Source: Bacteroidaceae bacterium (GTDB lineage: Bacteria; Bacteroidota; Bacteroidia; Bacteroidales; Bacteroidaceae). From it: a stretch of DNA of 64,000 bases. Numbering within the stretch: position 1 is the first letter of the stretch; each line of letters starts with the position of its first letter. The translations under genes and the position numbers were made by a program. The notes below the pieces were generated by a model. That model worked only from the letters and a program-made list of their open reading frames with translations, searched no databases and was not told the DNA's origin. The stretch is from the NCBI GenBank assembly GCA_017551925.1, contig JAFZKA010000056.1, forward strand, positions 1 through 64,000, written 5' to 3'. Shown here one piece after another: positions 1 to 64,000 of the stretch.

Positions 1-22
1 CCAGGATCAAACTCTTCTTTGT
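1..22 (-). rRNA. rrs: 16S rRNA, 5' tip only
   Basis: Read on the minus strand, the first bases of the window give AAAGAAGAGTTTGATCCTGG, the invariant start of bacterial 16S rRNA (the binding site of the universal 27F primer). Only about 22 bases lie inside the window. The 5' end is placed by comparison with the E. coli start and could be off by a few bases. The operon runs leftward out of the window. Confidence 0.93.
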
Positions 23-257
23 AAATTTTACCGTATTTCGAGCAGGTCCATAAAAAAACGTGCATTGAAGCACGCATCTCATTAAACCTGCAAGTTTGTC
101 TTTCTGTTTGCTCAGGTCCGTCTCTATTCCTTTCTTTATAAATTGACGGTTCGTATTACCCTTGGACATACTTTTTTAAGTACGCCCGTCGTACTACTTG
201 TCTGTATGAAATCGTATCAAAGATCGTCTTAACAATGCCGTTCCTTTCGGAAAGCGG
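23..257 (-). other. 16S rRNA leader
   Basis: About 235 transcribed bases separate the predicted rRNA promoter from the 16S 5' end. No gene is seen here. The stretch contains two small hairpins: 59-63 with 70-74, followed on the minus strand by seven T residues (52-58), and 179-184 with 190-195 (perfect 6-bp stem, 5-base loop). Leaders of rRNA operons normally carry processing and antitermination signals; which of these bases do so is not clear from one copy. Confidence 0.6.
52..74 (-). terminator. Terminator-like hairpin inside the rRNA leader
   Basis: On the minus (rRNA) strand a 5-bp GC-rich stem (70-74 with 59-63, loop of 6) is followed directly by seven T residues. It lies about 30 bases upstream of the 16S start. 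The stem is short, so it may be a weak pause or attenuation site rather than a true terminator; rRNA transcription would have to read through it. Confidence 0.4.
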
Positions 258-260
258 ATG

Positions 261-292
261 CAAAGATACGGCGACTTTAGGTACCAGCCAAA
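261..292 (-). promoter_or_regulatory. rRNA operon promoter
   Basis: The minus strand shows TTTG (292-289), a 20-base spacer and TATCTTTG (268-261), an excellent match to the Bacteroidetes -33 TTTG / -7 TAnnTTTG promoter. It points at the 16S gene and predicts a start near 257. Confidence 0.8.
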
Positions 293-437
293 CATTTTTC
301 CTACTTTTTTTGAAAAAAATCATGTTTCAATCCAATCTTACAACCTACCAACCAATTAGCATCCTAAAAAAATTACGCCAGTCAAATGATTTGTCTTTAT
401 TGTTCAACAGCCTTTAATACATTTGGCAAAGAATGCC

Positions 438-445
438 TATCTTTG
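438..445 (+). promoter_or_regulatory. -7 promoter box upstream of the DUF5686 gene
   Basis: TATCTTTG matches the Bacteroidetes -7 consensus TAnnTTTG and lies about 60 bases upstream of the GTG start at 505. No TTTG box is found at the expected distance. Confidence 0.55.
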
Positions 446-504
446 CACAAGAAAAGTGAAGAATTCCAAAAACACCGGATTTCCGCTTTATAATATAAAT
501 AGGT

Positions 505-3075
505 GTGACAGGGCTATTCAAAAAAATATTCACAACACTATTCTTACTGATAACAGGAACAGTCATTCTGCTTGCCCAGGGAACAGTGAGAATCAGCGGC
601 AATGTCAAAGACGTTGACGGCGAACCGTTGCCATATACCACTGTAAGAATCAAAGATACCGCCAACGGATGCATAACTGACTACAACGGCAACTTTTCAT
701 TTAACGGAAAGGTTGACGGACAGACGCTAGTCGTATCATCAATAGGCTATCAGGATTATGTCCTGAATCTCTCATCACGTACAACATTCCCGTTAAAGAT
801 CGTCCTTAAGCCTGCATCGTATGACATTGAGGAGATTGTAATCAAGCCAAAGAAAGAGAGATACGTCAAAAAAGGAAATCCGGCCGTTGAACTTGCCGAG
901 GAGATAATCAACCGCAGGGAACATGACAATCCGTTTCTGAATGATTACGTATCTAGAGAAAGGTATGAAACATTTGTAATAGCGCTTGACAACTTCACTG
1001 AAGAAAAGCAGCAGCAGGCCATGTTCCGGAAATTTCCTTTTCTTAAGGATTATGTTGACACATCGCTCGTTTCAGGCAAACCTATCCTGAACGTATCAAC
1101 CCGTGAACTTGCCGCCACAGACTATTTCCAAAAGAAGCCGTCAAGACAGAAACAGAAAGTGGCTGGCCGCGAATGGATAGGCATAGAGGATTTCCTGCCC
1201 GATGAAGAGGTGCGCGCCTCAGTTGAAGCCACACTTAGGGATGTGGACCTTTTCAATGAGAAGGTGCTGATAATGAGGAATGAGTTTGTCAGCCCGTTTG
1301 CCGATTACGCCACCACATATTACCGTTATTACCTTCAGGATACCATGGTCGTTGACGGCGAAAAATGTGTTGATCTGGCATTCGTGCCACGCAATCTGCA
1401 GTCTTTCGGCTTTACAGGACACCTGTACATCACAGTGGATTCCACTCATTTTGTCAAATGGATTCAAATGAATGTTCCGTATGACATCAACCTGAACTTT
1501 GTGGAATACATGAATCTGGAGCAAAAGTTTGCAAGAGACAGCCTGCACCCCAGATTACTGACATACGAATGCATTACGGCAGAGTTCAAACTGTATGATT
1601 TCATTGACGGTATATACGGACGACGTGAGGTTTCCTATTCTGATTACAAGTTCAATGATGACGTTGACCGCGAACCGTTCACCCATCAGGAACCTATCAT
1701 TGAATCCAGTGAAGCCCTTGATAGAGATGACGAGTTCTGGGCAAAGTACCGCGAAACTGATGTAAACGGCGGAGGTGGTAAAACAGAATCCGTAAGTGAC
1801 ATGCTCACAAAATTGCGTGATGTTCCGGTTTACTATTGGACAGAGCAGTTTATAAATCTTTTATTCTCAGGATTTGTTCCGATAAAAGAAGATAAAACGC
1901 CCTTCTACATAGGCCCGGTCAATACCATTGTCAGTTACAATGGAATGGAAAAAGTCAGAATCAAATTGGGCGGAATGACCACGGCGTATCTTAACCCCCA
2001 TCTGTTCGGAACCGGATATCTGATCTACGGAGTTGATGACAACCGTTTCAAATACTACGGACGCCTTGAATATTCATTTGAGCCAAAAAAGGAGCAATGG
2101 AACGAGTTCCCTGTACACTCTCTGAGATTACAGTATGAGAATGACATATACCAATACGGTCAGCAATACCTCTATACCAACAAGGATAATGCGTTGCTTT
2201 CATGGAAGCGCCTGCCCGACAACATGATAGGATATGTCAGAAATACGGAACTGACATATACCCAGGAGCGTCACAGCGGATTTTCATTCACCGGTGTACT
2301 CAGGAACAGGGTTAATGAGGCAACCAAGTTCATACCAATGGAAAAGAGCAACGGCGCCGGATCCGTAAAAGAGATTATGCAGACTGAACTGGAGATTGGC
2401 TTAAGATATGCACCTCATGAAAAGTTCGTGCAGCATAAATGGAACAGAAAAAGCAAAACGCCGGAACACCCTGTTTTCACTCTTAACCACACCATGGCAT
2501 TTGCAGGTGTGTTAGGCACTGAATATTCTATCCAGCATACAGAACTGTCATACCGTCAAAGACTGATGGCTGCTCCCGTAGGTTATTTTGATGTTATGCT
2601 GAGAGCCGGAAAGATATGGGGACAGGCACCCTATCCTCTGCTTATCATACCGAATGCAAACCTTTCCTATACATATCGCAAGGAGACGTTTGATACTATG
2701 ACTCCAATGGAATTCATACTGGACCAGCACCTGACATGGGATATTGTATATTACATGAACGGATTGATACTCAACCGCACTCCGTTGCTCAAAAACCTGA
2801 AACTCAGGGAAGTCTTATATTGCCGTGGAGTATGGGGTTCACTCAGCGACCAAAACAATCCGGCAATTGACATGAGCGGTAACATATTCTCATATCCTAC
2901 AGACCGAAGCAAAGCAACCGGCACACTTATGAAAGAGCCGTTTGTAGAAATCGGAGCCGGCATTGAGAATATATTCAAACTGTTGTCAATCAACTGGTTT
3001 AAAAGAATGACCTATAAGGACAGCCCGGATGTCGACCAATGGGGACTGAGAATAGCAGTCCACCTGCAATACTAA
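505..3075 (+). CDS. DUF5686 / carboxypeptidase regulatory-like outer membrane protein
   Basis: The 856-residue protein has a signal peptide (about 1-24, hydrophobic TLFLLITGTVILLAQ). A CarboxypepD-regulatory-like beta-sandwich follows (about 27-105, ISGNVKDVDGEPLPYTTV), as found at the front of many Bacteroidetes surface proteins. The rest matches the DUF5686 family and ends in a barrel-like segment with a terminal aromatic residue (LRIAVHLQY), as for outer membrane beta-barrels. The exact function is unknown. The only usable start is GTG at 505, because a stop codon in frame lies just upstream at 496. It appears to be a single-gene unit, convergent with the rpoD pair. Confidence 0.85.
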   Translation: MTGLFKKIFTTLFLLITGTVILLAQGTVRISGNVKDVDGEPLPYTTVRIKDTANGCITDYNGNFSFNGKVDGQTLVVSSIGYQDYVLNLSSRTTFPLKIVLKPASYDIEEIVIKPKKERYVKKGNPAVELAEEIINRREHDNPFLNDYVSRERYETFVIALDNFTEEKQQQAMFRKFPFLKDYVDTSLVSGKPILNVSTRELAATDYFQKKPSRQKQKVAGREWIGIEDFLPDEEVRASVEATLRDVDLFNEKVLIMRNEFVSPFADYATTYYRYYLQDTMVVDGEKCVDLAFVPRNLQSFGFTGHLYITVDSTHFVKWIQMNVPYDINLNFVEYMNLEQKFARDSLHPRLLTYECITAEFKLYDFIDGIYGRREVSYSDYKFNDDVDREPFTHQEPIIESSEALDRDDEFWAKYRETDVNGGGGKTESVSDMLTKLRDVPVYYWTEQFINLLFSGFVPIKEDKTPFYIGPVNTIVSYNGMEKVRIKLGGMTTAYLNPHLFGTGYLIYGVDDNRFKYYGRLEYSFEPKKEQWNEFPVHSLRLQYENDIYQYGQQYLYTNKDNALLSWKRLPDNMIGYVRNTELTYTQERHSGFSFTGVLRNRVNEATKFIPMEKSNGAGSVKEIMQTELEIGLRYAPHEKFVQHKWNRKSKTPEHPVFTLNHTMAFAGVLGTEYSIQHTELSYRQRLMAAPVGYFDVMLRAGKIWGQAPYPLLIIPNANLSYTYRKETFDTMTPMEFILDQHLTWDIVYYMNGLILNRTPLLKNLKLREVLYCRGVWGSLSDQNNPAIDMSGNIFSYPTDRSKATGTLMKEPFVEIGAGIENIFKLLSINWFKRMTYKDSPDVDQWGLRIAVHLQY

Positions 3076-3086
3076 AAAACACAGAA

Positions 3087-3584
3087 TTAATAATCAGAGG
3101 CTATTGCGCTGAACTGAAAATCATCAACCTCAACCAGGTATAAACCCATTTTTCTTTTATTACGCTTTATCAGCGCCTCCCTCTGCCTGATGAGTTTCTT
3201 TTCACTTTCAGCAAAATAGATAACAGGAATATACAACTCATAGTGCTCCTGAGCGGCAAATGAATTGAACTGCTTCTCATAATCAGAGCGGTTCCTCAAG
3301 AACCATCTGTTAAACACCGTCAGACCTTCTACAAATTGTACATCTGACACATACATAACTGAATCAAGCAGAGAATATGATGCGGCAAACATATAGAGAT
3401 CAACAACCTTGCCTTTCTTATCCTGGTTCTGGTTGCGCATCTTTTCCAGATCACTACGGCTTTTTTCAAGTCCTTCACCCCTGTTAAGCGTAGGATCCTT
3501 TGTCGCACCTGACCTTTGAGCGGACAGAGGCAACACAAACAAGAGGAATGCTACCGCTACAATCGGTTTAAGCACCGTTCTCAT
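3087..3584 (-). CDS. Small secreted protein downstream of rpoD, unknown function
   Basis: A protein of about 165 residues with a clear signal peptide (hydrophobic IVAVAFLLFVLPLSAQ), so probably periplasmic. No domain is recognised. The C-terminal half is charged and lysine/arginine rich. The reading frame can be opened from a TTG at 3593 that overlaps rpoD, but the ATG at 3584, one base after the rpoD stop, is the more natural start. Its tight spacing suggests co-transcription and translational coupling with rpoD. Confidence 0.7.
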   Translation of the reverse strand: MRTVLKPIVAVAFLLFVLPLSAQRSGATKDPTLNRGEGLEKSRSDLEKMRNQNQDKKGKVVDLYMFAASYSLLDSVMYVSDVQFVEGLTVFNRWFLRNRSDYEKQFNSFAAQEHYELYIPVIYFAESEKKLIRQREALIKRNKRKMGLYLVEVDDFQFSAIASDY

Positions 3585-3585
3585 A

Positions 3586-4446
3586 TCAGCCAAGGTATGA
3601 TTTCAGGAGTTTGCTACGGGAATTCTGACGCAGGCGGCGTATTGCTTTTTCCTTGATCTGGCGAACACGCTCACGGGTAAGACCGAACTTGTCACCAATC
3701 TCTTCAAGAGTCATTTCACGGCAGCCGATGCCAAAGAACATGCGGATAATATCTTTTTCACGATCCGTAAGTGTGGACAGTGCGCGGTCTATCTCCTTTG
3801 AAAGGGATTCATTGACAAGAGTCTTGTCCGCCATAGGTGAATCATCATTCACCAGAACGTCCAGAAGGCTGTTGTCCTCACCATCAACAAAAGGAGCGTC
3901 AACAGATATATGTCGGCCGGAAACCTTAAGGGTATCGGCAATCTTGTCAACCGGAATGTCAAGAACCTCGGCCAGTTCCTCAGGTGACGGACGGCGCTCG
4001 TTATCCTGCTCAAACTTGGAAAGAGCCTTGCTTATTTTGTTGAGTGAACCCACCTGGTTCAGAGGCAGACGTACTATACGTGCCTGCTCTGCCAATGCCT
4101 GCAGAATAGACTGACGGATCCACCAGACGGCATAACTGATAAATTTGAATCCACGGGTCTCATCAAACTTCTCAGCAGCCTTAATAAGGCCGAGATTACC
4201 TTCATTGATAAGGTCCGGAAGGCTGAGTCCCTGGTTCTGATACTGCTTAGAGACTGATACAACGAAACGCAGATTGGCGCGTGTCAGTTTTTCAAGAGCG
4301 GCGCGGTCACCCTTGCGGATACGTTGTGCAAGTTCAACCTCCTCCTCAACCGTGATGAGTTCCTCACGACCAATCTCCTGAAGATACTTGTCAAGTGATG
4401 CGCTTTCACGGTTTGTTATACTCTTTGTAATCTTAAGTTGCCTCAT
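3586..4446 (-). CDS. rpoD: Primary RNA polymerase sigma factor RpoD
   Basis: The 286-residue sigma-70 factor begins [20 protein letters not shown], the usual start of the Bacteroidetes housekeeping sigma. It has region 1.2 (about 15-45), region 2 with [18 protein letters not shown] and the -10 recognition helix [15 protein letters not shown], region 3, and region 4 with the helix-turn-helix [19 protein letters not shown]. Region 1.1 and the non-conserved spacer of E. coli sigma-70 are absent, as is normal in this phylum. An in-frame upstream extension (to 4521) is rejected because family members start at the chosen ATG. This factor is expected to read the TAnnTTTG promoters seen throughout the window. 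Confidence 0.97.
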
Positions 4447-4518
4447 TTTCAGTATGTAACTATATTGTTCTTTAAAGACTTGAAATCGCCTATTATTCTT
4501 AAATAAGCGAATTGGGTG

Positions 4519-4526
4519 CAAATTTA
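4519..4526 (-). promoter_or_regulatory. -7 promoter box of rpoD
   Basis: The minus strand reads TAAATTTG, a TAnnTTTG match about 75 bases upstream of the rpoD ATG. The -33 box is degenerate (TCTG at 4549-4546). Confidence 0.5.
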
Positions 4527-4560
4527 CTTATTTTATTAGAGAAAACAGACTATTTATGCA

Positions 4561-4597
4561 CAAAAAATTGAAGCGGTTTTTTACGCCACTTCAATTT
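4561..4597 (-). terminator. Intrinsic terminator of htrA
   Basis: A stem of 9 bp (4565-4573 with 4589-4597) is followed on the minus strand by a run of T. It begins 24 bases after the htrA stop and would insulate rpoD from htrA read-through. Confidence 0.75.
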
Positions 4598-4621
4598 TAG
4601 GCAAAATGCTATATCGTACAA

Positions 4622-6118
4622 TCAATCCTCTGAGAGATTGATGCCATAAATGGCTCTACGACCCGAAGGATAAACGCCTGAAATGAACAGTTCCTGGTTA
4701 GGTGATGCTGCCGCCTCCTTGTAAAGACGCTCAATATCATCAACTGACCTGATCTGCTGATTGTTGATTCTGAGAATTATGTATCCGCGCTGAACTCCCT
4801 GATCCTTTAAAAGGCCGTTTTTAATGGAGCCCACCTGTACTCCATATGCGATATTCAGATCACGGCGGGTCTGTTCAGGTACCTCCTGGAATGTAGCGCC
4901 CAGAAGATCCAGATCAGCCTCTTTCATAATCTCGGTATTACCCTTTGTATTTTTCAGTTCAACCTCAAACTTTTTCTCTTTCTTGTTACGCAAAAGAGTT
5001 ACCGTCACCTTATCGCCGGGACGATACTGTACGATTGTCTCCTGCAGTTCAGTCATTGTCCTGACCTTCTTGCCGTTGATGGCAATAATGACATCACCCT
5101 TCTCAATTCCGGCAGCAACAGCGCCGCCGCTTTCTGTCAGGTCACTGATAAACACTCCGTCAACTGTTCCAAAGTCTTTACCCTTGTTCTCGTCAAGTTG
5201 GAGCATTGATGACACATCACCGCCTATGATACCGAGTATCGCACGCTGAACTGAACCGTACTCCCTGAGATCGGCAACCACTTTCTTGACAATCGTGGTA
5301 GGAATGGCGAATCCGTATCCTGCATAGGTTCCGGTAGGTGACTCGAGAGCAGCATTTATACCAACCAACTCACCGCGGACATTTACCAAAGCGCCACCAC
5401 TGTTGCCCATGTTGATTGCCGCATCAGTCTGGATAAAAGCCTCAATGCTTTCACCGCCCTCATAGATACCTATCTTTCTTGATTTGGCGCTTACCACACC
5501 TGCTGTCACACTTGATGTAAGATTGAACGGATTGCCCACTGCAAGAACCCACTCGCCCAGTCTGAGATCATCTGAGTTACCCATGGGAACTGTCGGGAAA
5601 TCATCTCCGTCAATTTTTATCAAGGCCAGATCCGTGTTGGCGTCGGCGCCCACAAGAGTGGCTGTAAATACACGGTTGTCATTCAGGGTCACCTGAATTT
5701 CATCGGCTTTCTCAATGACATGATTGTTGGTTACGATATAACCGTCTTTTGTCAGAATAACTCCTGATCCGTAACCGACCTGAGGCTCTGTCCGGTATTG
5801 CCTCTGTCTTGGACGGGCGCCGAACATGTACTCGAATATATCAGGCATCTCCTGATAAGTCTGAGTACGGCTCTTGACAGTAGATTTGATGTGAACCACA
5901 CCATGAACGGTCTTCTCAGCAGCATCAGTCAGGTCAACAGGCTGTGCTTTTGATGTCAGTGCCGCCTGTGACAATGTCGTGTAAGGAGCATTATCCGAAG
6001 GCACATAAATTATTTGGCTATTTTTTTTATTTACCAGATTGGTGGTAATAACCGATGCCAATACGCAGCAACATATAAGTGCAAGCGAAAAAGTTGCGAA
6101 TTTGATTGCTTTTTTCAT
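4622..6118 (-). CDS. DegP/HtrA-family periplasmic serine protease
   Basis: This 498-residue protein is anchored or exported by an N-terminal hydrophobic segment (about 7-28). The trypsin-like domain shows the catalytic triad: His133 in VTNNHVIEK, Asp163 in DLALIKI and Ser240 in GNSGGAL. Two PDZ domains follow (about 290-375 and 405-490), giving the Do/DegQ layout. Such proteases degrade or chaperone misfolded envelope proteins. It is a single-gene unit with its own terminator. A -7 box lies about 55 bases upstream. Confidence 0.95.
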   Translation of the reverse strand: MKKAIKFATFSLALICCCVLASVITTNLVNKKNSQIIYVPSDNAPYTTLSQAALTSKAQPVDLTDAAEKTVHGVVHIKSTVKSRTQTYQEMPDIFEYMFGARPRQRQYRTEPQVGYGSGVILTKDGYIVTNNHVIEKADEIQVTLNDNRVFTATLVGADANTDLALIKIDGDDFPTVPMGNSDDLRLGEWVLAVGNPFNLTSSVTAGVVSAKSRKIGIYEGGESIEAFIQTDAAINMGNSGGALVNVRGELVGINAALESPTGTYAGYGFAIPTTIVKKVVADLREYGSVQRAILGIIGGDVSSMLQLDENKGKDFGTVDGVFISDLTESGGAVAAGIEKGDVIIAINGKKVRTMTELQETIVQYRPGDKVTVTLLRNKKEKKFEVELKNTKGNTEIMKEADLDLLGATFQEVPEQTRRDLNIAYGVQVGSIKNGLLKDQGVQRGYIILRINNQQIRSVDDIERLYKEAAASPNQELFISGVYPSGRRAIYGINLSED

Positions 6119-6173
6119 AGTTAACTCTCTTATTTTAGTTAATTAATTGGTTTGCATTAACACTTAACACATC

Positions 6174-6181
6174 CAAATATA
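6174..6181 (-). promoter_or_regulatory. -7 promoter box of htrA
   Basis: TATATTTG on the minus strand, about 55 bases upstream of the htrA ATG, fits TAnnTTTG. No TTTG box at -33 is evident. Confidence 0.45.
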
Positions 6182-6282
6182 TACAACTTTTCTGCCAATG
6201 TTACGCTTGTCAGCACATTTTTGCCAATAATTAACCTTCAAGCCGTCAATTTAACACATAAATACTGACTCTGTCACCTGCT

Positions 6283-9183
6283 TCACTTGTAGCCGAACAG
6301 TTCGTCCAAGGATACCTGCTCCACTGTTCCAAGCGTCTTAAGATACTTCATATCAAGGTCTTTGGTGTCACCCAGAATGCCATATATATAGGTGCGTCCC
6401 TTAACCCATTTCTGCTGACATTTTACAAGATCAGCCATTGTCATATCTGACAGGTTGTCATAAACCGTCTTTGCCAAAGGTGCTTTAAGCCCAAGTTCCT
6501 GAGCGTTAAGATAACTGCTCAAGACTGACATTCCGGTGGTACGGTTGGTACGTAAGACAGATTCAAGACCGGTCTTGGCTATGTTGAATGACTTTTCAGA
6601 CTCAGGCATTTCATTTATAATCAGATCAAACGCCTCAACGGCAGCCTTCAGTTTATCATTCTGGGAGCCGATTCTCGCATAGAAACTGTAAGTATCGTCA
6701 AGGTATGACGGTGTTGAAAGTACTGCTCCTGCGCTATAAGCCAGAGCCCTGGCTTCACGCATCTCCTGAAATACTATCGTATTCATACCGCTGCCGAAAT
6801 ACTCATTGAAAAGTTCAATTGAAGTGGCATCATCAATTGAGAACTTTTCACCACGGTCTGAATACTGAATGTAGTTGAACTGACGTGAATCATACTGGGC
6901 GACATATACTTTTGATTTATCAACCAGCTGTTTCTTTGTACGCTTCTTTTCCAGTTTCTCCAGTTTACCTGAACACTTATGGTGTTCTGAGATGATTTCT
7001 TTTGCCTTTGCCTCATCCTGTGGACCATAGAACAGGACTTTATGCTGCTTTCCCAGAATATCCTTGACCAGACCAAGCAGTTCCTCCGATGTAAGAGCCA
7101 TAACCCTGTCATCAGACAAGGTCACAGACTTGACATACTTCGGTCCGTAATAGATATATCGGTTCAAGGCGCTTGAGCAACTGCTCTGGCTGGCCTTTGA
7201 CATTTGACGAGCCTTGATCTCATCGGCCTTAAGGTTGTTCAGTATATCCTCATCAGGAACGGCATTCAGCATGAGATCTTCAACAATATCAAGCATCTGA
7301 CCAAGATGCTCAGCCAGGCCGTTTACAGAGAATGTCATAACATTGTCACTCACATTGAAACTATGGTTACCTGCTATCTTGTACTCCTCAAGGGCTATCT
7401 CGTCAGCACTGCGGGTTGGAGTTCCCAGATAAGACAGATAATTGAAAGCAAAGGCAAGAGCGGGATTGGTACTTTTGCCTATATCAAAACGGAACGTAGC
7501 AGTTACAATGTCGTTGTTGTCATTCCTCTTGTAGAGCATCTCAATGCCATCCCTTAATTCAGACTTGGAAAGGTCTTTCTCATAATCCACAAACACAGGT
7601 TCAATGGGTTCGACCTGAATCTCTGATATCTCTGTCAGGAATGCGCTCTGTTTGTCGCGGTTCGTGGCTATCGGAGTTATGGCAGGTGCTGTTATCTTGT
7701 TGTTCTTAGGATTGACACCCTGGTACTTATACACCGCAACATAAGAATTTTCTGAAAGATATTTGTTTGCCCACTCCACCACGTCAGCCTTTGTAATCTT
7801 GGCAAGACGGTCAAGCATGCCTACCTCATCGGCCCAATCAGAACCCTTGATAAACGAATTGACAAACTGCATGGCACGACTGCTGTTTGATTCCAACTGA
7901 CGCATCTGACGCAATTTGATATTGGCAATAGCGGCCTCAATGAGCGCCTCGTCAAAATCACCCGAACGCAACTTGGCAACCTCGGCAAGAAGCAGACTCT
8001 TAACCTGATCCATGGTCTGGCCGTCTTTAGGATATCCCTGAACCAGGAAATCAGTATAATCAATGCGGTCATAAAGTTGCGAACCCGCATACAGCACCTT
8101 TTGCTGCTGGTTGAGGTCAAGATCTATAAGACCTGCCTTACCGTTGGTAAGTATCGACTCAACTATACCGGCAACCTCGCTCTCTTTATCCTTCTCACCC
8201 GGGCAACGCCAGCCTAAAAGCATAAACTCAGACTCATTGCCATAGACTTTTCTTACAACGGGCTCTGTCAACGGCTGCTCCGGCTCATATTTGAATTCAG
8301 GGATTGAAGGATTCGGCTCCCAGTCACCAAAATATTTCTCTATGACAGCAACAAACTGATCCGGATCAAAATCACCTGAAACGCATATGGCCACATTGTT
8401 CGGCACATACATTGTGGCTTTCTGCTTTTTGATGGCCGATATTGACGGATTCTTAAGATGCTGCTGTGTACCTATCACCTGCTGAAGCCCGTACGGATGA
8501 TTCTTATACAGCACGGAATCCATTGCATAGATGGCATTTTCAGAATCCTCATTCAGATACATGTTGTACTCCTCATATACAGCCTCAAGTTCCGTATGAA
8601 AACCGCGGATCACCATATTCTTGAAACGGTCAGCCTCAATCCTGGCCCAGTTCTCAATCTGGTTTGAAGGGATATTCTCCTGATAACATGTAAGATCCTC
8701 GGATGTAAAGGCATTGGTACCCTGTGAACCGATTACAGACATGAGTTTGTCATATTCATTGGGAATTGCAATCTCTGATGCAATATAACTGAGACTGTCA
8801 ATTATATGATATATGGCAAGACGCTCATTGGGATCAGTCTTGGTCCGATACACATTGAACTGCTGCTCAATCTGATCCAGAAGCGGTTTCTCAGCATTGT
8901 AGTCAGTCGTTCCGAAACTCTCCGTTCCCTTGAACATGATATGCTCCAGATAATGGGCCAGACCTGTATTGTCTGACGGATCATTCTTTCCGCCGTTGCG
9001 GACTGCAATATAAGTCTGCAGTCTTGGCTGCTCCTTATTTACAGTCATATAAACCTTGAGACCGTTTTCAAGGGTGTAAATCTTGGATTTCATGGGATCA
9101 CCCTTGACAGTTTCATACTTTGAACACGATACGATACAGGCCAACAGGGCAGCCGATATCATTGCAAAAAACAATTTCTTCAT
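6283..9183 (-). CDS. M16-family zinc metallopeptidase, lipoprotein
   Basis: The 966-residue protein starts MKKLFFAMISAALLACIVSC, a lipoprotein signal with Cys20 as the lipidated residue. The inverted zinc motif HxxEH is at 77-81 (HYLEH) and the third ligand is probably the Glu in ELEAVYEEYN. Two M16 halves are present; the C-terminal half lacks the zinc motif, as is typical for the two-domain M16 proteins. It probably cleaves peptides in the periplasm. The open frame extends upstream to 9444, but that extension would run antisense through RNase P RNA and loses the signal peptide, so ATG 9183 is chosen. Confidence 0.92.
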   Translation of the reverse strand: MKKLFFAMISAALLACIVSCSKYETVKGDPMKSKIYTLENGLKVYMTVNKEQPRLQTYIAVRNGGKNDPSDNTGLAHYLEHIMFKGTESFGTTDYNAEKPLLDQIEQQFNVYRTKTDPNERLAIYHIIDSLSYIASEIAIPNEYDKLMSVIGSQGTNAFTSEDLTCYQENIPSNQIENWARIEADRFKNMVIRGFHTELEAVYEEYNMYLNEDSENAIYAMDSVLYKNHPYGLQQVIGTQQHLKNPSISAIKKQKATMYVPNNVAICVSGDFDPDQFVAVIEKYFGDWEPNPSIPEFKYEPEQPLTEPVVRKVYGNESEFMLLGWRCPGEKDKESEVAGIVESILTNGKAGLIDLDLNQQQKVLYAGSQLYDRIDYTDFLVQGYPKDGQTMDQVKSLLLAEVAKLRSGDFDEALIEAAIANIKLRQMRQLESNSSRAMQFVNSFIKGSDWADEVGMLDRLAKITKADVVEWANKYLSENSYVAVYKYQGVNPKNNKITAPAITPIATNRDKQSAFLTEISEIQVEPIEPVFVDYEKDLSKSELRDGIEMLYKRNDNNDIVTATFRFDIGKSTNPALAFAFNYLSYLGTPTRSADEIALEEYKIAGNHSFNVSDNVMTFSVNGLAEHLGQMLDIVEDLMLNAVPDEDILNNLKADEIKARQMSKASQSSCSSALNRYIYYGPKYVKSVTLSDDRVMALTSEELLGLVKDILGKQHKVLFYGPQDEAKAKEIISEHHKCSGKLEKLEKKRTKKQLVDKSKVYVAQYDSRQFNYIQYSDRGEKFSIDDATSIELFNEYFGSGMNTIVFQEMREARALAYSAGAVLSTPSYLDDTYSFYARIGSQNDKLKAAVEAFDLIINEMPESEKSFNIAKTGLESVLRTNRTTGMSVLSSYLNAQELGLKAPLAKTVYDNLSDMTMADLVKCQQKWVKGRTYIYGILGDTKDLDMKYLKTLGTVEQVSLDELFGYK

Positions 9184-9210
9184 ATAGAACAGATTCTTAC
9201 TTACAGACAG

Positions 9211-9218
9211 CAAATATA
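9211..9218 (-). promoter_or_regulatory. -7 promoter box of the M16 peptidase gene
   Basis: TATATTTG on the minus strand lies about 28 bases upstream of the ATG at 9183. It is divergent from the RNase P RNA promoter only 34 bases away. Confidence 0.5.
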
Positions 9219-9251
9219 AACTATTAACCAAAGAATGTAAAATAATATGAG

Positions 9252-9259
9252 TATTTTTG
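9252..9259 (+). promoter_or_regulatory. -7 promoter box of RNase P RNA
   Basis: TATTTTTG matches TAnnTTTG and ends 7 bases before the predicted RNA 5' end. Confidence 0.6.
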
Positions 9260-9266
9260 CAGCCTG

Positions 9267-9634
9267 AAAGCTGACCGGTCTGCCGCTGTCCCCCACGGGG
9301 CTGAGGAAAGTCCGGGCGACACAGAGCATTCCACTTCCTAACGGGAAGCAGTCGGCAACGGCTGATAAACGCAGAAGAAAACAACCGCCGCAAGGCAAGG
9401 GTGAGAAGGCGGGGTAAGAGCCCACCAGGCTTGTGGTGACACAAGTGCTGTGCGTCTTGGAAGTTGCAAGTTCATGTATACCGGCGTCAGAGGGCTGCTC
9501 GCCTGAGCCGGAGGGTAGAACGCGCGTGACCGCAAGGTCACGGAGCCTGCCGGTGACGACAGGTCAAGATTAATGGCAGACAAGGGAAGGTTTTTGACCG
9601 ACCCTACAGAACCCGGCTTACAGGTCAGCTTTTT
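9267..9634 (+). ncRNA. rnpB: RNase P RNA (catalytic RNA of tRNA 5' maturation)
   Basis: The sequence carries the two diagnostic conserved blocks of bacterial RNase P RNA: GAGGAAAGTCCGGGC (CR I region, near 9302) and ACAGAACCCGGCTTACAGG (CR V region, near 9607). The ends pair with each other, AAAGCTGACC at 9267 with GGTCAGCTTT at 9623, forming helix P1, and the RNA closes on a T-run that serves as terminator. The A-type layout and length of about 365 bases are normal. The ends are estimated from P1. Confidence 0.96.
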
Positions 9635-9657
9635 TATTGAATTACCAGTATCCGCAT

Positions 9658-10179
9658 ATGAAAAGGGTTCGTTGTCCCAAGTGTGACCATTACAACACGT
9701 TTGATGAAACTCTCTACAAAGAGGGGCAATCGCTCGTTTTTGAATGTGAGAACTGCCGCAAGCAGTTCAAAATCAGGATCGGAACCAGCAAACTTGCCGC
9801 CACTCAAAAAGATGCAGACAGGAAAAATGAGGTCAACAATATCGGATTCGGCTCAATCCTTGTTGTTGAAAACGTATTCGGATTCCGTCAGAGTTTTGCT
9901 TTACAGGAGGGTGAAAACATAATCGGGCGTTACAATCCCGGCGACAACATCACAATACCCATTGACACCAATGACCGCAGCATGGACAGGCGCCACTGCG
10001 TGATAACCGTAAAAAAAGAACCGACAGGTGAAATCAGTTATACTTTGAGAGATTTTCCAAGCCTGACCGGAACGTTCCTTTATAACCGAATTCTTGGGGA
10101 CCGCGAAAGAGTCCTCATTGAGGACGGGGCGATAATAACCCTTGGCGCTACAACAATCATATTGCAGGCAGAGTCTTGA
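9658..10179 (+). CDS. Zinc-ribbon and FHA-domain protein
   Basis: The 173-residue protein has an N-terminal four-cysteine zinc ribbon (Cys6, Cys9, Cys30, Cys33; CPKC and CENC). A C-terminal forkhead-associated domain (about 70-170) carries the typical IIGRYN strand and SMDRRHC phosphothreonine-binding loop. It is likely cytoplasmic and should bind phosphothreonine partners, but the target is unknown. The frame can be opened from a TTG at 9637 that overlaps the RNase P RNA tail; ATG 9658 is preferred because it precedes the zinc ribbon directly. Confidence 0.85.
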   Translation: MKRVRCPKCDHYNTFDETLYKEGQSLVFECENCRKQFKIRIGTSKLAATQKDADRKNEVNNIGFGSILVVENVFGFRQSFALQEGENIIGRYNPGDNITIPIDTNDRSMDRRHCVITVKKEPTGEISYTLRDFPSLTGTFLYNRILGDRERVLIEDGAIITLGATTIILQAES

Positions 10180-10183
10180 CAAC

Positions 10184-10208
10184 AAAAAAGGGAAAGATTA
10201 TCTTTCCC
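10184..10208 (-). terminator. Intrinsic terminator overlapping the tonB-like stop codon
   Basis: The minus strand forms GGGAAAGA-TAA-TCTTTCCC followed by TTTTTT. The loop and stem include the stop region of the TonB-C gene, so the last codons are part of the terminator. Confidence 0.8.
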
Positions 10209-10683
10209 TGTAATCCTCCAGTGCCTGACCGGATTTCTTTGACCTTGACGCTCTGATGGTCAACGGCATTGTCACCTTGTACCTGACAGGTTCACCGTTC
10301 TTGGTTGCCGGCGTCCACCTGGGCATCGCCTTTAACAGCCTGAGCACCTCATCATCAATAGAATAATCAAGTCCTTTCAGGATACCTACGTAGGTTATAT
10401 CTCCTGATTTCTCAACCGTGAATTCAACCTCCATCTTTCCGTTGACGGATCTCTTGGCGGCATCATCGGGATATTCAAAGTTATCAGAAATATACTTGTA
10501 CATCTTTTCAATTCCGCCTTTGAACTCAGGCTGGGTAATGACTATATCTTCACCGTTCTTACCCTTGATGACCTCTTTTTTGGGAGACGACGAATCATCT
10601 GTCTGAGCCGACAGCGGGCAGGCAACAAGTATAACAGCAAGCAGCAACGATACTCTAATCAATGTCTTTCCAATCTTTTGCAT
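10198..10683 (-). CDS. Secreted TonB C-terminal domain protein
   Basis: The 161-residue protein has a cleavable-looking signal peptide ending LSAQ (about 1-26) and a TonB C-terminal domain (about 60-150: VNGKMEVEFTVEKSG, DEVLRLLKAMPRWTPA). It lacks the proline-rich periplasm-spanning linker, and the signal looks cleavable rather than anchoring. It is therefore unlikely to transduce energy as classical TonB does and may be a periplasmic adaptor. Databases usually name such proteins 'energy transducer TonB'. Confidence 0.8.
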   Translation of the reverse strand: MQKIGKTLIRVSLLLAVILVACPLSAQTDDSSSPKKEVIKGKNGEDIVITQPEFKGGIEKMYKYISDNFEYPDDAAKRSVNGKMEVEFTVEKSGDITYVGILKGLDYSIDDEVLRLLKAMPRWTPATKNGEPVRYKVTMPLTIRASRSKKSGQALEDYRER

Positions 10684-10796
10684 AATACAAGTTTACAATC
10701 ACTTCTTAATTTGGACTCCAATAGTCACGGATTGTAATATTAAATTCAGTTTTTTTATATAAAGCCCGCCTTCAGGTTAAATCAAACCCGTTTTTC

Positions 10797-12233
10797 TTAA
10801 CATTTTTTCTCAAGAACCGTGACGACCTCAACATGCTGGGTATGCGGGAACATATCGACCGGCTGCACCGCCGTCACCCTGTACCCCTGATCAAGCAATG
10901 CTATGTCACGCGCCTGAGTTGCAGGATTGCAACTTACATAAACAATACGTTTTGGAGCGGCTTCAAGTATCACATTCACCACATCGGCATGCATTCCTGC
11001 ACGTGGCGGGTCAGTGATGATGACATCAGGATTTCCGTGTTCTGCAATAAAGCCGGCGTTCAGAACGTCTTTCATATCGCCTGCAAAAAACTCGGTGTTT
11101 TCTATTCCGTTCACGCCGGCATTCACCTTGGCATCCTCAATAGCCTCCGGTACATACTCTATTCCGACCACCTTTTTCACACCTCCTGCCAGGAACAGTG
11201 CAATGGTTCCTGTTCCGGTATAAAGGTCATATACCACGTCATCAGGACCTAATGCAGCCAGATTCCTGACTGTCGAATAGAGTTTGTATGCCTGACGGCT
11301 GTTGGTCTGGAAAAATGATTTGGGACCTATTTTGAACTTGAGGTTCTCCATTGTCTCGTAAATGCATTCTTCACCACGGAAAACGTGCACGTCCAGGTCA
11401 CCGAATGTGTCGTTGCATTTGTTGTTGACCACATACAGGAGCGACGTTATTTCAGGAAAACTGTCAGACAGGTACTGCATGAGTCCCATGAACTGTTCCT
11501 GTTCGGCAGGAGTGGTCACCTTTGCCTGAACAAGCACCATAATCTGCCCTGTTGTTACAACACGGACCATCATGTCCCTTAGCACGCCCTCGAGCGAGCG
11601 CAGATTAATAAAAGGTATTCCATGCTCTACCGCATATGCGTATGCAGCATTTCTGATCCTGTCAGATATTTCATCCTGAAGTTTGCAACTGTTTATATGA
11701 AGCACCTTGTCAAATGCTCCGGGTATATGGAATCCCAGTCCGGGCTGCTTGCGCGGTGCCGTGTTGTCAGGATCGTCCAGGGCGTTCAGTTCATCGGCCG
11801 TAAGCCAACGCATATTGCTGAATGAATACTCAAGTTTGTTGCGGTAATGCATTACCTGAGCCGAACCCAGAATGGGACTGATTTCAGGCAGTTCAACCTT
11901 GGCTATCCTTGTAAGACAGTCAACCACCTGCTGCTGTTTGTATCTGAGTTGCTCCTCATAAGGCAGGTTCTGCCATTTGCAACCGCCGCATATACCAAAG
12001 TGTTCACAGAACGGTACTGCACGCACCTTGGAAAGTTCATGGAATTTAACCACGACCGCCTCGGCATAACTGTGCTTCTTTTTGAGTATCTTGAGATCAA
12101 CCACATCACCAGGCACTGCAAACGGGACAAAAACCACAAGATCATTGATACGTACCAATGCCTTGCCCTCGGCTGCCACACCGGTTATGGTTACATTCTC
12201 TATTATCGGCTGTTCGCGTCTTTTTCTGGACAT
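10797..12233 (-). CDS. rlmD: 23S rRNA (uracil-5-)-methyltransferase, RlmD/TrmA family
   Basis: The 478-residue protein has an N-terminal TRAM RNA-binding domain (about 10-70) and iron-sulfur cysteines (Cys76, Cys82, Cys85 in CEHFGICGGCKW, plus one near HINSCKLQ). The SAM-binding Rossmann fold follows (VYDLYTGTGTIALFLAGG), and the catalytic cysteine lies in YVSCNPATQARD. It methylates a uracil at C5 in 23S rRNA (U1939 for E. coli RlmD); the exact base here is inferred. The frame extends 11 codons upstream, but MSRKRR at 12233 is the normal start. Confidence 0.93.
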   Translation of the reverse strand: MSRKRREQPIIENVTITGVAAEGKALVRINDLVVFVPFAVPGDVVDLKILKKKHSYAEAVVVKFHELSKVRAVPFCEHFGICGGCKWQNLPYEEQLRYKQQQVVDCLTRIAKVELPEISPILGSAQVMHYRNKLEYSFSNMRWLTADELNALDDPDNTAPRKQPGLGFHIPGAFDKVLHINSCKLQDEISDRIRNAAYAYAVEHGIPFINLRSLEGVLRDMMVRVVTTGQIMVLVQAKVTTPAEQEQFMGLMQYLSDSFPEITSLLYVVNNKCNDTFGDLDVHVFRGEECIYETMENLKFKIGPKSFFQTNSRQAYKLYSTVRNLAALGPDDVVYDLYTGTGTIALFLAGGVKKVVGIEYVPEAIEDAKVNAGVNGIENTEFFAGDMKDVLNAGFIAEHGNPDVIITDPPRAGMHADVVNVILEAAPKRIVYVSCNPATQARDIALLDQGYRVTAVQPVDMFPHTQHVEVVTVLEKKC

Positions 12234-12252
12234 ATAAAAACTTTTGGGGCTG

Positions 12253-12260
12253 CAAAGGTA
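12253..12260 (-). promoter_or_regulatory. -7 promoter box of rlmD
   Basis: TACCTTTG on the minus strand, about 20 bases upstream of the rlmD ATG, fits TAnnTTTG. Confidence 0.5.
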
Positions 12261-12366
12261 GCGCAAACTTTAGTCAATTCAGCAGCCGTACCTGAAAAAC
12301 GCAGAATTATTGACCAAAAAAGAGAAAAATGAGTGTATAAAAACACATCTTTTAATAATTAATAAG

Positions 12367-12374
12367 TACCTTTG
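12367..12374 (+). promoter_or_regulatory. -7 promoter box of ppdK
   Basis: TACCTTTG matches TAnnTTTG and implies a 5' UTR of about 65 bases before the ATG at 12444. No matching TTTG at -33 is seen. Confidence 0.55.
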
Positions 12375-12443
12375 CACCCGCAAAAAGAAATTAAGGACTT
12401 ATCGTAGCACGAGACATAAACATTACAACATATTCTATAATTT

Positions 12444-15170
12444 ATGAGCGAAAAAAGAGTTTACAAGTTCGGAAACGGACAAGCTGAGGGAAATGCCCAA
12501 ATGCGTAATCTGCTTGGTGGCAAGGGAGCTAACCTTGCTGAGATGAATCTGCTTGGTGTACCTGTACCTCCGGGTTTCACAATCACCACTGATGTTTGTA
12601 ACGAGTACTATCAGATTGGTCGCGACAAGGTTGTCGCCATTCTGAAGAATGATGTTGAGGATGCTATCCGCCACATCGAGAAACTGATGAACTCAAAGTT
12701 CGGTGATGTTGAGAATCCGCTTCTGGTATCAGTTCGTTCAGGCGCCCGCGCTTCAATGCCCGGTATGATGGACACCATTCTGAACCTGGGACTCAATGAT
12801 GAGGTTGTTGAGGGTCTGTCACGTAAGACCAACAATCCTCACTTTGCTTGGGACAGCTACCGTCGCTTTGTACAGATGTACGGTGACGTTGTTCTGGGTA
12901 TGAAGCCCGTCAGCAAGACCGATGTTGACCCGTTCGAGGCTATCATCGAGAAGGTTAAGGAGGAGAGCGGCGTAGTTCTGGACAAGGACCTGAGTGTCGA
13001 GGACCTCAAGAAACTGGTTAAGCTGTTCAAGGCTGCCGTCAAGGAGCGCACCGGTCATGACTTCCCGACAAGTGCTATGGATCAGCTCTGGGGTGCCATC
13101 TGCGCTGTATTCGGTTCATGGAACAACGAGCGCGCTATCCTGTATCGTAAGATGGAAGGAATACCCGATGAATGGGGTACCGCCGTATCAGTTATGGCTA
13201 TGGTATTCGGTAACATGGGTGACACATCTGCTACAGGTGTATGCTTCAGCCGTGACGCCGCTACCGGTGAGAACCTGTTCAACGGTGAGTATCTGGTTAA
13301 CGCACAGGGTGAGGATGTTGTAGCAGGTATCCGCACACCGCAGCAGATCACAATTGAGGGTTCAAAGCGTTGGGCTGCTCTGGCAGGCGTATCTGAGGAG
13401 GAGCGCAAGGCCAAGTATCCTTCAATGGAAGAGGCAATGCCCGCTATCTATAAGGAGCTGGATGCTCTGCAGACAAAACTTGAGAACCACTATCACGATA
13501 TGCAGGATATGGAGTTCACCGTTCAGGAGGGCAAGCTCTGGTTCCTCCAGACACGTAACGGTAAGCGCACAGGTACCGCAATGGTTAAGATTGCAATGGA
13601 CCTGATGCACGAGGATCTGATTGACGAGAAAACCGCTATCCAGCGCTGCGAGCCCCAGAAGCTTGATGAGCTGCTCCACCCTGTTTTTGACAAGAACGCT
13701 CTTAAGAAGGCTAAGGTTCTGACCACCGGTCTTCCCGCTTCACCGGGTGCCGCCTGCGGTCAAATTGTATTCAACGCCGATGACGCTGAGGCTTGGCACA
13801 AGAACGGCCACAAGGTTATCATGGTACGTATCGAGACTTCACCTGAAGATCTGGCCGGTATGGCTGCTGCCGAGGGTATCCTGACATGCCGCGGCGGTAT
13901 GACCAGCCACGCTGCAGTTGTTGCCCGCGGTATGGGTAAGTGCTGCGTATCAGGTGCCGGTGCACTGAGCGTTGACTACGTTAAGAAGACAGTTAAGATT
14001 GAGGACATCGTTCTCAAGGAAGGTGACTATATTTCAATCAACGGTTCAACCGGTCAGGTTCTTCTGGGTCAGATTGAGACCAAGGCTGCTGAGATAAGCG
14101 GCGATTTCGCTGAGCTGATGGACCTCTGCAACAAGTACACTCGTCTGGTTGTACGCACCAACGCCGATACTCCTCACGATGCTGAGGTTGCACGCACATT
14201 CGGTGCCGTTGGTATCGGTCTTTGCCGTACCGAGCATATGTTCTTTGAGGGTGAAAAGATCAAGGCTATGCGTGAGATGATCCTTGCCGAGAACAAGGAG
14301 GGTCGCGAGAAGGCACTTGCCAAACTGCTCCCCTACCAGACCAAGGACTTCTACGGAATCCTGAAGGCTATGGACGGACTGCCAGTCAACATCCGTCTGC
14401 TTGATCCCCCATTGCACGAGTTCGTACCTCACGATAAGAAGGGACAGCAGGAGATGGCCGATGCCATGGGCGTAACTCTTGAGCAGATCAAGGCTCGCGT
14501 TGAGTCTCTGTCAGAGAACAACCCGATGCTGGGTCACCGCGGTTGCCGTCTGGGTAACACCTATCCTGAAATCACCGAGATGCAGACCAAGGCCATCATC
14601 GGCGCTGCTATCCAGCTCCGCAAGGAGGGCATGAACCCCAAACCTGAGATCATGGTTCCGCTGGTAGGTAAGCACTACGAGTTCGAGCAGCAGGAGGAGA
14701 TCATCCGCTCTACCGCAGCCAAATTGTTTGAGGAAGAGGGTGTCAAGCCGTTCGAATTCAAGGTTGGTACAATGATTGAGATTCCGCGTGCCGCTCTTAC
14801 TGCCGATGCAGTTGCTGCACGTGCTGAGTACTTCTCATTCGGTACAAATGACCTGACTCAGATGACATTCGGTTACTCACGTGACGATATCGCTTCATTC
14901 CTGCCGGTATATCTTGAAAAGAAGATCCTTAAGGTTGACCCGTTCCAGGTTCTTGACCAGAAGGGTGTAGGCCAGCTCATCAAGATGGCTGTTGAGAAGG
15001 GTCGTTCAGTACGTCCTGACCTCAAGTGCGGTATCTGCGGCGAGCATGGAGGCGAGCCTTCATCAGTCAAGTTCTGCGACAAGGTAGGTCTGAACTACGT
15101 GAGCTGCTCACCGTTCCGTGTACCTATCGCACGTCTGGCTGCCGCTCAGGGTGCAATCGAAAACTGCTGA
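12444..15170 (+). CDS. ppdK: Pyruvate, phosphate dikinase
   Basis: The 908-residue enzyme interconverts pyruvate + ATP + phosphate and PEP + AMP + PPi, giving reversible glycolysis in anaerobes. The N-terminal ATP-grasp nucleotide-binding domain (VSVRSGARASMPGMMDTILN) is followed by the swivelling phosphohistidine domain (CRGGMTSHAAVVARG, His at about 489). The C-terminal TIM barrel has the catalytic cysteine in KCGICGEHGG and ends with FRVPIARLAAAQ. Length and motifs are complete. The codons are strikingly uniform (many GAG, AAG, GGT), suggesting high expression. The stop codon sits in the loop of a perfect 13-bp hairpin and is followed by an unusual structured region. Confidence 0.98.
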   Translation: MSEKRVYKFGNGQAEGNAQMRNLLGGKGANLAEMNLLGVPVPPGFTITTDVCNEYYQIGRDKVVAILKNDVEDAIRHIEKLMNSKFGDVENPLLVSVRSGARASMPGMMDTILNLGLNDEVVEGLSRKTNNPHFAWDSYRRFVQMYGDVVLGMKPVSKTDVDPFEAIIEKVKEESGVVLDKDLSVEDLKKLVKLFKAAVKERTGHDFPTSAMDQLWGAICAVFGSWNNERAILYRKMEGIPDEWGTAVSVMAMVFGNMGDTSATGVCFSRDAATGENLFNGEYLVNAQGEDVVAGIRTPQQITIEGSKRWAALAGVSEEERKAKYPSMEEAMPAIYKELDALQTKLENHYHDMQDMEFTVQEGKLWFLQTRNGKRTGTAMVKIAMDLMHEDLIDEKTAIQRCEPQKLDELLHPVFDKNALKKAKVLTTGLPASPGAACGQIVFNADDAEAWHKNGHKVIMVRIETSPEDLAGMAAAEGILTCRGGMTSHAAVVARGMGKCCVSGAGALSVDYVKKTVKIEDIVLKEGDYISINGSTGQVLLGQIETKAAEISGDFAELMDLCNKYTRLVVRTNADTPHDAEVARTFGAVGIGLCRTEHMFFEGEKIKAMREMILAENKEGREKALAKLLPYQTKDFYGILKAMDGLPVNIRLLDPPLHEFVPHDKKGQQEMADAMGVTLEQIKARVESLSENNPMLGHRGCRLGNTYPEITEMQTKAIIGAAIQLRKEGMNPKPEIMVPLVGKHYEFEQQEEIIRSTAAKLFEEEGVKPFEFKVGTMIEIPRAALTADAVAARAEYFSFGTNDLTQMTFGYSRDDIASFLPVYLEKKILKVDPFQVLDQKGVGQLIKMAVEKGRSVRPDLKCGICGEHGGEPSSVKFCDKVGLNYVSCSPFRVPIARLAAAQGAIENC

Positions 15171-15185
15171 TCGCAGTTTTCGATT
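15155..15185 (+). other. Perfect hairpin enclosing the ppdK stop codon
   Basis: Bases 15155-15167 and 15173-15185 are perfect 13-bp complements, and the TGA stop lies in the 5-base loop. There is no T-run after it, so it is not a standard terminator. It may protect the 3' end or act as a pause or processing site. Confidence 0.6.
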
Positions 15186-15186
15186 A

Positions 15187-15280
15187 TACAACATCCTTTT
15201 AGTTTCCTGACGGAAACAGGCCGTCCTCCGGGACGGGTACGGCTCTAAGGCGTACTTGTAATTGAAAAAGGAAAGTTGTA
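15187..15280 (+). ncRNA. Candidate structured RNA in the ppdK 3' region
   Basis: A closing helix (15187-15192 with 15275-15280, then 15195-15200 with 15266-15271) encloses three perfect hairpins: 15203-15207 with 15212-15216, 15221-15226 with 15231-15236, and 15237-15241 with 15251-15255. The last two are directly adjacent. There is no ORF of interest. It would be part of the ppdK transcript or a 3'-derived small RNA ending at the terminator at 15293-15323. I do not recognise an Rfam family; the call rests on folding by eye only. Confidence 0.4.
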
Positions 15281-15292
15281 ACATATATATAG

Positions 15293-15323
15293 AAGGTGGA
15301 GGTCCATTTCGGTCCTCCACCTT
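15293..15323 (+). terminator. Strong terminator after ppdK
   Basis: A 10-bp GC-rich stem (15293-15302 with 15314-15323, loop of 11) is followed by a T/A-rich tail. It lies directly against the promoter of the next gene. Confidence 0.75.
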
Positions 15324-15335
15324 TATATTATTTTA

Positions 15336-15343
15336 TATCTTTG
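15336..15343 (+). promoter_or_regulatory. -7 promoter box abutting the phosphoethanolamine transferase start
   Basis: TATCTTTG ends only 4 bases before the ATG at 15348. With normal Bacteroidetes spacing, transcription would start at or within a base or two of the start codon, giving a leaderless or nearly leaderless mRNA. Confidence 0.5.
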
Positions 15344-15347
15344 CGGT

Positions 15348-17069
15348 ATGAAAATCCTGAACATTCTGTCATATCCGATACGCTCCACCGGAAACCTGTT
15401 CTCATTCTGCATTCTGATGGAGTTGGTCATCCTGACAACATGCCATGTTGTAGGTGTAGGTGGGGATATTTTTCTGGGTATTCTCATGCCGATATTTGAC
15501 TGCTATGTAATATGTCTGCTGGCAAGTCTTTTCAGAAAGGTGAAACTGGGTTGGATAATCTGGACTGTTGCAATACTTGTATTTACAGGAGAACTCTTCA
15601 CAATACTGTTCTACAATTCCACATACAATATTAGAGTCATCCAGTTGGTAATGGAGACAACTCCCGGAGAATCCAAAGAGTTTCTGGCATCAGCCTCAGG
15701 ACACCCGGGTTTATGGATTTCAGTAGTGATTACAGGTATAACAGCCTATTTGAGTTATCTTTTGAACAGGACTCGGAACAGATTCACGGAACGGGCATTG
15801 AAGATTCTGAATTGGACCGGAATAGCTCTTATCCTGTGGTCTTCAACAAGAGAGATTCCTGCCTACATCAAACTGGGGCGCTGTTTTGCAGCAAAAGAAT
15901 ACAGACTCCTGGCTGAGAAGAAATACATGCCCCACCTTTCAACCACCGCAATAAGATTGTTGCAGGGTGTAGCATTCAACATAGTACAGCCAAGAGAACT
16001 GAATGCACTTACCGTTACGGCACAAAACACGCCAAGTGCAAACAGTACACATGAATGTCCGCTGATTGTTCTCATTATAGGAGAATCTTTCTCCAAATAT
16101 CACACACCGCTCTATAATCCTGAGGTTCCGCCTGTCAACCCAAGGTTACAACAACTTAAAGATGAAGGTCATCTTGTTCCATATACCGATGTGGTAACCA
16201 CAAGCAACCTTACATCAAACGTTATGAGAAACATGTTCTCCATGTGGGATGAAGACTACACTGACAACTGGACGGAACATACGCTGTTCCCGGCCATATT
16301 CCGCAAGGCAGGTTTCTCAGTATGGTACCTGACGAACCAGTTCGCACTTAACAGTTCAGACGTATGGAATTGCATAGGCGGAACCATTTTCAACAAGCCT
16401 GAATTATCGGAATGCCTGTTTGACTGGCGGAACCAGAATCTCATGCAATATGACGCAGAAATACTGGATCTGATGCCTGACACGTCACAGTTGTTTGAGC
16501 GCCCCACTCTGCTTATTGTACACCTTATGGGACAACATGTGGATTACAAAGAGAGGTACCCAGAAGAGTTTGAATATTTTGACGCAGATCAGATGGAAAC
16601 AGGATTCGGAGGCGCCAAAGCCAAAAAGATTCTGGCCGAATATGCAAACGCCACCCTTTACAACGACTATGTGGTTGACAGGATATGGAACCTTGTAAAG
16701 GAACATGATGCAGTGGGCATATATCTGTCAGATCATGGCGAGGAGGTTTATGACTGGCGTGATTTCCATGAACGTACCGATGAAATACAGATGACAAAAG
16801 AGGTGGCCAAATACCAGTTTGAGACACCGTTCTTTTTCCTGATGTCTGACAAGTTCATACAAAATCATGCAGACTTGACACAATCCATATTGCACAGTTC
16901 AGACAAACCGCTCCTGAACAGCAACATCAAGCATACGCTGCTGAGACTGGGCGGCATTGACTGCAAGGATTACAAACCATCTTTGGACATTCTGTCAGAC
17001 AAATATGACTCCCGGACCAAAAGGCTCATAGGAGACCATGTCGATTACGACTACCTGATGCAGAACTGA
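15348..17069 (+). CDS. Inner-membrane phosphoethanolamine transferase (sulfatase fold)
   Basis: The 573-residue protein has about five transmembrane helices in residues 10-165, a periplasmic motif near 103 (ETTPGESKEFL) that resembles the EptA substrate loop, and an alkaline-phosphatase-superfamily catalytic domain from about 235. The nucleophile is probably Ser247 in IIGESFSKYHTPLY (Thr in E. coli EptA), and metal ligands include YLSDHGEEVYD. This family moves phosphoethanolamine from phosphatidylethanolamine onto lipid A or glycans, altering surface charge. The exact acceptor is not known. The 3' end overlaps the convergent gene by 19 bp. Confidence 0.85.
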   Translation: MKILNILSYPIRSTGNLFSFCILMELVILTTCHVVGVGGDIFLGILMPIFDCYVICLLASLFRKVKLGWIIWTVAILVFTGELFTILFYNSTYNIRVIQLVMETTPGESKEFLASASGHPGLWISVVITGITAYLSYLLNRTRNRFTERALKILNWTGIALILWSSTREIPAYIKLGRCFAAKEYRLLAEKKYMPHLSTTAIRLLQGVAFNIVQPRELNALTVTAQNTPSANSTHECPLIVLIIGESFSKYHTPLYNPEVPPVNPRLQQLKDEGHLVPYTDVVTTSNLTSNVMRNMFSMWDEDYTDNWTEHTLFPAIFRKAGFSVWYLTNQFALNSSDVWNCIGGTIFNKPELSECLFDWRNQNLMQYDAEILDLMPDTSQLFERPTLLIVHLMGQHVDYKERYPEEFEYFDADQMETGFGGAKAKKILAEYANATLYNDYVVDRIWNLVKEHDAVGIYLSDHGEEVYDWRDFHERTDEIQMTKEVAKYQFETPFFFLMSDKFIQNHADLTQSILHSSDKPLLNSNIKHTLLRLGGIDCKDYKPSLDILSDKYDSRTKRLIGDHVDYDYLMQN

Positions 17070-18097
17070 TTGAACCAGAAATATGTTTCGTGATAATCAA
17101 TGAAAGTACTGTTGGAACGGAATACCGATGATTCACGGGACAGAGGCTCCAATATCCTTAAAAAGTTATCATAGACACTCTTTTCATTTGCATAATGGGT
17201 TGGGAACAGATTCTGCGCAGAACTGTCAGCCGCCATTACCAATGCCTGCATGTAATACTTTGGAACAGGATTGTAGGAGTTGATTTCAATGCTCCGGCAG
17301 AATTCATCAGTATCTCCGTCAAGAAGGCATGAGGCCAGATATGCTTCATGTCCCCCATCCTGCCTTAGGGCTACGGCAAGGGCATGAGGATCAGAAATAC
17401 TGTAACTGAACAGGTTGTCACCAATGCCACACCCTGCGGGATTGGTTCCGGTTCCTATTTTGAGCATCGCCTTTGCTCTGAGCAGGTCAATTGCAGGATC
17501 AGACTCCTCCTCAAAGCGGCCGATCTCCAGAATAGCCGAATAGTCCGCCTCAGAGTAGAGACTCTCCATGCGCAGCCGACGGTGCAGGTTCTCATCAGTG
17601 TTTCCAAGATAGCCCACCATACAGAACAGCAGAGACATAAGTACCAGATTGCCCGTAAGTGTTCGTGGGCGGTCATTATATTCAGACCTGGGTATTGAAC
17701 CGACCAATTTGCTGACAAAAACGAGCAAGACCACAAATACAGCCGTTATTATCCAAACCGTACCGCTTTGCCCTATGAATGAATCGCCGTCATATCCTGT
17801 AACAATCCCCAGGAATGCCGCCGAAAACAGATAGTTGCAAGCATAAAGCCCCTTCTTGAAACGTAAGATAAAAGATCCCGGAACAACAAGATACTGGGCT
17901 AGCAGCGTCAGGATCAGAGAGACGACAAAATGATGGTAGGTATTTACTCCTTCAGGGAACTCTGAGTCATACAGAAGCTTATTGAATGCCGCGCGCAACA
18001 GATCCTGCTGAAAAAAGTACAGCCAGCAGAATGCGAAAACAAAAAACAGGATCGCACACAGCCACTTAACGCACTTGTCACATGATTTTTTTTCCAT
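17051..18097 (-). CDS. Polytopic membrane protein, possibly DUF6057 family
   Basis: The 348-residue protein has about five hydrophobic helices in residues 10-175 and a soluble C-terminal half with helical repeat character (SEADYSAILEIGRFEEESDPAIDLLRAKAMLKIG). It resembles the Bacteroidetes DUF6057 membrane proteins, but the assignment is from memory and uncertain. It is the last gene of the PBP1A operon: its ATG overlaps the glgB end by 20 bp. Function unknown. Confidence 0.6.
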   Translation of the reverse strand: MEKKSCDKCVKWLCAILFFVFAFCWLYFFQQDLLRAAFNKLLYDSEFPEGVNTYHHFVVSLILTLLAQYLVVPGSFILRFKKGLYACNYLFSAAFLGIVTGYDGDSFIGQSGTVWIITAVFVVLLVFVSKLVGSIPRSEYNDRPRTLTGNLVLMSLLFCMVGYLGNTDENLHRRLRMESLYSEADYSAILEIGRFEEESDPAIDLLRAKAMLKIGTGTNPAGCGIGDNLFSYSISDPHALAVALRQDGGHEAYLASCLLDGDTDEFCRSIEINSYNPVPKYYMQALVMAADSSAQNLFPTHYANEKSVYDNFLRILEPLSRESSVFRSNSTFIDYHETYFWFNQFCIR

Positions 18098-20102
18098 TGG
18101 ACCTGACTTTCTTCAATACAATAGCGGAACGGGACGGCAAATAAAGTTTCAACCACTCTTTTCTTGCCTTCTTATAGAGCGGATCAAAGAGAGTAAAATG
18201 TTCTACACCGTCATCAACACGGCCGTAACCTCCAAACTCTATACTGTCACTGTCAAGAATAGTCTTGTATGAGCCTTTTGGTACCAGAAAACCATAATCG
18301 GAGAATGAACGTGTGGGGTTGAAATTGAACACAAACACCAGATCACCGCGTCCGTAAGCCAGTACCTGGTCACCGTCATTGTGCCAATATTCCACCACAT
18401 CCTTGTTCTGAATATTCTTTGATGTGCCCAACAACCTTATCATGGCACGGTCAAAGTCACCCAACCAGCAGTACGCCAGTTGTTTGTTGTCAACAAGACT
18501 CCATTGGCGACGTGCGTATTTGTGACTCCAGCCGTTTCCCTCACGCGGAAAATCAATCCACTCGGGATGTCCGAACTCATTACCCATAAAGTTCAGATAG
18601 CCACCGTTTATGGTCGATGCGGTAACAAGCCTTATCATCTTGTGCAATGCAATGCCGCGTGATGTCACGTCATTGCCGCCGTCCTTGGTAAAATGCCAGT
18701 ACATATCGGCATCAATCAGACGGAATATGACCGTTTTGTCACCTACAAGAGCCTGATCATGACTCTCTACATATGATATGGTCTTTTCATCCTTGCGGCG
18801 GTTGGTAACCTCCCAGTAAATACCAGCCATGGACCAGTCTTCATCCTTGCGTTCCTTGATAGTCTTGATCCAGTAATCCGGTATATTCATAGCAAGGCGA
18901 TAGTCAAATCCAAAGCCGCCGTCTGTAAACGGGGCTGCCAGACCCGGCATACCGCTCACCTCCTCTGCTATGGTAATTGCATTAGGATTGAACTGATGTA
19001 TTACGCGGTTTGCCAACATCAGGTAGCAGATTGCATCATCATCCTGATGACCGTTGAAATAATCGTCATAATTGCAGAATGCCTCGCCCAGGCCGTGGCT
19101 GTAATAAAGCATTGAGGTTACTCCGTCAAAACGGAATCCGTCAAATCTGAATTCATCAAGCCAGTACTTGCAGTTGGAAAGCAGGTAATGCAAAACCTGG
19201 GTCTTGCCGTAGTCAAAGCAAAGGGAGCCCCAGGCGGAATGCTCATGACGGTCACCAGGCAGGAAATACTGATTCGGATCACCTGCAAGATTGCCCAGAC
19301 CCTCATACTCGTTCTTGACCGAATGGGAGTGAACAAGGTCCATAATTACCGATATGCCCATTCCATGAGCCGTATCAATCAGTTCCTTGAGTTCCTCAGG
19401 GGTACCGAAACGTGAAGAGGGAGCAAAGAAACTGGATACATGATATCCGAAACTGCCATAATACGGATGCTCCTGTATGGCCATAACCTGAATACAGTTG
19501 TAACCGTCCTCCTTGACACGCGGAAGTACATTATTCTTGAATTCTACATAGGTGCCCACACCCTCACGCTCCTGTGCCATACCCACATGACATTCATAAA
19601 TAAGCAGAGGATCCTGTTTGGGCTTGAAATCATTATGCCTGAAATGATACTCCTTTTTGGGGTCCCAGACCTGAGCCGAGAATATCTTGGACTGATCATC
19701 CTGAACAACCCTGCGACACCAGGCGGGAATACGGTCACCTTGACCGCCGTTCCATTTGACACGCATCTTATAGTGCTGCCCGTGACCGATCATCCCAAGA
19801 GGAATACGCAGTTCCCAATCACCGGAATCACTGATGCGCTTAAGACGGAACCGTTCCTGTTCCTCCCAGCCGGAAAAATCACCGATAAGGAATATCTCAG
19901 TGGCATTAGGCGCCCACTCCCTGAACACCCAGCCGCTGTCTGTCCGCTGAAGTCCGTAATAGAGATAGCCTGAAGCAAAATCCTTAAGACTCATCTTACC
20001 GCCGGTAAGTTCACTCTCACGCCACAATGCATGGTCATGTCTGCCCTCAATAGCGGCCTGATAAGGCGACAGCCAGGGGTCATTCTCTATTATCTTCAAC
20101 AT
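18078..20102 (-). CDS. glgB: 1,4-alpha-glucan branching enzyme
   Basis: The 674-residue GH13 enzyme makes alpha-1,6 branches in glycogen. It has an N-terminal CBM48 module (about 45-145) and a catalytic barrel with the nucleophile in DGFRFDGVTSMLYYSHG, the acid/base in ITIAEEVSGMPG and the third acidic residue in YVESHDQALVG. The eukaryote-like short N-terminus (LSPYQAAIEGRH) is common in Bacteroidetes. It starts within the last codons of the YhcH gene and overlaps the next gene, so it is translationally coupled within the operon. No other glg gene is nearby. Confidence 0.96.
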   Translation of the reverse strand: MLKIIENDPWLSPYQAAIEGRHDHALWRESELTGGKMSLKDFASGYLYYGLQRTDSGWVFREWAPNATEIFLIGDFSGWEEQERFRLKRISDSGDWELRIPLGMIGHGQHYKMRVKWNGGQGDRIPAWCRRVVQDDQSKIFSAQVWDPKKEYHFRHNDFKPKQDPLLIYECHVGMAQEREGVGTYVEFKNNVLPRVKEDGYNCIQVMAIQEHPYYGSFGYHVSSFFAPSSRFGTPEELKELIDTAHGMGISVIMDLVHSHSVKNEYEGLGNLAGDPNQYFLPGDRHEHSAWGSLCFDYGKTQVLHYLLSNCKYWLDEFRFDGFRFDGVTSMLYYSHGLGEAFCNYDDYFNGHQDDDAICYLMLANRVIHQFNPNAITIAEEVSGMPGLAAPFTDGGFGFDYRLAMNIPDYWIKTIKERKDEDWSMAGIYWEVTNRRKDEKTISYVESHDQALVGDKTVIFRLIDADMYWHFTKDGGNDVTSRGIALHKMIRLVTASTINGGYLNFMGNEFGHPEWIDFPREGNGWSHKYARRQWSLVDNKQLAYCWLGDFDRAMIRLLGTSKNIQNKDVVEYWHNDGDQVLAYGRGDLVFVFNFNPTRSFSDYGFLVPKGSYKTILDSDSIEFGGYGRVDDGVEHFTLFDPLYKKARKEWLKLYLPSRSAIVLKKVRSNGKKIM

Positions 20103-20548
20103 GGCTTGCGTATTTTTACGATAAGTTTCAGAATACCGTTTTCAGTAATGGCCGGAGCGTGACCTTCGCCCGGAAAGAACACCACAAACATACCTTTCCT
20201 GACATTAAGATACGTATCACACAAGCCGGGATAGAATGCCACATCCTTTTCACTGCTGTATGGCACCGATGCTTCAGGCATATAATCAGCAGCAATGAAT
20301 CCCATCTCCTCATCTGATGAAATGGGCACCTGTATGTCTATATATTCCCTATGAGCCTCAATCGGTACCTCATCACGCGTCTGGGCATTCTGACGGTTCA
20401 CATTGACAAAAAGGTCATCACCCTGCAGAACTATCCTGCCGGGCTCGAGCGAGCTCAGGTCTGTATTTCGGAAAAAAACAGCAACCTTATCCATCAACGG
20501 ACTTATATATCCGTATTTCTCAAGTCTGTCAAGTGTATCAAGTATCAT
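20096..20548 (-). CDS. YhcH/YjgK/YiaL (DUF386) cupin-like protein
   Basis: The 150-residue protein matches the YhcH/YjgK/YiaL family, which includes the EbgC beta-galactosidase subunit and sialic-acid-linked YhcH. Conserved pieces include EAHREYIDIQVPISSDEEMGF and MFVVFFPGEGHAPAI, where His and Glu residues form the family's metal site. The substrate is unknown; members are thought to act on sugars or their derivatives. It overlaps glgB by 7 bp and lies 3 bp from the MORN gene. Confidence 0.9.
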   Translation of the reverse strand: MILDTLDRLEKYGYISPLMDKVAVFFRNTDLSSLEPGRIVLQGDDLFVNVNRQNAQTRDEVPIEAHREYIDIQVPISSDEEMGFIAADYMPEASVPYSSEKDVAFYPGLCDTYLNVRKGMFVVFFPGEGHAPAITENGILKLIVKIRKPC

Positions 20549-20551
20549 AAC

Positions 20552-21595
20552 TCAATATGTTATTGTTCTTATCTTTTTTCCTGATTTATCCTTAACGGTG
20601 AATGTTCCTGTACGGACACCCTCCTTGAAAACTCCCTCAAGACGTGTTCCGTCAGCCTCCTCAACCACACCGTTTCCGTCAACTATACCATTCACAAAAC
20701 CGCCTCTGAATTTTGTTCCGTCAGCAAGGCTCATAGACCCTTCGCCCCAAGGAGTGTCATTCTGCCATTCCCCGTAATACTTGTCTCCATTGGCCCAGAT
20801 CATCTGTCCTGTTCCTTCACGGCGGTTGTCTCTCCATTCGCCGTCATAAACAGAGCCATCCGCCCAGGTAAATACGCCTTTCCCGTCAGCCATACCATTC
20901 CTTAATGAGCCTTTATATCTGTCTCCGTTGGCAAATGTATATTCTCCGTTTCCGGTTATGGTGCCGTTACGGAACTGTCCCTTGTATGAATCACCGTTTT
21001 CCAGAACGCACGTTCCGCTGCCGTTTTCCATATCATTCTTCCATGAGCCGGCATATGAGTATGAGACGCTCTTGTATTCGCCCTGGCCGTCACGCAGTCC
21101 GCTATCCCATGAACCGCGGTACTCTGCGCTGTCAGACCAGACCATAAGCCCTGTACCGCTCTTGAGACCGTTCTCCCACTCACCCGAATAGTATGACCCG
21201 TCAGTCCACATATACACGCCTTTTCCGTCACGTTCGTCATCCTTCCAGTTACCTTTGTATACATCGCCCGATGCATATTGGAGTTCACCCTCACCGGAGC
21301 GGATATTGTTCTCCCAGGATCCAAGATAAAGGTCACCGTTTGCATAATGGCATATACCCGTACCTTTACGCAAGCCTTTTTCATAAGAGCCCTCATAAAC
21401 ATCACCGTTCACATACTCCATACGACCGGTGCCTGACGGCTTACGCAGTTTCATCTGGCCTGTATACACAGAACCGTCACTCATCACATGACGTTTTTTC
21501 TGTTCCTGTCTGATGCTGTCCTGTTTTGCATCTCCAGCCCATAAGGTTACAGGTATGAAGAGCATAAACAACAATATGTTCAGAACCGGCCTCAT
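20552..21595 (-). CDS. Secreted MORN-repeat protein
   Basis: The 347-residue protein has a signal peptide (about 1-20, LLFMLFIPVTLWA). About thirteen MORN repeats of roughly 23 residues follow, each with a Y-x-G core (YEGSY, YLGSW, YKGNW, YSGEW and so on), covering nearly the whole chain. MORN repeats form elongated beta sheets that bind partners or lipids. The location is probably periplasmic or at the outer membrane, and the role is unknown. It overlaps kdsB by 4 bp (ATGA), so it is firmly within the envelope operon. Confidence 0.9.
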   Translation of the reverse strand: MRPVLNILLFMLFIPVTLWAGDAKQDSIRQEQKKRHVMSDGSVYTGQMKLRKPSGTGRMEYVNGDVYEGSYEKGLRKGTGICHYANGDLYLGSWENNIRSGEGELQYASGDVYKGNWKDDERDGKGVYMWTDGSYYSGEWENGLKSGTGLMVWSDSAEYRGSWDSGLRDGQGEYKSVSYSYAGSWKNDMENGSGTCVLENGDSYKGQFRNGTITGNGEYTFANGDRYKGSLRNGMADGKGVFTWADGSVYDGEWRDNRREGTGQMIWANGDKYYGEWQNDTPWGEGSMSLADGTKFRGGFVNGIVDGNGVVEEADGTRLEGVFKEGVRTGTFTVKDKSGKKIRTITY

Positions 21596-22347
21596 AAGGA
21601 GTGCTCCTTTAGAAACTTTTCCGCATCGGCAAGATCATCCGGGGTATCTATGCCTATCGTCTCAACATCAGTAACACCCACCTTGATGCGGAAACCTGCA
21701 GACAGCCAGCGTAACTGTTCAAGGCTTTCAGCCTTTTCCAAAGGAGCCTGAGGCAGTTGTGTTACTGTTCCCAGGACATCGGTCCGGAAAGCGTAAATGC
21801 CTATGTGCTTATAATATGTATGTCTTGACGGCCAATCGTTCCCGGCAACGCCTCTGAGGTAAGGAATGACGCTCCTGCTGAAATAGAGTGCATTCCAGTT
21901 ATTGTCAACAACCACTTTAGGACTGTTGGGGTTAGCAACCTTCTCAAATGGAGTATCAGGTGAAAACGGCTTCACCAGTGTGGCTATATCTGTTTCAGGA
22001 TAATTGAAAAGATCTTTCAGCGTGGTGAGTTGCGAGGGCTGGATAAACGGTTCGTCTCCCTGAATGTTCACAACGACATCAGCCTTGACACCACATTTTG
22101 TATAAGCCTCATAACAGCGGTCCGTACCGCTTTTATGATCCTCACGTGTCATTACAGCCTTAAAACCGCCGTTCTCCACAACGTTGTAGATACGGCTGTC
22201 ATCAGTAGCCACAAACACATGGTTGAACACCTTGCTTGCCTGTTCACATACACGTATTATGACAGGCTTGCCTCCCAAAACGGCAAGCGGTTTGGCAGGG
22301 AAACGGGTTGAAGCGTATCTTGCCGGTATTATTGCAACAAATTCCAT
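21592..22347 (-). CDS. kdsB: CMP-KDO synthetase (3-deoxy-manno-octulosonate cytidylyltransferase)
   Basis: The 251-residue enzyme activates KDO with CTP for lipopolysaccharide inner-core synthesis. The signature PARYASTRFPAKPLA is at residues 8-22, with the nucleotide-binding NIQGDEPFI motif around 90. Its ATG shares one base with the PBP1A stop codon (TGATG). It is cytoplasmic. Confidence 0.97.
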   Translation of the reverse strand: MEFVAIIPARYASTRFPAKPLAVLGGKPVIIRVCEQASKVFNHVFVATDDSRIYNVVENGGFKAVMTREDHKSGTDRCYEAYTKCGVKADVVVNIQGDEPFIQPSQLTTLKDLFNYPETDIATLVKPFSPDTPFEKVANPNSPKVVVDNNWNALYFSRSVIPYLRGVAGNDWPSRHTYYKHIGIYAFRTDVLGTVTQLPQAPLEKAESLEQLRWLSAGFRIKVGVTDVETIGIDTPDDLADAEKFLKEHSL

Positions 22348-24707
22348 CAGAATGATTCTATTGAGTAATTATCAAGAACATCACCGTGCGTATTGGAATA
22401 ACCGGCGCACGGATCATAATCTTCAGGTATGTCAAAGACTGCGCTTGGCGAATAACCAAGATTGACAGAATCAGCATAGACCTTATCCATGAACATGCCC
22501 CAGACGGGAAGCGCGGCATGGGCGCCCTGACCATGGTCCATATCGTCAAAGTGAATGTCACGGTCTTCACCGCCAACCCAGCATCCGGCTACAAGATCAG
22601 GCGTATATCCCATAAACCAAGCGTCAGAGTGGTTATCGGTGGTACCTGTCTTGCCGGCACAGTCAACTTTATAGAAATTGGGGAACAGACGTGAACTGCG
22701 CAGACGTGTACCGGTTCCCTCATTTACCACTGCGCGCATCATATCAATCATCTTGTACGATGTCTCCTCACTTACCACCTCATTGCTGCGCGCTGTGAAC
22801 TGGGCAAGGATATTGCCTTCGGCATCCTCAATACGGGTAACATACAGCGGAGTTGTACGTATGCCGTGATTGACAAACGCGGTATAGGCACTGACCATCT
22901 CCTGAACAGAGACGTCACATGTTCCAAGGCAAAGTGAAGGAACAGGCTCTATTGCCTGATTCCTGAGACCGAACTCATGCAGAAGATTCACGAATGCGTA
23001 TGGGCTCAGATTACTCATCAGGTATGCCGTGACATTGTTATTGGAACGTGACAGACCCCATTTGAGAGTAACCAACTGACCAAGCATCTGCTTGCCATCA
23101 TCCTTGGGCTGCCATATCTGGCCTGATTCGGTAAGGATGGTCTGTGTCTGGTTTATGGTTTGGTCACAAGGTGAATAGCCACTCTCCATTGCCAGCGAAT
23201 ACAGGTACGGTTTCATTGTGGATCCTACCTGACGGCGGCCCGATGTAACCATATCATACTGGAATGCACGGTAGTCAGGACCTCCCACATACGCACGCAC
23301 AAAACCGCTTCTGGGCTCCATACACATAAAGCCCGTGCGCAGATAGAATTTCATGTAACGTATGGAATCAAGCGGTGTAAGAACCGTATCAATATCGCCG
23401 CCGTATGAGAAAACGGTCATCTGGCAAGGGGTATTGAAAACCTTGCGTATTGAATCCTGGCTGACGCCGCTGGACTGCAGACCACGGTAACGGTCTGTCT
23501 GCTGCATGGCGCGGTCCATAATACGGTTGACCTCTTCGGTCGTCAGTTTTGATGTGAACGGTGCTGATTTGACCTTTTTCTTTGCCTTGAAGAAATCAGG
23601 CTGAAGATAATCCTGAAGTTGTGCGGCAACAGCCTCCTCGGCATACCGCTGCATGCGGGAGTCAATAGTCACATAAACCTTGAGTCCGTCAGTATATAGA
23701 TTGTACGGCTTACCGTTCTGGTTCAGATTCTTGTTGCACCATCCGAACAGCGGATCCTGCTCCCAGTCCAACGAATCCTCATAGAACTGCTGCATCTGCC
23801 AGCCGCGATAGTTCTTGCGTTCAGGTTTCTGCTTTCTCAATATGGAACGCAGATACTCCCTGAAGTATGTAGCCTGCCCCACCTTATGGTCCACCTTGTG
23901 GTAATTCAGGACCAGTTCTGTAGCCTGAAGGGAATCTGTCTGTTCAGCCGAAAGGAAACCGGCTTTCTCCATCTGTCCCAACACCACATTACGGCGTTCG
24001 CATGTCAGTTCCTTGCGACGCAGCGGATTGTAAAGTGAAGAGTTCTTGCACATACCGATGAGCATGGCAGACTCCTCTGCATTCAGTTCTGAAGGCAACT
24101 TGCCGAAATATGTGTTTGAAGCAGTATAAATGCCTATGGCGTTGTTTCCAAAGTCATATTTGTTCAGATAGAGAGTAAGTATCTCCTCTTTAGTGTAGAA
24201 TCTTTCCAGTTTCACCGCTATGACCCACTCACTTGGTTTTTGCAACGCTCTCTGAACGGAACTGCGTGCCACATGTTCAGTGTACAACTGTTTGGCCAAC
24301 TGCTGCGTGAGCGTACTGCCTCCACCTGCGCTGTGCTGCCTGAGGATAACCCTCTTTACAACCGCACGGACCAGGGCTTTGAGATCTATTCCGCAGTGTT
24401 CACTGAAACGGACATCCTCTGTTGCAACCAGGGCTTTTACCAGATATGGAGACAATTCATCAAAATCAACCCAGACGCGGTTGTCCTCACTCCGCGCAAA
24501 AGTGCCGAGCACCACTCCATCGGCCGAAATGATCTGTGTAGCAAACTTATCTATCGGATTTTCTATATCCTCAAGTGACGGCATATTGCCGATCCACCCT
24601 TTACTTATACCTGAAAAAAAGAGATAAACTGCAACTGCCCCAAAGGCGAACAAGCCCCATAGCCAGATTACAATTCTGATTGCTGTCTTTTTGGAGAGAC
24701 CTTTCAT
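22347..24707 (-). CDS. Bifunctional penicillin-binding protein 1A
   Basis: The 786-residue protein has one N-terminal membrane helix (about 12-35). A GT51 glycosyltransferase domain follows (catalytic Glu in ALVATEDVRFSEHCGID; GGSTLTQQLAKQLY), then a transpeptidase domain with SxxK (GSTMKPYLY), SxN (SRSNNN) and KTGTT boxes. It polymerises and cross-links peptidoglycan. A TTG eight codons upstream keeps the frame open, but the ATG at 24707 is chosen. It is the first gene of a six-gene operon with KdsB, MORN, YhcH, GlgB and a membrane protein. Confidence 0.95.
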   Translation of the reverse strand: MKGLSKKTAIRIVIWLWGLFAFGAVAVYLFFSGISKGWIGNMPSLEDIENPIDKFATQIISADGVVLGTFARSEDNRVWVDFDELSPYLVKALVATEDVRFSEHCGIDLKALVRAVVKRVILRQHSAGGGSTLTQQLAKQLYTEHVARSSVQRALQKPSEWVIAVKLERFYTKEEILTLYLNKYDFGNNAIGIYTASNTYFGKLPSELNAEESAMLIGMCKNSSLYNPLRRKELTCERRNVVLGQMEKAGFLSAEQTDSLQATELVLNYHKVDHKVGQATYFREYLRSILRKQKPERKNYRGWQMQQFYEDSLDWEQDPLFGWCNKNLNQNGKPYNLYTDGLKVYVTIDSRMQRYAEEAVAAQLQDYLQPDFFKAKKKVKSAPFTSKLTTEEVNRIMDRAMQQTDRYRGLQSSGVSQDSIRKVFNTPCQMTVFSYGGDIDTVLTPLDSIRYMKFYLRTGFMCMEPRSGFVRAYVGGPDYRAFQYDMVTSGRRQVGSTMKPYLYSLAMESGYSPCDQTINQTQTILTESGQIWQPKDDGKQMLGQLVTLKWGLSRSNNNVTAYLMSNLSPYAFVNLLHEFGLRNQAIEPVPSLCLGTCDVSVQEMVSAYTAFVNHGIRTTPLYVTRIEDAEGNILAQFTARSNEVVSEETSYKMIDMMRAVVNEGTGTRLRSSRLFPNFYKVDCAGKTGTTDNHSDAWFMGYTPDLVAGCWVGGEDRDIHFDDMDHGQGAHAALPVWGMFMDKVYADSVNLGYSPSAVFDIPEDYDPCAGYSNTHGDVLDNYSIESF

Positions 24708-24728
24708 AGAAATACTGTATAAATCATA

Positions 24729-24736
24729 CAAATTTA
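24729..24736 (-). promoter_or_regulatory. -7 promoter box of the PBP1A operon
   Basis: TAAATTTG on the minus strand, 21 bases upstream of the chosen ATG, fits TAnnTTTG. Confidence 0.5.
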
Positions 24737-24831
24737 AAACAAAAAAGACTTACCTGAACCACCATATATGCAAAATTTGCTTTTTTAGGGAAAGTTATGA
24801 ACAAGCACTCTGCAAGTTGGTATTTTATTAG

Positions 24832-24839
24832 TAATTTTG
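24832..24839 (+). promoter_or_regulatory. -7 promoter box of pyrB
   Basis: TAATTTTG matches TAnnTTTG and gives a leader of about 20 bases before the pyrB ATG, too short for an attenuator. Confidence 0.5.
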
Positions 24840-24863
24840 GAGTCTCTAATAAACTGAATCCAA

Positions 24864-25784
24864 ATGGACCAAACCGGCAGAAGTCTGATTTCACTTGAGG
24901 GCCTTGACAGAGAGGATATCCTGTGGCTGTTAAAACAGGCACAATCATTTGAAGCCGCCCCTAACAGCAAGATCCTTGACGGAAAAATTGTGGCTACACT
25001 TTTTTTTGAGCCATCTACAAGAACACGTCTTAGTTTTGAAACAGCAGTCAACCGTCTTGGCGGTCGCGTAATCGGTTTTTCCGATGCGGCGACCACCAGT
25101 TCCTCAAAGGGTGAGACGCTCAAGGACACCATAATGATGGTGAGCAATTATGCTGACCTGATCATTATGCGTCATTATCTTGAGGGAGCAGCCCGTTACG
25201 CAAGTGAGGTGTCACCCGTGCCAATCATCAATGCAGGCGACGGCGCCAACCAGCATCCGTCACAAACCATGCTTGACCTCTATTCAATGCTTAAGACACA
25301 GGGAAGGCTCGATGACCTGAACATCTATCTTGTAGGTGACCTGAAATATGGCCGTACGGTTCATTCCATGCTCACAGCAATGCGTTTCTTCAATCCCACA
25401 TTCCACTTTATCTCTCCCAACGAACTCAAAATGCCTGATGAGTACAAGGAGTACTGCCGTATCAACGGGATAAAGTTTGAGGAGCACTCCCGTTTTGATG
25501 AGGAGACCATAGCCGATGCCGATATCCTCTATATGACCAGAGTACAACGTGAAAGGTTTACTGATCTCATGGAATATGAGCGTGTAAAAGACATGTTCAT
25601 TCTCAAAAACGATATGCTCAAAAGCGCCAAGCCCAACCTGAAAATCCTGCACCCGCTCCCCAGAGTGAATGAAATAGCGCAGGATGTTGACGCCAACCTG
25701 CATGCATATTATTTCCAGCAGGCCAAGAACGGTCTGTTTGTACGTGAGGCACTTATCTGCAACGCTTTGAATCTTCTAAAATGA
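24864..25784 (+). CDS. pyrB: Aspartate carbamoyltransferase, catalytic subunit
   Basis: The 306-residue enzyme makes carbamoyl aspartate in pyrimidine synthesis. The carbamoyl-phosphate site [12 protein letters not shown] is near residue 50, and HPLPRVNEI is close to the C-terminus. It overlaps pyrI by 4 bp (ATGA), as expected for the PyrB-PyrI holoenzyme. Confidence 0.97.
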
Positions 25785-26254
25785 CACGTATGGAGAAATC
25801 GGCAAAATCAGAACTGCTTGTTGCAGCCCTTGAGAACGGGACTGTGATAGACCATATACCCTCTGACAAGGTATTTGATGTTGTCAACCTGTTGGGACTG
25901 ACAAAAATCAACACCCCCATAACAATCGGTTCAAACCTGAGCAGCCGCAAAATGGGCAGCAAAGGCATTATCAAGATTGCGGACCGCTATTTCACAGAAG
26001 AGGAGTGCAGCAAGTTATCGGTCATAGCCCCCAACATAGTATTGAACATTATAAGGGACTATGAAGTTGTTGAAAAGAAACGCATATCCATGCCCGATGA
26101 AGTGCGTGGTATAGTAAAATGCGGCAACCCCAAATGCATCACCAACCATGAGCCCATGCTGACCGTGTTTGATGTTGTTGACAAGGAGAACGGCACATTA
26201 CGCTGCCGCTACTGCAATAAGGACGTACATAAAAACGATATAAAACTACTCTGA
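25781..26254 (+). CDS. pyrI: Aspartate carbamoyltransferase, regulatory subunit
   Basis: The 157-residue subunit binds effector nucleotides (allosteric domain about 10-105) and carries the four-cysteine zinc site in [10 protein letters not shown] and CRYC that contacts PyrB. ATG 25781 overlaps the pyrB stop; a second ATG at 25790 is also possible. Its TGA stop shares one base with the next ATG. Confidence 0.95.
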
Positions 26255-26961
26255 TGAGACGGCTGTTCCTTTCTGTCTTGGCATTATTGCCTGCTGTCAT
26301 GGCCCATGCGGTTGAGCCGAACGGTCCTGAAAGGTTCCCCTTTTTTACATGGGGAGCAAGGATCGGGTTTAATGCTACGGGCACATACATCAGCCAGGCT
26401 GTTTTAGACGGAAAGGACCTTACCAATTATGAGCAGGACACGCAGGTGGGCAATTTCTGTTCGCTGCAGTTCAGGTTCAACTCCTCAAGACTGTTTTTTC
26501 AGTCAGGCATCGGACTGAGTTCAAACAAGACGACCGTAAACATTGACCGGAACAGTTGGAAAGAAAATTCCCAGACAACTGATTTCCTTACGGCATCATA
26601 TGTAATGAAATCTGTCACCGTTCCGGTTCAGATAGGATGCCATATCATAAATCAGTCTCCATATTGCATGTCAGTCTTTACGGGCCCGAGATTCAGATAC
26701 ACACCTTCAAAATACTACTCCGCATCATTCATCAATCAGAATCCGTATAATCTTGCCGAAACCAACAATCCTCTGTCCGTAGGCTGGACTATAGGACTTA
26801 GCATACTGATTGAACGTACATTCCTTGATTTTGAATATGAAGCCGGCATAAGCAATCTTTCAAAAAGCATCAATGACACGAGCGGAGCGTATTCCGGATC
26901 AGAGTTTAATCTTGGCCACAGGACTTCAATACTGTCATTTTCCTATGGCATCATGTTTTAG
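26254..26961 (+). CDS. Outer membrane beta-barrel protein coupled to pyrBI
   Basis: The 235-residue protein has a signal peptide (about 1-18, ending AHA) and a pattern of alternating beta strands ending in LSFSYGIMF with a terminal Phe, as in porin-family OMPs. No specific family is recognised. It starts on the last base of the pyrI stop codon, so it is translated from the pyrimidine operon, although no functional link is obvious. glyA follows 27 bp downstream. Confidence 0.75.
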   Translation: MRRLFLSVLALLPAVMAHAVEPNGPERFPFFTWGARIGFNATGTYISQAVLDGKDLTNYEQDTQVGNFCSLQFRFNSSRLFFQSGIGLSSNKTTVNIDRNSWKENSQTTDFLTASYVMKSVTVPVQIGCHIINQSPYCMSVFTGPRFRYTPSKYYSASFINQNPYNLAETNNPLSVGWTIGLSILIERTFLDFEYEAGISNLSKSINDTSGAYSGSEFNLGHRTSILSFSYGIMF

Positions 26962-26988
26962 AAACATTAAAAACCAACAAAAATAATT

Positions 26989-28269
26989 ATGAAAAGAGAT
27001 CAGGAGATTTTTGACATCATTGAGCGCGAACATCAGCGCCAGGCTAAAGGAATTGAATTGATTGCCTCTGAGAACTTTGTAAGCGATCAGGTTATGCAAG
27101 CCATGGGATCATGCCTCACCAACAAATATGCCGAAGGTTATCCCGGCAAGCGTTACTACGGTGGTTGTGAGGTTGTTGATGAGGCCGAGAGCCTTGCCAT
27201 TGCACGCATCAAGAAACTGTTCGGTGCAGAATATGCAAATGTTCAGCCCCATTCAGGTGCTCAGGCAAACGCAGCCGTACTTCAGGCTGTACTCATGCCG
27301 GGTGAGACATTCATGGGTCTCAACCTTGCACACGGCGGTCACCTGTCACATGGTTCTGCAGTCAATTCATCAGGTATCCTCTATCATGCCGTAGGCTATG
27401 ACCTGAATCCTGAGACCGGCCGTGTTGACTATGACAAGATGGAGCAACTGGCACTTGAGGTCAAACCGAAACTCATCATCGGCGGCGGTTCAGCCTATTC
27501 ACGCGAGTGGGACTACGCCCGCATGCGTAAGATTGCCGATGAGGTTGGCGCACTTCTTATGATAGATATGGCTCATCCTGCCGGTCTTATCGCTGCAGGT
27601 CTGCTTGAGAACCCTGTAAAGTACGCTCACATCGTAACCTCTACCACCCACAAGACACTGCGCGGTCCACGCGGCGGTATCATTCTGCTGGGTAAGGACT
27701 TCCAGGATCCACGCGGCCGCAAGACTCCTAAAGGTGAGATCAAGATGATGTCACAGCTCATTGACTCAGCCGTATTCCCCGGCACACAGGGCGGTCCTCT
27801 GGAACACGTTATCGCAGCCAAGGCCGTTGCATTCGGCGAGGCTCTTCAGCCTGAGTTCAAGGAGTATCAGATCCAGGTTCAGAAGAACGCCAAGAAACTG
27901 GCTGAGGAACTGACCAAGCGCGGATTCACCATCGTATCAGGCGGCACCGACAACCACAGCATGCTGGTTGACCTGCGTTCCAAGTACCCTGACCTGACCG
28001 GTAAGGTTGCCGAGAAGGCTCTTGTTGCAGCCGATATCACAGCCAACAAGAACATGGTTCCGTTTGACTCACGCAGCGCATTCCAGACTTCAGGTCTGCG
28101 TTTCGGCACCCCCGCCATCACAACTCGCGGTGCCAAGGAGGACATGATGGTAATCATTGCCGAACTCATTGAGGAGGTGCTGAACGCTCCCGAGGATGAG
28201 GCTGTAATTGCAAAGGTCCGTGCACGTGTAAACGACATGATGAAAGACTATCCCATGTTCGCTTATTGA
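26989..28269 (+). CDS. glyA: Serine hydroxymethyltransferase
   Basis: The 426-residue PLP enzyme interconverts serine and glycine while charging tetrahydrofolate with a one-carbon unit. The PLP-binding lysine lies in [14 protein letters not shown], and the N-terminal [12 protein letters not shown] motif is intact. It sits 27 bp after the OMP gene and ends in a strong terminator, so it may be the last gene of the pyrBI unit. Its codons are more optimised than those of its neighbours. Confidence 0.98.
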
Positions 28270-28286
28270 TTATTACCACAACTGTA

Positions 28287-28318
28287 AAACAAGCCCGGCC
28301 TGTTGGTTGGGCTTGTTT
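28287..28318 (+). terminator. Strong terminator after glyA
   Basis: A perfect 10-bp stem (28287-28296 with 28309-28318) ends in a T-run. It begins 17 bases after the glyA stop. Confidence 0.85.
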
Positions 28319-28338
28319 AACTTTATCTCACATAATCA

Positions 28339-29511
28339 ATGTCAGGAGTTGCAGTATTTTCTTTTTTGCCGTGTTGCACCTGCCTTTTCTGGCTTGTGCT
28401 GACAGCATTGATATCCAAACGCAATCTGCGACAAGGCTACTTTACGGTTTTGTTGCTCTCCATCGGCCTGTCAACTATGGCTCAGGCCGGACTTGATTTT
28501 GCATCATCACAGAAATACACTCTCTTATTCTATTTTGCCGACCAGTTCTTTACAACTGCAGTCATCCCGTTGGCTTTCATATACCTGAAACATGAAGAGT
28601 CATTCGATAACGGCAGCGGCATGATGTTCAGTTGGATTGCCGCACCGGTAACACTGTTGTTCGCTGAACTGGTATTGTACAGGCTATACGGTAAAGAGGA
28701 TTTTGCGACCTGCGTTTTCAACCTGGTACATAATGTAACAACTGAATCGCCAGACAGGATCCACTTTTATACAGACATCTGTTCAAGATACGTTTATACG
28801 GCAATCCTGGCTCTGGGAACCCTGTTTTTCAGCATCAGAACCGCAGTCATGCGCAACAGGGTATCGGCACAGATATCATTTCTCATAACACTGCTGGCAG
28901 CAATTTATACAATCAATGCCGTTTTGGCAGACATTCTCTACATAGGATACCCCCTGATAAGAATAATCCTGTCAATCCTGCTGTCAGCAGCAATCTTCAT
29001 ACTCTCTTATAACGGGTCACATCTTTCCTATTATACATCAGAGAAATATTCCGTTATGGATTCCGCCCCTGTCTTTCCTACGGTAAAAGAGAGTCCTGAT
29101 ACAATAGACAGGTCTGAAAACGGCCGGGCCGAAACACCTGAGTTCCATCTCCCTGTTGCAAAGCAGGAACAGATATATGAAAGTGTCTTAAGGGTAAGAT
29201 TTGAAAATCTGATAATCAAAAACAGATATTACCTTAAACCCGGCATCACACTCGTTGATGTTGCCAGAGAACTGGGAACCAACAGGACGTACATTTCAAG
29301 AATGGTCAACAAAACATATGACATAACTTTCACTGACTATATCAACACTTTGAGAATAGATTACGCACAGAAATACCTGCTTCAGCATAAGGATGCGAAA
29401 CAATCCGAAATAGCTGCAGCATGCGGATTTCCGAATGCATCGGTATTCAACAACATATTCAGGAAAAAGACCGGAGTAACTCCAAAGATCTGGGTTGCCA
29501 CCAACTCCTGA
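28339..29511 (+). CDS. Membrane-embedded AraC-family regulator
   Basis: The 390-residue protein has about seven hydrophobic helices in residues 5-235 and a C-terminal AraC/HTH_18 DNA-binding domain (about 290-388: ITLVDVARELGTNRTYISRMVNK, then QSEIAAACGFPNASVFNNIFRKKTG). Such membrane-bound AraC proteins are frequent in Bacteroidetes and are thought to sense envelope or exported signals. The target genes are unknown; pdxB lies 21 bp downstream on the same strand and may be co-transcribed. Confidence 0.85.
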   Translation: MSGVAVFSFLPCCTCLFWLVLTALISKRNLRQGYFTVLLLSIGLSTMAQAGLDFASSQKYTLLFYFADQFFTTAVIPLAFIYLKHEESFDNGSGMMFSWIAAPVTLLFAELVLYRLYGKEDFATCVFNLVHNVTTESPDRIHFYTDICSRYVYTAILALGTLFFSIRTAVMRNRVSAQISFLITLLAAIYTINAVLADILYIGYPLIRIILSILLSAAIFILSYNGSHLSYYTSEKYSVMDSAPVFPTVKESPDTIDRSENGRAETPEFHLPVAKQEQIYESVLRVRFENLIIKNRYYLKPGITLVDVARELGTNRTYISRMVNKTYDITFTDYINTLRIDYAQKYLLQHKDAKQSEIAAACGFPNASVFNNIFRKKTGVTPKIWVATNS

Positions 29512-29532
29512 CATTCAAAAAAGCATATTTCC

Positions 29533-30666
29533 ATGAAAGTAGTATGTGATTCCCATATCCCGTTTCTGAAAGGTGCACTTGAGCCCTATTGCAACGTTGT
29601 CTATGCTCCCGGCAATGAAATAGACAAGGCAATGGTACATGACGCCGATGCCCTTATTGTAAGAACCAGGACCAGATGTAACGCCGCATTGCTTGAAGGT
29701 TCACATGTACGTTTCATAGCAACAGCCACAATAGGATATGACCACATTGATACAAACTGGTGTGAATCACACGGTATCAGTTGGACCAATGCGCCGGGAT
29801 GCAACTCATGGTCTGTGCAGCAATATATCGGTTCCCTTCTGGTCTCATTGGCACGTGATTACCATTTCAGTTTCAGAGACAGGACAATAGGCGTGGTAGG
29901 TGTAGGCAATGTCGGCAGCAAAGTGGCGCGTATTGCCGCCCTGCTGGGATTCAGAGTAATCCTCTGTGACCCGCCACGTGCTCAACGGGAGGAGGCCGGT
30001 GCTTTTGTTGCACTTGATGAAATCATAAGGCAAAGCGATATCATTACACTCCATGTTCCGCTGATATGCGAGGGGGCTGACCGGACCTTTCACCTTTTTG
30101 ATGAAACACGTCTGGCATCAATGAACGGCAATCAGATACTCATCAACAGTTCTCGCGGTGAAGTTGTTGACAACAACGCCCTGAAAGCAGCGCTTGCGGA
30201 AAATAGGATTTGTGCCGCAGCACTTGACGTATGGGAGAATGAACCTCATATTGACAATCAGCTTCTTAAACTGCTTTACTGCGCCACACCGCATATCGCC
30301 GGATACTCAGTTGACGGTAAAGCCACCGGAACGACAATGTGCGTACAGGCACTTGGCAGACACTTTGATCTGCCTTGCCGTAACTGGGAGGTCTGTGAAG
30401 TCCCTCAGTCTGTTCAGCCTGACGTATTCACCATTGACACAACCGGTAAAAAGCCTCAGGATGTACTGGCCGAAGCAATCCTATACACATACAACATTAA
30501 AAACGATGACGCAATGCTGAGAGCCGATGTCACGCAGTTTGAAGCGCTGCGCTCACACTACCCTGTCAGACGCGAGTTCCCGGCCTTCAGCGTCAGACTG
30601 GAGAACGACGATTCCGGGCGTTCAACTGTTTTTTTGAGAGAAGCCGGATTCAACATTTGCGAATGA
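29533..30666 (+). CDS. pdxB: 4-phosphoerythronate dehydrogenase
   Basis: The 377-residue D-2-hydroxyacid dehydrogenase acts in the DXP-dependent pathway to pyridoxal phosphate. The NAD-binding GVVGVGNVGSKVA motif is near residue 120, the catalytic Arg in NSSRGEVVDN, and the His in TPHIAGYSVDGK. The PdxB-specific C-terminal dimerisation region is present. It is followed 25 bp later by uxaE. Confidence 0.93.
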   Translation: MKVVCDSHIPFLKGALEPYCNVVYAPGNEIDKAMVHDADALIVRTRTRCNAALLEGSHVRFIATATIGYDHIDTNWCESHGISWTNAPGCNSWSVQQYIGSLLVSLARDYHFSFRDRTIGVVGVGNVGSKVARIAALLGFRVILCDPPRAQREEAGAFVALDEIIRQSDIITLHVPLICEGADRTFHLFDETRLASMNGNQILINSSRGEVVDNNALKAALAENRICAAALDVWENEPHIDNQLLKLLYCATPHIAGYSVDGKATGTTMCVQALGRHFDLPCRNWEVCEVPQSVQPDVFTIDTTGKKPQDVLAEAILYTYNIKNDDAMLRADVTQFEALRSHYPVRREFPAFSVRLENDDSGRSTVFLREAGFNICE

Positions 30667-30691
30667 AAACATTTATTCATAATATTGCGAC

Positions 30692-31939
30692 ATGGAATTA
30701 GGAAAATATTCTTTTGGAATTGGCGACCGTTTCTCGCATGAGGGAAAGGCTCAGTTGGCTGCACTTATACAGGCAGCAGACAAATATCCCTTTGAATTTG
30801 TTCCGGTCTGGAACAAATCCAACCGCGAGCACCAGATAATAGGCACAGAACCTTCTGATACGCGCCACGAGGCTGATCAGGCTGTCAGGGAACTTGGGTA
30901 CGGCAAACCATATTTTGTTGATGCAGACCACATTAACATGAATAATGTGGACCGTTTTATTGACGCATCAGACTTTTTCACGATTGATGTTGCAGACTAC
31001 ATAGGCAAACCCGCAGATAACGGATCCATTGTAAAATTTGTTGAGAGCAATCTCAAATATATCGGCACACTCAGCATTCCCGGTATCACCGAGCCGTTCA
31101 AGGTTGACCGTGCCCTTTTGGAAACACTTGCAGGAAAATATCTTTTTGCAGCACAGCAGGCCGGAAAGATTTTCCGCCATATTGAGAACAAAAAAGGCGC
31201 AGGTAATTTTGTAACCGAGATATCAATGGATGAGGTTGATTATCCTCAGACCCCGATAGAGATATTCTTTATTCTGAGTGCGCTGTCACAAGAGAATATC
31301 CCGGTTCAGACAATCGCGCCCAAGTTTACGGGACGCTTCAACAAAGGTGTGGAATATGTGGGTGATACCGTTCAGTTTGAAAAGGAGTTCCGTGAGGATC
31401 TGCTGGTAATTGACTTTGCAATAAAGGAATTCGGACTGCCTGGCAGTCTCAAGTTGAGCATACACTCGGGCAGTGACAAATTCTCAATCTACCCTATAAT
31501 GGGGCGTCTTATCCGTCAGTATGACAAGGGAATACACATCAAAACCGCAGGAACCACCTGGCTTGAGGAAAACATAGGACTGGCTCTGGCCGATGAAAAA
31601 GCTCTTGAACTGGCAAAAAAGATTGCAATCTCAGCATTGGACCGCATGGAAGAGTTATGTATCCCCTATGCTACCGTAATAGACATCAATCCCGCCAAGT
31701 TGCCTACTGCCGGTCAGATTGCCTCATGGAGCGGCGAACAGTATGCACGTGCATTGCGTCACAACCAGGAGGATCCGCTTTATAATCCTGATTTCAGGCA
31801 ACTTGTACATGTCAGTTACAAAATTGCAGCAGAGTTGAGTGATGATTTCTATTCAGCGCTGGAGCGTAATGCCCATGTTGTTGCACAACAAGTAAAAGAG
31901 AACCTGCTTGACAGACATATCGCACGCCTGTTCAGATAA
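30692..31939 (+). CDS. uxaE: Tagaturonate epimerase family protein
   Basis: The 415-residue protein resembles the UxaE family, first characterised in Thermotoga, which epimerises D-tagaturonate to D-fructuronate and so links galacturonate to the glucuronate branch. Metal-binding candidates include SIHSGSDKFSIYP and the DADHINMNN region. The adjacent uxaC supports the call: UxaC makes tagaturonate from galacturonate. The assignment rests on family resemblance and context. Confidence 0.75.
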   Translation: MELGKYSFGIGDRFSHEGKAQLAALIQAADKYPFEFVPVWNKSNREHQIIGTEPSDTRHEADQAVRELGYGKPYFVDADHINMNNVDRFIDASDFFTIDVADYIGKPADNGSIVKFVESNLKYIGTLSIPGITEPFKVDRALLETLAGKYLFAAQQAGKIFRHIENKKGAGNFVTEISMDEVDYPQTPIEIFFILSALSQENIPVQTIAPKFTGRFNKGVEYVGDTVQFEKEFREDLLVIDFAIKEFGLPGSLKLSIHSGSDKFSIYPIMGRLIRQYDKGIHIKTAGTTWLEENIGLALADEKALELAKKIAISALDRMEELCIPYATVIDINPAKLPTAGQIASWSGEQYARALRHNQEDPLYNPDFRQLVHVSYKIAAELSDDFYSALERNAHVVAQQVKENLLDRHIARLFR

Positions 31940-31977
31940 AGGCAAACAGAATAAATTAACCTGATTTACTTACCTAT

Positions 31978-33387
31978 ATGACCAATAAACCTTTCATTCA
32001 CGAGAACTTTCTGCTGCAGTCTGAAACAGCACAGCATCTGTTTCACAATCACGCAAAAAAACTGCCCATAATAGATTACCATTGTCACCTGAATCCGCAG
32101 GAGGTGGCAGAGGACCACAAATTCCGTTCCATCACAGAATTATGGTTAGGCGGTGACCACTACAAATGGCGTGCGCTGCGCACCAACGGAGTGGCTGAGA
32201 AGTTCATCACCGGTGATGCATCAGATTGGGACAAATTCCGGAAATGGGCTGAGACCATGCCATATTGCATGCGTAACCCGCTCTATCACTGGACGCATCT
32301 GGAACTCAAGACCTGCTTTGGTATAGACAAGGTCCTTAACCCTGACACGGCAAAGGAGATCTATGACGAGTGCAATGAGAAACTGGCCAGTCCCGAATTC
32401 AGCGCCCGCAACCTGATGCTCCACTACAATGTAGAGGCAGTTTGTACTACCGATGACCCCGTGGACTCACTTGAGTATCACAAGCAGGTACGTGAGAGCG
32501 GTTTCAAGGTCAAGGTGCTGCCCACATGGCGTCCGGATATGGCCATGACTGTTGAGAATCCAGTTGCATACCGCGATTACATTGATAAACTTTCAAAAGT
32601 CAGTGGTGTTTCCATTAACGGTTTTGATGGTATTGTCAAGGCCCTGCTGGTACGTCACAAATATTTTGAGGAGCAAGGCTGCCGCCTGAGCGACCATGGC
32701 ATGGAAGAGTTTTATGCCGAAGACTTTACCGTAAAGGAACTTGATGAAATATTCAGCAAGGTATATGGAGGCACAACGCTAACCGCTCTTGAAATACGCA
32801 AGTTCAAGAGCGCCATGCTCATAGAGTTCGGAAAGATGGATGCCGACACCGGCTGGACTCAGCAGTTCCACTACGGCGTGATACGCAACCAGAATACAAA
32901 AATGTTCAAACTGATCGGCAAGGATACCGGCTTTGACTCAATGTCACAGGTAATGACCGCCAAAGCCATGAACCGTTATCTTGACACCCTTAACAGTATG
33001 GACAAACTGACCAAGACCATAATCTACAATCTGAACCCGTCAGACTTTGAAATGGTAGGAACCACAATAGGCAATTTCCAGGACGGCAGTGTTCCCGGCA
33101 AAATCCAACTTGGCGCAGGCTGGTGGTTCCTGGACCAGAAAAACGGCATGGAGCAGCAGATGCAGGTTCTGAGTATGCTTGGACTGCTGTCACGTTTTGT
33201 AGGAATGCTCACAGACAGCCGCTCTTTCGTTTCATATGCCAGACATGAGTATTTCCGCCGCATTCTCTGCAACCTGATAGGAAATGATGTTGAGAAAGGC
33301 GAGATTCCGGCAACTGAAATGAAACGGATAGAACAGATGATTGAAGACATATCATATTATAACGCAAAGAAATTTTTCAATTTTTGA
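31978..33387 (+). CDS. uxaC: Glucuronate/galacturonate isomerase
   Basis: The 469-residue amidohydrolase-fold isomerase converts D-glucuronate to D-fructuronate and D-galacturonate to D-tagaturonate. Conserved features are PIIDYHCHLNPQE near residue 35 (HxH metal ligands), TDDPVDSLEYH and GAGWWFLDQKNGMEQQM. It is 38 bp downstream of uxaE, so the two probably act in sequence. Confidence 0.97.
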   Translation: MTNKPFIHENFLLQSETAQHLFHNHAKKLPIIDYHCHLNPQEVAEDHKFRSITELWLGGDHYKWRALRTNGVAEKFITGDASDWDKFRKWAETMPYCMRNPLYHWTHLELKTCFGIDKVLNPDTAKEIYDECNEKLASPEFSARNLMLHYNVEAVCTTDDPVDSLEYHKQVRESGFKVKVLPTWRPDMAMTVENPVAYRDYIDKLSKVSGVSINGFDGIVKALLVRHKYFEEQGCRLSDHGMEEFYAEDFTVKELDEIFSKVYGGTTLTALEIRKFKSAMLIEFGKMDADTGWTQQFHYGVIRNQNTKMFKLIGKDTGFDSMSQVMTAKAMNRYLDTLNSMDKLTKTIIYNLNPSDFEMVGTTIGNFQDGSVPGKIQLGAGWWFLDQKNGMEQQMQVLSMLGLLSRFVGMLTDSRSFVSYARHEYFRRILCNLIGNDVEKGEIPATEMKRIEQMIEDISYYNAKKFFNF

Positions 33388-33470
33388 TATTTTTTTGCAG
33401 TTTTCTCATTTAACTTCCAAGGCCTAATTAATATAGAGAAAATAATATATACCCTATTTGCACTTAACCA

Positions 33471-35576
33471 ATGAATGAAATGAAGAATTTTAGATTATCA
33501 ATTCTCGTAATCATCCTGTCTTTGGCCGGGTCTATGTTCTATTTTTCAAGTTGCGTAGACGAGCAGCACCCGGGAAACTACTACACATTCCAAGGCCAGA
33601 CGATTGCTTCAGAGTTGGAAAAACGCTCTGAAGATTTCAGCGAATTCATCAAAGTATTGAAAAGGGCCGGAATGTGGTCCGAACTCTCTACTTATGGTGA
33701 ACACACTTTGTTTGTACCCTACAACTCCTGCATTGATGAGTTCCTCAAGGAACGTCAGGCAAAACATAGGGTGTGGGATAATGATTCAACAATTGTCTAT
33801 AATTCTGTTGATGATCTTCCTCAGGCCGACTGCGATACACTGGCAAGAACACACCTCATTGATATCACCTGCTATGTAGGCGATATGAGAGAGGGATCAT
33901 TCCCAAAACCGAACATGAATGACAAGTATCTGATCATGACCTTTGATTCAGCATTCAATTATGTCAGCCCGAACGGCCAAGACACTGTTTACAAACTTGA
34001 GAGACGTGTCAACAAATTTGCCAACATAGTTGAGAAAGATGACTCATGTGACAACGGTGTTATCCATACAATTGACAAATGCATTGACTTTACAGGTAAC
34101 TATGTGTATGACCTGATTGATGACAACCCTGAAACATCATTATTCTCAAGAGCATTGAAGGAGACCGGTCTTTCAGGTCCTCACAATCTGCTCAGCCAAT
34201 ACTATGATGAGACATATAAGATGGGTGATGATTCTGTCGGCGCCAACTCTGTAGTCAAACTTGACCGCGTAAGTTATGTATATACCGTAAGTTATTGGGA
34301 AAGGAAAAAGACATGCTTTACCATATTTGCCGTCACAGACCAGGTTTTCAAAAGATGCTGCAATGTAAGCACCTTTGATGAACTGGTAGCATACGCAAAG
34401 AAAGTATATGATGAGGTTTATCCCGATGACAGCGGAATTACCGACTTCAAAGACAGGCGCAACTCTCTTAACCGTTTCATTTCATACCACATTCTCCCGT
34501 TTGCAACAGACCGCACCAAGTTCAACATGAACACCCAAGTGGTCGGAACATACAATTACAAAGACGTCGGACTTGATCCTGAGGATTATTTTGAGACATG
34601 CGCACCTCATACACTGATGCGTATTTCATCGGTTGTCAGTGACAACAGAAAGGCTTATGAACATATTTACATAAACCGCATGGACAAAGAGGGTAATGGT
34701 ACCAAGGATTATGAGGGACCATACTACAGAGGAGTTGAAATACTCCCGTTCTCAGGTAAAACCAAACAGATTGCCGACAACGGATATGTTTACTATATAG
34801 ATTCCGTATTGCTGTATGACAAAACAACAAGAGAAAGGATTCTTAACCGCAGAATCAGAATTGACTGCACCACACTTTCACCTGACTACATCACATCAGG
34901 CGCAAGGCAGACATACAGCACTGATAAAATAGGATTCGGTTTCAGGGATGCCACCAACTGGAGTACAATAAACAACAGTAACTACAAACTCATGGTAAGA
35001 CCTGTAAACACCACAGACAGTTACGCCTATGAAGGTGACGGTATAGATATCCAGGGCGTATTTGACATGTGTATCAAACTTCCGCCTGTTCCGCACAAAG
35101 GAACATGGCAACTCAGACTGTCAGTACGTACCAACAAACATTGCGGTATTGTCCAGACCTATATGGCAGAGGTTCCGAGCGGAGAAAAACCCGGCAATAA
35201 TGATTGGAACCCGTTAGGCATTCCTACAAACCTGATGTTTGATGATCTTACAGGCTCACAGGTAGGTTGGGTTGACGACTCAAAAGTTGGTGACGGCGCT
35301 GATGATGAAGAGGCTGTAACTGCTCTTGACAAAGCATTGAAGAACCGCGGCTGGCTGAAAGGCCCGATGTCACAAAGTACATCCGGAGGAAAGCCTCATC
35401 GTGACCAGAATACAATGGGACGTCGCATTCTCAATACAGGTGTAATGTATGACAACATGGACTATTATATCAGACTCAAGCAAGTGCTTCAGGGTAATGA
35501 TGACTCACAGTTCCTGTTTGACTATATAGAGTTTGTTCCAAAAGAGGTATATGACTATGATGAAGACAGAAACTGA
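33471..35576 (+). CDS. Fasciclin-domain surface lipoprotein
   Basis: The 701-residue lipoprotein has a signal ending FSSC, with an acidic CVDEQ start as in exported Bacteroidetes lipoproteins. Two fasciclin (FAS1)-like regions are visible: about 40-205 (SEFIKVLKRAGMWSELS, HTLFVPYNSCIDEFL) and about 220-450 (FTIFAVTDQVFKRC, NRFISYHILP, YVYYIDSVLLYDK). A beta-rich C-terminal region follows. Such proteins often accompany SusC/SusD glycan systems, but none is present here. Its function is probably adhesion or glycan binding. ATG 33480 is an alternative start. Confidence 0.8.
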   Translation: MNEMKNFRLSILVIILSLAGSMFYFSSCVDEQHPGNYYTFQGQTIASELEKRSEDFSEFIKVLKRAGMWSELSTYGEHTLFVPYNSCIDEFLKERQAKHRVWDNDSTIVYNSVDDLPQADCDTLARTHLIDITCYVGDMREGSFPKPNMNDKYLIMTFDSAFNYVSPNGQDTVYKLERRVNKFANIVEKDDSCDNGVIHTIDKCIDFTGNYVYDLIDDNPETSLFSRALKETGLSGPHNLLSQYYDETYKMGDDSVGANSVVKLDRVSYVYTVSYWERKKTCFTIFAVTDQVFKRCCNVSTFDELVAYAKKVYDEVYPDDSGITDFKDRRNSLNRFISYHILPFATDRTKFNMNTQVVGTYNYKDVGLDPEDYFETCAPHTLMRISSVVSDNRKAYEHIYINRMDKEGNGTKDYEGPYYRGVEILPFSGKTKQIADNGYVYYIDSVLLYDKTTRERILNRRIRIDCTTLSPDYITSGARQTYSTDKIGFGFRDATNWSTINNSNYKLMVRPVNTTDSYAYEGDGIDIQGVFDMCIKLPPVPHKGTWQLRLSVRTNKHCGIVQTYMAEVPSGEKPGNNDWNPLGIPTNLMFDDLTGSQVGWVDDSKVGDGADDEEAVTALDKALKNRGWLKGPMSQSTSGGKPHRDQNTMGRRILNTGVMYDNMDYYIRLKQVLQGNDDSQFLFDYIEFVPKEVYDYDEDRN

Positions 35577-35604
35577 TTCAAGGTTCTGTTAATATATCAC
35601 CCCC

Positions 35605-35650
35605 AAATATGACCCTGGCAAACTTAACTGTCAGGGTCATATTTTTTCAA
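35605..35650 (+). terminator. Terminator after the fasciclin lipoprotein gene
   Basis: A 13-bp stem (35605-35617 with 35632-35644) is followed by a T-run, about 30 bases after the stop codon. Confidence 0.85.
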
Positions 35651-35667
35651 AAAAGTGCCGATTTAGT

Positions 35668-35698
35668 TTTGATGTACCAATTTAAAACTGTACCTTTG
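35668..35698 (+). promoter_or_regulatory. tRNA-Lys promoter
   Basis: TTTG (35668-35671), a 19-base spacer and TACCTTTG (35691-35698) form a full Bacteroidetes consensus promoter 24 bases upstream of the tRNA. Confidence 0.8.
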
Positions 35699-35721
35699 CA
35701 TCGCTTTTAAGAAAAAGCCAT

Positions 35722-35794
35722 GCGCGATTAGCTCAGTTGGTAGAGCAATTGACTCTTAATCAATGGGTCCAGGGTTCGAATCCCTGATCGCGTA
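35722..35794 (+). tRNA. tRNA-Lys (anticodon CUU)
   Basis: A 73-base cloverleaf. The acceptor stem is 35722-35728 with 35787-35793 (G-U first pair), the D arm contains AGCTCAGTTGGTAGAGC, the anticodon stem ATTGA/TCAAT holds the loop CTCTTAA (anticodon CTT), and the T arm is GGGTTCGAATCCC. CCA is not encoded. It has its own promoter and a strong terminator. Confidence 0.97.
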
Positions 35795-35795
35795 C

Positions 35796-35832
35796 AAAAA
35801 AGAAAGAGGTCTCGATGACCTCTTTCTTTTTT
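35796..35832 (+). terminator. tRNA-Lys terminator
   Basis: A perfect 16-bp stem (35796-35811 with 35817-35832, loop of 5) ends in six T. The complementarity continues outward past one mismatch: 35786-35794, the tRNA acceptor 3' strand, is an exact complement of 35834-35842. Confidence 0.9.
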
Positions 35833-35859
35833 ATACGCGATCTACGCGTCATCCTTTTA

Positions 35860-35891
35860 TTTTGCTTCGCAAAAACGCTCCCTTCGGGAGC
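35860..35891. repeat. Two adjacent hairpins with TTC loops
   Basis: 35860-35865 pairs with 35869-35874, and 35877-35882 pairs with 35886-35891. Both have a 3-base TTC loop. They lie between the tRNA terminator and the REPIN-like pair and are not explained by any gene; they may be remnants of another small repeat family. Confidence 0.4.
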
Positions 35892-35906
35892 TTGGCGGCC
35901 CTCCGT

Positions 35907-36004
35907 AACACAATAGGGACGGTTCCTTCTGTGTTCTTCTAATAGGATTCCTTTAATCTAATTTTAATCATAAGAACACAGAAGGAACCGTCCCCTATTG
36001 TGTT
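35907..36004. repeat. REPIN-like inverted pair of a REP sequence
   Basis: The 32-base unit at 35907-35938 (core GGGACGGTTCCTTCTG) and the 33-base unit at 35972-36004 are inverted complements differing by one inserted base, separated by 33 A/T-rich bases. The same core appears near 61942 (reverse) and 63806 (forward). The pattern of a short, palindromic, dispersed intergenic repeat fits REP/REPIN elements mobilised by RAYT transposases; no RAYT gene is in this window. The right unit overlaps the last two bases of the stop codon of the MBL gene. Confidence 0.7.
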
Positions 36005-36806
36005 ATTCGAAGATGTAGAGTTCACTTGGTGTTGTCCTTTTTAGGGCGCAGAGTTGGACGTCTTTCCCTGGGATGATTCCTACTCCACGAAGTTCGTACT
36101 CAACTGTTTTGTAGGCAATTTCGGGGTGGTTATTCTCGCCGCTCAGATGGCAGAGCCAAATACTTTTCAAATCAGGATGCATGTTTTCAGCCAAGAACTT
36201 GGCGGTTGTCTTGTTACTCAAATGTCCGCGAGGGCTGGTTATACGGTCCTTAAGGAACTGCGGATAATTACCCATACGCAGCATATCCTCATCATAATTG
36301 GCCTCCATAATAAGATAATTGGCCTGAAGAATGTACTTTGAAGCAGTCTCGGTTATATGACCAAGGTCTGTAACAAAACAGAACACCTTACCGTCAATCT
36401 CCACCCTGTAACCGACATTGTCAGTACCGTCATGAGGAACTTCAAAAGGAGTAATAATGAAATCATTAAACTTGAAAGGAACCTCCTTTTCAATATAACG
36501 GACACAACTTGACAGCTTTTCTGTCATACAGTAGTTGTTATTGATACCCTCATGGGTTTCACGTGTGGCATATACCGGAATGGCGCATTTCTCACCCAAA
36601 TTACCCAAGGCCTTGATATGATCTGCGTGATCATGGGTTACAAACACAGCCATAATCTTCTCAAAAGGGATTCCCACATCCTTAAGGTATCCCTTGATCT
36701 GCTTTACCGGTATGCCGGCGTCAATCAGGATTGCATTGTCGTCTGTGCCAAGATAGTAGCAGTTGCCACTGCTTCCACTTGACAAACTCATAAAGTAAGT
36801 TTTCAT
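36003..36806 (-). CDS. MBL-fold metallohydrolase, YycJ/WalJ-like
   Basis: The 267-residue metallo-beta-lactamase-fold protein has the SLSSGSSGNCYYL start typical of the YycJ/WalJ group, the metal motif THDHADH near residue 58, and further ligands in FCFVTDLGH and HLSGENNH. YycJ-like proteins are probable nucleases or phosphodiesterases linked to cell-wall stress in Firmicutes; the role here is unproven. It follows tamL by 46 bp and probably shares its transcript. Confidence 0.88.
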   Translation of the reverse strand: MKTYFMSLSSGSSGNCYYLGTDDNAILIDAGIPVKQIKGYLKDVGIPFEKIMAVFVTHDHADHIKALGNLGEKCAIPVYATRETHEGINNNYCMTEKLSSCVRYIEKEVPFKFNDFIITPFEVPHDGTDNVGYRVEIDGKVFCFVTDLGHITETASKYILQANYLIMEANYDEDMLRMGNYPQFLKDRITSPRGHLSNKTTAKFLAENMHPDLKSIWLCHLSGENNHPEIAYKTVEYELRGVGIIPGKDVQLCALKRTTPSELYIFE

Positions 36807-36852
36807 TTTTATGTTGTCTTATTTCCTTCATATCAAAATGTGTCTTAAATGG

Positions 36853-39177
36853 TCAGAAAGGATAACCCACAGCCAGGTGGAAAGCAAAATCCCTGCTGAA
36901 TTTCGGATGGAACAGAGGCAGTTTGCGGTAAAGCGTTTCTCCGGCCGGGTCATAGGCCTTCATACCTCCATCAAATCTGAGCACAAAGAAGCCGAAATCA
37001 AACCTCAATCCAAGGCCGTATGATACAGCTATCTGCTCATAAAAAGAGTCAAAACTGAACATACCACCTTTCTGTTCAGGATAATCACGTATTGTCCAGA
37101 TATTGCCGGCATCAACAAATGCCGCAGCATTGATTTTCCAGAACAATTTTGAACGATATTCCAGACTGGCTCCAAGTTTGATGTCACCTGACTGCTTAAT
37201 ATAATCTATAGTCTTATCTTCACCCTGATATGTTCCGGGGCCAAGTTCACGCACCGCCCAACCGCGAACGCTGTTGGCACCGCCGGCAAAATAGCGCTTT
37301 TCAAAAGGCAATATGGTTGAATTGCCGTACGGGACAGCAATACCCCACTCCATATGGAAAACCAGATTGTTTATCCTGTCCATACGCCAGTTTGCGGTAA
37401 AAGAGAAATCATGCTTGGCGTATTGAGAATAGACTATTCCCATAAACTTATATTGGCCGTTCTCACTCTCTTCAAACCCCAGAGGTTCAGACAACAGGTT
37501 CAGGACATTGCCCGATGTTTCAAAACCTGCACGTACTGAATACTGGAACGGATAGACAACCCCGACTTTTGCATTGGAATAATAGAACGTATAGCCTATC
37601 TTTGTAATAAGCAGGTCCTCATAGTTGTATTTGAGGATTGATTTCTTTGATGTAATCTGGTCAAGATACTCAGACCTGAAATGATCTGCAATCCATGGTA
37701 CGACAAGATAGTTCAGATCCAGCACATCAAGCCTGTGGGACATGCGCCACGCATCACTCCAATCATAACTCCAACCTGCTGAAAAGATTGTCTTCTGGAA
37801 CTCCGGACGCCGTTGTGCATTTATCTTGACACTGAACTGTGACGTGGCCTGACTGCGACGCTGCAAATCCTGCGTCATAAAAGGAACCAGGAACTCCGGA
37901 AATACGAGATTAGCCTCCATACCATACTCCAGATAGGTATCACCCGTATAACCGGGTAAATTGGATATGGATTCATATGCACCGCGCAACTTCAGGGTGA
38001 GTTGCTCGGATCCGCGGAACAGATTGCGATCCGTGAATGACAACGATGTTGCCGCTCCAAGATCACCTGCAGTGTTTGTCCCTTCAACCTCAAAACTGAA
38101 GGAATGCTTAGGCAGGGCTATCAGTGAGACATCGGCCTTAAGTTTATCATATGAACCTGGTATCTCCTCAAACCTTATATTGGAATACTTAAGTATGCTT
38201 AAACGGGATAAGGAACTATATGTTTTTGACACGGAATCAGAGTTGTAAATCATTCCCTCACGCAAGAAAGAGTGACTGTCTATGACCGACGAACGGAGCA
38301 TCGGCTTTCCGTCACAGTCTGAATAATAAACCCTGAATCCTTTGCAGGAATCAACGCACATACCGTTTGATGTCAGTGCGTTCTTTTTGTTATCTGAACT
38401 GCCTGACAAAGAATAGTCAACCGATGCTACTGAGAACTTGATATGTGGAGTGATCTTTCCGTCAGGTGACGTACTTTCATTATCCACTATCATTCTCAAT
38501 CCTACCTTTGAGGACCCTGTTACAGTATCGGCAACAAATGATATGTCATCCTTGTTGAAACGGTAGTATCCGTTCTTACGGACAAGTTCCACTATTCTGT
38601 TACGCTCATCATTAAGCACTCCCGCATCAAAGTTCATACCCTTGACCAAAAGGCTTTGTGATGCACCGGCACTGACAATCCCGTTGAGAATGCTGTCCTG
38701 AACGGTAACCATTATGGTATCTACCACAAACATCTTGCCGGTGTTGATATCAAACCTGACAGTAGCCTTAGGCCGTCGCGCTCTCTTAAATGATGTCTCT
38801 ACTCCTGCATTCAGATAACCTTCATTGACAAGAGCCTGCTTAATATCAACACACGATGCCTCAGAGAGAAGCGGCTCAAAAATAACCGGCTCCTCGCCCA
38901 TATTCCTGAGCATGCGGTTGATCTTACGATCTGTATTGGAACCTGAAAGGGAGTATATTCTCAACGGAACCCTGAACAGCCCGAACCATTTTGAATTGGG
39001 AGTCTGATACGAATAGTCCTTGTATTTTAAGACATCCAGACTTTTATTATCCGATGAACTGACCTCGACCTTATCAAGCAGATATGCATCCTTGGGAACA
39101 TATTTGTATATGGAACAGGACACCAGCCCAAAAGAGAAGGCAAGGCAAAGCACTGTTTTTACCGTAATCCTGTTCAT
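36853..39177 (-). CDS. tamL: TamL: BamA/TamA-family outer membrane lipoprotein
   Basis: The 774-residue protein has a lipoprotein signal ending LVSC and POTRA-like repeats (about 35-330). A 16-stranded Omp85 barrel follows, with the conserved FAGGANSVRGWAVRELGPG loop, and the protein ends LAVGYPF with a terminal Phe. The lipidated TamA form is specific to Bacteroidetes and is thought to act with TamB in lipid or protein transport to the outer membrane. The TrmH gene is divergent, an arrangement often seen in the order. Confidence 0.92.
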   Translation of the reverse strand: MNRITVKTVLCLAFSFGLVSCSIYKYVPKDAYLLDKVEVSSSDNKSLDVLKYKDYSYQTPNSKWFGLFRVPLRIYSLSGSNTDRKINRMLRNMGEEPVIFEPLLSEASCVDIKQALVNEGYLNAGVETSFKRARRPKATVRFDINTGKMFVVDTIMVTVQDSILNGIVSAGASQSLLVKGMNFDAGVLNDERNRIVELVRKNGYYRFNKDDISFVADTVTGSSKVGLRMIVDNESTSPDGKITPHIKFSVASVDYSLSGSSDNKKNALTSNGMCVDSCKGFRVYYSDCDGKPMLRSSVIDSHSFLREGMIYNSDSVSKTYSSLSRLSILKYSNIRFEEIPGSYDKLKADVSLIALPKHSFSFEVEGTNTAGDLGAATSLSFTDRNLFRGSEQLTLKLRGAYESISNLPGYTGDTYLEYGMEANLVFPEFLVPFMTQDLQRRSQATSQFSVKINAQRRPEFQKTIFSAGWSYDWSDAWRMSHRLDVLDLNYLVVPWIADHFRSEYLDQITSKKSILKYNYEDLLITKIGYTFYYSNAKVGVVYPFQYSVRAGFETSGNVLNLLSEPLGFEESENGQYKFMGIVYSQYAKHDFSFTANWRMDRINNLVFHMEWGIAVPYGNSTILPFEKRYFAGGANSVRGWAVRELGPGTYQGEDKTIDYIKQSGDIKLGASLEYRSKLFWKINAAAFVDAGNIWTIRDYPEQKGGMFSFDSFYEQIAVSYGLGLRFDFGFFVLRFDGGMKAYDPAGETLYRKLPLFHPKFSRDFAFHLAVGYPF

Positions 39178-39198
39178 ATCAGCATATCATTTAACCCG

Positions 39199-39229
39199 CA
39201 AAATTAAGCAAACTCCACCGCCTTTCAAA
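39199..39229 (-). promoter_or_regulatory. tamL promoter
   Basis: The minus strand shows TTTG (39229-39226), a 19-base spacer and TAATTTTG (39206-39199), a full match to the Bacteroidetes consensus 22 bases upstream of tamL. Confidence 0.75.
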
Positions 39230-39250
39230 GTATGGGTCATAAAAAATAAC

Positions 39251-39258
39251 TACCTTTA
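39251..39258 (+). promoter_or_regulatory. Putative -7 box of the TrmH-family gene
   Basis: TACCTTTA is one base from TAnnTTTG and lies 20 bases upstream of the ATG at 39278. Confidence 0.4.
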
Positions 39259-39277
39259 CACACATAAAACATAGGGT

Positions 39278-40033
39278 ATGCTCAGCAAGAATGACATCAA
39301 GGAAATCAAAGCACTGGAACAAAAGAAATTCCGATCAGCGAATGGACTGTTTGTAGCCGAAGGGCATAAACTGGTGAATGAGTTGTTAGATGTCTTTGAA
39401 TGTGTACTTGCGGCAGCGACTCCTGAATGGGACAGATTCGGGAGCAAGATTCCCGCTGCCCGTTTTGAGCCTGTCACCCCTGACGAACTCAAGCGGGCCA
39501 GCCTGCTTCAGAACCCGCAGGATGTTCTTGCCGTTTTCCGTATTCCGGACCATCAATGTCAATTTTCAACAGCAGCCACCGGCAATCTGGTGCTTGCACT
39601 TGACGACATTCAGGACCCCGGCAACCTTGGCACAATTGTACGTATAGCAGACTGGTTTGGGATAAGAGACATATTCTGTTCAAAAGGTACAGCCGATATA
39701 TACAATCCAAAATCAGTCCAGGCAACCATGGGAGCAATAGCACGGGTTCGCCTGCACTATATCGACCTGAAAAAGGAGTTGGAATCCTTAAAAGGGAATA
39801 TTCCCATTTATGGAACATTCCTTGACGGAGAAAACATCTACTCCAAAGACCTTTCAGCCAACGGTGTAATAATAATGGGAAATGAGGGCAACGGCATCAG
39901 CCAGGCAATAGAACAAACCGTTACAGACAAACTTCTGATTCCCGCCTGGCCTACGGGAGCAAAGACATCGGAATCACTCAACGTGGCTGTCGCCACCGCC
40001 ATCATCTGCGCCGAGTTCCGCCGCAGGAACTGA
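39278..40033 (+). CDS. TrmH/SpoU-family RNA 2'-O-methyltransferase
   Basis: The 251-residue enzyme methylates a ribose 2'-OH of tRNA or rRNA. The SPOUT trefoil-knot motifs are complete: motif 1 DPGNLGTIVRIADWFG, motif 2 IIMGNEGNGIS and motif 3 ESLNVAVATAIICAEFRR. An N-terminal substrate-binding domain precedes them (about 1-95). The target nucleotide is unknown. The last 60 bp overlap the convergent DUF4296 gene. Confidence 0.92.
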   Translation: MLSKNDIKEIKALEQKKFRSANGLFVAEGHKLVNELLDVFECVLAAATPEWDRFGSKIPAARFEPVTPDELKRASLLQNPQDVLAVFRIPDHQCQFSTAATGNLVLALDDIQDPGNLGTIVRIADWFGIRDIFCSKGTADIYNPKSVQATMGAIARVRLHYIDLKKELESLKGNIPIYGTFLDGENIYSKDLSANGVIIMGNEGNGISQAIEQTVTDKLLIPAWPTGAKTSESLNVAVATAIICAEFRRRN

Positions 40034-40822
40034 ATCGGCAGGCTCCGGTGCCATAAACTTTTCATGATACCTCATCAGGCTGATATCAGACAGCACAAGA
40101 AATGATGTACGTTTGTCTGTCTCATCAAGATAATTAACGGCGCCACGCAAAAATGAAAACTTGTATTTATTTGAAAGGACAATCATTAATGATACAGGTC
40201 CTGACTCGTTAACCACAGTGTCAACCGCATAGACGCTGTCATTGTATTCGGCCGATAAAGATATATAGGCCTTTTGCAATACAGGCGAGTCATCATGGAC
40301 GAACGTACCCTTCATGCTGAAGACAACCGTGTCACCTTTGTATATGGTGGAATCCTCTGAAATGGAAAAGGTCATTTTGTCCATGTATTCTGAAGTATTC
40401 AGCAGAGCCGCGCGGTCTAAATACCACATATCAATACTGTCTCCTGACCGGATATCAACAGACCTTTTCTCTATCTGGGCAAGTTCCTTGCTGGACCTGT
40501 GATATTCATCCTCAACCCTGTTGGAAAGACGCTTGTATATCTTGGCAAACTCCTTGGGATAGCGGGTGTACCATTTAAGAGACCTTTCAAATGACTCCTG
40601 ACTAACTTTGTTGTGGCTATAGACCCAATTGTAAAAGGCGGGACTCTTGAATTTTTCTTCTTTGGGCAATTCCGACACCAATGCCTGCGCCATATGGTAA
40701 TCATACAGGACAGACTCCATCTTTTTAGGTGAAAGCACATCATCGGGACGTTTCAGGCGACAACCGGAAAATGTCATCGCCACAATGGCCAGAAGCAATA
40801 TGTCAGTCAGTCTCCTTGACAT
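39974..40822 (-). CDS. DUF4296 lipoprotein
   Basis: The 282-residue lipoprotein has a signal ending TFSGC followed by the DUF4296 domain (about 30-120: PKKMESVLYDYHMAQAL, FERSLKWYTRYPKEFAKIYKRL), a Bacteroidetes-specific family of unknown function. The C-terminal tail is acidic and alanine/glycine rich and runs antisense to the conserved motif 3 of the TrmH gene. Start MSRRL at 40822 overlaps lspA by 20 bp; an upstream ATG at 40846 would spoil the lipoprotein signal. Confidence 0.85.
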   Translation of the reverse strand: MSRRLTDILLLAIVAMTFSGCRLKRPDDVLSPKKMESVLYDYHMAQALVSELPKEEKFKSPAFYNWVYSHNKVSQESFERSLKWYTRYPKEFAKIYKRLSNRVEDEYHRSSKELAQIEKRSVDIRSGDSIDMWYLDRAALLNTSEYMDKMTFSISEDSTIYKGDTVVFSMKGTFVHDDSPVLQKAYISLSAEYNDSVYAVDTVVNESGPVSLMIVLSNKYKFSFLRGAVNYLDETDKRTSFLVLSDISLMRYHEKFMAPEPADSVPAAELGADDGGGDSHVE

Positions 40823-41483
40823 CTTGATTGGAGGAGTTGCCGCCATAGTGAAGGCCCATATTTATCACTTTGGTATAAAAGAGCAGCAATGTCACCACAC
40901 CGCATGTGATGCATGAATCGGCAAAATTGAATACCGGGCCAAAGAAAATATCGCCTCCTACAAAAGGCATCCATTCGGGCCAGGTCCAGAGCGGGAAATA
41001 GAACATATCCACCACTTTGCCGTACAGGAACGGTGCGTATCCTTGTCCTAAAGGCACCATTGAGGCTATACCGTCAGGACCGTATGAACTCTCACTGAAA
41101 ATCAATCCGTAGAACATGCAATCCAAAAGGTTTCCTATCGCACCGGCTATTATAAAAGATGCGGTCACAATATATCCTGTAGGAAAGCCTTTATTGACAA
41201 TCCTGACAAGATACCATATAAAGAACCCGATGGCACAGATGCGGAACAGGGAGAGGAAAAGTTTGCCTATGATCTCCATTCCAAAAGCCATACCGTTGTT
41301 CTCAACAAACAGTATCTTGAACCATGAAGTGACATCAATGCTTTCACCCAGAGACATACCTGTTTTGACCACAATCTTGATGATCTGGTCTATAATCAGC
41401 ACTGACATGATTATTATCAGAGCCAACAGCCCCTGACGCGGGCATTTACTGCCGCCTGGATTGTTCTCCACCAACTGAATCAA
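40803..41483 (-). CDS. lspA: Lipoprotein signal peptidase (SPase II)
   Basis: The 226-residue inner-membrane aspartyl protease cleaves prolipoproteins. Four helices are visible, with catalytic aspartates in AIGNLLDCMFYG and FNFADSCITCG. It is longer than E. coli LspA (about 164) because of an expanded periplasmic loop (FSESSYGPDGIASMVPLGQGYAP), as usual in Bacteroidetes. It overlaps the DksA-like gene by 4 bp and the DUF4296 lipoprotein gene by 20 bp. Confidence 0.95.
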   Translation of the reverse strand: MIQLVENNPGGSKCPRQGLLALIIIMSVLIIDQIIKIVVKTGMSLGESIDVTSWFKILFVENNGMAFGMEIIGKLFLSLFRICAIGFFIWYLVRIVNKGFPTGYIVTASFIIAGAIGNLLDCMFYGLIFSESSYGPDGIASMVPLGQGYAPFLYGKVVDMFYFPLWTWPEWMPFVGGDIFFGPVFNFADSCITCGVVTLLLFYTKVINMGLHYGGNSSNQDVKETD

Positions 41484-41857
41484 TGCTTGTTCTGTTTGGC
41501 CTCAATGCAGAGTGTAGCGTGAGGTACAGCACGCAGGCGCTCCTTGGGTATGAGTTTGCCTGTCTCACGGCAGATACCGTATGTCTTGTTCTCAATACGT
41601 ACCAAAGCAGCCTGAAGTGACTGGATGAATTTCATCTGACGCTGGGCCAGACGGGTGGTTTCTTCTTTTGAAAGGGTGTTGGCGCCCTCTTCAAGAACCT
41701 TGTAAGTGGGAGAAGTGTCGTCTGTGCTGTTGTTGTCAGCATTCATCAGTGATGCCTTGAGTGCATCATAATCTCTCTGTGCAACTTCAAGTTTTTCATT
41801 GATAATCTGGCGGAACTCTTCAAGTTCCTCATCAGAATAACGGTTTTTCTCTGCCAT
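41480..41857 (-). CDS. TraR/DksA-family protein with incomplete zinc finger
   Basis: The 125-residue protein has a coiled-coil N-terminal half (about 5-75) and a DksA C-terminal region (YGICRETGKLIPKERLRAVPHATLCIEAK). Only two of the four zinc-finger cysteines remain, as in many Bacteroidetes DksA-like proteins, so zinc binding is doubtful. DksA proteins insert into the RNA polymerase secondary channel; whether this variant does so is unknown. It sits between ileS (32 bp) and lspA in a common operon. Confidence 0.88.
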   Translation of the reverse strand: MAEKNRYSDEELEEFRQIINEKLEVAQRDYDALKASLMNADNNSTDDTSPTYKVLEEGANTLSKEETTRLAQRQMKFIQSLQAALVRIENKTYGICRETGKLIPKERLRAVPHATLCIEAKQNKH

Positions 41858-41889
41858 AACGGGGAATTTTAAATTGGTTAAGGTTATTG

Positions 41890-44800
41890 TTATTTTTTCT
41901 CTATTTTCAGTTTGAATGAATAGTCGTCAAATGAGATATCCTCACCCTGCTCCATGCCGGGAACAAGTTCAATTGAATCAGCCAGAACCTGACTCTTTAT
42001 CCACTCCTCATACTCACGGACTGCTGCATCAGTCTCGGTACCGGAACTAAGCATCACCTTGATACGGTCTGTTATCTCCAGGCCTGTGAGTTTACGCATA
42101 TCCTGAATTCTCTTTTTGAGTTCACGGGCTATACCCTCGCGCTTGAGTTCATCGGTAAGTTGGATATCAAGGGCAACGGTGAGCGTACCCTCATTGGCTA
42201 CTACCCAACCCGGAATATCCTCGCTGAATATCTCAACCTCAGTGGTATCAACAGTGGCAGGAGTGCCGTTTATGTCAAATGTAAAGCTGCCGTTCTGCTC
42301 AAGAGCAGCCACATCCTCCTGGCTCATGTTCTGTACGGCAGCGGCAACGCCCTTCATGAGCGGACCGAATTTCTTGCCCAGCACCTTGAAGTTGCACTTT
42401 ACCTTCTTGACAAGCACGCTTGTAGCACCCTCAACGAACTCAACCTCCTTAACGTTCACCTCATCACGGATAAGTTCCTTTACAGGCTCCAAGTGTGAGC
42501 GAAGTTCAGCGGTAACAGGGATAAGTATCTTTTGCAACGGCTTGCGCACGTTGATCTTTACATCGTCACGCTTACGCAGGGCAAGCACCATTGAGGTGAG
42601 TTTCTGCGCAAGTTCCATGCGGGTCTCCAGTTCCTTGTCAACAAGAGCATCATTGCACTTGGGGAACTCAGCCAGATGAACTGACTGCGGAGCACCGGCA
42701 GTTACTGCGGTAAGGTCACGGTACAGACGGTCTGAATAGAACGGAGCAATGGGTGACATAAGTCTTGCGACAGTCTCCAAACATGTGTAAAGGGTCTGAT
42801 AAGCTGCAAGTTTATCCTGGCTCATGCTGCTGCCCCAATAACGGTCACGTGTCAGGTGAACGTACCAGTTGGACAGATAGTCGTTTACAAAGTTGGTGAT
42901 AAGACGGCCGGCACGTGTAGGCTCGTAGTCATCAAGACTCTCGCGGACCTCCTTGGTAAGAGAGTTCAGTTCACTCAATATCCAACGGTCCATAACGGGA
43001 CGCTCTGCTACTGCAATCTGAGCGGCAGAGTTGTCAAAGCCGTCAACGTTTGCATACTGTGCAAAGAACTTGTATGTATTGTGCAGTGTGCCGAAGAACT
43101 TGCGGGTAACATCCTTTACGCCCTCCTCATCAAACTTGAGGTTATCCCAAGGCTGGGCGTTGGTTATCATGTACCAGCGCAGTGCATCGGAACCGAACTG
43201 CTCTATCTCCTGGAACGGATCAACGGCATTGCCCAAACGCTTGGACATCTTGTTGCCGTTCTTGTCAAGCACAAGACCGTTTGAAATTACAGTCTTGAAT
43301 GAGACGCCGTCCTTGACCATTGTTGCAATGGCATGCAGTGTGTAGAACCAACCGCGTGTCTGGTCAACACCCTCGGCAATGAAATCGGCCGGGAACACAG
43401 TACCGTTGTCAATCAGTTCCTTGTTCTCAAACGGATAGTGCATCTGGGCGAACGGCATGGCGCCGCTGTCAAACCAGACGTCTATCAGGTCAAGTTCACG
43501 CTTCATGGGGCGGCCTGCCTCAGAAACCAGTATGATATCATCAACATACGGACGGTGCAGATCAATCTTATCATAATTCTCGGCAGTATAGACACCCGGC
43601 TGGAAACCTTTCTCCTTGAACGGATTTGATTTCATTACGCCGGCCTTGACAGCCTTCTCTATCTCATTATACAACTCCTCAACTGAACCGATGCAGAGTT
43701 CGTCGCCCTCATCATTGCGCCATATAGGCAGCGGAGTACCCCAGTAGCGGCTGCGGCTCAGGTTCCAGTCATTAAGGTTCTCAAGCCACTTTCCGAAACG
43801 GCCGGTACCGGTTGATTCCGGTTTCCACTTGATGGTGTTGTTGAGTTCCATCATCTTCTCCCTTGCGGCCGATGCCTTGATGAACCAGCTGTCAAGCGGA
43901 TAGTAGAGCACGGGCTTATCGGTACGCCAGCAGTGCGGGTAGTTGTGAATATGCTTTTCTATCTTGAAGGCTGTACCCTCCTGCTTCATGCGGATGCACA
44001 GATATACGTTAAGATCCTCAGCCTTTGATGCGGCAGCCTCATCATACTTGCCACCCTCATTGAACTTGGGATCATATGCGTTCTTTACATAAGCGCCCTG
44101 ATACTCCTTGTAGAGGTCTGCATCAACGCAGTTCTTTACAAAGTCAGGATCCAACTCATCCATCAGCCAGTACTTACCTGTAAAGTCAACCATAGGACGG
44201 GTCTCCATCTTGCGGTTGATCATGAAGAGTGAAGGTATGCCTGCGGCCTTGGCCACGAATGCGTCATCGGCACCGAATGTGGGTGCTATATGTACTATAC
44301 CGGTACCATCCTCAGTGGTAACATAATCACCCGGAATAACGCGGAAACCGGCATCGGATGTCTGGATTGAACTGTCCTCTGCCTTGAATACGGGCTTAAC
44401 CCACGGGAAGAGTTGCTTGTAGTGCATGCCAAGCAGGTCTGCACCCTTGTACTCGGCTACAATCTGATAAGGAATGACCTTGTCACCCTGCTTGTATGAA
44501 TCCAGTGCCAGTTCTGCACCCTTGGGATCAAAGTAAGCAGAGAGACGCTCCTTGGCCATAACAGCAGTAATTGGCTGACCGTTATATGGGTTGTAAGTAC
44601 GTACTGCTACGTAATCAATCTTACCCCCTACGCAGAGTGCAGTGTTTGAAGGCAGTGTCCACGGGGTTGTGGTCCATGCCAGAAATACCGGTGTGCCCCA
44701 CCCTGTCATCTCAGGCTTGGGATCAGTCATGGTAAACTGAGCGGTCACCGTGGTATCCTTAACGTCACGATAGCAGCCCGGCTGGTTCAACTCATGGCTT

Positions 44801-45372
44801 GAAAGGCCTGTACCTGCTGCAGGTGAATAAGGCTGGATTGTATATCCTTTATAAAGATAACCCTTGCCGTAAAGTTGCTTGAGCAGCCACCAGAGGGTCT
44901 CTATGTAACGGTTGTCATATGTGATGTAGGGGTTGTCCAGGTCCACCCAGTAACCAATTTTCTGTGTCAGGTCACTCCAGTGAGCCTTGTATTTCATAAC
45001 CTCGGTACGGCAGTTCATGTTGTAGTCATCAACAGAAATCTTCTTGCCTATATCCTCTTTGGTTATGCCCAGTTTCTTTTCAACTCCAAGTTCAACCGGC
45101 AGTCCGTGGGTATCCCAACCGGCCTTACGGTTAACCTGATAGCCGCACATGGTCTTGTAGCGGCAGAATGTGTCCTTTATGGTACGTGCCATAACGTGGT
45201 GAATGCCGGGCATTCCGTTGGCCGAGGGAGGTCCCTCATAGAATACAAATGAAGGGCATCCTTCACGCTCCTTTATGCTGCGTGCAAAAAGATCCTCCTT
45301 AAGCCAGTCTTCCAACACCTCCTTGTTGACCTTTGACAGGTCCAACTGTCCACGTTCTGCGAACTTTTTCAT
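41890..45372 (-). CDS. ileS: Isoleucyl-tRNA synthetase
   Basis: The 1160-residue class I synthetase carries the HIGH-type motif in PPSANGMPGIHHVMAR and the KMSKR loop (NGNKMSKRLGNAVDP). The large CP1 editing domain (about 190-400) hydrolyses Val-tRNA(Ile), and an anticodon-binding domain and long C-terminal region follow. The size is that of the longer, eukaryote-like IleRS type found in Bacteroidetes. It is the first gene of the ileS, dksA-like, lspA, DUF4296 operon. Confidence 0.98.
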   Translation of the reverse strand: MKKFAERGQLDLSKVNKEVLEDWLKEDLFARSIKEREGCPSFVFYEGPPSANGMPGIHHVMARTIKDTFCRYKTMCGYQVNRKAGWDTHGLPVELGVEKKLGITKEDIGKKISVDDYNMNCRTEVMKYKAHWSDLTQKIGYWVDLDNPYITYDNRYIETLWWLLKQLYGKGYLYKGYTIQPYSPAAGTGLSSHELNQPGCYRDVKDTTVTAQFTMTDPKPEMTGWGTPVFLAWTTTPWTLPSNTALCVGGKIDYVAVRTYNPYNGQPITAVMAKERLSAYFDPKGAELALDSYKQGDKVIPYQIVAEYKGADLLGMHYKQLFPWVKPVFKAEDSSIQTSDAGFRVIPGDYVTTEDGTGIVHIAPTFGADDAFVAKAAGIPSLFMINRKMETRPMVDFTGKYWLMDELDPDFVKNCVDADLYKEYQGAYVKNAYDPKFNEGGKYDEAAASKAEDLNVYLCIRMKQEGTAFKIEKHIHNYPHCWRTDKPVLYYPLDSWFIKASAAREKMMELNNTIKWKPESTGTGRFGKWLENLNDWNLSRSRYWGTPLPIWRNDEGDELCIGSVEELYNEIEKAVKAGVMKSNPFKEKGFQPGVYTAENYDKIDLHRPYVDDIILVSEAGRPMKRELDLIDVWFDSGAMPFAQMHYPFENKELIDNGTVFPADFIAEGVDQTRGWFYTLHAIATMVKDGVSFKTVISNGLVLDKNGNKMSKRLGNAVDPFQEIEQFGSDALRWYMITNAQPWDNLKFDEEGVKDVTRKFFGTLHNTYKFFAQYANVDGFDNSAAQIAVAERPVMDRWILSELNSLTKEVRESLDDYEPTRAGRLITNFVNDYLSNWYVHLTRDRYWGSSMSQDKLAAYQTLYTCLETVARLMSPIAPFYSDRLYRDLTAVTAGAPQSVHLAEFPKCNDALVDKELETRMELAQKLTSMVLALRKRDDVKINVRKPLQKILIPVTAELRSHLEPVKELIRDEVNVKEVEFVEGATSVLVKKVKCNFKVLGKKFGPLMKGVAAAVQNMSQEDVAALEQNGSFTFDINGTPATVDTTEVEIFSEDIPGWVVANEGTLTVALDIQLTDELKREGIARELKKRIQDMRKLTGLEITDRIKVMLSSGTETDAAVREYEEWIKSQVLADSIELVPGMEQGEDISFDDYSFKLKIEKK

Positions 45373-45436
45373 TATAATTTCCTAATATTCAAATGTTTAG
45401 CACCATAATCCGGGACCCCTGCCCCGTAATTTGCCG

Positions 45437-45444
45437 CAAATTTA
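45437..45444 (-). promoter_or_regulatory. -7 promoter box of ileS
   Basis: TAAATTTG on the minus strand, about 65 bases upstream of the ileS ATG. The short leader leaves no room for a T-box. Confidence 0.5.
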
Positions 45445-45488
45445 CTCATTTTATTATTAAGAAAGCCCCTTGTAGTATGTTATTTTAG

Positions 45489-45496
45489 TAACTTCG
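45489..45496 (+). promoter_or_regulatory. Putative -7 box of the his-lys operon
   Basis: TAACTTCG differs by one base from TAnnTTTG and lies 25 bases upstream of the hisH ATG. No histidine-rich leader peptide or attenuator is visible. Confidence 0.35.
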
Positions 45497-45521
45497 CGGC
45501 TGAAAACTGACATCAGCAAAA

Positions 45522-46112
45522 ATGAACGTTGCAATAGTCAAATACAATGCCGGAAACATACGCTCGGTCATAGGCGCACTGACCAGACTTGGCGTGACTC
45601 CCATCCTGACTGATAATGATGAAGAACTGAGACGTGCCGATAAAGTGATATTCCCTGGTGTAGGCGAGGCCAGCACTACAATGGAGTACCTCAAAGCGCA
45701 TGGTCTGGACCGCATAATCAAGGACCTGAAGCAGCCGGTGCTGGGTATCTGCCTTGGACAGCAACTCATGTGCAGCCAAAGCGAGGAGGGTAACGCTGAG
45801 TGCCTGGGGATATTTGATGTGCCCGTACTCAAATTCCAGCCCACAAGACATGAGGATAAGGTTCCGCACATGGGATGGAACACCATAGAGACCACAGGTG
45901 ACGGCCTGTTCAAAGGCTTCAGCAAGCCGGAGTTTGTCTATTTTGTACACAGTTTCTATGTACCGGTGTGCGAGTGGACTGCCGCAAAGACAGAATACAT
46001 AGTTCCGTTCAGCGCCTCACTCCACAAGGATAATTTCTACGCCACTCAGTTCCACCCGGAGAAAAGCGGCCCCACAGGAGAGCGCATTCTTAAGAATTTT
46101 CTTGACATTTAA
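45522..46112 (+). CDS. hisH: Imidazole glycerol phosphate synthase, glutaminase subunit
   Basis: The 196-residue class I glutamine amidotransferase supplies ammonia to HisF. The nucleophilic Cys is in GICLGQQLM and the catalytic His/Glu pair in TQFHPEKSG. It is the first gene of the his-ftsE-lys operon; hisA follows 5 bp later. Confidence 0.97.
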   Translation: MNVAIVKYNAGNIRSVIGALTRLGVTPILTDNDEELRRADKVIFPGVGEASTTMEYLKAHGLDRIIKDLKQPVLGICLGQQLMCSQSEEGNAECLGIFDVPVLKFQPTRHEDKVPHMGWNTIETTGDGLFKGFSKPEFVYFVHSFYVPVCEWTAAKTEYIVPFSASLHKDNFYATQFHPEKSGPTGERILKNFLDI

Positions 46113-46117
46113 GAACA

Positions 46118-46840
46118 ATGGACATAATTCCCGCAATTGACATAATAGACGGTAAGTGCGTACGCCTGACCAAGGGTGACTACAACATATGCAAGACCTA
46201 CAGCGATAATCCGCTGGACATGGCACTCAGATTCCAGGACGCCGGCATAAAACGCCTGCATCTGGTAGATCTGGACGGTGCCCGCAGCAAGCATATCGTC
46301 AATCACCCCACCCTTGAATCAATAGCGACCCACACCGACCTGACCATTGATTTTGGCGGCGGCATCAAGGCACGGACCGACCTGGAGACTGCACTTGGAT
46401 GCGGAGCACAGATGGTTACCGTAGGCAGCACTGCAGTGGAGCATCCCGAACTCATGGCAGAATGGATAGAGGAGTTTGGCCAGGAACACATAATCCTTGG
46501 AGCCGATGCCCGTGACGGCAAGATCTCCGTAAACGGCTGGAAAGAAGACAGCGCCATTGAACTTGACGATTTCATAAGTGACTATATGAAAAAGGGTATC
46601 AGCAAGGTGCTCTGTACCGACATCAACAAAGACGGAATGCTTCAGGGTCCCTCGGTGGAACTCTACCGCCAACTGCTGACCAAGTTCCCTGACATATATC
46701 TGATAGCAAGCGGAGGGGTGAGTTCCGTTGATGACCTGATGCGTCTCAAGGAGGCCGGACTGCCCGCAGCGATTGTAGGCAAAGCCTATTATGAGGGACG
46801 CATTACCATTGAGCAACTATCTGAACTAAGCCAAAACTGA
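46118..46840 (+). CDS. hisA: Phosphoribosylformimino-AICAR-phosphate isomerase
   Basis: The 240-residue (beta/alpha)8-barrel isomerase carries out the fourth step of histidine synthesis. The N-terminal [19 protein letters not shown] and the C-terminal [11 protein letters not shown] phosphate-binding motif are intact, with the catalytic Asp at position 7. It lies 2 bp from hisF. Confidence 0.97.
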
Positions 46841-46842
46841 TC

Positions 46843-47598
46843 ATGTTAGCAAAAAGAATCATACCCTGTCTGGATATTCGCAACGGACGCACAGTCAAAG
46901 GCACAAACTTTGTCAACCTGCGCGATGCCGGCGACCCGGTGGAATTGGGCAGACTCTACAGCGAGCAAGGTGCCGACGAACTGGTATTCCTGGACATCAC
47001 AGCATCGTTTGAAGGCAGAAAAACCTTTACAGAATTAGTAGAGCGCATAGCAGCAAACATATCCATTCCGTTTACGGTAGGCGGAGGCATTCATGAACTA
47101 TCTGACGTGGAGCGTCTGCTCAGTGCCGGCGCCGACAAGGTATCTGTCAACTCTGCCGCAATCAAGAACCCGGACCTTATCAATCAGATTGCGTTGAACT
47201 TTGGCTCACAGGTATGTGTAGCCGCAATTGATGCCAAGCAGATGCCCGAGGGTTGGCGCTGTTTCCTGAACGGAGGACGCGTCCCCACGGACCGTATGCT
47301 CTTTGAATGGGCACATGAGGCCGAGGACCGCGGTGCCGGCGAGATACTGTTTACCAGTATGGATCATGACGGAGTCAAGCAGGGTTTTGCAAACGAGGCA
47401 TTACGCAAACTCTCCGACGAGCTTACAATCCCGGTTATAGCATCAGGCGGAGCTGGTGCCAAAGAGCATTTCCGTGACACTTTCATTGAAGGTCACGCAG
47501 ATGCCGCACTGGCCGCAAGCGTTTTTCACTTCGGAGAGATACCAATTCCCGAATTAAAGCAGTACCTTTGCGGTCTGAAAATTCCTATAAGATTATAA
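46843..47598 (+). CDS. hisF: Imidazole glycerol phosphate synthase, cyclase subunit
   Basis: The 251-residue barrel starts [20 protein letters not shown] with the catalytic Asp11. The second catalytic aspartate is in [14 protein letters not shown], and the phosphate site in [11 protein letters not shown]. It works as a complex with HisH, encoded two genes upstream, making imidazole glycerol phosphate and AICAR. Confidence 0.98.
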
Positions 47599-47607
47599 TA
47601 TACCAAG

Positions 47608-48207
47608 ATGATGGATATAGATTTTGAGAAAATGGGCGGTCTTGTGCCCGCAATCATCCAGGACAATGTGACACGCAAGGTCCTGATGCTCGGTTTTATG
47701 AACAAGGAGGCATATCAGAAGACCGTTGAGACCGGAAAAGTCACATTCTGGAGCCGCACCAGGAACTGCCTTTGGACAAAAGGCGAGACAAGCGGAAACT
47801 TTCTGAACGTTAAGGAGATCCTGCTTGACTGCGACAAGGACACCCTGCTTATCAAGGCAAAACCTGAGGGCCCCGTTTGCCACACCGGCGCTGACACCTG
47901 CTGGAACGAGCAGAACTCCGTTGACCTGAATTTCCTCTCTTACCTGCAGGACTTCATTGACCGTCGTTACAAGGAGATGCCTGATGGTTCATATACCACA
48001 TCACTCTTTAAGAGCGGAGTGAACCGCATGGCGCAGAAGGTTGGCGAGGAGGCCGTTGAGACTGTGATCGAGGCCACAAACGGCACTGATGACCGTCTGA
48101 TTTATGAGGCATCGGACCTTATCTACCACCTCATTGTGCTGCTTACCTCAAAGGGACACCGCATTGAGGAACTTGCCGCTGAACTGGTAAAACGCCACAA
48201 GGAATAA
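47608..48207 (+). CDS. hisIE: Bifunctional phosphoribosyl-AMP cyclohydrolase / phosphoribosyl-ATP pyrophosphatase
   Basis: The 199-residue fusion has a HisI domain (about 1-105: VTFWSRTRNCLWTKGETSGN, CDKDTLLI, CHTGADTCW zinc ligands) and a HisE domain (about 110-199: VGEEAVETVIEA, LIYHLIVLL). It catalyses steps 2 and 3 of histidine synthesis. Its stop codon is followed immediately by the ATG of ftsE. Confidence 0.97.
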   Translation: MMDIDFEKMGGLVPAIIQDNVTRKVLMLGFMNKEAYQKTVETGKVTFWSRTRNCLWTKGETSGNFLNVKEILLDCDKDTLLIKAKPEGPVCHTGADTCWNEQNSVDLNFLSYLQDFIDRRYKEMPDGSYTTSLFKSGVNRMAQKVGEEAVETVIEATNGTDDRLIYEASDLIYHLIVLLTSKGHRIEELAAELVKRHKE

Positions 48208-48918
48208 ATGGAGATTATCGATTATCGTAACGTTGAAGTGCGCCAGGAGGACATGTTCGTTCTTGGCGATGTCACATTTACGGTACAAGAGGGTGATTTT
48301 GTCTATCTGATAGGCAAAGTAGGATCCGGTAAGAGTTCACTCTTCAAGACACTCTACTGTGAACTGGACGTACTCTGCCCCATGCCTGACAGCCATGCCA
48401 TTGTGCTGGGTATGAACCTGACGACAATGAAAAAACGTCAGATTCCGCGCCTGCGCCGTCAGATGGGAATTGTATTCCAGGATTTCCAACTTCTTACAGA
48501 CCGCAACGTATTCGATAATCTTAGTTTCGTGCTCAAATCAACAGGCTGGAAAGACAAGAAACTGATACATCAGAAAATATTTCAGGTTTTGGGACTTGTC
48601 GGCATGGACACCAAAGGCTACAAGATGCCGCATGAACTCTCCGGCGGAGAACAGCAGCGTATCTGCATAGCCCGCGCTCTGCTGAATGATCCCAAACTGA
48701 TACTGGCCGATGAGCCCACCGGCAATCTGGACCCCGAAACCGGGCACCAGATCATGGAGATTCTGCATAAGGTTGGAGAGAGCGGAACCACCATACTGAT
48801 GATTACCCACAACCTGCAGTGGATTGAAGAATTCCCCGGACGGGTGTTCAAGTGTGAAGGACGAAAACTCATTGTGGATGCAGAGGCACATTTGGAACAA
48901 ATTGAAATTGAAAATTGA
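48208..48918 (+). CDS. ftsE: FtsE-like ABC transporter ATPase
   Basis: The 236-residue ATPase has Walker [10 protein letters not shown], the signature [15 protein letters not shown] and Walker [15 protein letters not shown]. It is closest in style to FtsE, which with FtsX controls peptidoglycan hydrolases at division. No ftsX lies beside it. It follows hisIE with no gap and precedes lysC by 15 bp, so a division ATPase sits inside an amino-acid operon. Other LolD/MacB-type ATPases cannot be fully excluded. Confidence 0.85.
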
Positions 48919-48933
48919 TTGAAAAACAATAAT

Positions 48934-50259
48934 ATGAAAGTACTGAAATTCGGAGGCACATCAGTAGGAAGCCCCCAGAGAATGAAAGAAGTAAGCCGTC
49001 TGGTAACTGAGGACGGACAGCAGAAACTGGTTGTCCTGTCTGCCATGTCAGGCACCACAAATTCACTTGTAGAGATAGCCCAATACCTGTATGGCGGCAA
49101 CAAGGCCGGCGCCGATGACGTAATCAACCGCCTGCGTGCCAAGTATTTTGCACACGTACCTGAACTGCTCTCCAAAAAGGAGAACCAGGATGAACTAAAC
49201 AAGTTCCTTGAGGACAAGTTCTCATTCCTGCAGTCATTCTACATAGACAACTTTTCAGAGAAGGAAGAGAAGATCATCCTTGCCCAGGGTGAACTTATCT
49301 CAACATACATGGTTACCCTCTACCTCAAGGAGCAGGGTATCAAGGCCGCTCTACTGCCGGCACTTGATTTCATGAAGACCGATGCCGATGCTGAGCCTGA
49401 CATGGCCTTCATCACTGAATATGCAAACAAGCAGCTGCAATCCGTTCCCGGAATGCAGATCTATATAACCCAGGGCTTTATCTGCCGCAACGCACAGGGT
49501 GACATTGACAACCTGCAGCGCGGAGGCAGTGACTACACCGCATCTATCCTGGGCGCCGCCATCAAGGCTAATGAGATCCAGATATGGACTGACATTGACG
49601 GCATGCACAACAATGACCCGCGTGTGGTTGACAAGACACAGCCCGTGCGTCATCTCCACTTTGAGGAGGCCGCAGAGTTGGCATATTTTGGAGCCAAGAT
49701 ACTCCACCCCACCTGCATCCAGCCCGCCAAGGCCGCAGGCATTCCGGTACGTCTTCTCAACACCATGGAGCCATCGGCCCCCGGTACACTCATTGACAAC
49801 CGCAACGAGCCCGGCCGCATAGCAGCCGTAGCCGCCAAGGATAACATCACCGCCATCAAGATCAAGTCAAGCCGTATGCTGTTGGCACACGGATTCCTCA
49901 AAAAGGTATTTGAGGTGTTTGAGACCTATCGTACATCAATCGACATGATCTGCACATCAGAGGTAGGCGTTTCAATGTCAATAGACAACACCAAGCATCT
50001 TGAGGAGATTGTAACCGAACTCAAGAAATACGGTACGGTAACCGTTGATAACGGAATGTGCATAGTATGCGTGGTAGGTGACATGGACTGGGAGAATCTG
50101 GGATTCGAGTCACGTGCACTTGACGCGCTTGCTGACATACCAGTACGCATGATCTCATACGGCGGCAGCAATTACAACATATCATTCCTTATCAAGGAGA
50201 CTGACAAGAAGGCCGCACTGCAGCGTCTTAGCGATTTCCTTTTTAACGGTAAGAAATGA
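48934..50259 (+). CDS. lysC: Aspartate kinase (monofunctional)
   Basis: The 441-residue kinase catalyses the first step to lysine, threonine and methionine. It starts [13 protein letters not shown], and has the active-site [12 protein letters not shown] and two C-terminal ACT domains (about 300-440) for feedback control. The frame opens earlier at a TTG (48919), but ATG 48934 matches the family start. Its neighbour lysA overlaps by 4 bp, suggesting this isozyme serves the DAP/lysine branch. Confidence 0.95.
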
Positions 50260-51377
50260 TGCATACCCCCTGTTACCAATATGACCTGGGCATTCTGGAG
50301 AATACCCTCAAGTCAATCAATGCATCTGTTGCCGGCAATCCTGACTGGCACGTTCATTACGCAATCAAGGCTAATGCCAACCCGTTGCTTCTGAAACTCA
50401 TTAAGGAGTACGGTCTGGGCATTGACTGCGTCAGCGGAGGTGAGATACAGGTGGCTCTTGACAACGGTTTCAAGGCATCGTCAATCGTATTTGCCGGCGT
50501 AGGCAAGGCTGATTGGGAAATTGACCTGGCACTCAAGAGTGACATTGCCTGCTTCAATGTTGAATCAGAGGCTGAACTTGACGTGATTGCTGAGCGTTGC
50601 GCCGCACTTGGCAAGACAGCCCGCATTGCTTTCCGCGTGAACCCCGATGTTGACGCACATACGCATGCCAATATCACCACCGGCAAGGCTGAGAACAAGT
50701 TCGGCATTGAGATACCTATGCTGTTACCCATAATCCGCAAGGCACTGCTGAATCCCTGCTTCAAGTTTGAAGGTTTGCACTTCCACATAGGGTCACAGAT
50801 ACTTGACATGGAACCGTACCACCTTCTCTGCAACAAAGTCAACGCTTTGCAGGATCAGCTGGAGGCTCAAGGCATCAAACTGAACAGCATAAACGTAGGC
50901 GGTGGCTTGGGCGTTGATTATGTCAATCCTGAGCAGAATCCTATCCCTGACTTTGAACAGTATTTCAACATATTCCGCAATGACTTGAAACTGCGCCCGG
51001 GACAGCAGCTCCACTTTGAGCTGGGCCGTGCCGTGGTGGCACAGTGCGGACGTCTGGTTACCAAGGTGCTTTATGTAAAGCAGGGTACAATCAAGAAATT
51101 TGCAATTGTTGATGCAGGATTCACGGAACTCATTCGTCCTGCCCTGTACGGAGCACATCACAAGATTGTGAACCTGACATCAAAAGGCGAGATTGGGAAA
51201 TATGATGTGGTCGGTCCCATCTGCGAGTCATCGGATGTATTCGGCAAGGATGAGATGCTGGCTGAAACACACCGCGGTGATTTGATTGCACTGCTTTCTG
51301 CCGGAGCATACGGCGAGGCCATGTCATCGCAGTACAACTGCAGGCCCCTGCCTCCTTCAGAAACCTGCACATTCTGA
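50256..51377 (+). CDS. lysA: Diaminopimelate decarboxylase
   Basis: The 373-residue PLP enzyme makes lysine from meso-DAP, which is also the peptidoglycan cross-linker. The PLP lysine is in HVHYAIKANANPLLLK, the glycine-rich phosphate site in NVGGGLGVDY, and the catalytic Cys in VGPICESSDVFGKDE. The chain is slightly shorter than most LysA proteins but complete. It is the last gene of the operon; a fold-back repeat element begins 13 bases after its stop. Confidence 0.95.
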   Translation: MMHTPCYQYDLGILENTLKSINASVAGNPDWHVHYAIKANANPLLLKLIKEYGLGIDCVSGGEIQVALDNGFKASSIVFAGVGKADWEIDLALKSDIACFNVESEAELDVIAERCAALGKTARIAFRVNPDVDAHTHANITTGKAENKFGIEIPMLLPIIRKALLNPCFKFEGLHFHIGSQILDMEPYHLLCNKVNALQDQLEAQGIKLNSINVGGGLGVDYVNPEQNPIPDFEQYFNIFRNDLKLRPGQQLHFELGRAVVAQCGRLVTKVLYVKQGTIKKFAIVDAGFTELIRPALYGAHHKIVNLTSKGEIGKYDVVGPICESSDVFGKDEMLAETHRGDLIALLSAGAYGEAMSSQYNCRPLPPSETCTF

Positions 51378-51390
51378 TCGATATCTTTGA

Positions 51391-51640
51391 GGGAACTTTT
51401 TGGGGTATCAGTATCTGAAACTCCGCAGAACTAATAGTTTTGGGAGTCAACGTTCCGTGGCTACTCCGAACCTTTCCGGACCCTAAACGGCGAACTCCTC
51501 CATCCTAGCCACCTACGGTGTCTAGTCGTCGTCACACAAGCGCCGTTTTTAACGGGATCCTCCCAAGGTTCTACGCTTACGCCACTGCACTGATACTCCC
51601 AAAACTATTAGTTCTGCTACTGCAAATCGCAAGCTTATAC
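51391..51640. repeat. Fold-back repeat element, copy 1
   Basis: A non-coding element between the convergent lysA and hypothetical genes. Its left end carries the terminal inverted repeat (51393-51414) shared with copy 3. Stems: P1 51425-51447 with 51595-51617 (23 bp, perfect), P2 51457-51461 with 51581-51585, P3 51468-51474 with 51565-51571, P4 51478-51483 with 51554-51560 (one bulged A), P5 51485-51492 with 51541-51548, P6 51505-51513 with 51517-51525 (one mismatch). The apical loop region is nearly identical in all copies. The right terminal repeat is missing and the gene stop at 51661 follows closely. Not recognised as a known family. Confidence 0.8.
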
Positions 51641-51660
51641 ACAAAAGGGGAACAATTTTT

Positions 51661-52704
51661 TCAGAATTTCCAGAGCAGACCTACTGACAGGGGGACATCG
51701 GCATAATAGTTATCCTTATAGCGGAACATACCTATACCTATGCCCAGATCCACGCCAAAGTTATCAGTTACAAAGATATCATAACCTGCCTGGCAAGTCA
51801 CAAAGTTCTCAGTATGCTGACTGGTCCAAGGCTTGAAATGGAATGAGAGTGAAAACGCGCCAAGATCGAGACCTGCTCCAAGACTCCATGTGAATCCGCG
51901 GTCAAACACCTCCGGATAGTTCATTGATCCGCTCGTATATCCCAGGTCACCCATGAAAGAAAAACCTCCGTAATTGCCTACCCTGAATTTCATCTGAAAG
52001 ACATCACGCATAGTGCCGGTCTGAAAGAAATACTGCATCTGCGGTGATATTGAGAAATACGGGAAACGATCATCCTTAACGTCCCATTTGTCAACCACGG
52101 CAAAAAGCATTCCAGCCGAAGCCACTGTAACCGCTGCAACGCCAAACAGGATTGCAGAATCATCCAACTTGTTCAGATCTATCTCCGGAGCCTTGGAACT
52201 ATGGTTTGTATTTCCGAAACGGCTTGATGACGGAGTCCAGTCATCATAACGGCGATTGTTATAGTAACGCGCCCTATGAAACGTATCAAACCAGAATATG
52301 TCATGGTAGATATCAAACATATCTATGAGCAGCATGGCAAGGATGGGATCATCGGGGTCAGAGGTACTGTATTTTTTTCCTTCAGTATCATAAGTGCTGT
52401 ACACTATATTGTCAATCACCACCTCCTTGACCGGTTTTTCAACGGAAGCGGGATCATTCACCTGCGCAACGGTATCGGGCATGAACAAATCATACATCAC
52501 TGATTTGGTCTTGTCATTATAGACAAAATGGAACTGAGCGGTAATCTCAGCAGGGCAGTTCTTGTACATGGTCAGATAGTCCTTGCCGTCATCGGCAGTC
52601 TTGACCTCACCCCATACCATAATGTTCTGTTTTTCCTTCTTCTTGCCGTATGTTGTCACAAAAGGCAACATCAGGGCAAACATCAATACGATATACTTTT
52701 TCAT
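51661..52704 (-). CDS. Secreted protein with a barrel-like C-terminus, unknown function
   Basis: The 347-residue protein has a signal peptide (about 1-19, LMFALMLPFVTTYG) and a middle region with a hydrophobic stretch (AILFGVAAVTVASAGMLFAVV, about 187-207). The C-terminal part alternates in beta strands (NYGGFSFMGDLGYTSGS, VPLSVGLLWKF) and ends in Phe, suggesting an outer membrane barrel. No family is recognised. It is a single-gene unit. Confidence 0.7.
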   Translation of the reverse strand: MKKYIVLMFALMLPFVTTYGKKKEKQNIMVWGEVKTADDGKDYLTMYKNCPAEITAQFHFVYNDKTKSVMYDLFMPDTVAQVNDPASVEKPVKEVVIDNIVYSTYDTEGKKYSTSDPDDPILAMLLIDMFDIYHDIFWFDTFHRARYYNNRRYDDWTPSSSRFGNTNHSSKAPEIDLNKLDDSAILFGVAAVTVASAGMLFAVVDKWDVKDDRFPYFSISPQMQYFFQTGTMRDVFQMKFRVGNYGGFSFMGDLGYTSGSMNYPEVFDRGFTWSLGAGLDLGAFSLSFHFKPWTSQHTENFVTCQAGYDIFVTDNFGVDLGIGIGMFRYKDNYYADVPLSVGLLWKF

Positions 52705-52748
52705 ATACAGTTCTTTTGTGCAGTCTGTAACCGCATTCTTTTCTGTTG

Positions 52749-52756
52749 CAAAAATA
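52749..52756 (-). promoter_or_regulatory. -7 promoter box of the 51661-52704 gene
   Basis: TATTTTTG on the minus strand, about 45 bases upstream of the ATG at 52704, fits TAnnTTTG. CAAA at 52773-52776 gives TTTG on this strand but with a short 16-base spacer. Confidence 0.5.
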
Positions 52757-52830
52757 CAGAGGAGTGTTCACCCAAATCAGGATTTTTCCCTAAAACTGAT
52801 GAGGGAAAACCCTATTTGTTGAAAATAATA

Positions 52831-52838
52831 TATTTTTG
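52831..52838 (+). promoter_or_regulatory. -7 promoter box of the 52846 gene
   Basis: TATTTTTG ends 7 bases before the ATG at 52846, implying a leader of only a few bases. Confidence 0.5.
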
Positions 52839-52845
52839 CATCACA

Positions 52846-53691
52846 ATGAGACGACTCCTTATAATATGTATGACCGTGCTGTACTGCCATATTCTTGGCG
52901 CGCAGGGTACAGACCTGACACCTGATCCCACAGAGCGTCTCAGCGGTCAGGTCAAATATTATGAGGAGATTACCTATAATGTCTGGAACCTCAGACTTTC
53001 ATCGGGACAAACGGGCGAGGCGACCATACAGACCATTAAACGTCCACAAAGCATAACCTGTCATGAATTTGACGCTCAAGGGCATGAAACTGTCATTACC
53101 GGATATGTCCAACGCAATGCCAACGTCGGCAGTATAGGGATGGACTCATTAGGCAATATTGATTTCATTGCCAATGATATAAGCCGTGCCACGCCTGATA
53201 CACGTACTGTCATGCATTATGATGACCAAGGCCGTCTGGGCATGAAAAAGATATGGAGTTTCAATATTGAAGACTGTGCTCTGGTTCTTGCAGACTCATG
53301 CGTTTATGATTCGGCCGGAACGCTGTGCAATATCATAATGACACGTGACAGCATCCCCATGCCGAACATATATCAGAGACAGGACCGTAACGGGAGTTAC
53401 AGCATCACATTCAATGACGGGACATCAGAAAGTTACAGATATGATTCTGAAAGGTATCTGGTCCGATACAAAGACCGTGACAACAAAGTCATCAGGTTTT
53501 TCTATAATGAACGCGGTCTGATCACACGACAGATATCGGAATGGGAAAACGGCAGCGTACTGAACGTGGTTTTTACCGATTATGAATTTGATGAGTTTGG
53601 AAACTGGATACGTTGCATCCGCCAGGTTAAAGACCCCGGCGAGCCCCCCAGGTCCACAAAAATCATTGAACGCACCTACTCTTACCGATGA
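52846..53691 (+). CDS. Secreted protein with YD-like repeats, unknown function
   Basis: The 281-residue protein begins MRRLLIICMTVLYCHILGAQ, a signal peptide. The body has repeated short motifs of the type YDDQGRLGMK, YDSERYLVRYKD, YNERGLITRQ and FDEFGNWIRC, which resemble single RHS/YD repeats common in Bacteroidetes secreted proteins. The open frame extends upstream to 52528 but that part runs antisense through the divergent gene, so ATG 52846 is used. Function unknown. Confidence 0.7.
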   Translation: MRRLLIICMTVLYCHILGAQGTDLTPDPTERLSGQVKYYEEITYNVWNLRLSSGQTGEATIQTIKRPQSITCHEFDAQGHETVITGYVQRNANVGSIGMDSLGNIDFIANDISRATPDTRTVMHYDDQGRLGMKKIWSFNIEDCALVLADSCVYDSAGTLCNIIMTRDSIPMPNIYQRQDRNGSYSITFNDGTSESYRYDSERYLVRYKDRDNKVIRFFYNERGLITRQISEWENGSVLNVVFTDYEFDEFGNWIRCIRQVKDPGEPPRSTKIIERTYSYR

Positions 53692-53747
53692 CACAGGGCA
53701 ACAATCCTTTTGTGTCAAATAAAACGCTGTCATACCAAAGAAAAAAA

Positions 53748-53755
53748 TAACTTTG
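53748..53755 (+). promoter_or_regulatory. -7 promoter box of the alarmone synthetase/hydrolase pair
   Basis: TAACTTTG matches TAnnTTTG and lies 24 bases upstream of the ATG at 53780. Confidence 0.5.
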
Positions 53756-53779
53756 CAATTGGAAACAAAAAAACAGGCT

Positions 53780-54850
53780 ATGTCAAACAAAAGGTATCTG
53801 GATCCGCATTGTGAAGCCATTCTTCAGGAATACCAAGATAATCTGCCCCGTTTCAGGGAGATTGAACTTGATATAAAGAAAAAACTCAATAAAACCCTTT
53901 CTGAAGCCGGACTGGTGGTAGCCGCCGTAGAATCACGTGTCAAGTCATATGATTCGCTGGCCGGCAAACTGGAACTTAAAGGGCAGAAATACAACAGCCT
54001 TTTGGATATCACCGATATTCTGGGTGTCAGAATTATCACATTCTACCTGGATGATGTTGACATTGTAGCATCGGCCATAGAACGCCTGTTTACCGTTGAC
54101 TGGGAGAATTCAGTAGATAAGCGCAAGATACATGAGATAGACAGTTTCGGTTACCTGTCACTGCACTACATATGTTCCGTACCGGGGTTCCCATACCGTT
54201 TTGAAATCCAGATGCGCACACTGCTGCAGCATGCTTGGGCCAATATGGATCATGACACCGGATACAAATCAGGTGTAGAAATACCCAAACGGTATCTGCG
54301 TGACATGAGCCGCCTGGCGGGAATGCTGGAACTTATTGATGATGAGTTCAGTAAAATACGCAATGAACTGGCAGATTACCGCCGTAAGGTTCAGGCACTT
54401 GTCCGCTCCGGCAATTTGGATGAGGTTAACATTGACGGAGATTCGTTCCGTAGTTATCTGGAACTTGGACCGTTCAACCAGTTGAACAAACGTATTGCCG
54501 CAATGAATCAGGCAGAGATACAGGAAGTCCCGCTCATGCCCTATCTTTCTGTTTTCAAGAGCATCGGTCTGACAACATTAGGTGATATAGCGTCTCTTAT
54601 AAAAAAATACTCTGACGGTGCGTACCAGATAGCATGCTATCAGATTGGCCTGACTGATCTTGACATTGTTTCATCATCAATAGGCCCGCAGGACCTCTGC
54701 ATTGCATACATTCTCAAGAACGGTGGCGGAAAGGCCGGAATAAAGCATATGTTTGACCTGCTTAACGGTGAATCTGACAGCAATGAGATGATAGCAGAAA
54801 TGCTTATGGAACAATCCAAAGACCTTCCGTTTATGAATACCGGGAAATAA
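53780..54850 (+). CDS. Small RelA/SpoT-type nucleotide pyrophosphokinase
   Basis: The 356-residue protein has a (p)ppGpp-synthetase domain (about 35-200). The catalytic pieces are present: SRVKSYDSLAGKL (Arg53, Lys55), DITDILGVRIITFYLDD, FGYLSLHYIC and FEIQMRTLLQHAWANMDHD with the catalytic Glu142. A further C-terminal region of about 150 residues (helical, FKSIGLTTLGDIASLIKKY) is not recognised. There is no hydrolase, TGS or ACT domain. It is 1 bp upstream of an HD hydrolase of the kind that removes alarmones. It may make ppGpp or, like toxSAS enzymes, modify other substrates; the sequence does not decide. Confidence 0.85.
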   Translation: MSNKRYLDPHCEAILQEYQDNLPRFREIELDIKKKLNKTLSEAGLVVAAVESRVKSYDSLAGKLELKGQKYNSLLDITDILGVRIITFYLDDVDIVASAIERLFTVDWENSVDKRKIHEIDSFGYLSLHYICSVPGFPYRFEIQMRTLLQHAWANMDHDTGYKSGVEIPKRYLRDMSRLAGMLELIDDEFSKIRNELADYRRKVQALVRSGNLDEVNIDGDSFRSYLELGPFNQLNKRIAAMNQAEIQEVPLMPYLSVFKSIGLTTLGDIASLIKKYSDGAYQIACYQIGLTDLDIVSSSIGPQDLCIAYILKNGGGKAGIKHMFDLLNGESDSNEMIAEMLMEQSKDLPFMNTGK

Positions 54851-54851
54851 T

Positions 54852-55445
54852 ATGCCAAACAAACCATTAGACACCGCATTACTTGACCGCGCAATAATGT
54901 TCGCAGTCAAAGCGCACGCCGGCACAGAACGCCGCGGCAAAGGATTCCCCTATATAGTACACCCCATGGAGGCTGTCGCAATAGCCGCCACAATTACCTC
55001 AGACCAGGAGATACTGGCTGCCGCTGCTCTGCATGACACGGTCGAAGATACCGATGTTACAATTGACCAGATACGCTGCGAATTCGGTGAAAGAGTGGCG
55101 TCACTTGTCAAAGCAGAGACCGATGTGGTATTTGAGAACCGCCCCGAAGAGGAGAGTTGGCATGACCGCAAGCAGGCCGCAATAGACCGTCTGGCTGCAG
55201 CTCCAAGAGACGCCAAGATTGTGGCTATCGGTGACAAACTGTCAAACATGCGTGCAATAGCCCGTGACCAGTATATTATGGGCGATGACATCTGGCAGAT
55301 ATTCCGTTTGCATGATCCTAAAGAACACGAGTGGCACTACCGCGGTCTGGCAGACTCACTGCGTGAACTTGAGAACACATTTGCATTTCAGGAGTTTGAA
55401 TGGCTGATTAACAGGGTTTTCGGCAGCAAGACAAACAGGGAATAA
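54852..55445 (+). CDS. Small alarmone hydrolase-like HD protein (MESH1 type)
   Basis: The 197-residue HD-domain protein matches the hydrolase half of RelA/SpoT proteins: RRGKGFPYIVHPMEA (His37), ALHDTVEDT (His61, Asp62, Glu65, Asp66) and IGDKLSNMRAIARD (Asp128). All metal and catalytic positions look intact. It is translated one base after the synthetase gene, so the pair resembles a split bifunctional RSH enzyme or a synthetase kept in check by its own hydrolase. It is cytoplasmic. Confidence 0.88.
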   Translation: MPNKPLDTALLDRAIMFAVKAHAGTERRGKGFPYIVHPMEAVAIAATITSDQEILAAAALHDTVEDTDVTIDQIRCEFGERVASLVKAETDVVFENRPEEESWHDRKQAAIDRLAAAPRDAKIVAIGDKLSNMRAIARDQYIMGDDIWQIFRLHDPKEHEWHYRGLADSLRELENTFAFQEFEWLINRVFGSKTNRE

Positions 55446-55454
55446 CCTGTTGAG

Positions 55455-56693
55455 TTACTCAAATCTTATAGACTTTGAGGGCGTTATCCGTGAGATTACA
55501 GCGCACGGAATAAGCATCATCAGCATGGAGAGGATAAACATCGCCACATTCAGTATGATGAGCCACCCTGCGCCTACCTGCATCGGGACGCTGTCCAGAT
55601 AGTAATTGGCAGGATCAAGCGGAATGATATGGAACCATTGCTGTACAAGGCAGATTGCAATTCCCACAACGTTGCCTATCAGCATTCCCTTAAGAATTAT
55701 ATATGACGCAAGACGTAGAAAAATCTTTCTGACCGTCTTGTCCGATGCACCCAATGACTTTAAAACACCTATTGTCGCCGTACGTTCAAAAATGATTATC
55801 AGCAATCCTGAAATCATTGTAAAACCGGCTATTCCCAACATGAGTGTCAGGATTATCCACACATTCAGATCAAGCACATCAAGCCAGGCGAACAGTCCTG
55901 AATGCGTATCGTAGAGTGTCTGTACAAGATAATCCTCACCTGTTTTATCCTCCACTCCTATCAGCACATCGCGCACCTGTCCATATCCGTAATCAACTTT
56001 GTCAATATCGGTTATGCCTATCTCCAGACCGCTGTACTCATACGGTTCCCAGTCATTAAGTTTCTGGAGCAGATTCAATGATGTGATTCCGAACATACGG
56101 TCATACTCCAGAAAACCCGTATCATATATTCCGGTTACGGTCAAACGCCTGATACGCACCTGACTCTGCATAAAATAGACATCGGCCCTGGAACCCACGT
56201 CAAGCCCTAACATATCAGCAATGGTACGTGACAGTATTATCCAGTTGTTACCGAGTGAGTCTTCAGGTTCCGGAAAACCGCCTCTGAGCATATATTTGTT
56301 AAGGAATGTGCGGTCATAGACTTCATTTATGCCTTTTAGCATGAATCCGTGGAAAGCCTCATTGGTCCTGACTATGCACGGTTTGTTTATAAACGGCTGA
56401 ACATGTTCAATCAGACTTTTGGAGAGAAGGGCATTAACAGTAGAATCAGTACATGTGACGGGATCCTCAACCGCACCCATACCTACATAATAATTGGTTA
56501 CGGTAATGTGTTGTGAGAATCCCATGACCTTGTCCCGTATCTGATTCTTGAATCCACGGGTCACAGCAAGCGTAAGAATCATTACAGCCAGTCCTACCGC
56601 AATACCTGCGGTGGCAATGATAATAGCAGGCCGGGAGCCGCCTTTCACTCCCTCATCCCTGCCGTATAACCGTCTGGCCAGAAACTTCTCCAT
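55455..56693 (-). CDS. LolC/LolE/FtsX-family ABC permease
   Basis: The 412-residue permease has one N-terminal helix (about 22-45), a large periplasmic domain (MacB_PCD, about 50-265), and three C-terminal helices (about 275-300, 320-350 and 370-400), the type VII ABC exporter layout. Sequence pieces such as AIIIATAGIAVGLAVMILTLAV and FERTATIGVLKSLGASDKTVRKIF fit LolC/E, which extract lipoproteins from the inner membrane. The matching ATPase is not adjacent. It is divergent from the GH2 gene. Confidence 0.88.
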   Translation of the reverse strand: MEKFLARRLYGRDEGVKGGSRPAIIIATAGIAVGLAVMILTLAVTRGFKNQIRDKVMGFSQHITVTNYYVGMGAVEDPVTCTDSTVNALLSKSLIEHVQPFINKPCIVRTNEAFHGFMLKGINEVYDRTFLNKYMLRGGFPEPEDSLGNNWIILSRTIADMLGLDVGSRADVYFMQSQVRIRRLTVTGIYDTGFLEYDRMFGITSLNLLQKLNDWEPYEYSGLEIGITDIDKVDYGYGQVRDVLIGVEDKTGEDYLVQTLYDTHSGLFAWLDVLDLNVWIILTLMLGIAGFTMISGLLIIIFERTATIGVLKSLGASDKTVRKIFLRLASYIILKGMLIGNVVGIAICLVQQWFHIIPLDPANYYLDSVPMQVGAGWLIILNVAMFILSMLMMLIPCAVISRITPSKSIRFE

Positions 56694-56723
56694 AACTGGG
56701 TGCGAAGATATGCATTTTCAGTT

Positions 56724-56731
56724 TATCTTTG
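56724..56731 (+). promoter_or_regulatory. -7 promoter box abutting the GH2 start
   Basis: TATCTTTG ends 5 bases before the ATG at 56737. This predicts a leaderless or nearly leaderless mRNA, like the phosphoethanolamine transferase gene at 15348. Confidence 0.45.
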
Positions 56732-56736
56732 CCTTT

Positions 56737-59238
56737 ATGAAACGGCTAAAACATATACTTATTATCCTGTTTGCCCTTTCCGCTGCAGGTCTCAGCGCAA
56801 GGGAGGTTGTCAACTTCAACAAAGACTGGAATTTCTGCCTTAATATCGAGGCCGATAAGAACCCTGCTGAGCCTGATTTTGATGACAGCGGCTGGCGCAC
56901 ACTTGATGTGCCCCATGACTGGGCCATTGAGGGCGATTTTGACGAGCACAATCCGTCGGGAACCGGCGGTGGCGCACTGCCCGGCGGCATCGGTTGGTAC
57001 CGCAAGACATTTACTGTATCAAAGAAAGACCAGGGACAGGTTATAAGCATTGAGTTTGACGGAGTCTATATGAACAGTTCTGTCTATATAAACGGACACC
57101 TGCTGGGCACACGCCCCTACGGATACATATCATTCAGCTATGACCTGACGCCTTACATCAACTGGGACGGAGAGAATTTGATAGCAGTTAAGGTCGATAA
57201 CTCCGACCAGCCCAACAGCCGCTGGTACTCGGGCTGCGGAATCTACCGTGATGTAAGGATAGTAAAGACCAATCCCGTTCATATTGCACAATGGGGTACA
57301 TATATAACCACAAACAATACGGACCAGGTTACTGCAGTAAATATAAACGTCACGGTGAACAATAACAGTTCTGTTCCTACTGAAATCAATGTATATTCCA
57401 CCCTTTTGGATGCAAACCGCAAGGCCATAACCATGATTGCCGACCATATGATGGCCTCAAACGGCGCAAACAACATACAGCAGCATATTTACATGATTGA
57501 GCCTCATCTGTGGAGTGTTGATGATCCGTATATGTACACCATGCATACTGAGATAAAGCAAAACGGTAAAACCATTGATACCTATGAGACTCCGTTCGGA
57601 ATCCGCACAATAGAGTTCCGGGCAGACAGCGGATTCTACTTGAACGGTGAGCATGTGCGCATTAACGGTGTTTGTAACCACCACGACCTGGGTTGCCTGG
57701 GTGCAGCAACCAATGAGCGCGCCATAGAGCGCCAGTTGCAGATACTCAAGGCAATGGGATGCAACGGCATACGCTGCTCTCACAACCCGCCCTCACCCAT
57801 TCTGCTGGACCTGTGTGACCGCATGGGATTCCTGGTTATGGATGAGGCCTTTGACATGTGGCGCCGCCGCAAGACCGAGCGTGACTACGCCCGTTTCTTT
57901 GACGAATGGTATGAGCGTGACCTTACCGACCTTGTTGTACGTGACCGCAACCATCCCAGTATAGTTCTTTGGAGTATAGGCAACGAGGTACTTGAGCAGT
58001 GGTCCGATGCCAAAGCCGATACCCTGTCGCTCGCGCAGGCCAACCTTATCCTGAATATGGGACACAGTGCTGACCAACTGGCCCAGGAGGGTGAGATGTC
58101 AGTAAACTCACTCATCACCGCCCGCCTGGCCGGCATCATCAAGGAACTTGACCCCACCCGCCCCGTGACCGCCGGCTGCAACGAACCCAGTCCAGGCAAC
58201 CACCTGTTCCGATCAGGCGCCATTGATGTGATAGGTTATAACTACCATAACCAGAACGTGCCTTCAGTACCGCGTCTGTTCCCGGGCAAGCCGTTCATAA
58301 TAACCGAGAGCGTATCGGCCCTGATGACACGCGGATTCTATGAGATGCCGTCTGACAAGATGATGACGCGCCCGGTTCGTTGGGACCGCCCCTACTTTAA
58401 CGAGACATTCTCATGCTCTGCGTATGACAACGTGGCTACACCTTGGGGCAGCCATCATGAAGAGAACCTGATATTCCTGAACAGCCAGCCTTTTGTGGCC
58501 GGACAGTACATCTGGACAGGATTTGACTATATAGGTGAACCCACACCCTACGGCTGGCCCGCCCGCAGTTCATACTTCGGCATAGTGGATCTGGCCGGAT
58601 TCCCCAAGGATATCTATTACCTGTACCAGTCAGAGTGGACCGACACTCCCGTGCTGCACCTGTTCCCGCACTGGAACTGGACTCCCGGTGAGCAGATTGA
58701 CATGTGGTGCTATTACAACAATGCCGATGAAGTTGAACTCTACATAAACGGCAAGTCACAAGGCGTCCGCAGCAAGGATGCAAAGCATCTGCATGTAGTC
58801 TGGAACGTTACCTTTGAGCCGGGCACGGTTAAGGTTGTGGCACGCAAGAACGGCATTGAGACCGCCAGTCAGGAGATACATACCGCCGGCGAGCCCGCAC
58901 AGATACGCCTCACCCCTGACCGCAGCACTATCAGCAGCAACGGCACTGACCTGAGTTTTGTGACTGTTGAGATACTTGACAAGGAGGGCAACCTGTGCCC
59001 CAATGCCGATAATCTGGTTGAGTTTGAAATTGACGGCAAGGGATTCATAGCCGGTGTTGACAACGGCAGTCCCATTTCACTTGAACGCTTCAAGGACAAT
59101 AAGCGAAAGGCATTCTACGGCAAGTGTCTGGTTGTTATCCGGAATAATGGCAGTAAGGGCAGAATAAAGTTGAAAGCAGTATCTGAAGGATTAAATGATG
59201 CACAAATTAGCATCAAATGTGCACAGAAAGCCAAATAA
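56737..59238 (+). CDS. Secreted GH2 glycosidase (beta-galactosidase type)
   Basis: The 833-residue enzyme has a signal peptide (about 1-20, LIILFALSAAGLSA), a GH2 sugar-binding domain (about 25-185), an immunoglobulin-like domain (about 190-300), and a TIM barrel. The acid/base is Glu417 (LWSIGNEVLEQW) and the nucleophile probably Glu524 (PFIITESVSALM). A DUF4982-like domain (about 615-700) and a C-terminal Ig-like domain follow. It probably removes terminal beta-galactose from plant or host glycans in the periplasm. The open frame extends upstream antisense to the LolC/E gene; ATG 56737 gives the signal peptide. No SusCD pair is nearby. Confidence 0.93.
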   Translation: MKRLKHILIILFALSAAGLSAREVVNFNKDWNFCLNIEADKNPAEPDFDDSGWRTLDVPHDWAIEGDFDEHNPSGTGGGALPGGIGWYRKTFTVSKKDQGQVISIEFDGVYMNSSVYINGHLLGTRPYGYISFSYDLTPYINWDGENLIAVKVDNSDQPNSRWYSGCGIYRDVRIVKTNPVHIAQWGTYITTNNTDQVTAVNINVTVNNNSSVPTEINVYSTLLDANRKAITMIADHMMASNGANNIQQHIYMIEPHLWSVDDPYMYTMHTEIKQNGKTIDTYETPFGIRTIEFRADSGFYLNGEHVRINGVCNHHDLGCLGAATNERAIERQLQILKAMGCNGIRCSHNPPSPILLDLCDRMGFLVMDEAFDMWRRRKTERDYARFFDEWYERDLTDLVVRDRNHPSIVLWSIGNEVLEQWSDAKADTLSLAQANLILNMGHSADQLAQEGEMSVNSLITARLAGIIKELDPTRPVTAGCNEPSPGNHLFRSGAIDVIGYNYHNQNVPSVPRLFPGKPFIITESVSALMTRGFYEMPSDKMMTRPVRWDRPYFNETFSCSAYDNVATPWGSHHEENLIFLNSQPFVAGQYIWTGFDYIGEPTPYGWPARSSYFGIVDLAGFPKDIYYLYQSEWTDTPVLHLFPHWNWTPGEQIDMWCYYNNADEVELYINGKSQGVRSKDAKHLHVVWNVTFEPGTVKVVARKNGIETASQEIHTAGEPAQIRLTPDRSTISSNGTDLSFVTVEILDKEGNLCPNADNLVEFEIDGKGFIAGVDNGSPISLERFKDNKRKAFYGKCLVVIRNNGSKGRIKLKAVSEGLNDAQISIKCAQKAK

Positions 59239-59273
59239 CGGCAATTAAAAAAAAAGCAATAACTGTCACTAAG

Positions 59274-59281
59274 TAACTTTG
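59274..59281 (+). promoter_or_regulatory. -7 promoter box of the yggS gene
   Basis: TAACTTTG matches TAnnTTTG and lies 11 bases before the first ATG at 59293. Confidence 0.5.
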
Positions 59282-59292
59282 CAGCGTTTTTC

Positions 59293-59979
59293 ATGAATAT
59301 GGATATCAAAGAGAATCTGAGCAGAATCATAGCATCTCTCCCTCAAGGAGTAAAACTTGTGGCGGTATCAAAGACCCATCCTGTCGAGATGCTGCAAGAG
59401 GCTTATGATGCCGGACAGCGTATCTTTGGTGAGAACAAGGTGCAGGAAATGACTGCCAAGAGCCAGGCTCTGCCATCGGACATAGAGTGGCATTTCATCG
59501 GTCATGTTCAGCGTAACAAGATTCATATCATGGCACCCTATGTATCAGTAATACAAGGTGTTGACACATTTGAAAAACTTGCCGAGATTGACCGCCAGGC
59601 AGCCCGCTTTAACCGTCATATCACTTGCCTGCTGCAGTTGCACATTGCCCAGGAGGAGACCAAATTCGGTTTCTCAGCCGATGAGTGCACCGCAATGCTT
59701 GAGCAAGGTGACTGGAGGGACCTTAAGAACATCACCATAGGCGGCGTTATGGGAATGGCCAGCAATACTGACAATGAGGCTCAGGTTATCGGCGAGTTCC
59801 GCAGACTGCGTGACCTGTTTGATTCCTATAAGGAGAAATACTTCAATGACAATGCTGATTTCAATACCATATCGGCCGGCATGAGCGGTGATTACAAACT
59901 GGCTATTGAGGCAGGCAGCAACATGGTACGTATAGGCAGTTCCATATTCGGAGAGAGAAACTATCAGTTAAACAAATAA
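59293..59979 (+). CDS. yggS: YggS-family PLP homeostasis protein
   Basis: The 228-residue PLP-binding protein (PLPBP/ProSC family) has its PLP lysine in KLVAVSKTHP (about residue 25) and the family motifs FGENKVQEM, WHFIGHVQRNK and LSAGMSGDY-like SAGMSGDYKLAIEAGSNMVRIGSSIFG. It maintains free PLP levels and has no known catalytic activity. ATG 59299 is an alternative start. The next gene lies 11 bp downstream. Confidence 0.95.
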   Translation: MNMDIKENLSRIIASLPQGVKLVAVSKTHPVEMLQEAYDAGQRIFGENKVQEMTAKSQALPSDIEWHFIGHVQRNKIHIMAPYVSVIQGVDTFEKLAEIDRQAARFNRHITCLLQLHIAQEETKFGFSADECTAMLEQGDWRDLKNITIGGVMGMASNTDNEAQVIGEFRRLRDLFDSYKEKYFNDNADFNTISAGMSGDYKLAIEAGSNMVRIGSSIFGERNYQLNK

Positions 59980-59990
59980 CACCACACAAT

Positions 59991-61682
59991 ATGATTGATC
60001 ACTACGACAGGTCTGACAATGTCTTTACAGAAAAAAATCTGAACGCTTATATAAGCAGTTCCATTATAAAGAACTGGGATCTTGAGGCATTCACTGACTA
60101 CAAGGGTGCCACACTGCTTTTCCGTGATGTAGCACGCCGCATTGCCAAACTCCACATTCTTTTTGAGGAGGCGGGACTCAAACCCGGTGACCGCATTGCT
60201 CTTTGCGGCAAGAACAGTTCAAACTGGGGCACCGCATGTCTGGCTGCCCTGACCTACGGTGCCGTAGTTGTTCCTATCCTGCATGAGTTTAAGGCCGATA
60301 ACATACACCATATCATCAACCACTCTGAGACAAAACTCTTCTTTGCCGGTGAACAGATATGGGAGAATCTGAATGAGGCTTCAATGCCTGATCTTGAAGG
60401 TATCATCCTGCTTGATGATTTCCAGATAGCAATCTCACGCAATGACAAACTCACTGAGGCCCGTGAGCACCTGAATGAACTCTTCGGCCGCAAATACCCC
60501 AAGGAGTTCACTGCCAAGGATGTCAAGTATTATGAGACAGGCTTTGATGACATGGCCATGATCAACTACACATCGGGCTCAACAGGATTCTCAAAGGGCG
60601 TGATGCTCCCCTACCGTTCGCTCATAAGCAACCATCTGTTCGGACGCAAGGCCCTGTACGTGATGAAACCCGGTGACAAGATCATATCCATGCTGCCTAT
60701 GGCTCACATGTACGGATTCTCATTCGAGTTCTTCCATGAGTTCCTGATGGGCTGCCACATCTATTTCCTGACCCGCCTGCCGAGCCCCAAGATTATATTC
60801 CAGGCTCTTGGCGAAATCAAGCCAATGCTCATCGTTTCTGTTCCTCTTGTAATTGAAAAGATCATCAAGAAGAACATTCTGCCCAAGTTGGAGACTCCGC
60901 AGATGAAATTCCTGCTCAAGGTTCCCATTGTAAATGACCAGATCAAGAAGAAAGTGTGCGAGGAGATGATAAAGGGATTCGGCGGAAACTTCTATGAGGT
61001 TATTCTGGGCGGTGCCGCTTTCAACCAGGAGGTTGAGAAATTCATTTCGTCAATAAAATTCCCCTATACCGTAGGTTACGGTGCTACCGAGTGCGGTCCT
61101 ATCATTGCATATGATGACAAGACCACTTTTGCCGTGGGTTCATGCGGTAAGCCTGTTCCCAACATGGAGGTCAAGATACTCAGCAATGATCCCGAGCATG
61201 TTCCCGGTGAGATTATCTGCCGCGGTCCCAACGTAATGCTGGGTTACTACAAGAATGAGAAACTGACTGAGGAGACCATTGACAAGGACGGCTGGATGTA
61301 CACCGGTGACCTTGGCATCATGGACAAAGAAGGCAATATCTTCATCAAGGGCCGCAGCAAGAGCCTCATTCTGGGTCCTTCGGGCCAGAACATCTATCCT
61401 GAGGAGATTGAGGACCACCTGAACAATATGCCGCTGGTAAATGAATCTGTGGTTATCTCTGAGAATGACAAGCTTGTAGCTCTGGTTTATCCTGATTTTG
61501 ATGAGGCATTAAAAACCAACATGACTGATGAGCAGATTGCCGAAGTCATGGAGCAGAACCGCGTGGAACTGAACAACATCCTGCCGGCTTACGAGAAGGT
61601 CTCTCAGATCCGTATCTATCATGAGGAGTTTGAAAAGACTCCCAAGAAGAGTATCAAGCGATTCCTCTACCAGAAGGAGTAA
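59991..61682 (+). CDS. AMP-forming acyl-CoA ligase (long-chain fatty acid type)
   Basis: The 563-residue adenylate-forming enzyme has the P-loop INYTSGSTGFSKGVML (about residue 190), the GYGATECGP motif, the TGDLGIMDKEGNIFIKGRSK hinge region and the C-terminal lysine in KTPKKSIKRFLY. It activates a carboxylic acid, probably a fatty acid, to its acyl-CoA through an acyl-AMP. Substrate specificity cannot be read from sequence. It shares a likely transcript with yggS and is followed 5 bases later by a fold-back repeat. Confidence 0.92.
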   Translation: MIDHYDRSDNVFTEKNLNAYISSSIIKNWDLEAFTDYKGATLLFRDVARRIAKLHILFEEAGLKPGDRIALCGKNSSNWGTACLAALTYGAVVVPILHEFKADNIHHIINHSETKLFFAGEQIWENLNEASMPDLEGIILLDDFQIAISRNDKLTEAREHLNELFGRKYPKEFTAKDVKYYETGFDDMAMINYTSGSTGFSKGVMLPYRSLISNHLFGRKALYVMKPGDKIISMLPMAHMYGFSFEFFHEFLMGCHIYFLTRLPSPKIIFQALGEIKPMLIVSVPLVIEKIIKKNILPKLETPQMKFLLKVPIVNDQIKKKVCEEMIKGFGGNFYEVILGGAAFNQEVEKFISSIKFPYTVGYGATECGPIIAYDDKTTFAVGSCGKPVPNMEVKILSNDPEHVPGEIICRGPNVMLGYYKNEKLTEETIDKDGWMYTGDLGIMDKEGNIFIKGRSKSLILGPSGQNIYPEEIEDHLNNMPLVNESVVISENDKLVALVYPDFDEALKTNMTDEQIAEVMEQNRVELNNILPAYEKVSQIRIYHEEFEKTPKKSIKRFLYQKE

Positions 61683-61685
61683 TTT

Positions 61686-61926
61686 CTCGCAAGAACAGTC
61701 AGTTTGGGGAGCCAACGCTCCTTGGCTACGCAGTCTCCCCTCCAGACCCTAAACGGCGAACTCCTCCATCTTAGCCACCTATGGTGTCTAATCGTCGTCG
61801 GACAAGCGCCGTTTTTAACGGGATCTTCCAGGGGCCCGCGCTTTACGCCAAGTCACTGATGCTCCCCAAACTGACTGTTCTGCTACTGCAAATAGCAAGC
61901 TTTAATACCGATACCCCAAAAAGTTC
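61686..61926. repeat. Fold-back repeat element, copy 2
   Basis: Second copy, same orientation as copy 1, between the acyl-CoA ligase stop and the lepA 3' end. Stems: P1 61692-61712 with 61861-61881 (21 bp, perfect), P2 61721-61726 with 61847-61852, P3 61737-61741 with 61830-61834, P4 61744-61749 with 61820-61826 (one bulged A), P5 61751-61758 with 61807-61814, P6 61771-61779 with 61783-61791 (one mismatch). The right terminal inverted repeat (61905-61926) complements the left ends of copies 1 and 3 at 21 of 22 positions. The left terminal repeat is missing. Confidence 0.8.
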
Positions 61927-61938
61927 TGTGCAATCAGC

Positions 61939-61964
61939 AAACACAGAAGGAACCGTCCCTATTG
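61939..61964 (-). repeat. REP-like unit next to lepA 3' end
   Basis: The reverse form of the GGGACGGTTCCTTCTG core lies between fold-back copy 2 and the lepA stop. Its counterpart sits on the other side of lepA in inverted orientation. Confidence 0.65.
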
Positions 61965-61966
61965 CG

Positions 61967-63748
61967 TCAATCTAGTTTGAGGACGGCGAGGAAGGCTTTC
62001 TGCGGAACCTCTACGTTACCGATTTGTTTCATGCGCTTCTTGCCCTTCTTCTGCTTTTCCAGAAGCTTGCGCTTACGTGATACGTCACCGCCGTAGCACT
62101 TGGCGGTAACATCCTTGCGCACCTGCTTTATGGTCTCGCGGGCAATGATCTTGGAGCCGATGGCTGCCTGGATTGCTATATCAAACTGCTGGCGCGGTAT
62201 GAGTTCCTTGAGTTTCTCGCACATGCGGCGGCCCAGGTCATAGGCATTATCCACATGGGTAAGGGTTGAAAGAGCATCCACAGGCTCACCGTTAAGCAGA
62301 ATGTCCAGTTTTATCAGTTTTGACGGACGGTACCCTGCGGGATGGTAGTCAAATGATGCGTAACCCTTGGATATGCTCTTGAGTTTGTCATAGAAATCAA
62401 TCACTATCTCACCTAATGGCAGTTTGAAGTAAATCTCCACACGGTTACCGGCTATGAACTGCTGCTTTACCAGCTCTCCGCGCTTGTCAAGACACAGCGT
62501 CATGATGGGGCCTATGTAATCAGTAGTGGTTATGATTGATGCGTCTATGTATGGCTCTTCAATGTGGTCAATCAGCGTGAGATCAGGCATACCGCTGGGG
62601 TTATGAACCTCGGTAGCATTACCCTGCTTGTCATAGACCATATATGATACGTTAGGCACTGTGGTGATAACACTCATGTCAAACTCACGGTCCAGACGCT
62701 CCTGCACAATCTCCATATGCAACAGGCCCAGGAATCCGCAACGGAATCCGAATCCCAGCGCAGCCGATGACTCAGGGAAGAAACTCAGTGAGGCATCGTT
62801 CAACTGAAGCTTTTCAAGTGAGGCACGCAGGTCCTCAAACTCATCGGCCTCAATGGGATATACGCCGGCAAACACCATTGGTTTGGACTCCTCGAATCCT
62901 GCAATGGCCTTGTCACAGGGACGGGCCACATGAGTAATGGTATCGCCCACCTTAACCTCGGTCGATGTCTTGATACCGGATATGATGTAGCCCACATCTC
63001 CTGTGGTCATCACGTCACGCGGCACCATATCCATACGGAGCACGCCTACCTCATCGGCATCATACTCCTTACCGGTGTTGAAGAACTTTACCTTGTCACC
63101 CTTGCGGATGCAGCCGTTCTCGATCTTGAAATATGCTATGATTCCGCGGAACGAGTTGAATACGGAGTCAAATATCAGCGCTTGCAGCGGAGCATCGGGA
63201 TCACCTACCGGGCACGGAACACGCTCCACGATGGCGTTCAAAATCTCCTCAACGCCCATTCCTGTGCGGGCCGATGCACGTATTATCTCATCGCGCTTGC
63301 AGCCTATCAGTTCAATGATTTCATCCTCAACCTCATCAGGCATGGCGCTCTGCATATCACACTTGTTGATTACAGGTATGATTTCCAGATCGTGTTCAAT
63401 GGCCATATAGAGGTTACTAATGGTCTGTGCCTGAACACCCTGTGTAGCATCTACCACCAGGATTGCGCCCTCACAGGCTGCGATTGAACGGCTTACCTCA
63501 TATGAAAAGTCAACATGTCCCGGAGTGTCAATCAGGTTCAGAATGTATTTCTCGCCTTTGTACTCATACTCCATCTGGATGGCGTGACTCTTGATGGTAA
63601 TGCCGCGCTCTTTCTCCAGGTCCATATCATCGAGCATCTGACCCTCGGTGATATTGATAGTGTGGGTATACTCCAGCAGACGGTCAGCCAGCGTTGACTT
63701 ACCGTGATCAATATGTGCTATTATGCAAAAGTTGCGGATGTTCTTCAT
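61967..63748 (-). CDS. lepA: Elongation factor 4 (LepA)
   Basis: The 593-residue translational GTPase has G1 [15 protein letters not shown]2/G3 with [16 protein letters not shown]4 [10 protein letters not shown], and the LepA-specific C-terminal domain ([25 protein letters not shown]). It acts on stalled or back-translocated ribosomes. Start [13 protein letters not shown] at 63748 is the family start; the frame opens seven codons earlier. The gene stands alone, flanked on both sides by REP-like units and fold-back repeat copies. Confidence 0.97.
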
Positions 63749-63766
63749 ATCTGAGTTTTTGCACTG

Positions 63767-63774
63767 CAAAATTA
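63767..63774 (-). promoter_or_regulatory. -7 promoter box of lepA
   Basis: TAATTTTG on the minus strand, 18 bases upstream of the lepA ATG, fits TAnnTTTG. Confidence 0.5.
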
Positions 63775-63800
63775 GTGAAAAAACTGCAGATTACTGTACG

Positions 63801-63822
63801 CATTAGGGACGGTTCCTTCTGC
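63801..63822 (+). repeat. REP-like unit upstream of lepA
   Basis: Forward copy of the GGGACGGTTCCTTCTG core, lying between the lepA promoter and fold-back copy 3. With the unit at 61939-61964 it forms an inverted pair around lepA. Confidence 0.65.
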
Positions 63823-63840
63823 GGACGTTGCACAATTGTC

Positions 63841-64000
63841 TGGGGAACTTTTTGGGGTATCAGTATCTGAAACAACGCAGAACAGTCAGTTTGAGGAGCC
63901 AACGCTCCTTGGCTACGCAGTCTCCCCTCCAGACCCTAAACGGCGAACTCCTCCATCTTAGCCACCTATGGTGTCTAATCGTCGTCGAACAAGCGCCGTT
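63841..64000. repeat. Fold-back repeat element, copy 3 (cut by the window end)
   Basis: The third copy has an intact left terminal inverted repeat (63845-63866), the left P1 arm (63877-63899, one base different from copy 2), and the P2-P5 left strands and P6 hairpin as in copy 2. The window ends inside the right P5 strand, so the right half is not visible. Same orientation as copies 1 and 2. Confidence 0.8.

Follow-up and report, generated by a model that had tools for sequence, protein, structure and literature searches.

A non-coding element of about 220 bases is scattered through the intergenic DNA of the source genome (G000; 2.6 Mb, 97% complete), where it occurs in at least 41 copies whose stems change in sequence from one copy to another while staying paired. 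The explanation that we favour, with a probability of roughly one half, is that of a non-autonomous mobile repeat, similar in kind to REPINs, which is recognised as a folded single strand, most likely of DNA, by a factor encoded elsewhere. A preceding sequence-only reading had proposed from two copies that this is a dispersed fold-back family of no known kind, under selection for its folded form. Given the number of copies in the genome and the strong covariation observed over 131 aligned copies, chance is excluded and the family is real; it has no match in Rfam, and selection on the fold is borne out by the covariation and by a test based on the distance between copies, both described below.

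The window, i.e. the whole stretch of 64,000 nucleotides that was analysed, holds three copies, of which the first two lie where they had originally been placed (51391-51640 and 61686-61926) and the third (63843-64089) overruns the window end. Copies 1 and 2 fold with z-scores of -7.3 and -6.9, respectively, and none of 200 dinucleotide shuffles folded as well. Their parts are as follows:

51393-51421, no strand assigned: left arm of the outer stem P0 of copy 1, GAACTTTTTGGGGTATCAGTATCTGAAAC (from the sequence and a pattern search); the right P0 arm of this copy is eroded
51425-51447, minus: plus-strand left arm of P1, copy 1 (exact self-match to 51595-51617, and fold)
51448-51594, minus (the folded strand): inner stems and internal loops of copy 1 (covariation, and a covariance model match at 51439-51603 on the minus strand, 176 bits)
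51493-51537, minus: apical module of copy 1 (common to three other genera), reading on the minus strand as a tandem G.A internal loop (GACGAC...GGAGGA) with a hairpin whose loop is C(GTA)G
51595-51617, minus: plus-strand right arm of P1, copy 1 (self-match)
51618-51639, minus: conserved 5' terminus of copy 1 as read on the minus strand, about 22 nt with a TTTGCAG-type motif (information content equals background beyond -22)
61693-61711, minus: plus-strand left arm of P1, copy 2 (sequence, fold and comparison of copies 1 and 2); this copy lacks a left P0 arm
61712-61861, minus: inner stems and apical module of copy 2 (covariance model match at 61704-61869, minus, 168.7 bits)
61862-61880, minus: plus-strand right arm of P1, copy 2 (sequence and fold)
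61905-61926, no strand assigned: right arm of P0, copy 2 (pattern match at 61905-61925, minus)
63843-64000, continuing to about 64112 of the contig, minus: copy 3 (sequence match at 63843-64089), with both P0 arms present (63846-63866 and 64092-64112, by pattern search)

When copies 1 and 2 are compared, every differing pair of P1 is indeed compensated, as had been claimed, although five pairs differ (5/5 compensated) rather than six. Compensated changes are also present in the inner stems: G-C to T-A at 43-171, T-A to C-G at 59-151, G-C to A-T at 64-146, and the C-G to T-A change announced for P6, which falls one pair outside the scored helix. What does not quite hold is the statement that no change is uncompensated, since five other inner positions (34-181, 39-175, 55-155, 56-154 and 60-150) are one-sided or unpaired on the plus strand, several of them being G-U on the minus strand, and direct reading finds the outer P1 foot of copy 2 (61690-61692) altered on one arm only. 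Copies 2 and 3 are direct repeats that bracket a lepA-like gene (61967-63769; 61686-64112 in all), and because much of their right flank is common, this pair probably arose by local duplication or was made alike by gene conversion.

In the source genome the BLAST search gave 44 places, from which we subtracted two self-matches between P1 arms, one match to P0 alone and a second match to a copy that had been split in two, leaving 40; one further diverged copy on contig 16 brings the count to at least 41. Copies are carried by 18 of the 25 genus genomes (17 of the 24 members besides the source) and by none, in the DNA search, of the 16 genomes from other families that made up the rest of the 40 relatives. 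About 100 copies were taken from relatives, giving the alignment of 131 full copies. A covariance model search, which the sequence-only reading had suggested, found the family in other Bacteroidales genomes too, 4 of 198 across the order being positive: the source, two genomes representing two genera of one other family (G098 and G202), and one from a third family (G113). In these last three the apical motif closely resembles that of the genus copies, and P5 has a different sequence yet is still paired. Six genomes of the same family that belong to other genera had no covariance model match, so that horizontal transfer or repeated loss is likely to underlie the patchy spread. Class-wide matches in other orders (G231, G310) were weak and lacked the motif and were dismissed; one model, R2, had a poor structure (3 pairs) and was usable as a sequence profile only. 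An exact pattern search of viral contigs gave no match, the Rfam search of the window returned only RNase P and a tRNA, and copy 1 compared with 4227 Rfam families had no match even at E-values up to 5. Several copies sit at contig ends, and such repeats are unannotated in Bacteroidales genomes, to which the element adds a family that a covariance model can detect. On three contigs of G202 (12, 25 and 50; L209-L211) copies are dense, partly tandem, near contig ends and beside AAA/DUF4143 ATPase genes.

Among 48 diverse copies, both-sided changes were observed at 32 of the 48 predicted pairs. Stem cells were paired in 94.7% of cases, vs. 84.3% after shuffling and 39-54% when partners were slid, and the covariation score was 0.363, vs. 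0.174 +/- 0.005 (shuffled) and 0.065-0.125 (slid). These controls leave the relatedness of the copies in, and we therefore also tested every pair of positions in 114 dereplicated copies (G-test, average-product correction), supplying no structure. The top ten pairs of this test all fall in stems, and 29 of its 60 strongest are pairs of the fold. Three more strong signals (84-117, 82-119 and 90-113) are nested in the apical loop, outside the predicted structure.

The compensated stems of a dispersed repeat can reveal which strand and which loops are recognised, and here it is the minus strand that folds, the one originally drawn being its weaker-folding complement. Non-Watson-Crick cells in the stems are A:C, i.e. 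G-U on the minus strand, in 277 cases vs. 104 G:T, and the folding energy is lower on the minus strand in 130 of the 131 copies (mean -102 vs. -87 kcal/mol), although these counts come from related copies and are not independent. With DNA energy parameters the minus strand still folds better (-51.7 vs. -45.6). On this strand the three additional G-test signals become interpretable, as a tandem G.A internal loop: the apical pairs read, in order, G.A (104 copies) or A.C (25), A.G (122), C-G (90) or G-C (36), G.A (118) and A.G (117), the second G.A position being G-C or C-G instead in 12 copies. The apical region thus has a single covarying Watson-Crick pair set between two tandem G.A steps. Another A.G/G.A exchange, in 85 and 39 copies, lies in the apical stem above, and the loop is C(GNA)G in 105 of the 131 copies. 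As had been proposed, the apex is the best conserved part of the element. Its motif, the tandem G.A around a C-G pair and the C(GNA)G loop, can serve as bait for a mobilising or binding protein. A local alternative hairpin, CCGTT-AAG-AACGG, occurs in most genus copies, yet it is shortened where P5 has changed and lost in G113, and we do not claim it.

In the mechanism that we propose, the non-autonomous element would spread through intergenic DNA by way of one strand (minus in the window), which when single-stranded folds up as a long hairpin with interruptions, made up, in order, of the 5' end of about 22 nt, a 22-bp P1, the inner stems, the tandem G.A internal loop and the apical C(GNA)G hairpin. 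A factor encoded elsewhere would recognise this fold, most likely in single-stranded DNA exposed at replication, and copy or insert the element. Spread would then be open to well-folded copies only, so that in spreading lineages stems change in sequence and stay paired, while resident copies may drift on one arm and may be lost when replication slips from one short repeat of the arms to another. We infer mobility as the cause of the dispersal and, because the minus strand is folded and the copies are dispersed, a trans-acting factor that recognises it. That the recognised form is DNA rather than RNA is inferred as well: single-stranded DNA is moderately favoured because there is no transcription logic, G-U is low and the loop is GNA; RNA would account just as well for the minus-strand use of G-U and for the conservation of loop bases.

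These same features are what one would expect if the element were a structured RNA of about 200 nt with a function in a transcript, whose copies would spread because this RNA, or else its surrounding DNA, is useful or mobile itself. Such an RNA, which we consider possible but the less probable choice, would account for the preference for G-U on the minus strand and the stable fold, for the conserved tandem G.A loop and unpaired bases, and for a motif common to three further genera. However, G-U makes up 3.5% of stem cells on the folded strand, which is low for RNA helices, and no Rfam family matches. Gene orientation around the copies is unbiased (35 convergent, 33 and 30 co-directional, 24 divergent), and outside the element no sequence is conserved, neither promoter nor terminator, so that transcription from the neighbouring gene would miss the folded strand in about half of the copies. 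A cis-acting leader or terminator was likewise rejected, as there is no orientation bias to genes. No recurring neighbour gene was observed within about 1.2-1.5 kb of the copies. The apex, moreover, has no GNRA or UNCG tetraloop but a GNA triloop, which is typical of stable hairpins of DNA. Since GNA loops form extraordinarily stable DNA mini-hairpins (PMC4686876), this may be taken as a lead towards DNA, no proof of it.

A mobile folded single strand could also represent an undescribed class, which replicates through a strand-specific folded form (DNA, or RNA copied in some other way), is recognised at its tandem G.A apex, a motif conserved across several Bacteroidales families, and is moved by a novel enzyme; we regard this only as a tentative proposal. 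For now the element is filed among small, folded, dispersed bacterial elements, and the finding of a new enzyme could set it apart as its own class. The family also makes it testable whether bacterial repeats owe their lasting fold to selection for mobility or for host function.

At one site with flanks 98-99% identical in two species, each species has a different version of the element, followed by two extra tandem segments of the 3' arm. Extra tandem 3'-arm copies adjoining an intact element were observed at L137 and L146, 3' of the element, and also at L196, L121 and L063; repeated insertion and deletion of elements at a single site would give such an appearance. In three pairs of neighbourhoods (L052/L138, L090/L103 and L026/L058) the element has opposite orientations in different species. 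Deletion derivatives end in short direct repeats of the arms (GGAGC, GGA), as replication slippage would leave. At one G021 locus the element is missing in six relatives, in which the intergenic sequence is too diverged to place the insertion point. No clean target-site duplication or exact empty site was recovered, the sole empty site being diverged; the joined-flank query took in the first six of ten prepared loci. As 48 locus pairs have both flanks in common between species, many copies are old and vertically inherited. These two results, and the fact that the searches brought up no mobilising enzyme, speak against the mobile reading.

The closest known kind of element is the REPIN, and one may ask whether these are REPINs moved by a RAYT (REP-associated tyrosine transposase). 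The lifestyle is alike, both being dispersed, extragenic, hairpin-forming as a long single strand and present in many copies per genome; compensatory changes in stems are common in REPINs (PMC3116915), and RAYT-sized Y1 genes exist in several genus genomes. Nevertheless, a search of the source genome for PF01797 (Y1/RAYT) gave no match despite the at least 41 copies, in an assembly that is 97% complete and of a type (genome bins) that may miss a gene. At three of the four genus Y1 loci that were read GGGACGGTTC palindromes lie on both sides, and the element at none of the four, so the RAYTs of the genus pair with another palindrome. REPINs, furthermore, have two conserved inverted ends and a variable middle, whereas in this element it is the stems, including their ends, that vary, and the middle and apex that are conserved; the element is also about 220 nt long, with conserved internal loops, and no cognate RAYT was found for it. 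It therefore fails the definition of a REPIN, no match to a described REPIN emerged, and movement by a RAYT is improbable. At L177, L179 and L181, RAYT-type Y1 genes lie between GGGACGGTTC palindromes, and no Y1 locus read has a significant match to the element.

Other systems resemble the favoured mobile single strand in part. So far as the account in PMC2727003 goes, integron attC sites have a structure more conserved than their sequence and act through the bottom strand as a folded single strand, and the element shares this strand-specific form and the precedence of structure over sequence; in contrast to attC, it is single and dispersed, with no cassette array seen and an apex that is conserved rather than variable. 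Copies of the element sit between ordinary genes. Matches about 2 kb apart in G202 had raised the possibility of an attC-like cassette array, which was rejected since the intervening genes are of mixed kinds (esterase, AraC regulator, BACON and ATPase proteins); a link to DUF4143 ATPases was also dropped, as these lie beside two G202 copies and not near those of the source genome. In IS200/IS605 elements secondary structures at single-stranded DNA ends are the recognised form, as presented in PMC6006769, but, unlike these and their derived miniature (HUH) elements, the copies in the source genome come with no Y1 transposase, no linked gene and no conserved target at the 5' end. The element could also be a described MITE of a DDE transposase, as no clean insertion site was recovered; its inverted arms vary between copies, and the neighbourhoods of about 1.2-1.5 kb that were compared have no recurring gene. 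Like structured RNAs, the element combines stems that covary with a non-canonical loop that is conserved, yet it matches no Rfam family. Derivation from a retroelement (group II intron or retron) was rejected because the source genome had no PF00078 (reverse transcriptase) match; of the 16 genus genomes searched only one (G001) had such a match, and it is itself free of the element.

Compensated pairs could in principle also arise without selection, by arm-to-arm copying, i.e. template switching in a quasi-palindrome, an alternative raised by the sequence-only reading. Every copy was compared with every other, and the compensated and the one-sided differences were tallied in bins of distance. 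In the inner stems the ratio of compensated to one-sided differences was 0.0 at 1-3% (0 vs. 10), 0.11 at 3-6% (4 vs. 35), 1.15 at 6-10%, 1.85 at 10-15% and about 2.2-2.5 beyond; in P1 it was 0.33, 1.19 (38 vs. 32 at 3-6%), 1.17 and 2.47 in the same bins, and then 3.3-3.8. Mostly one-sided changes, which the sequence-only reading had named as a refutation, are thus seen only among very close copies: one-sided changes arise first and are later lost or compensated, the reverse of what fast arm-to-arm copying would give, and since distant copies differ mostly by compensated changes, the pattern fits selection on the fold rather than arm-to-arm copying. P1 may include some contribution from copying or version replacement, because its ratio climbs at shorter distance. 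As a general explanation, however, copying is very unlikely: although P1 is almost wholly Watson-Crick (93%), shows those 38 compensated differences at short distance and sometimes has adjacent changes in blocks, the inner stems, for which copying is largely excluded, have nearly no compensated changes in close copies and many at larger distance, mismatched internal loops that copying would erase are kept, and the mismatches are strand-asymmetric.

The ends of the element can be placed from 83 copies that lack the outer stem, in which conservation, followed along the minus strand, sets in 22 nt ahead of P1, with a consensus of roughly GCAAAGGTTTCCATTTGCAGGA, and fades about 4 nt past P1 (GGTG). 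Compared with the unpaired GTAG-type tag at the foot of REP palindromes, the minus-strand 5' foot here reads G-N-A-G (GTAG, GGAG or GAAG), with a weak preference at N. Pairing of the P0 type was found in 44 of 129 copies vs. 5% in mispaired controls, P0 often being GAACTTTTTGGGGTATC...; some P0-bearing copies are nested again within GGGACGGTTC palindromes. As P0 in the source genome also encloses quite different interiors, we treat it as an outer module or a preferred site, not as a defining part.

One such interior, in the same P0 palindrome, is a second structured element, observed on contigs 8 (11978-12237, L228) and 49 (27870-28125, L230) of the source genome and further on contigs 4 (18821-19004, L227) and 2 (22485-22668, L226). 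It folds into several arms, among them a long hairpin that differs from copy to copy, and has a strong strand preference of its own (-134 vs. -111, -125 vs. -99 and -116 vs. -92 kcal/mol) and no convincing match in Rfam. The GGGACGGTTC palindromes flank or enclose many copies of the main element, for instance near 61940-61965 of the window. Finally, at two loci from two species (L019 and L103) the 3' arm of the element is interrupted, in nearly the same place, by a closely similar short insert (CCTTTTGCGTAGCAAAATAAAA...GGCTACGCGCAGCGTAG).
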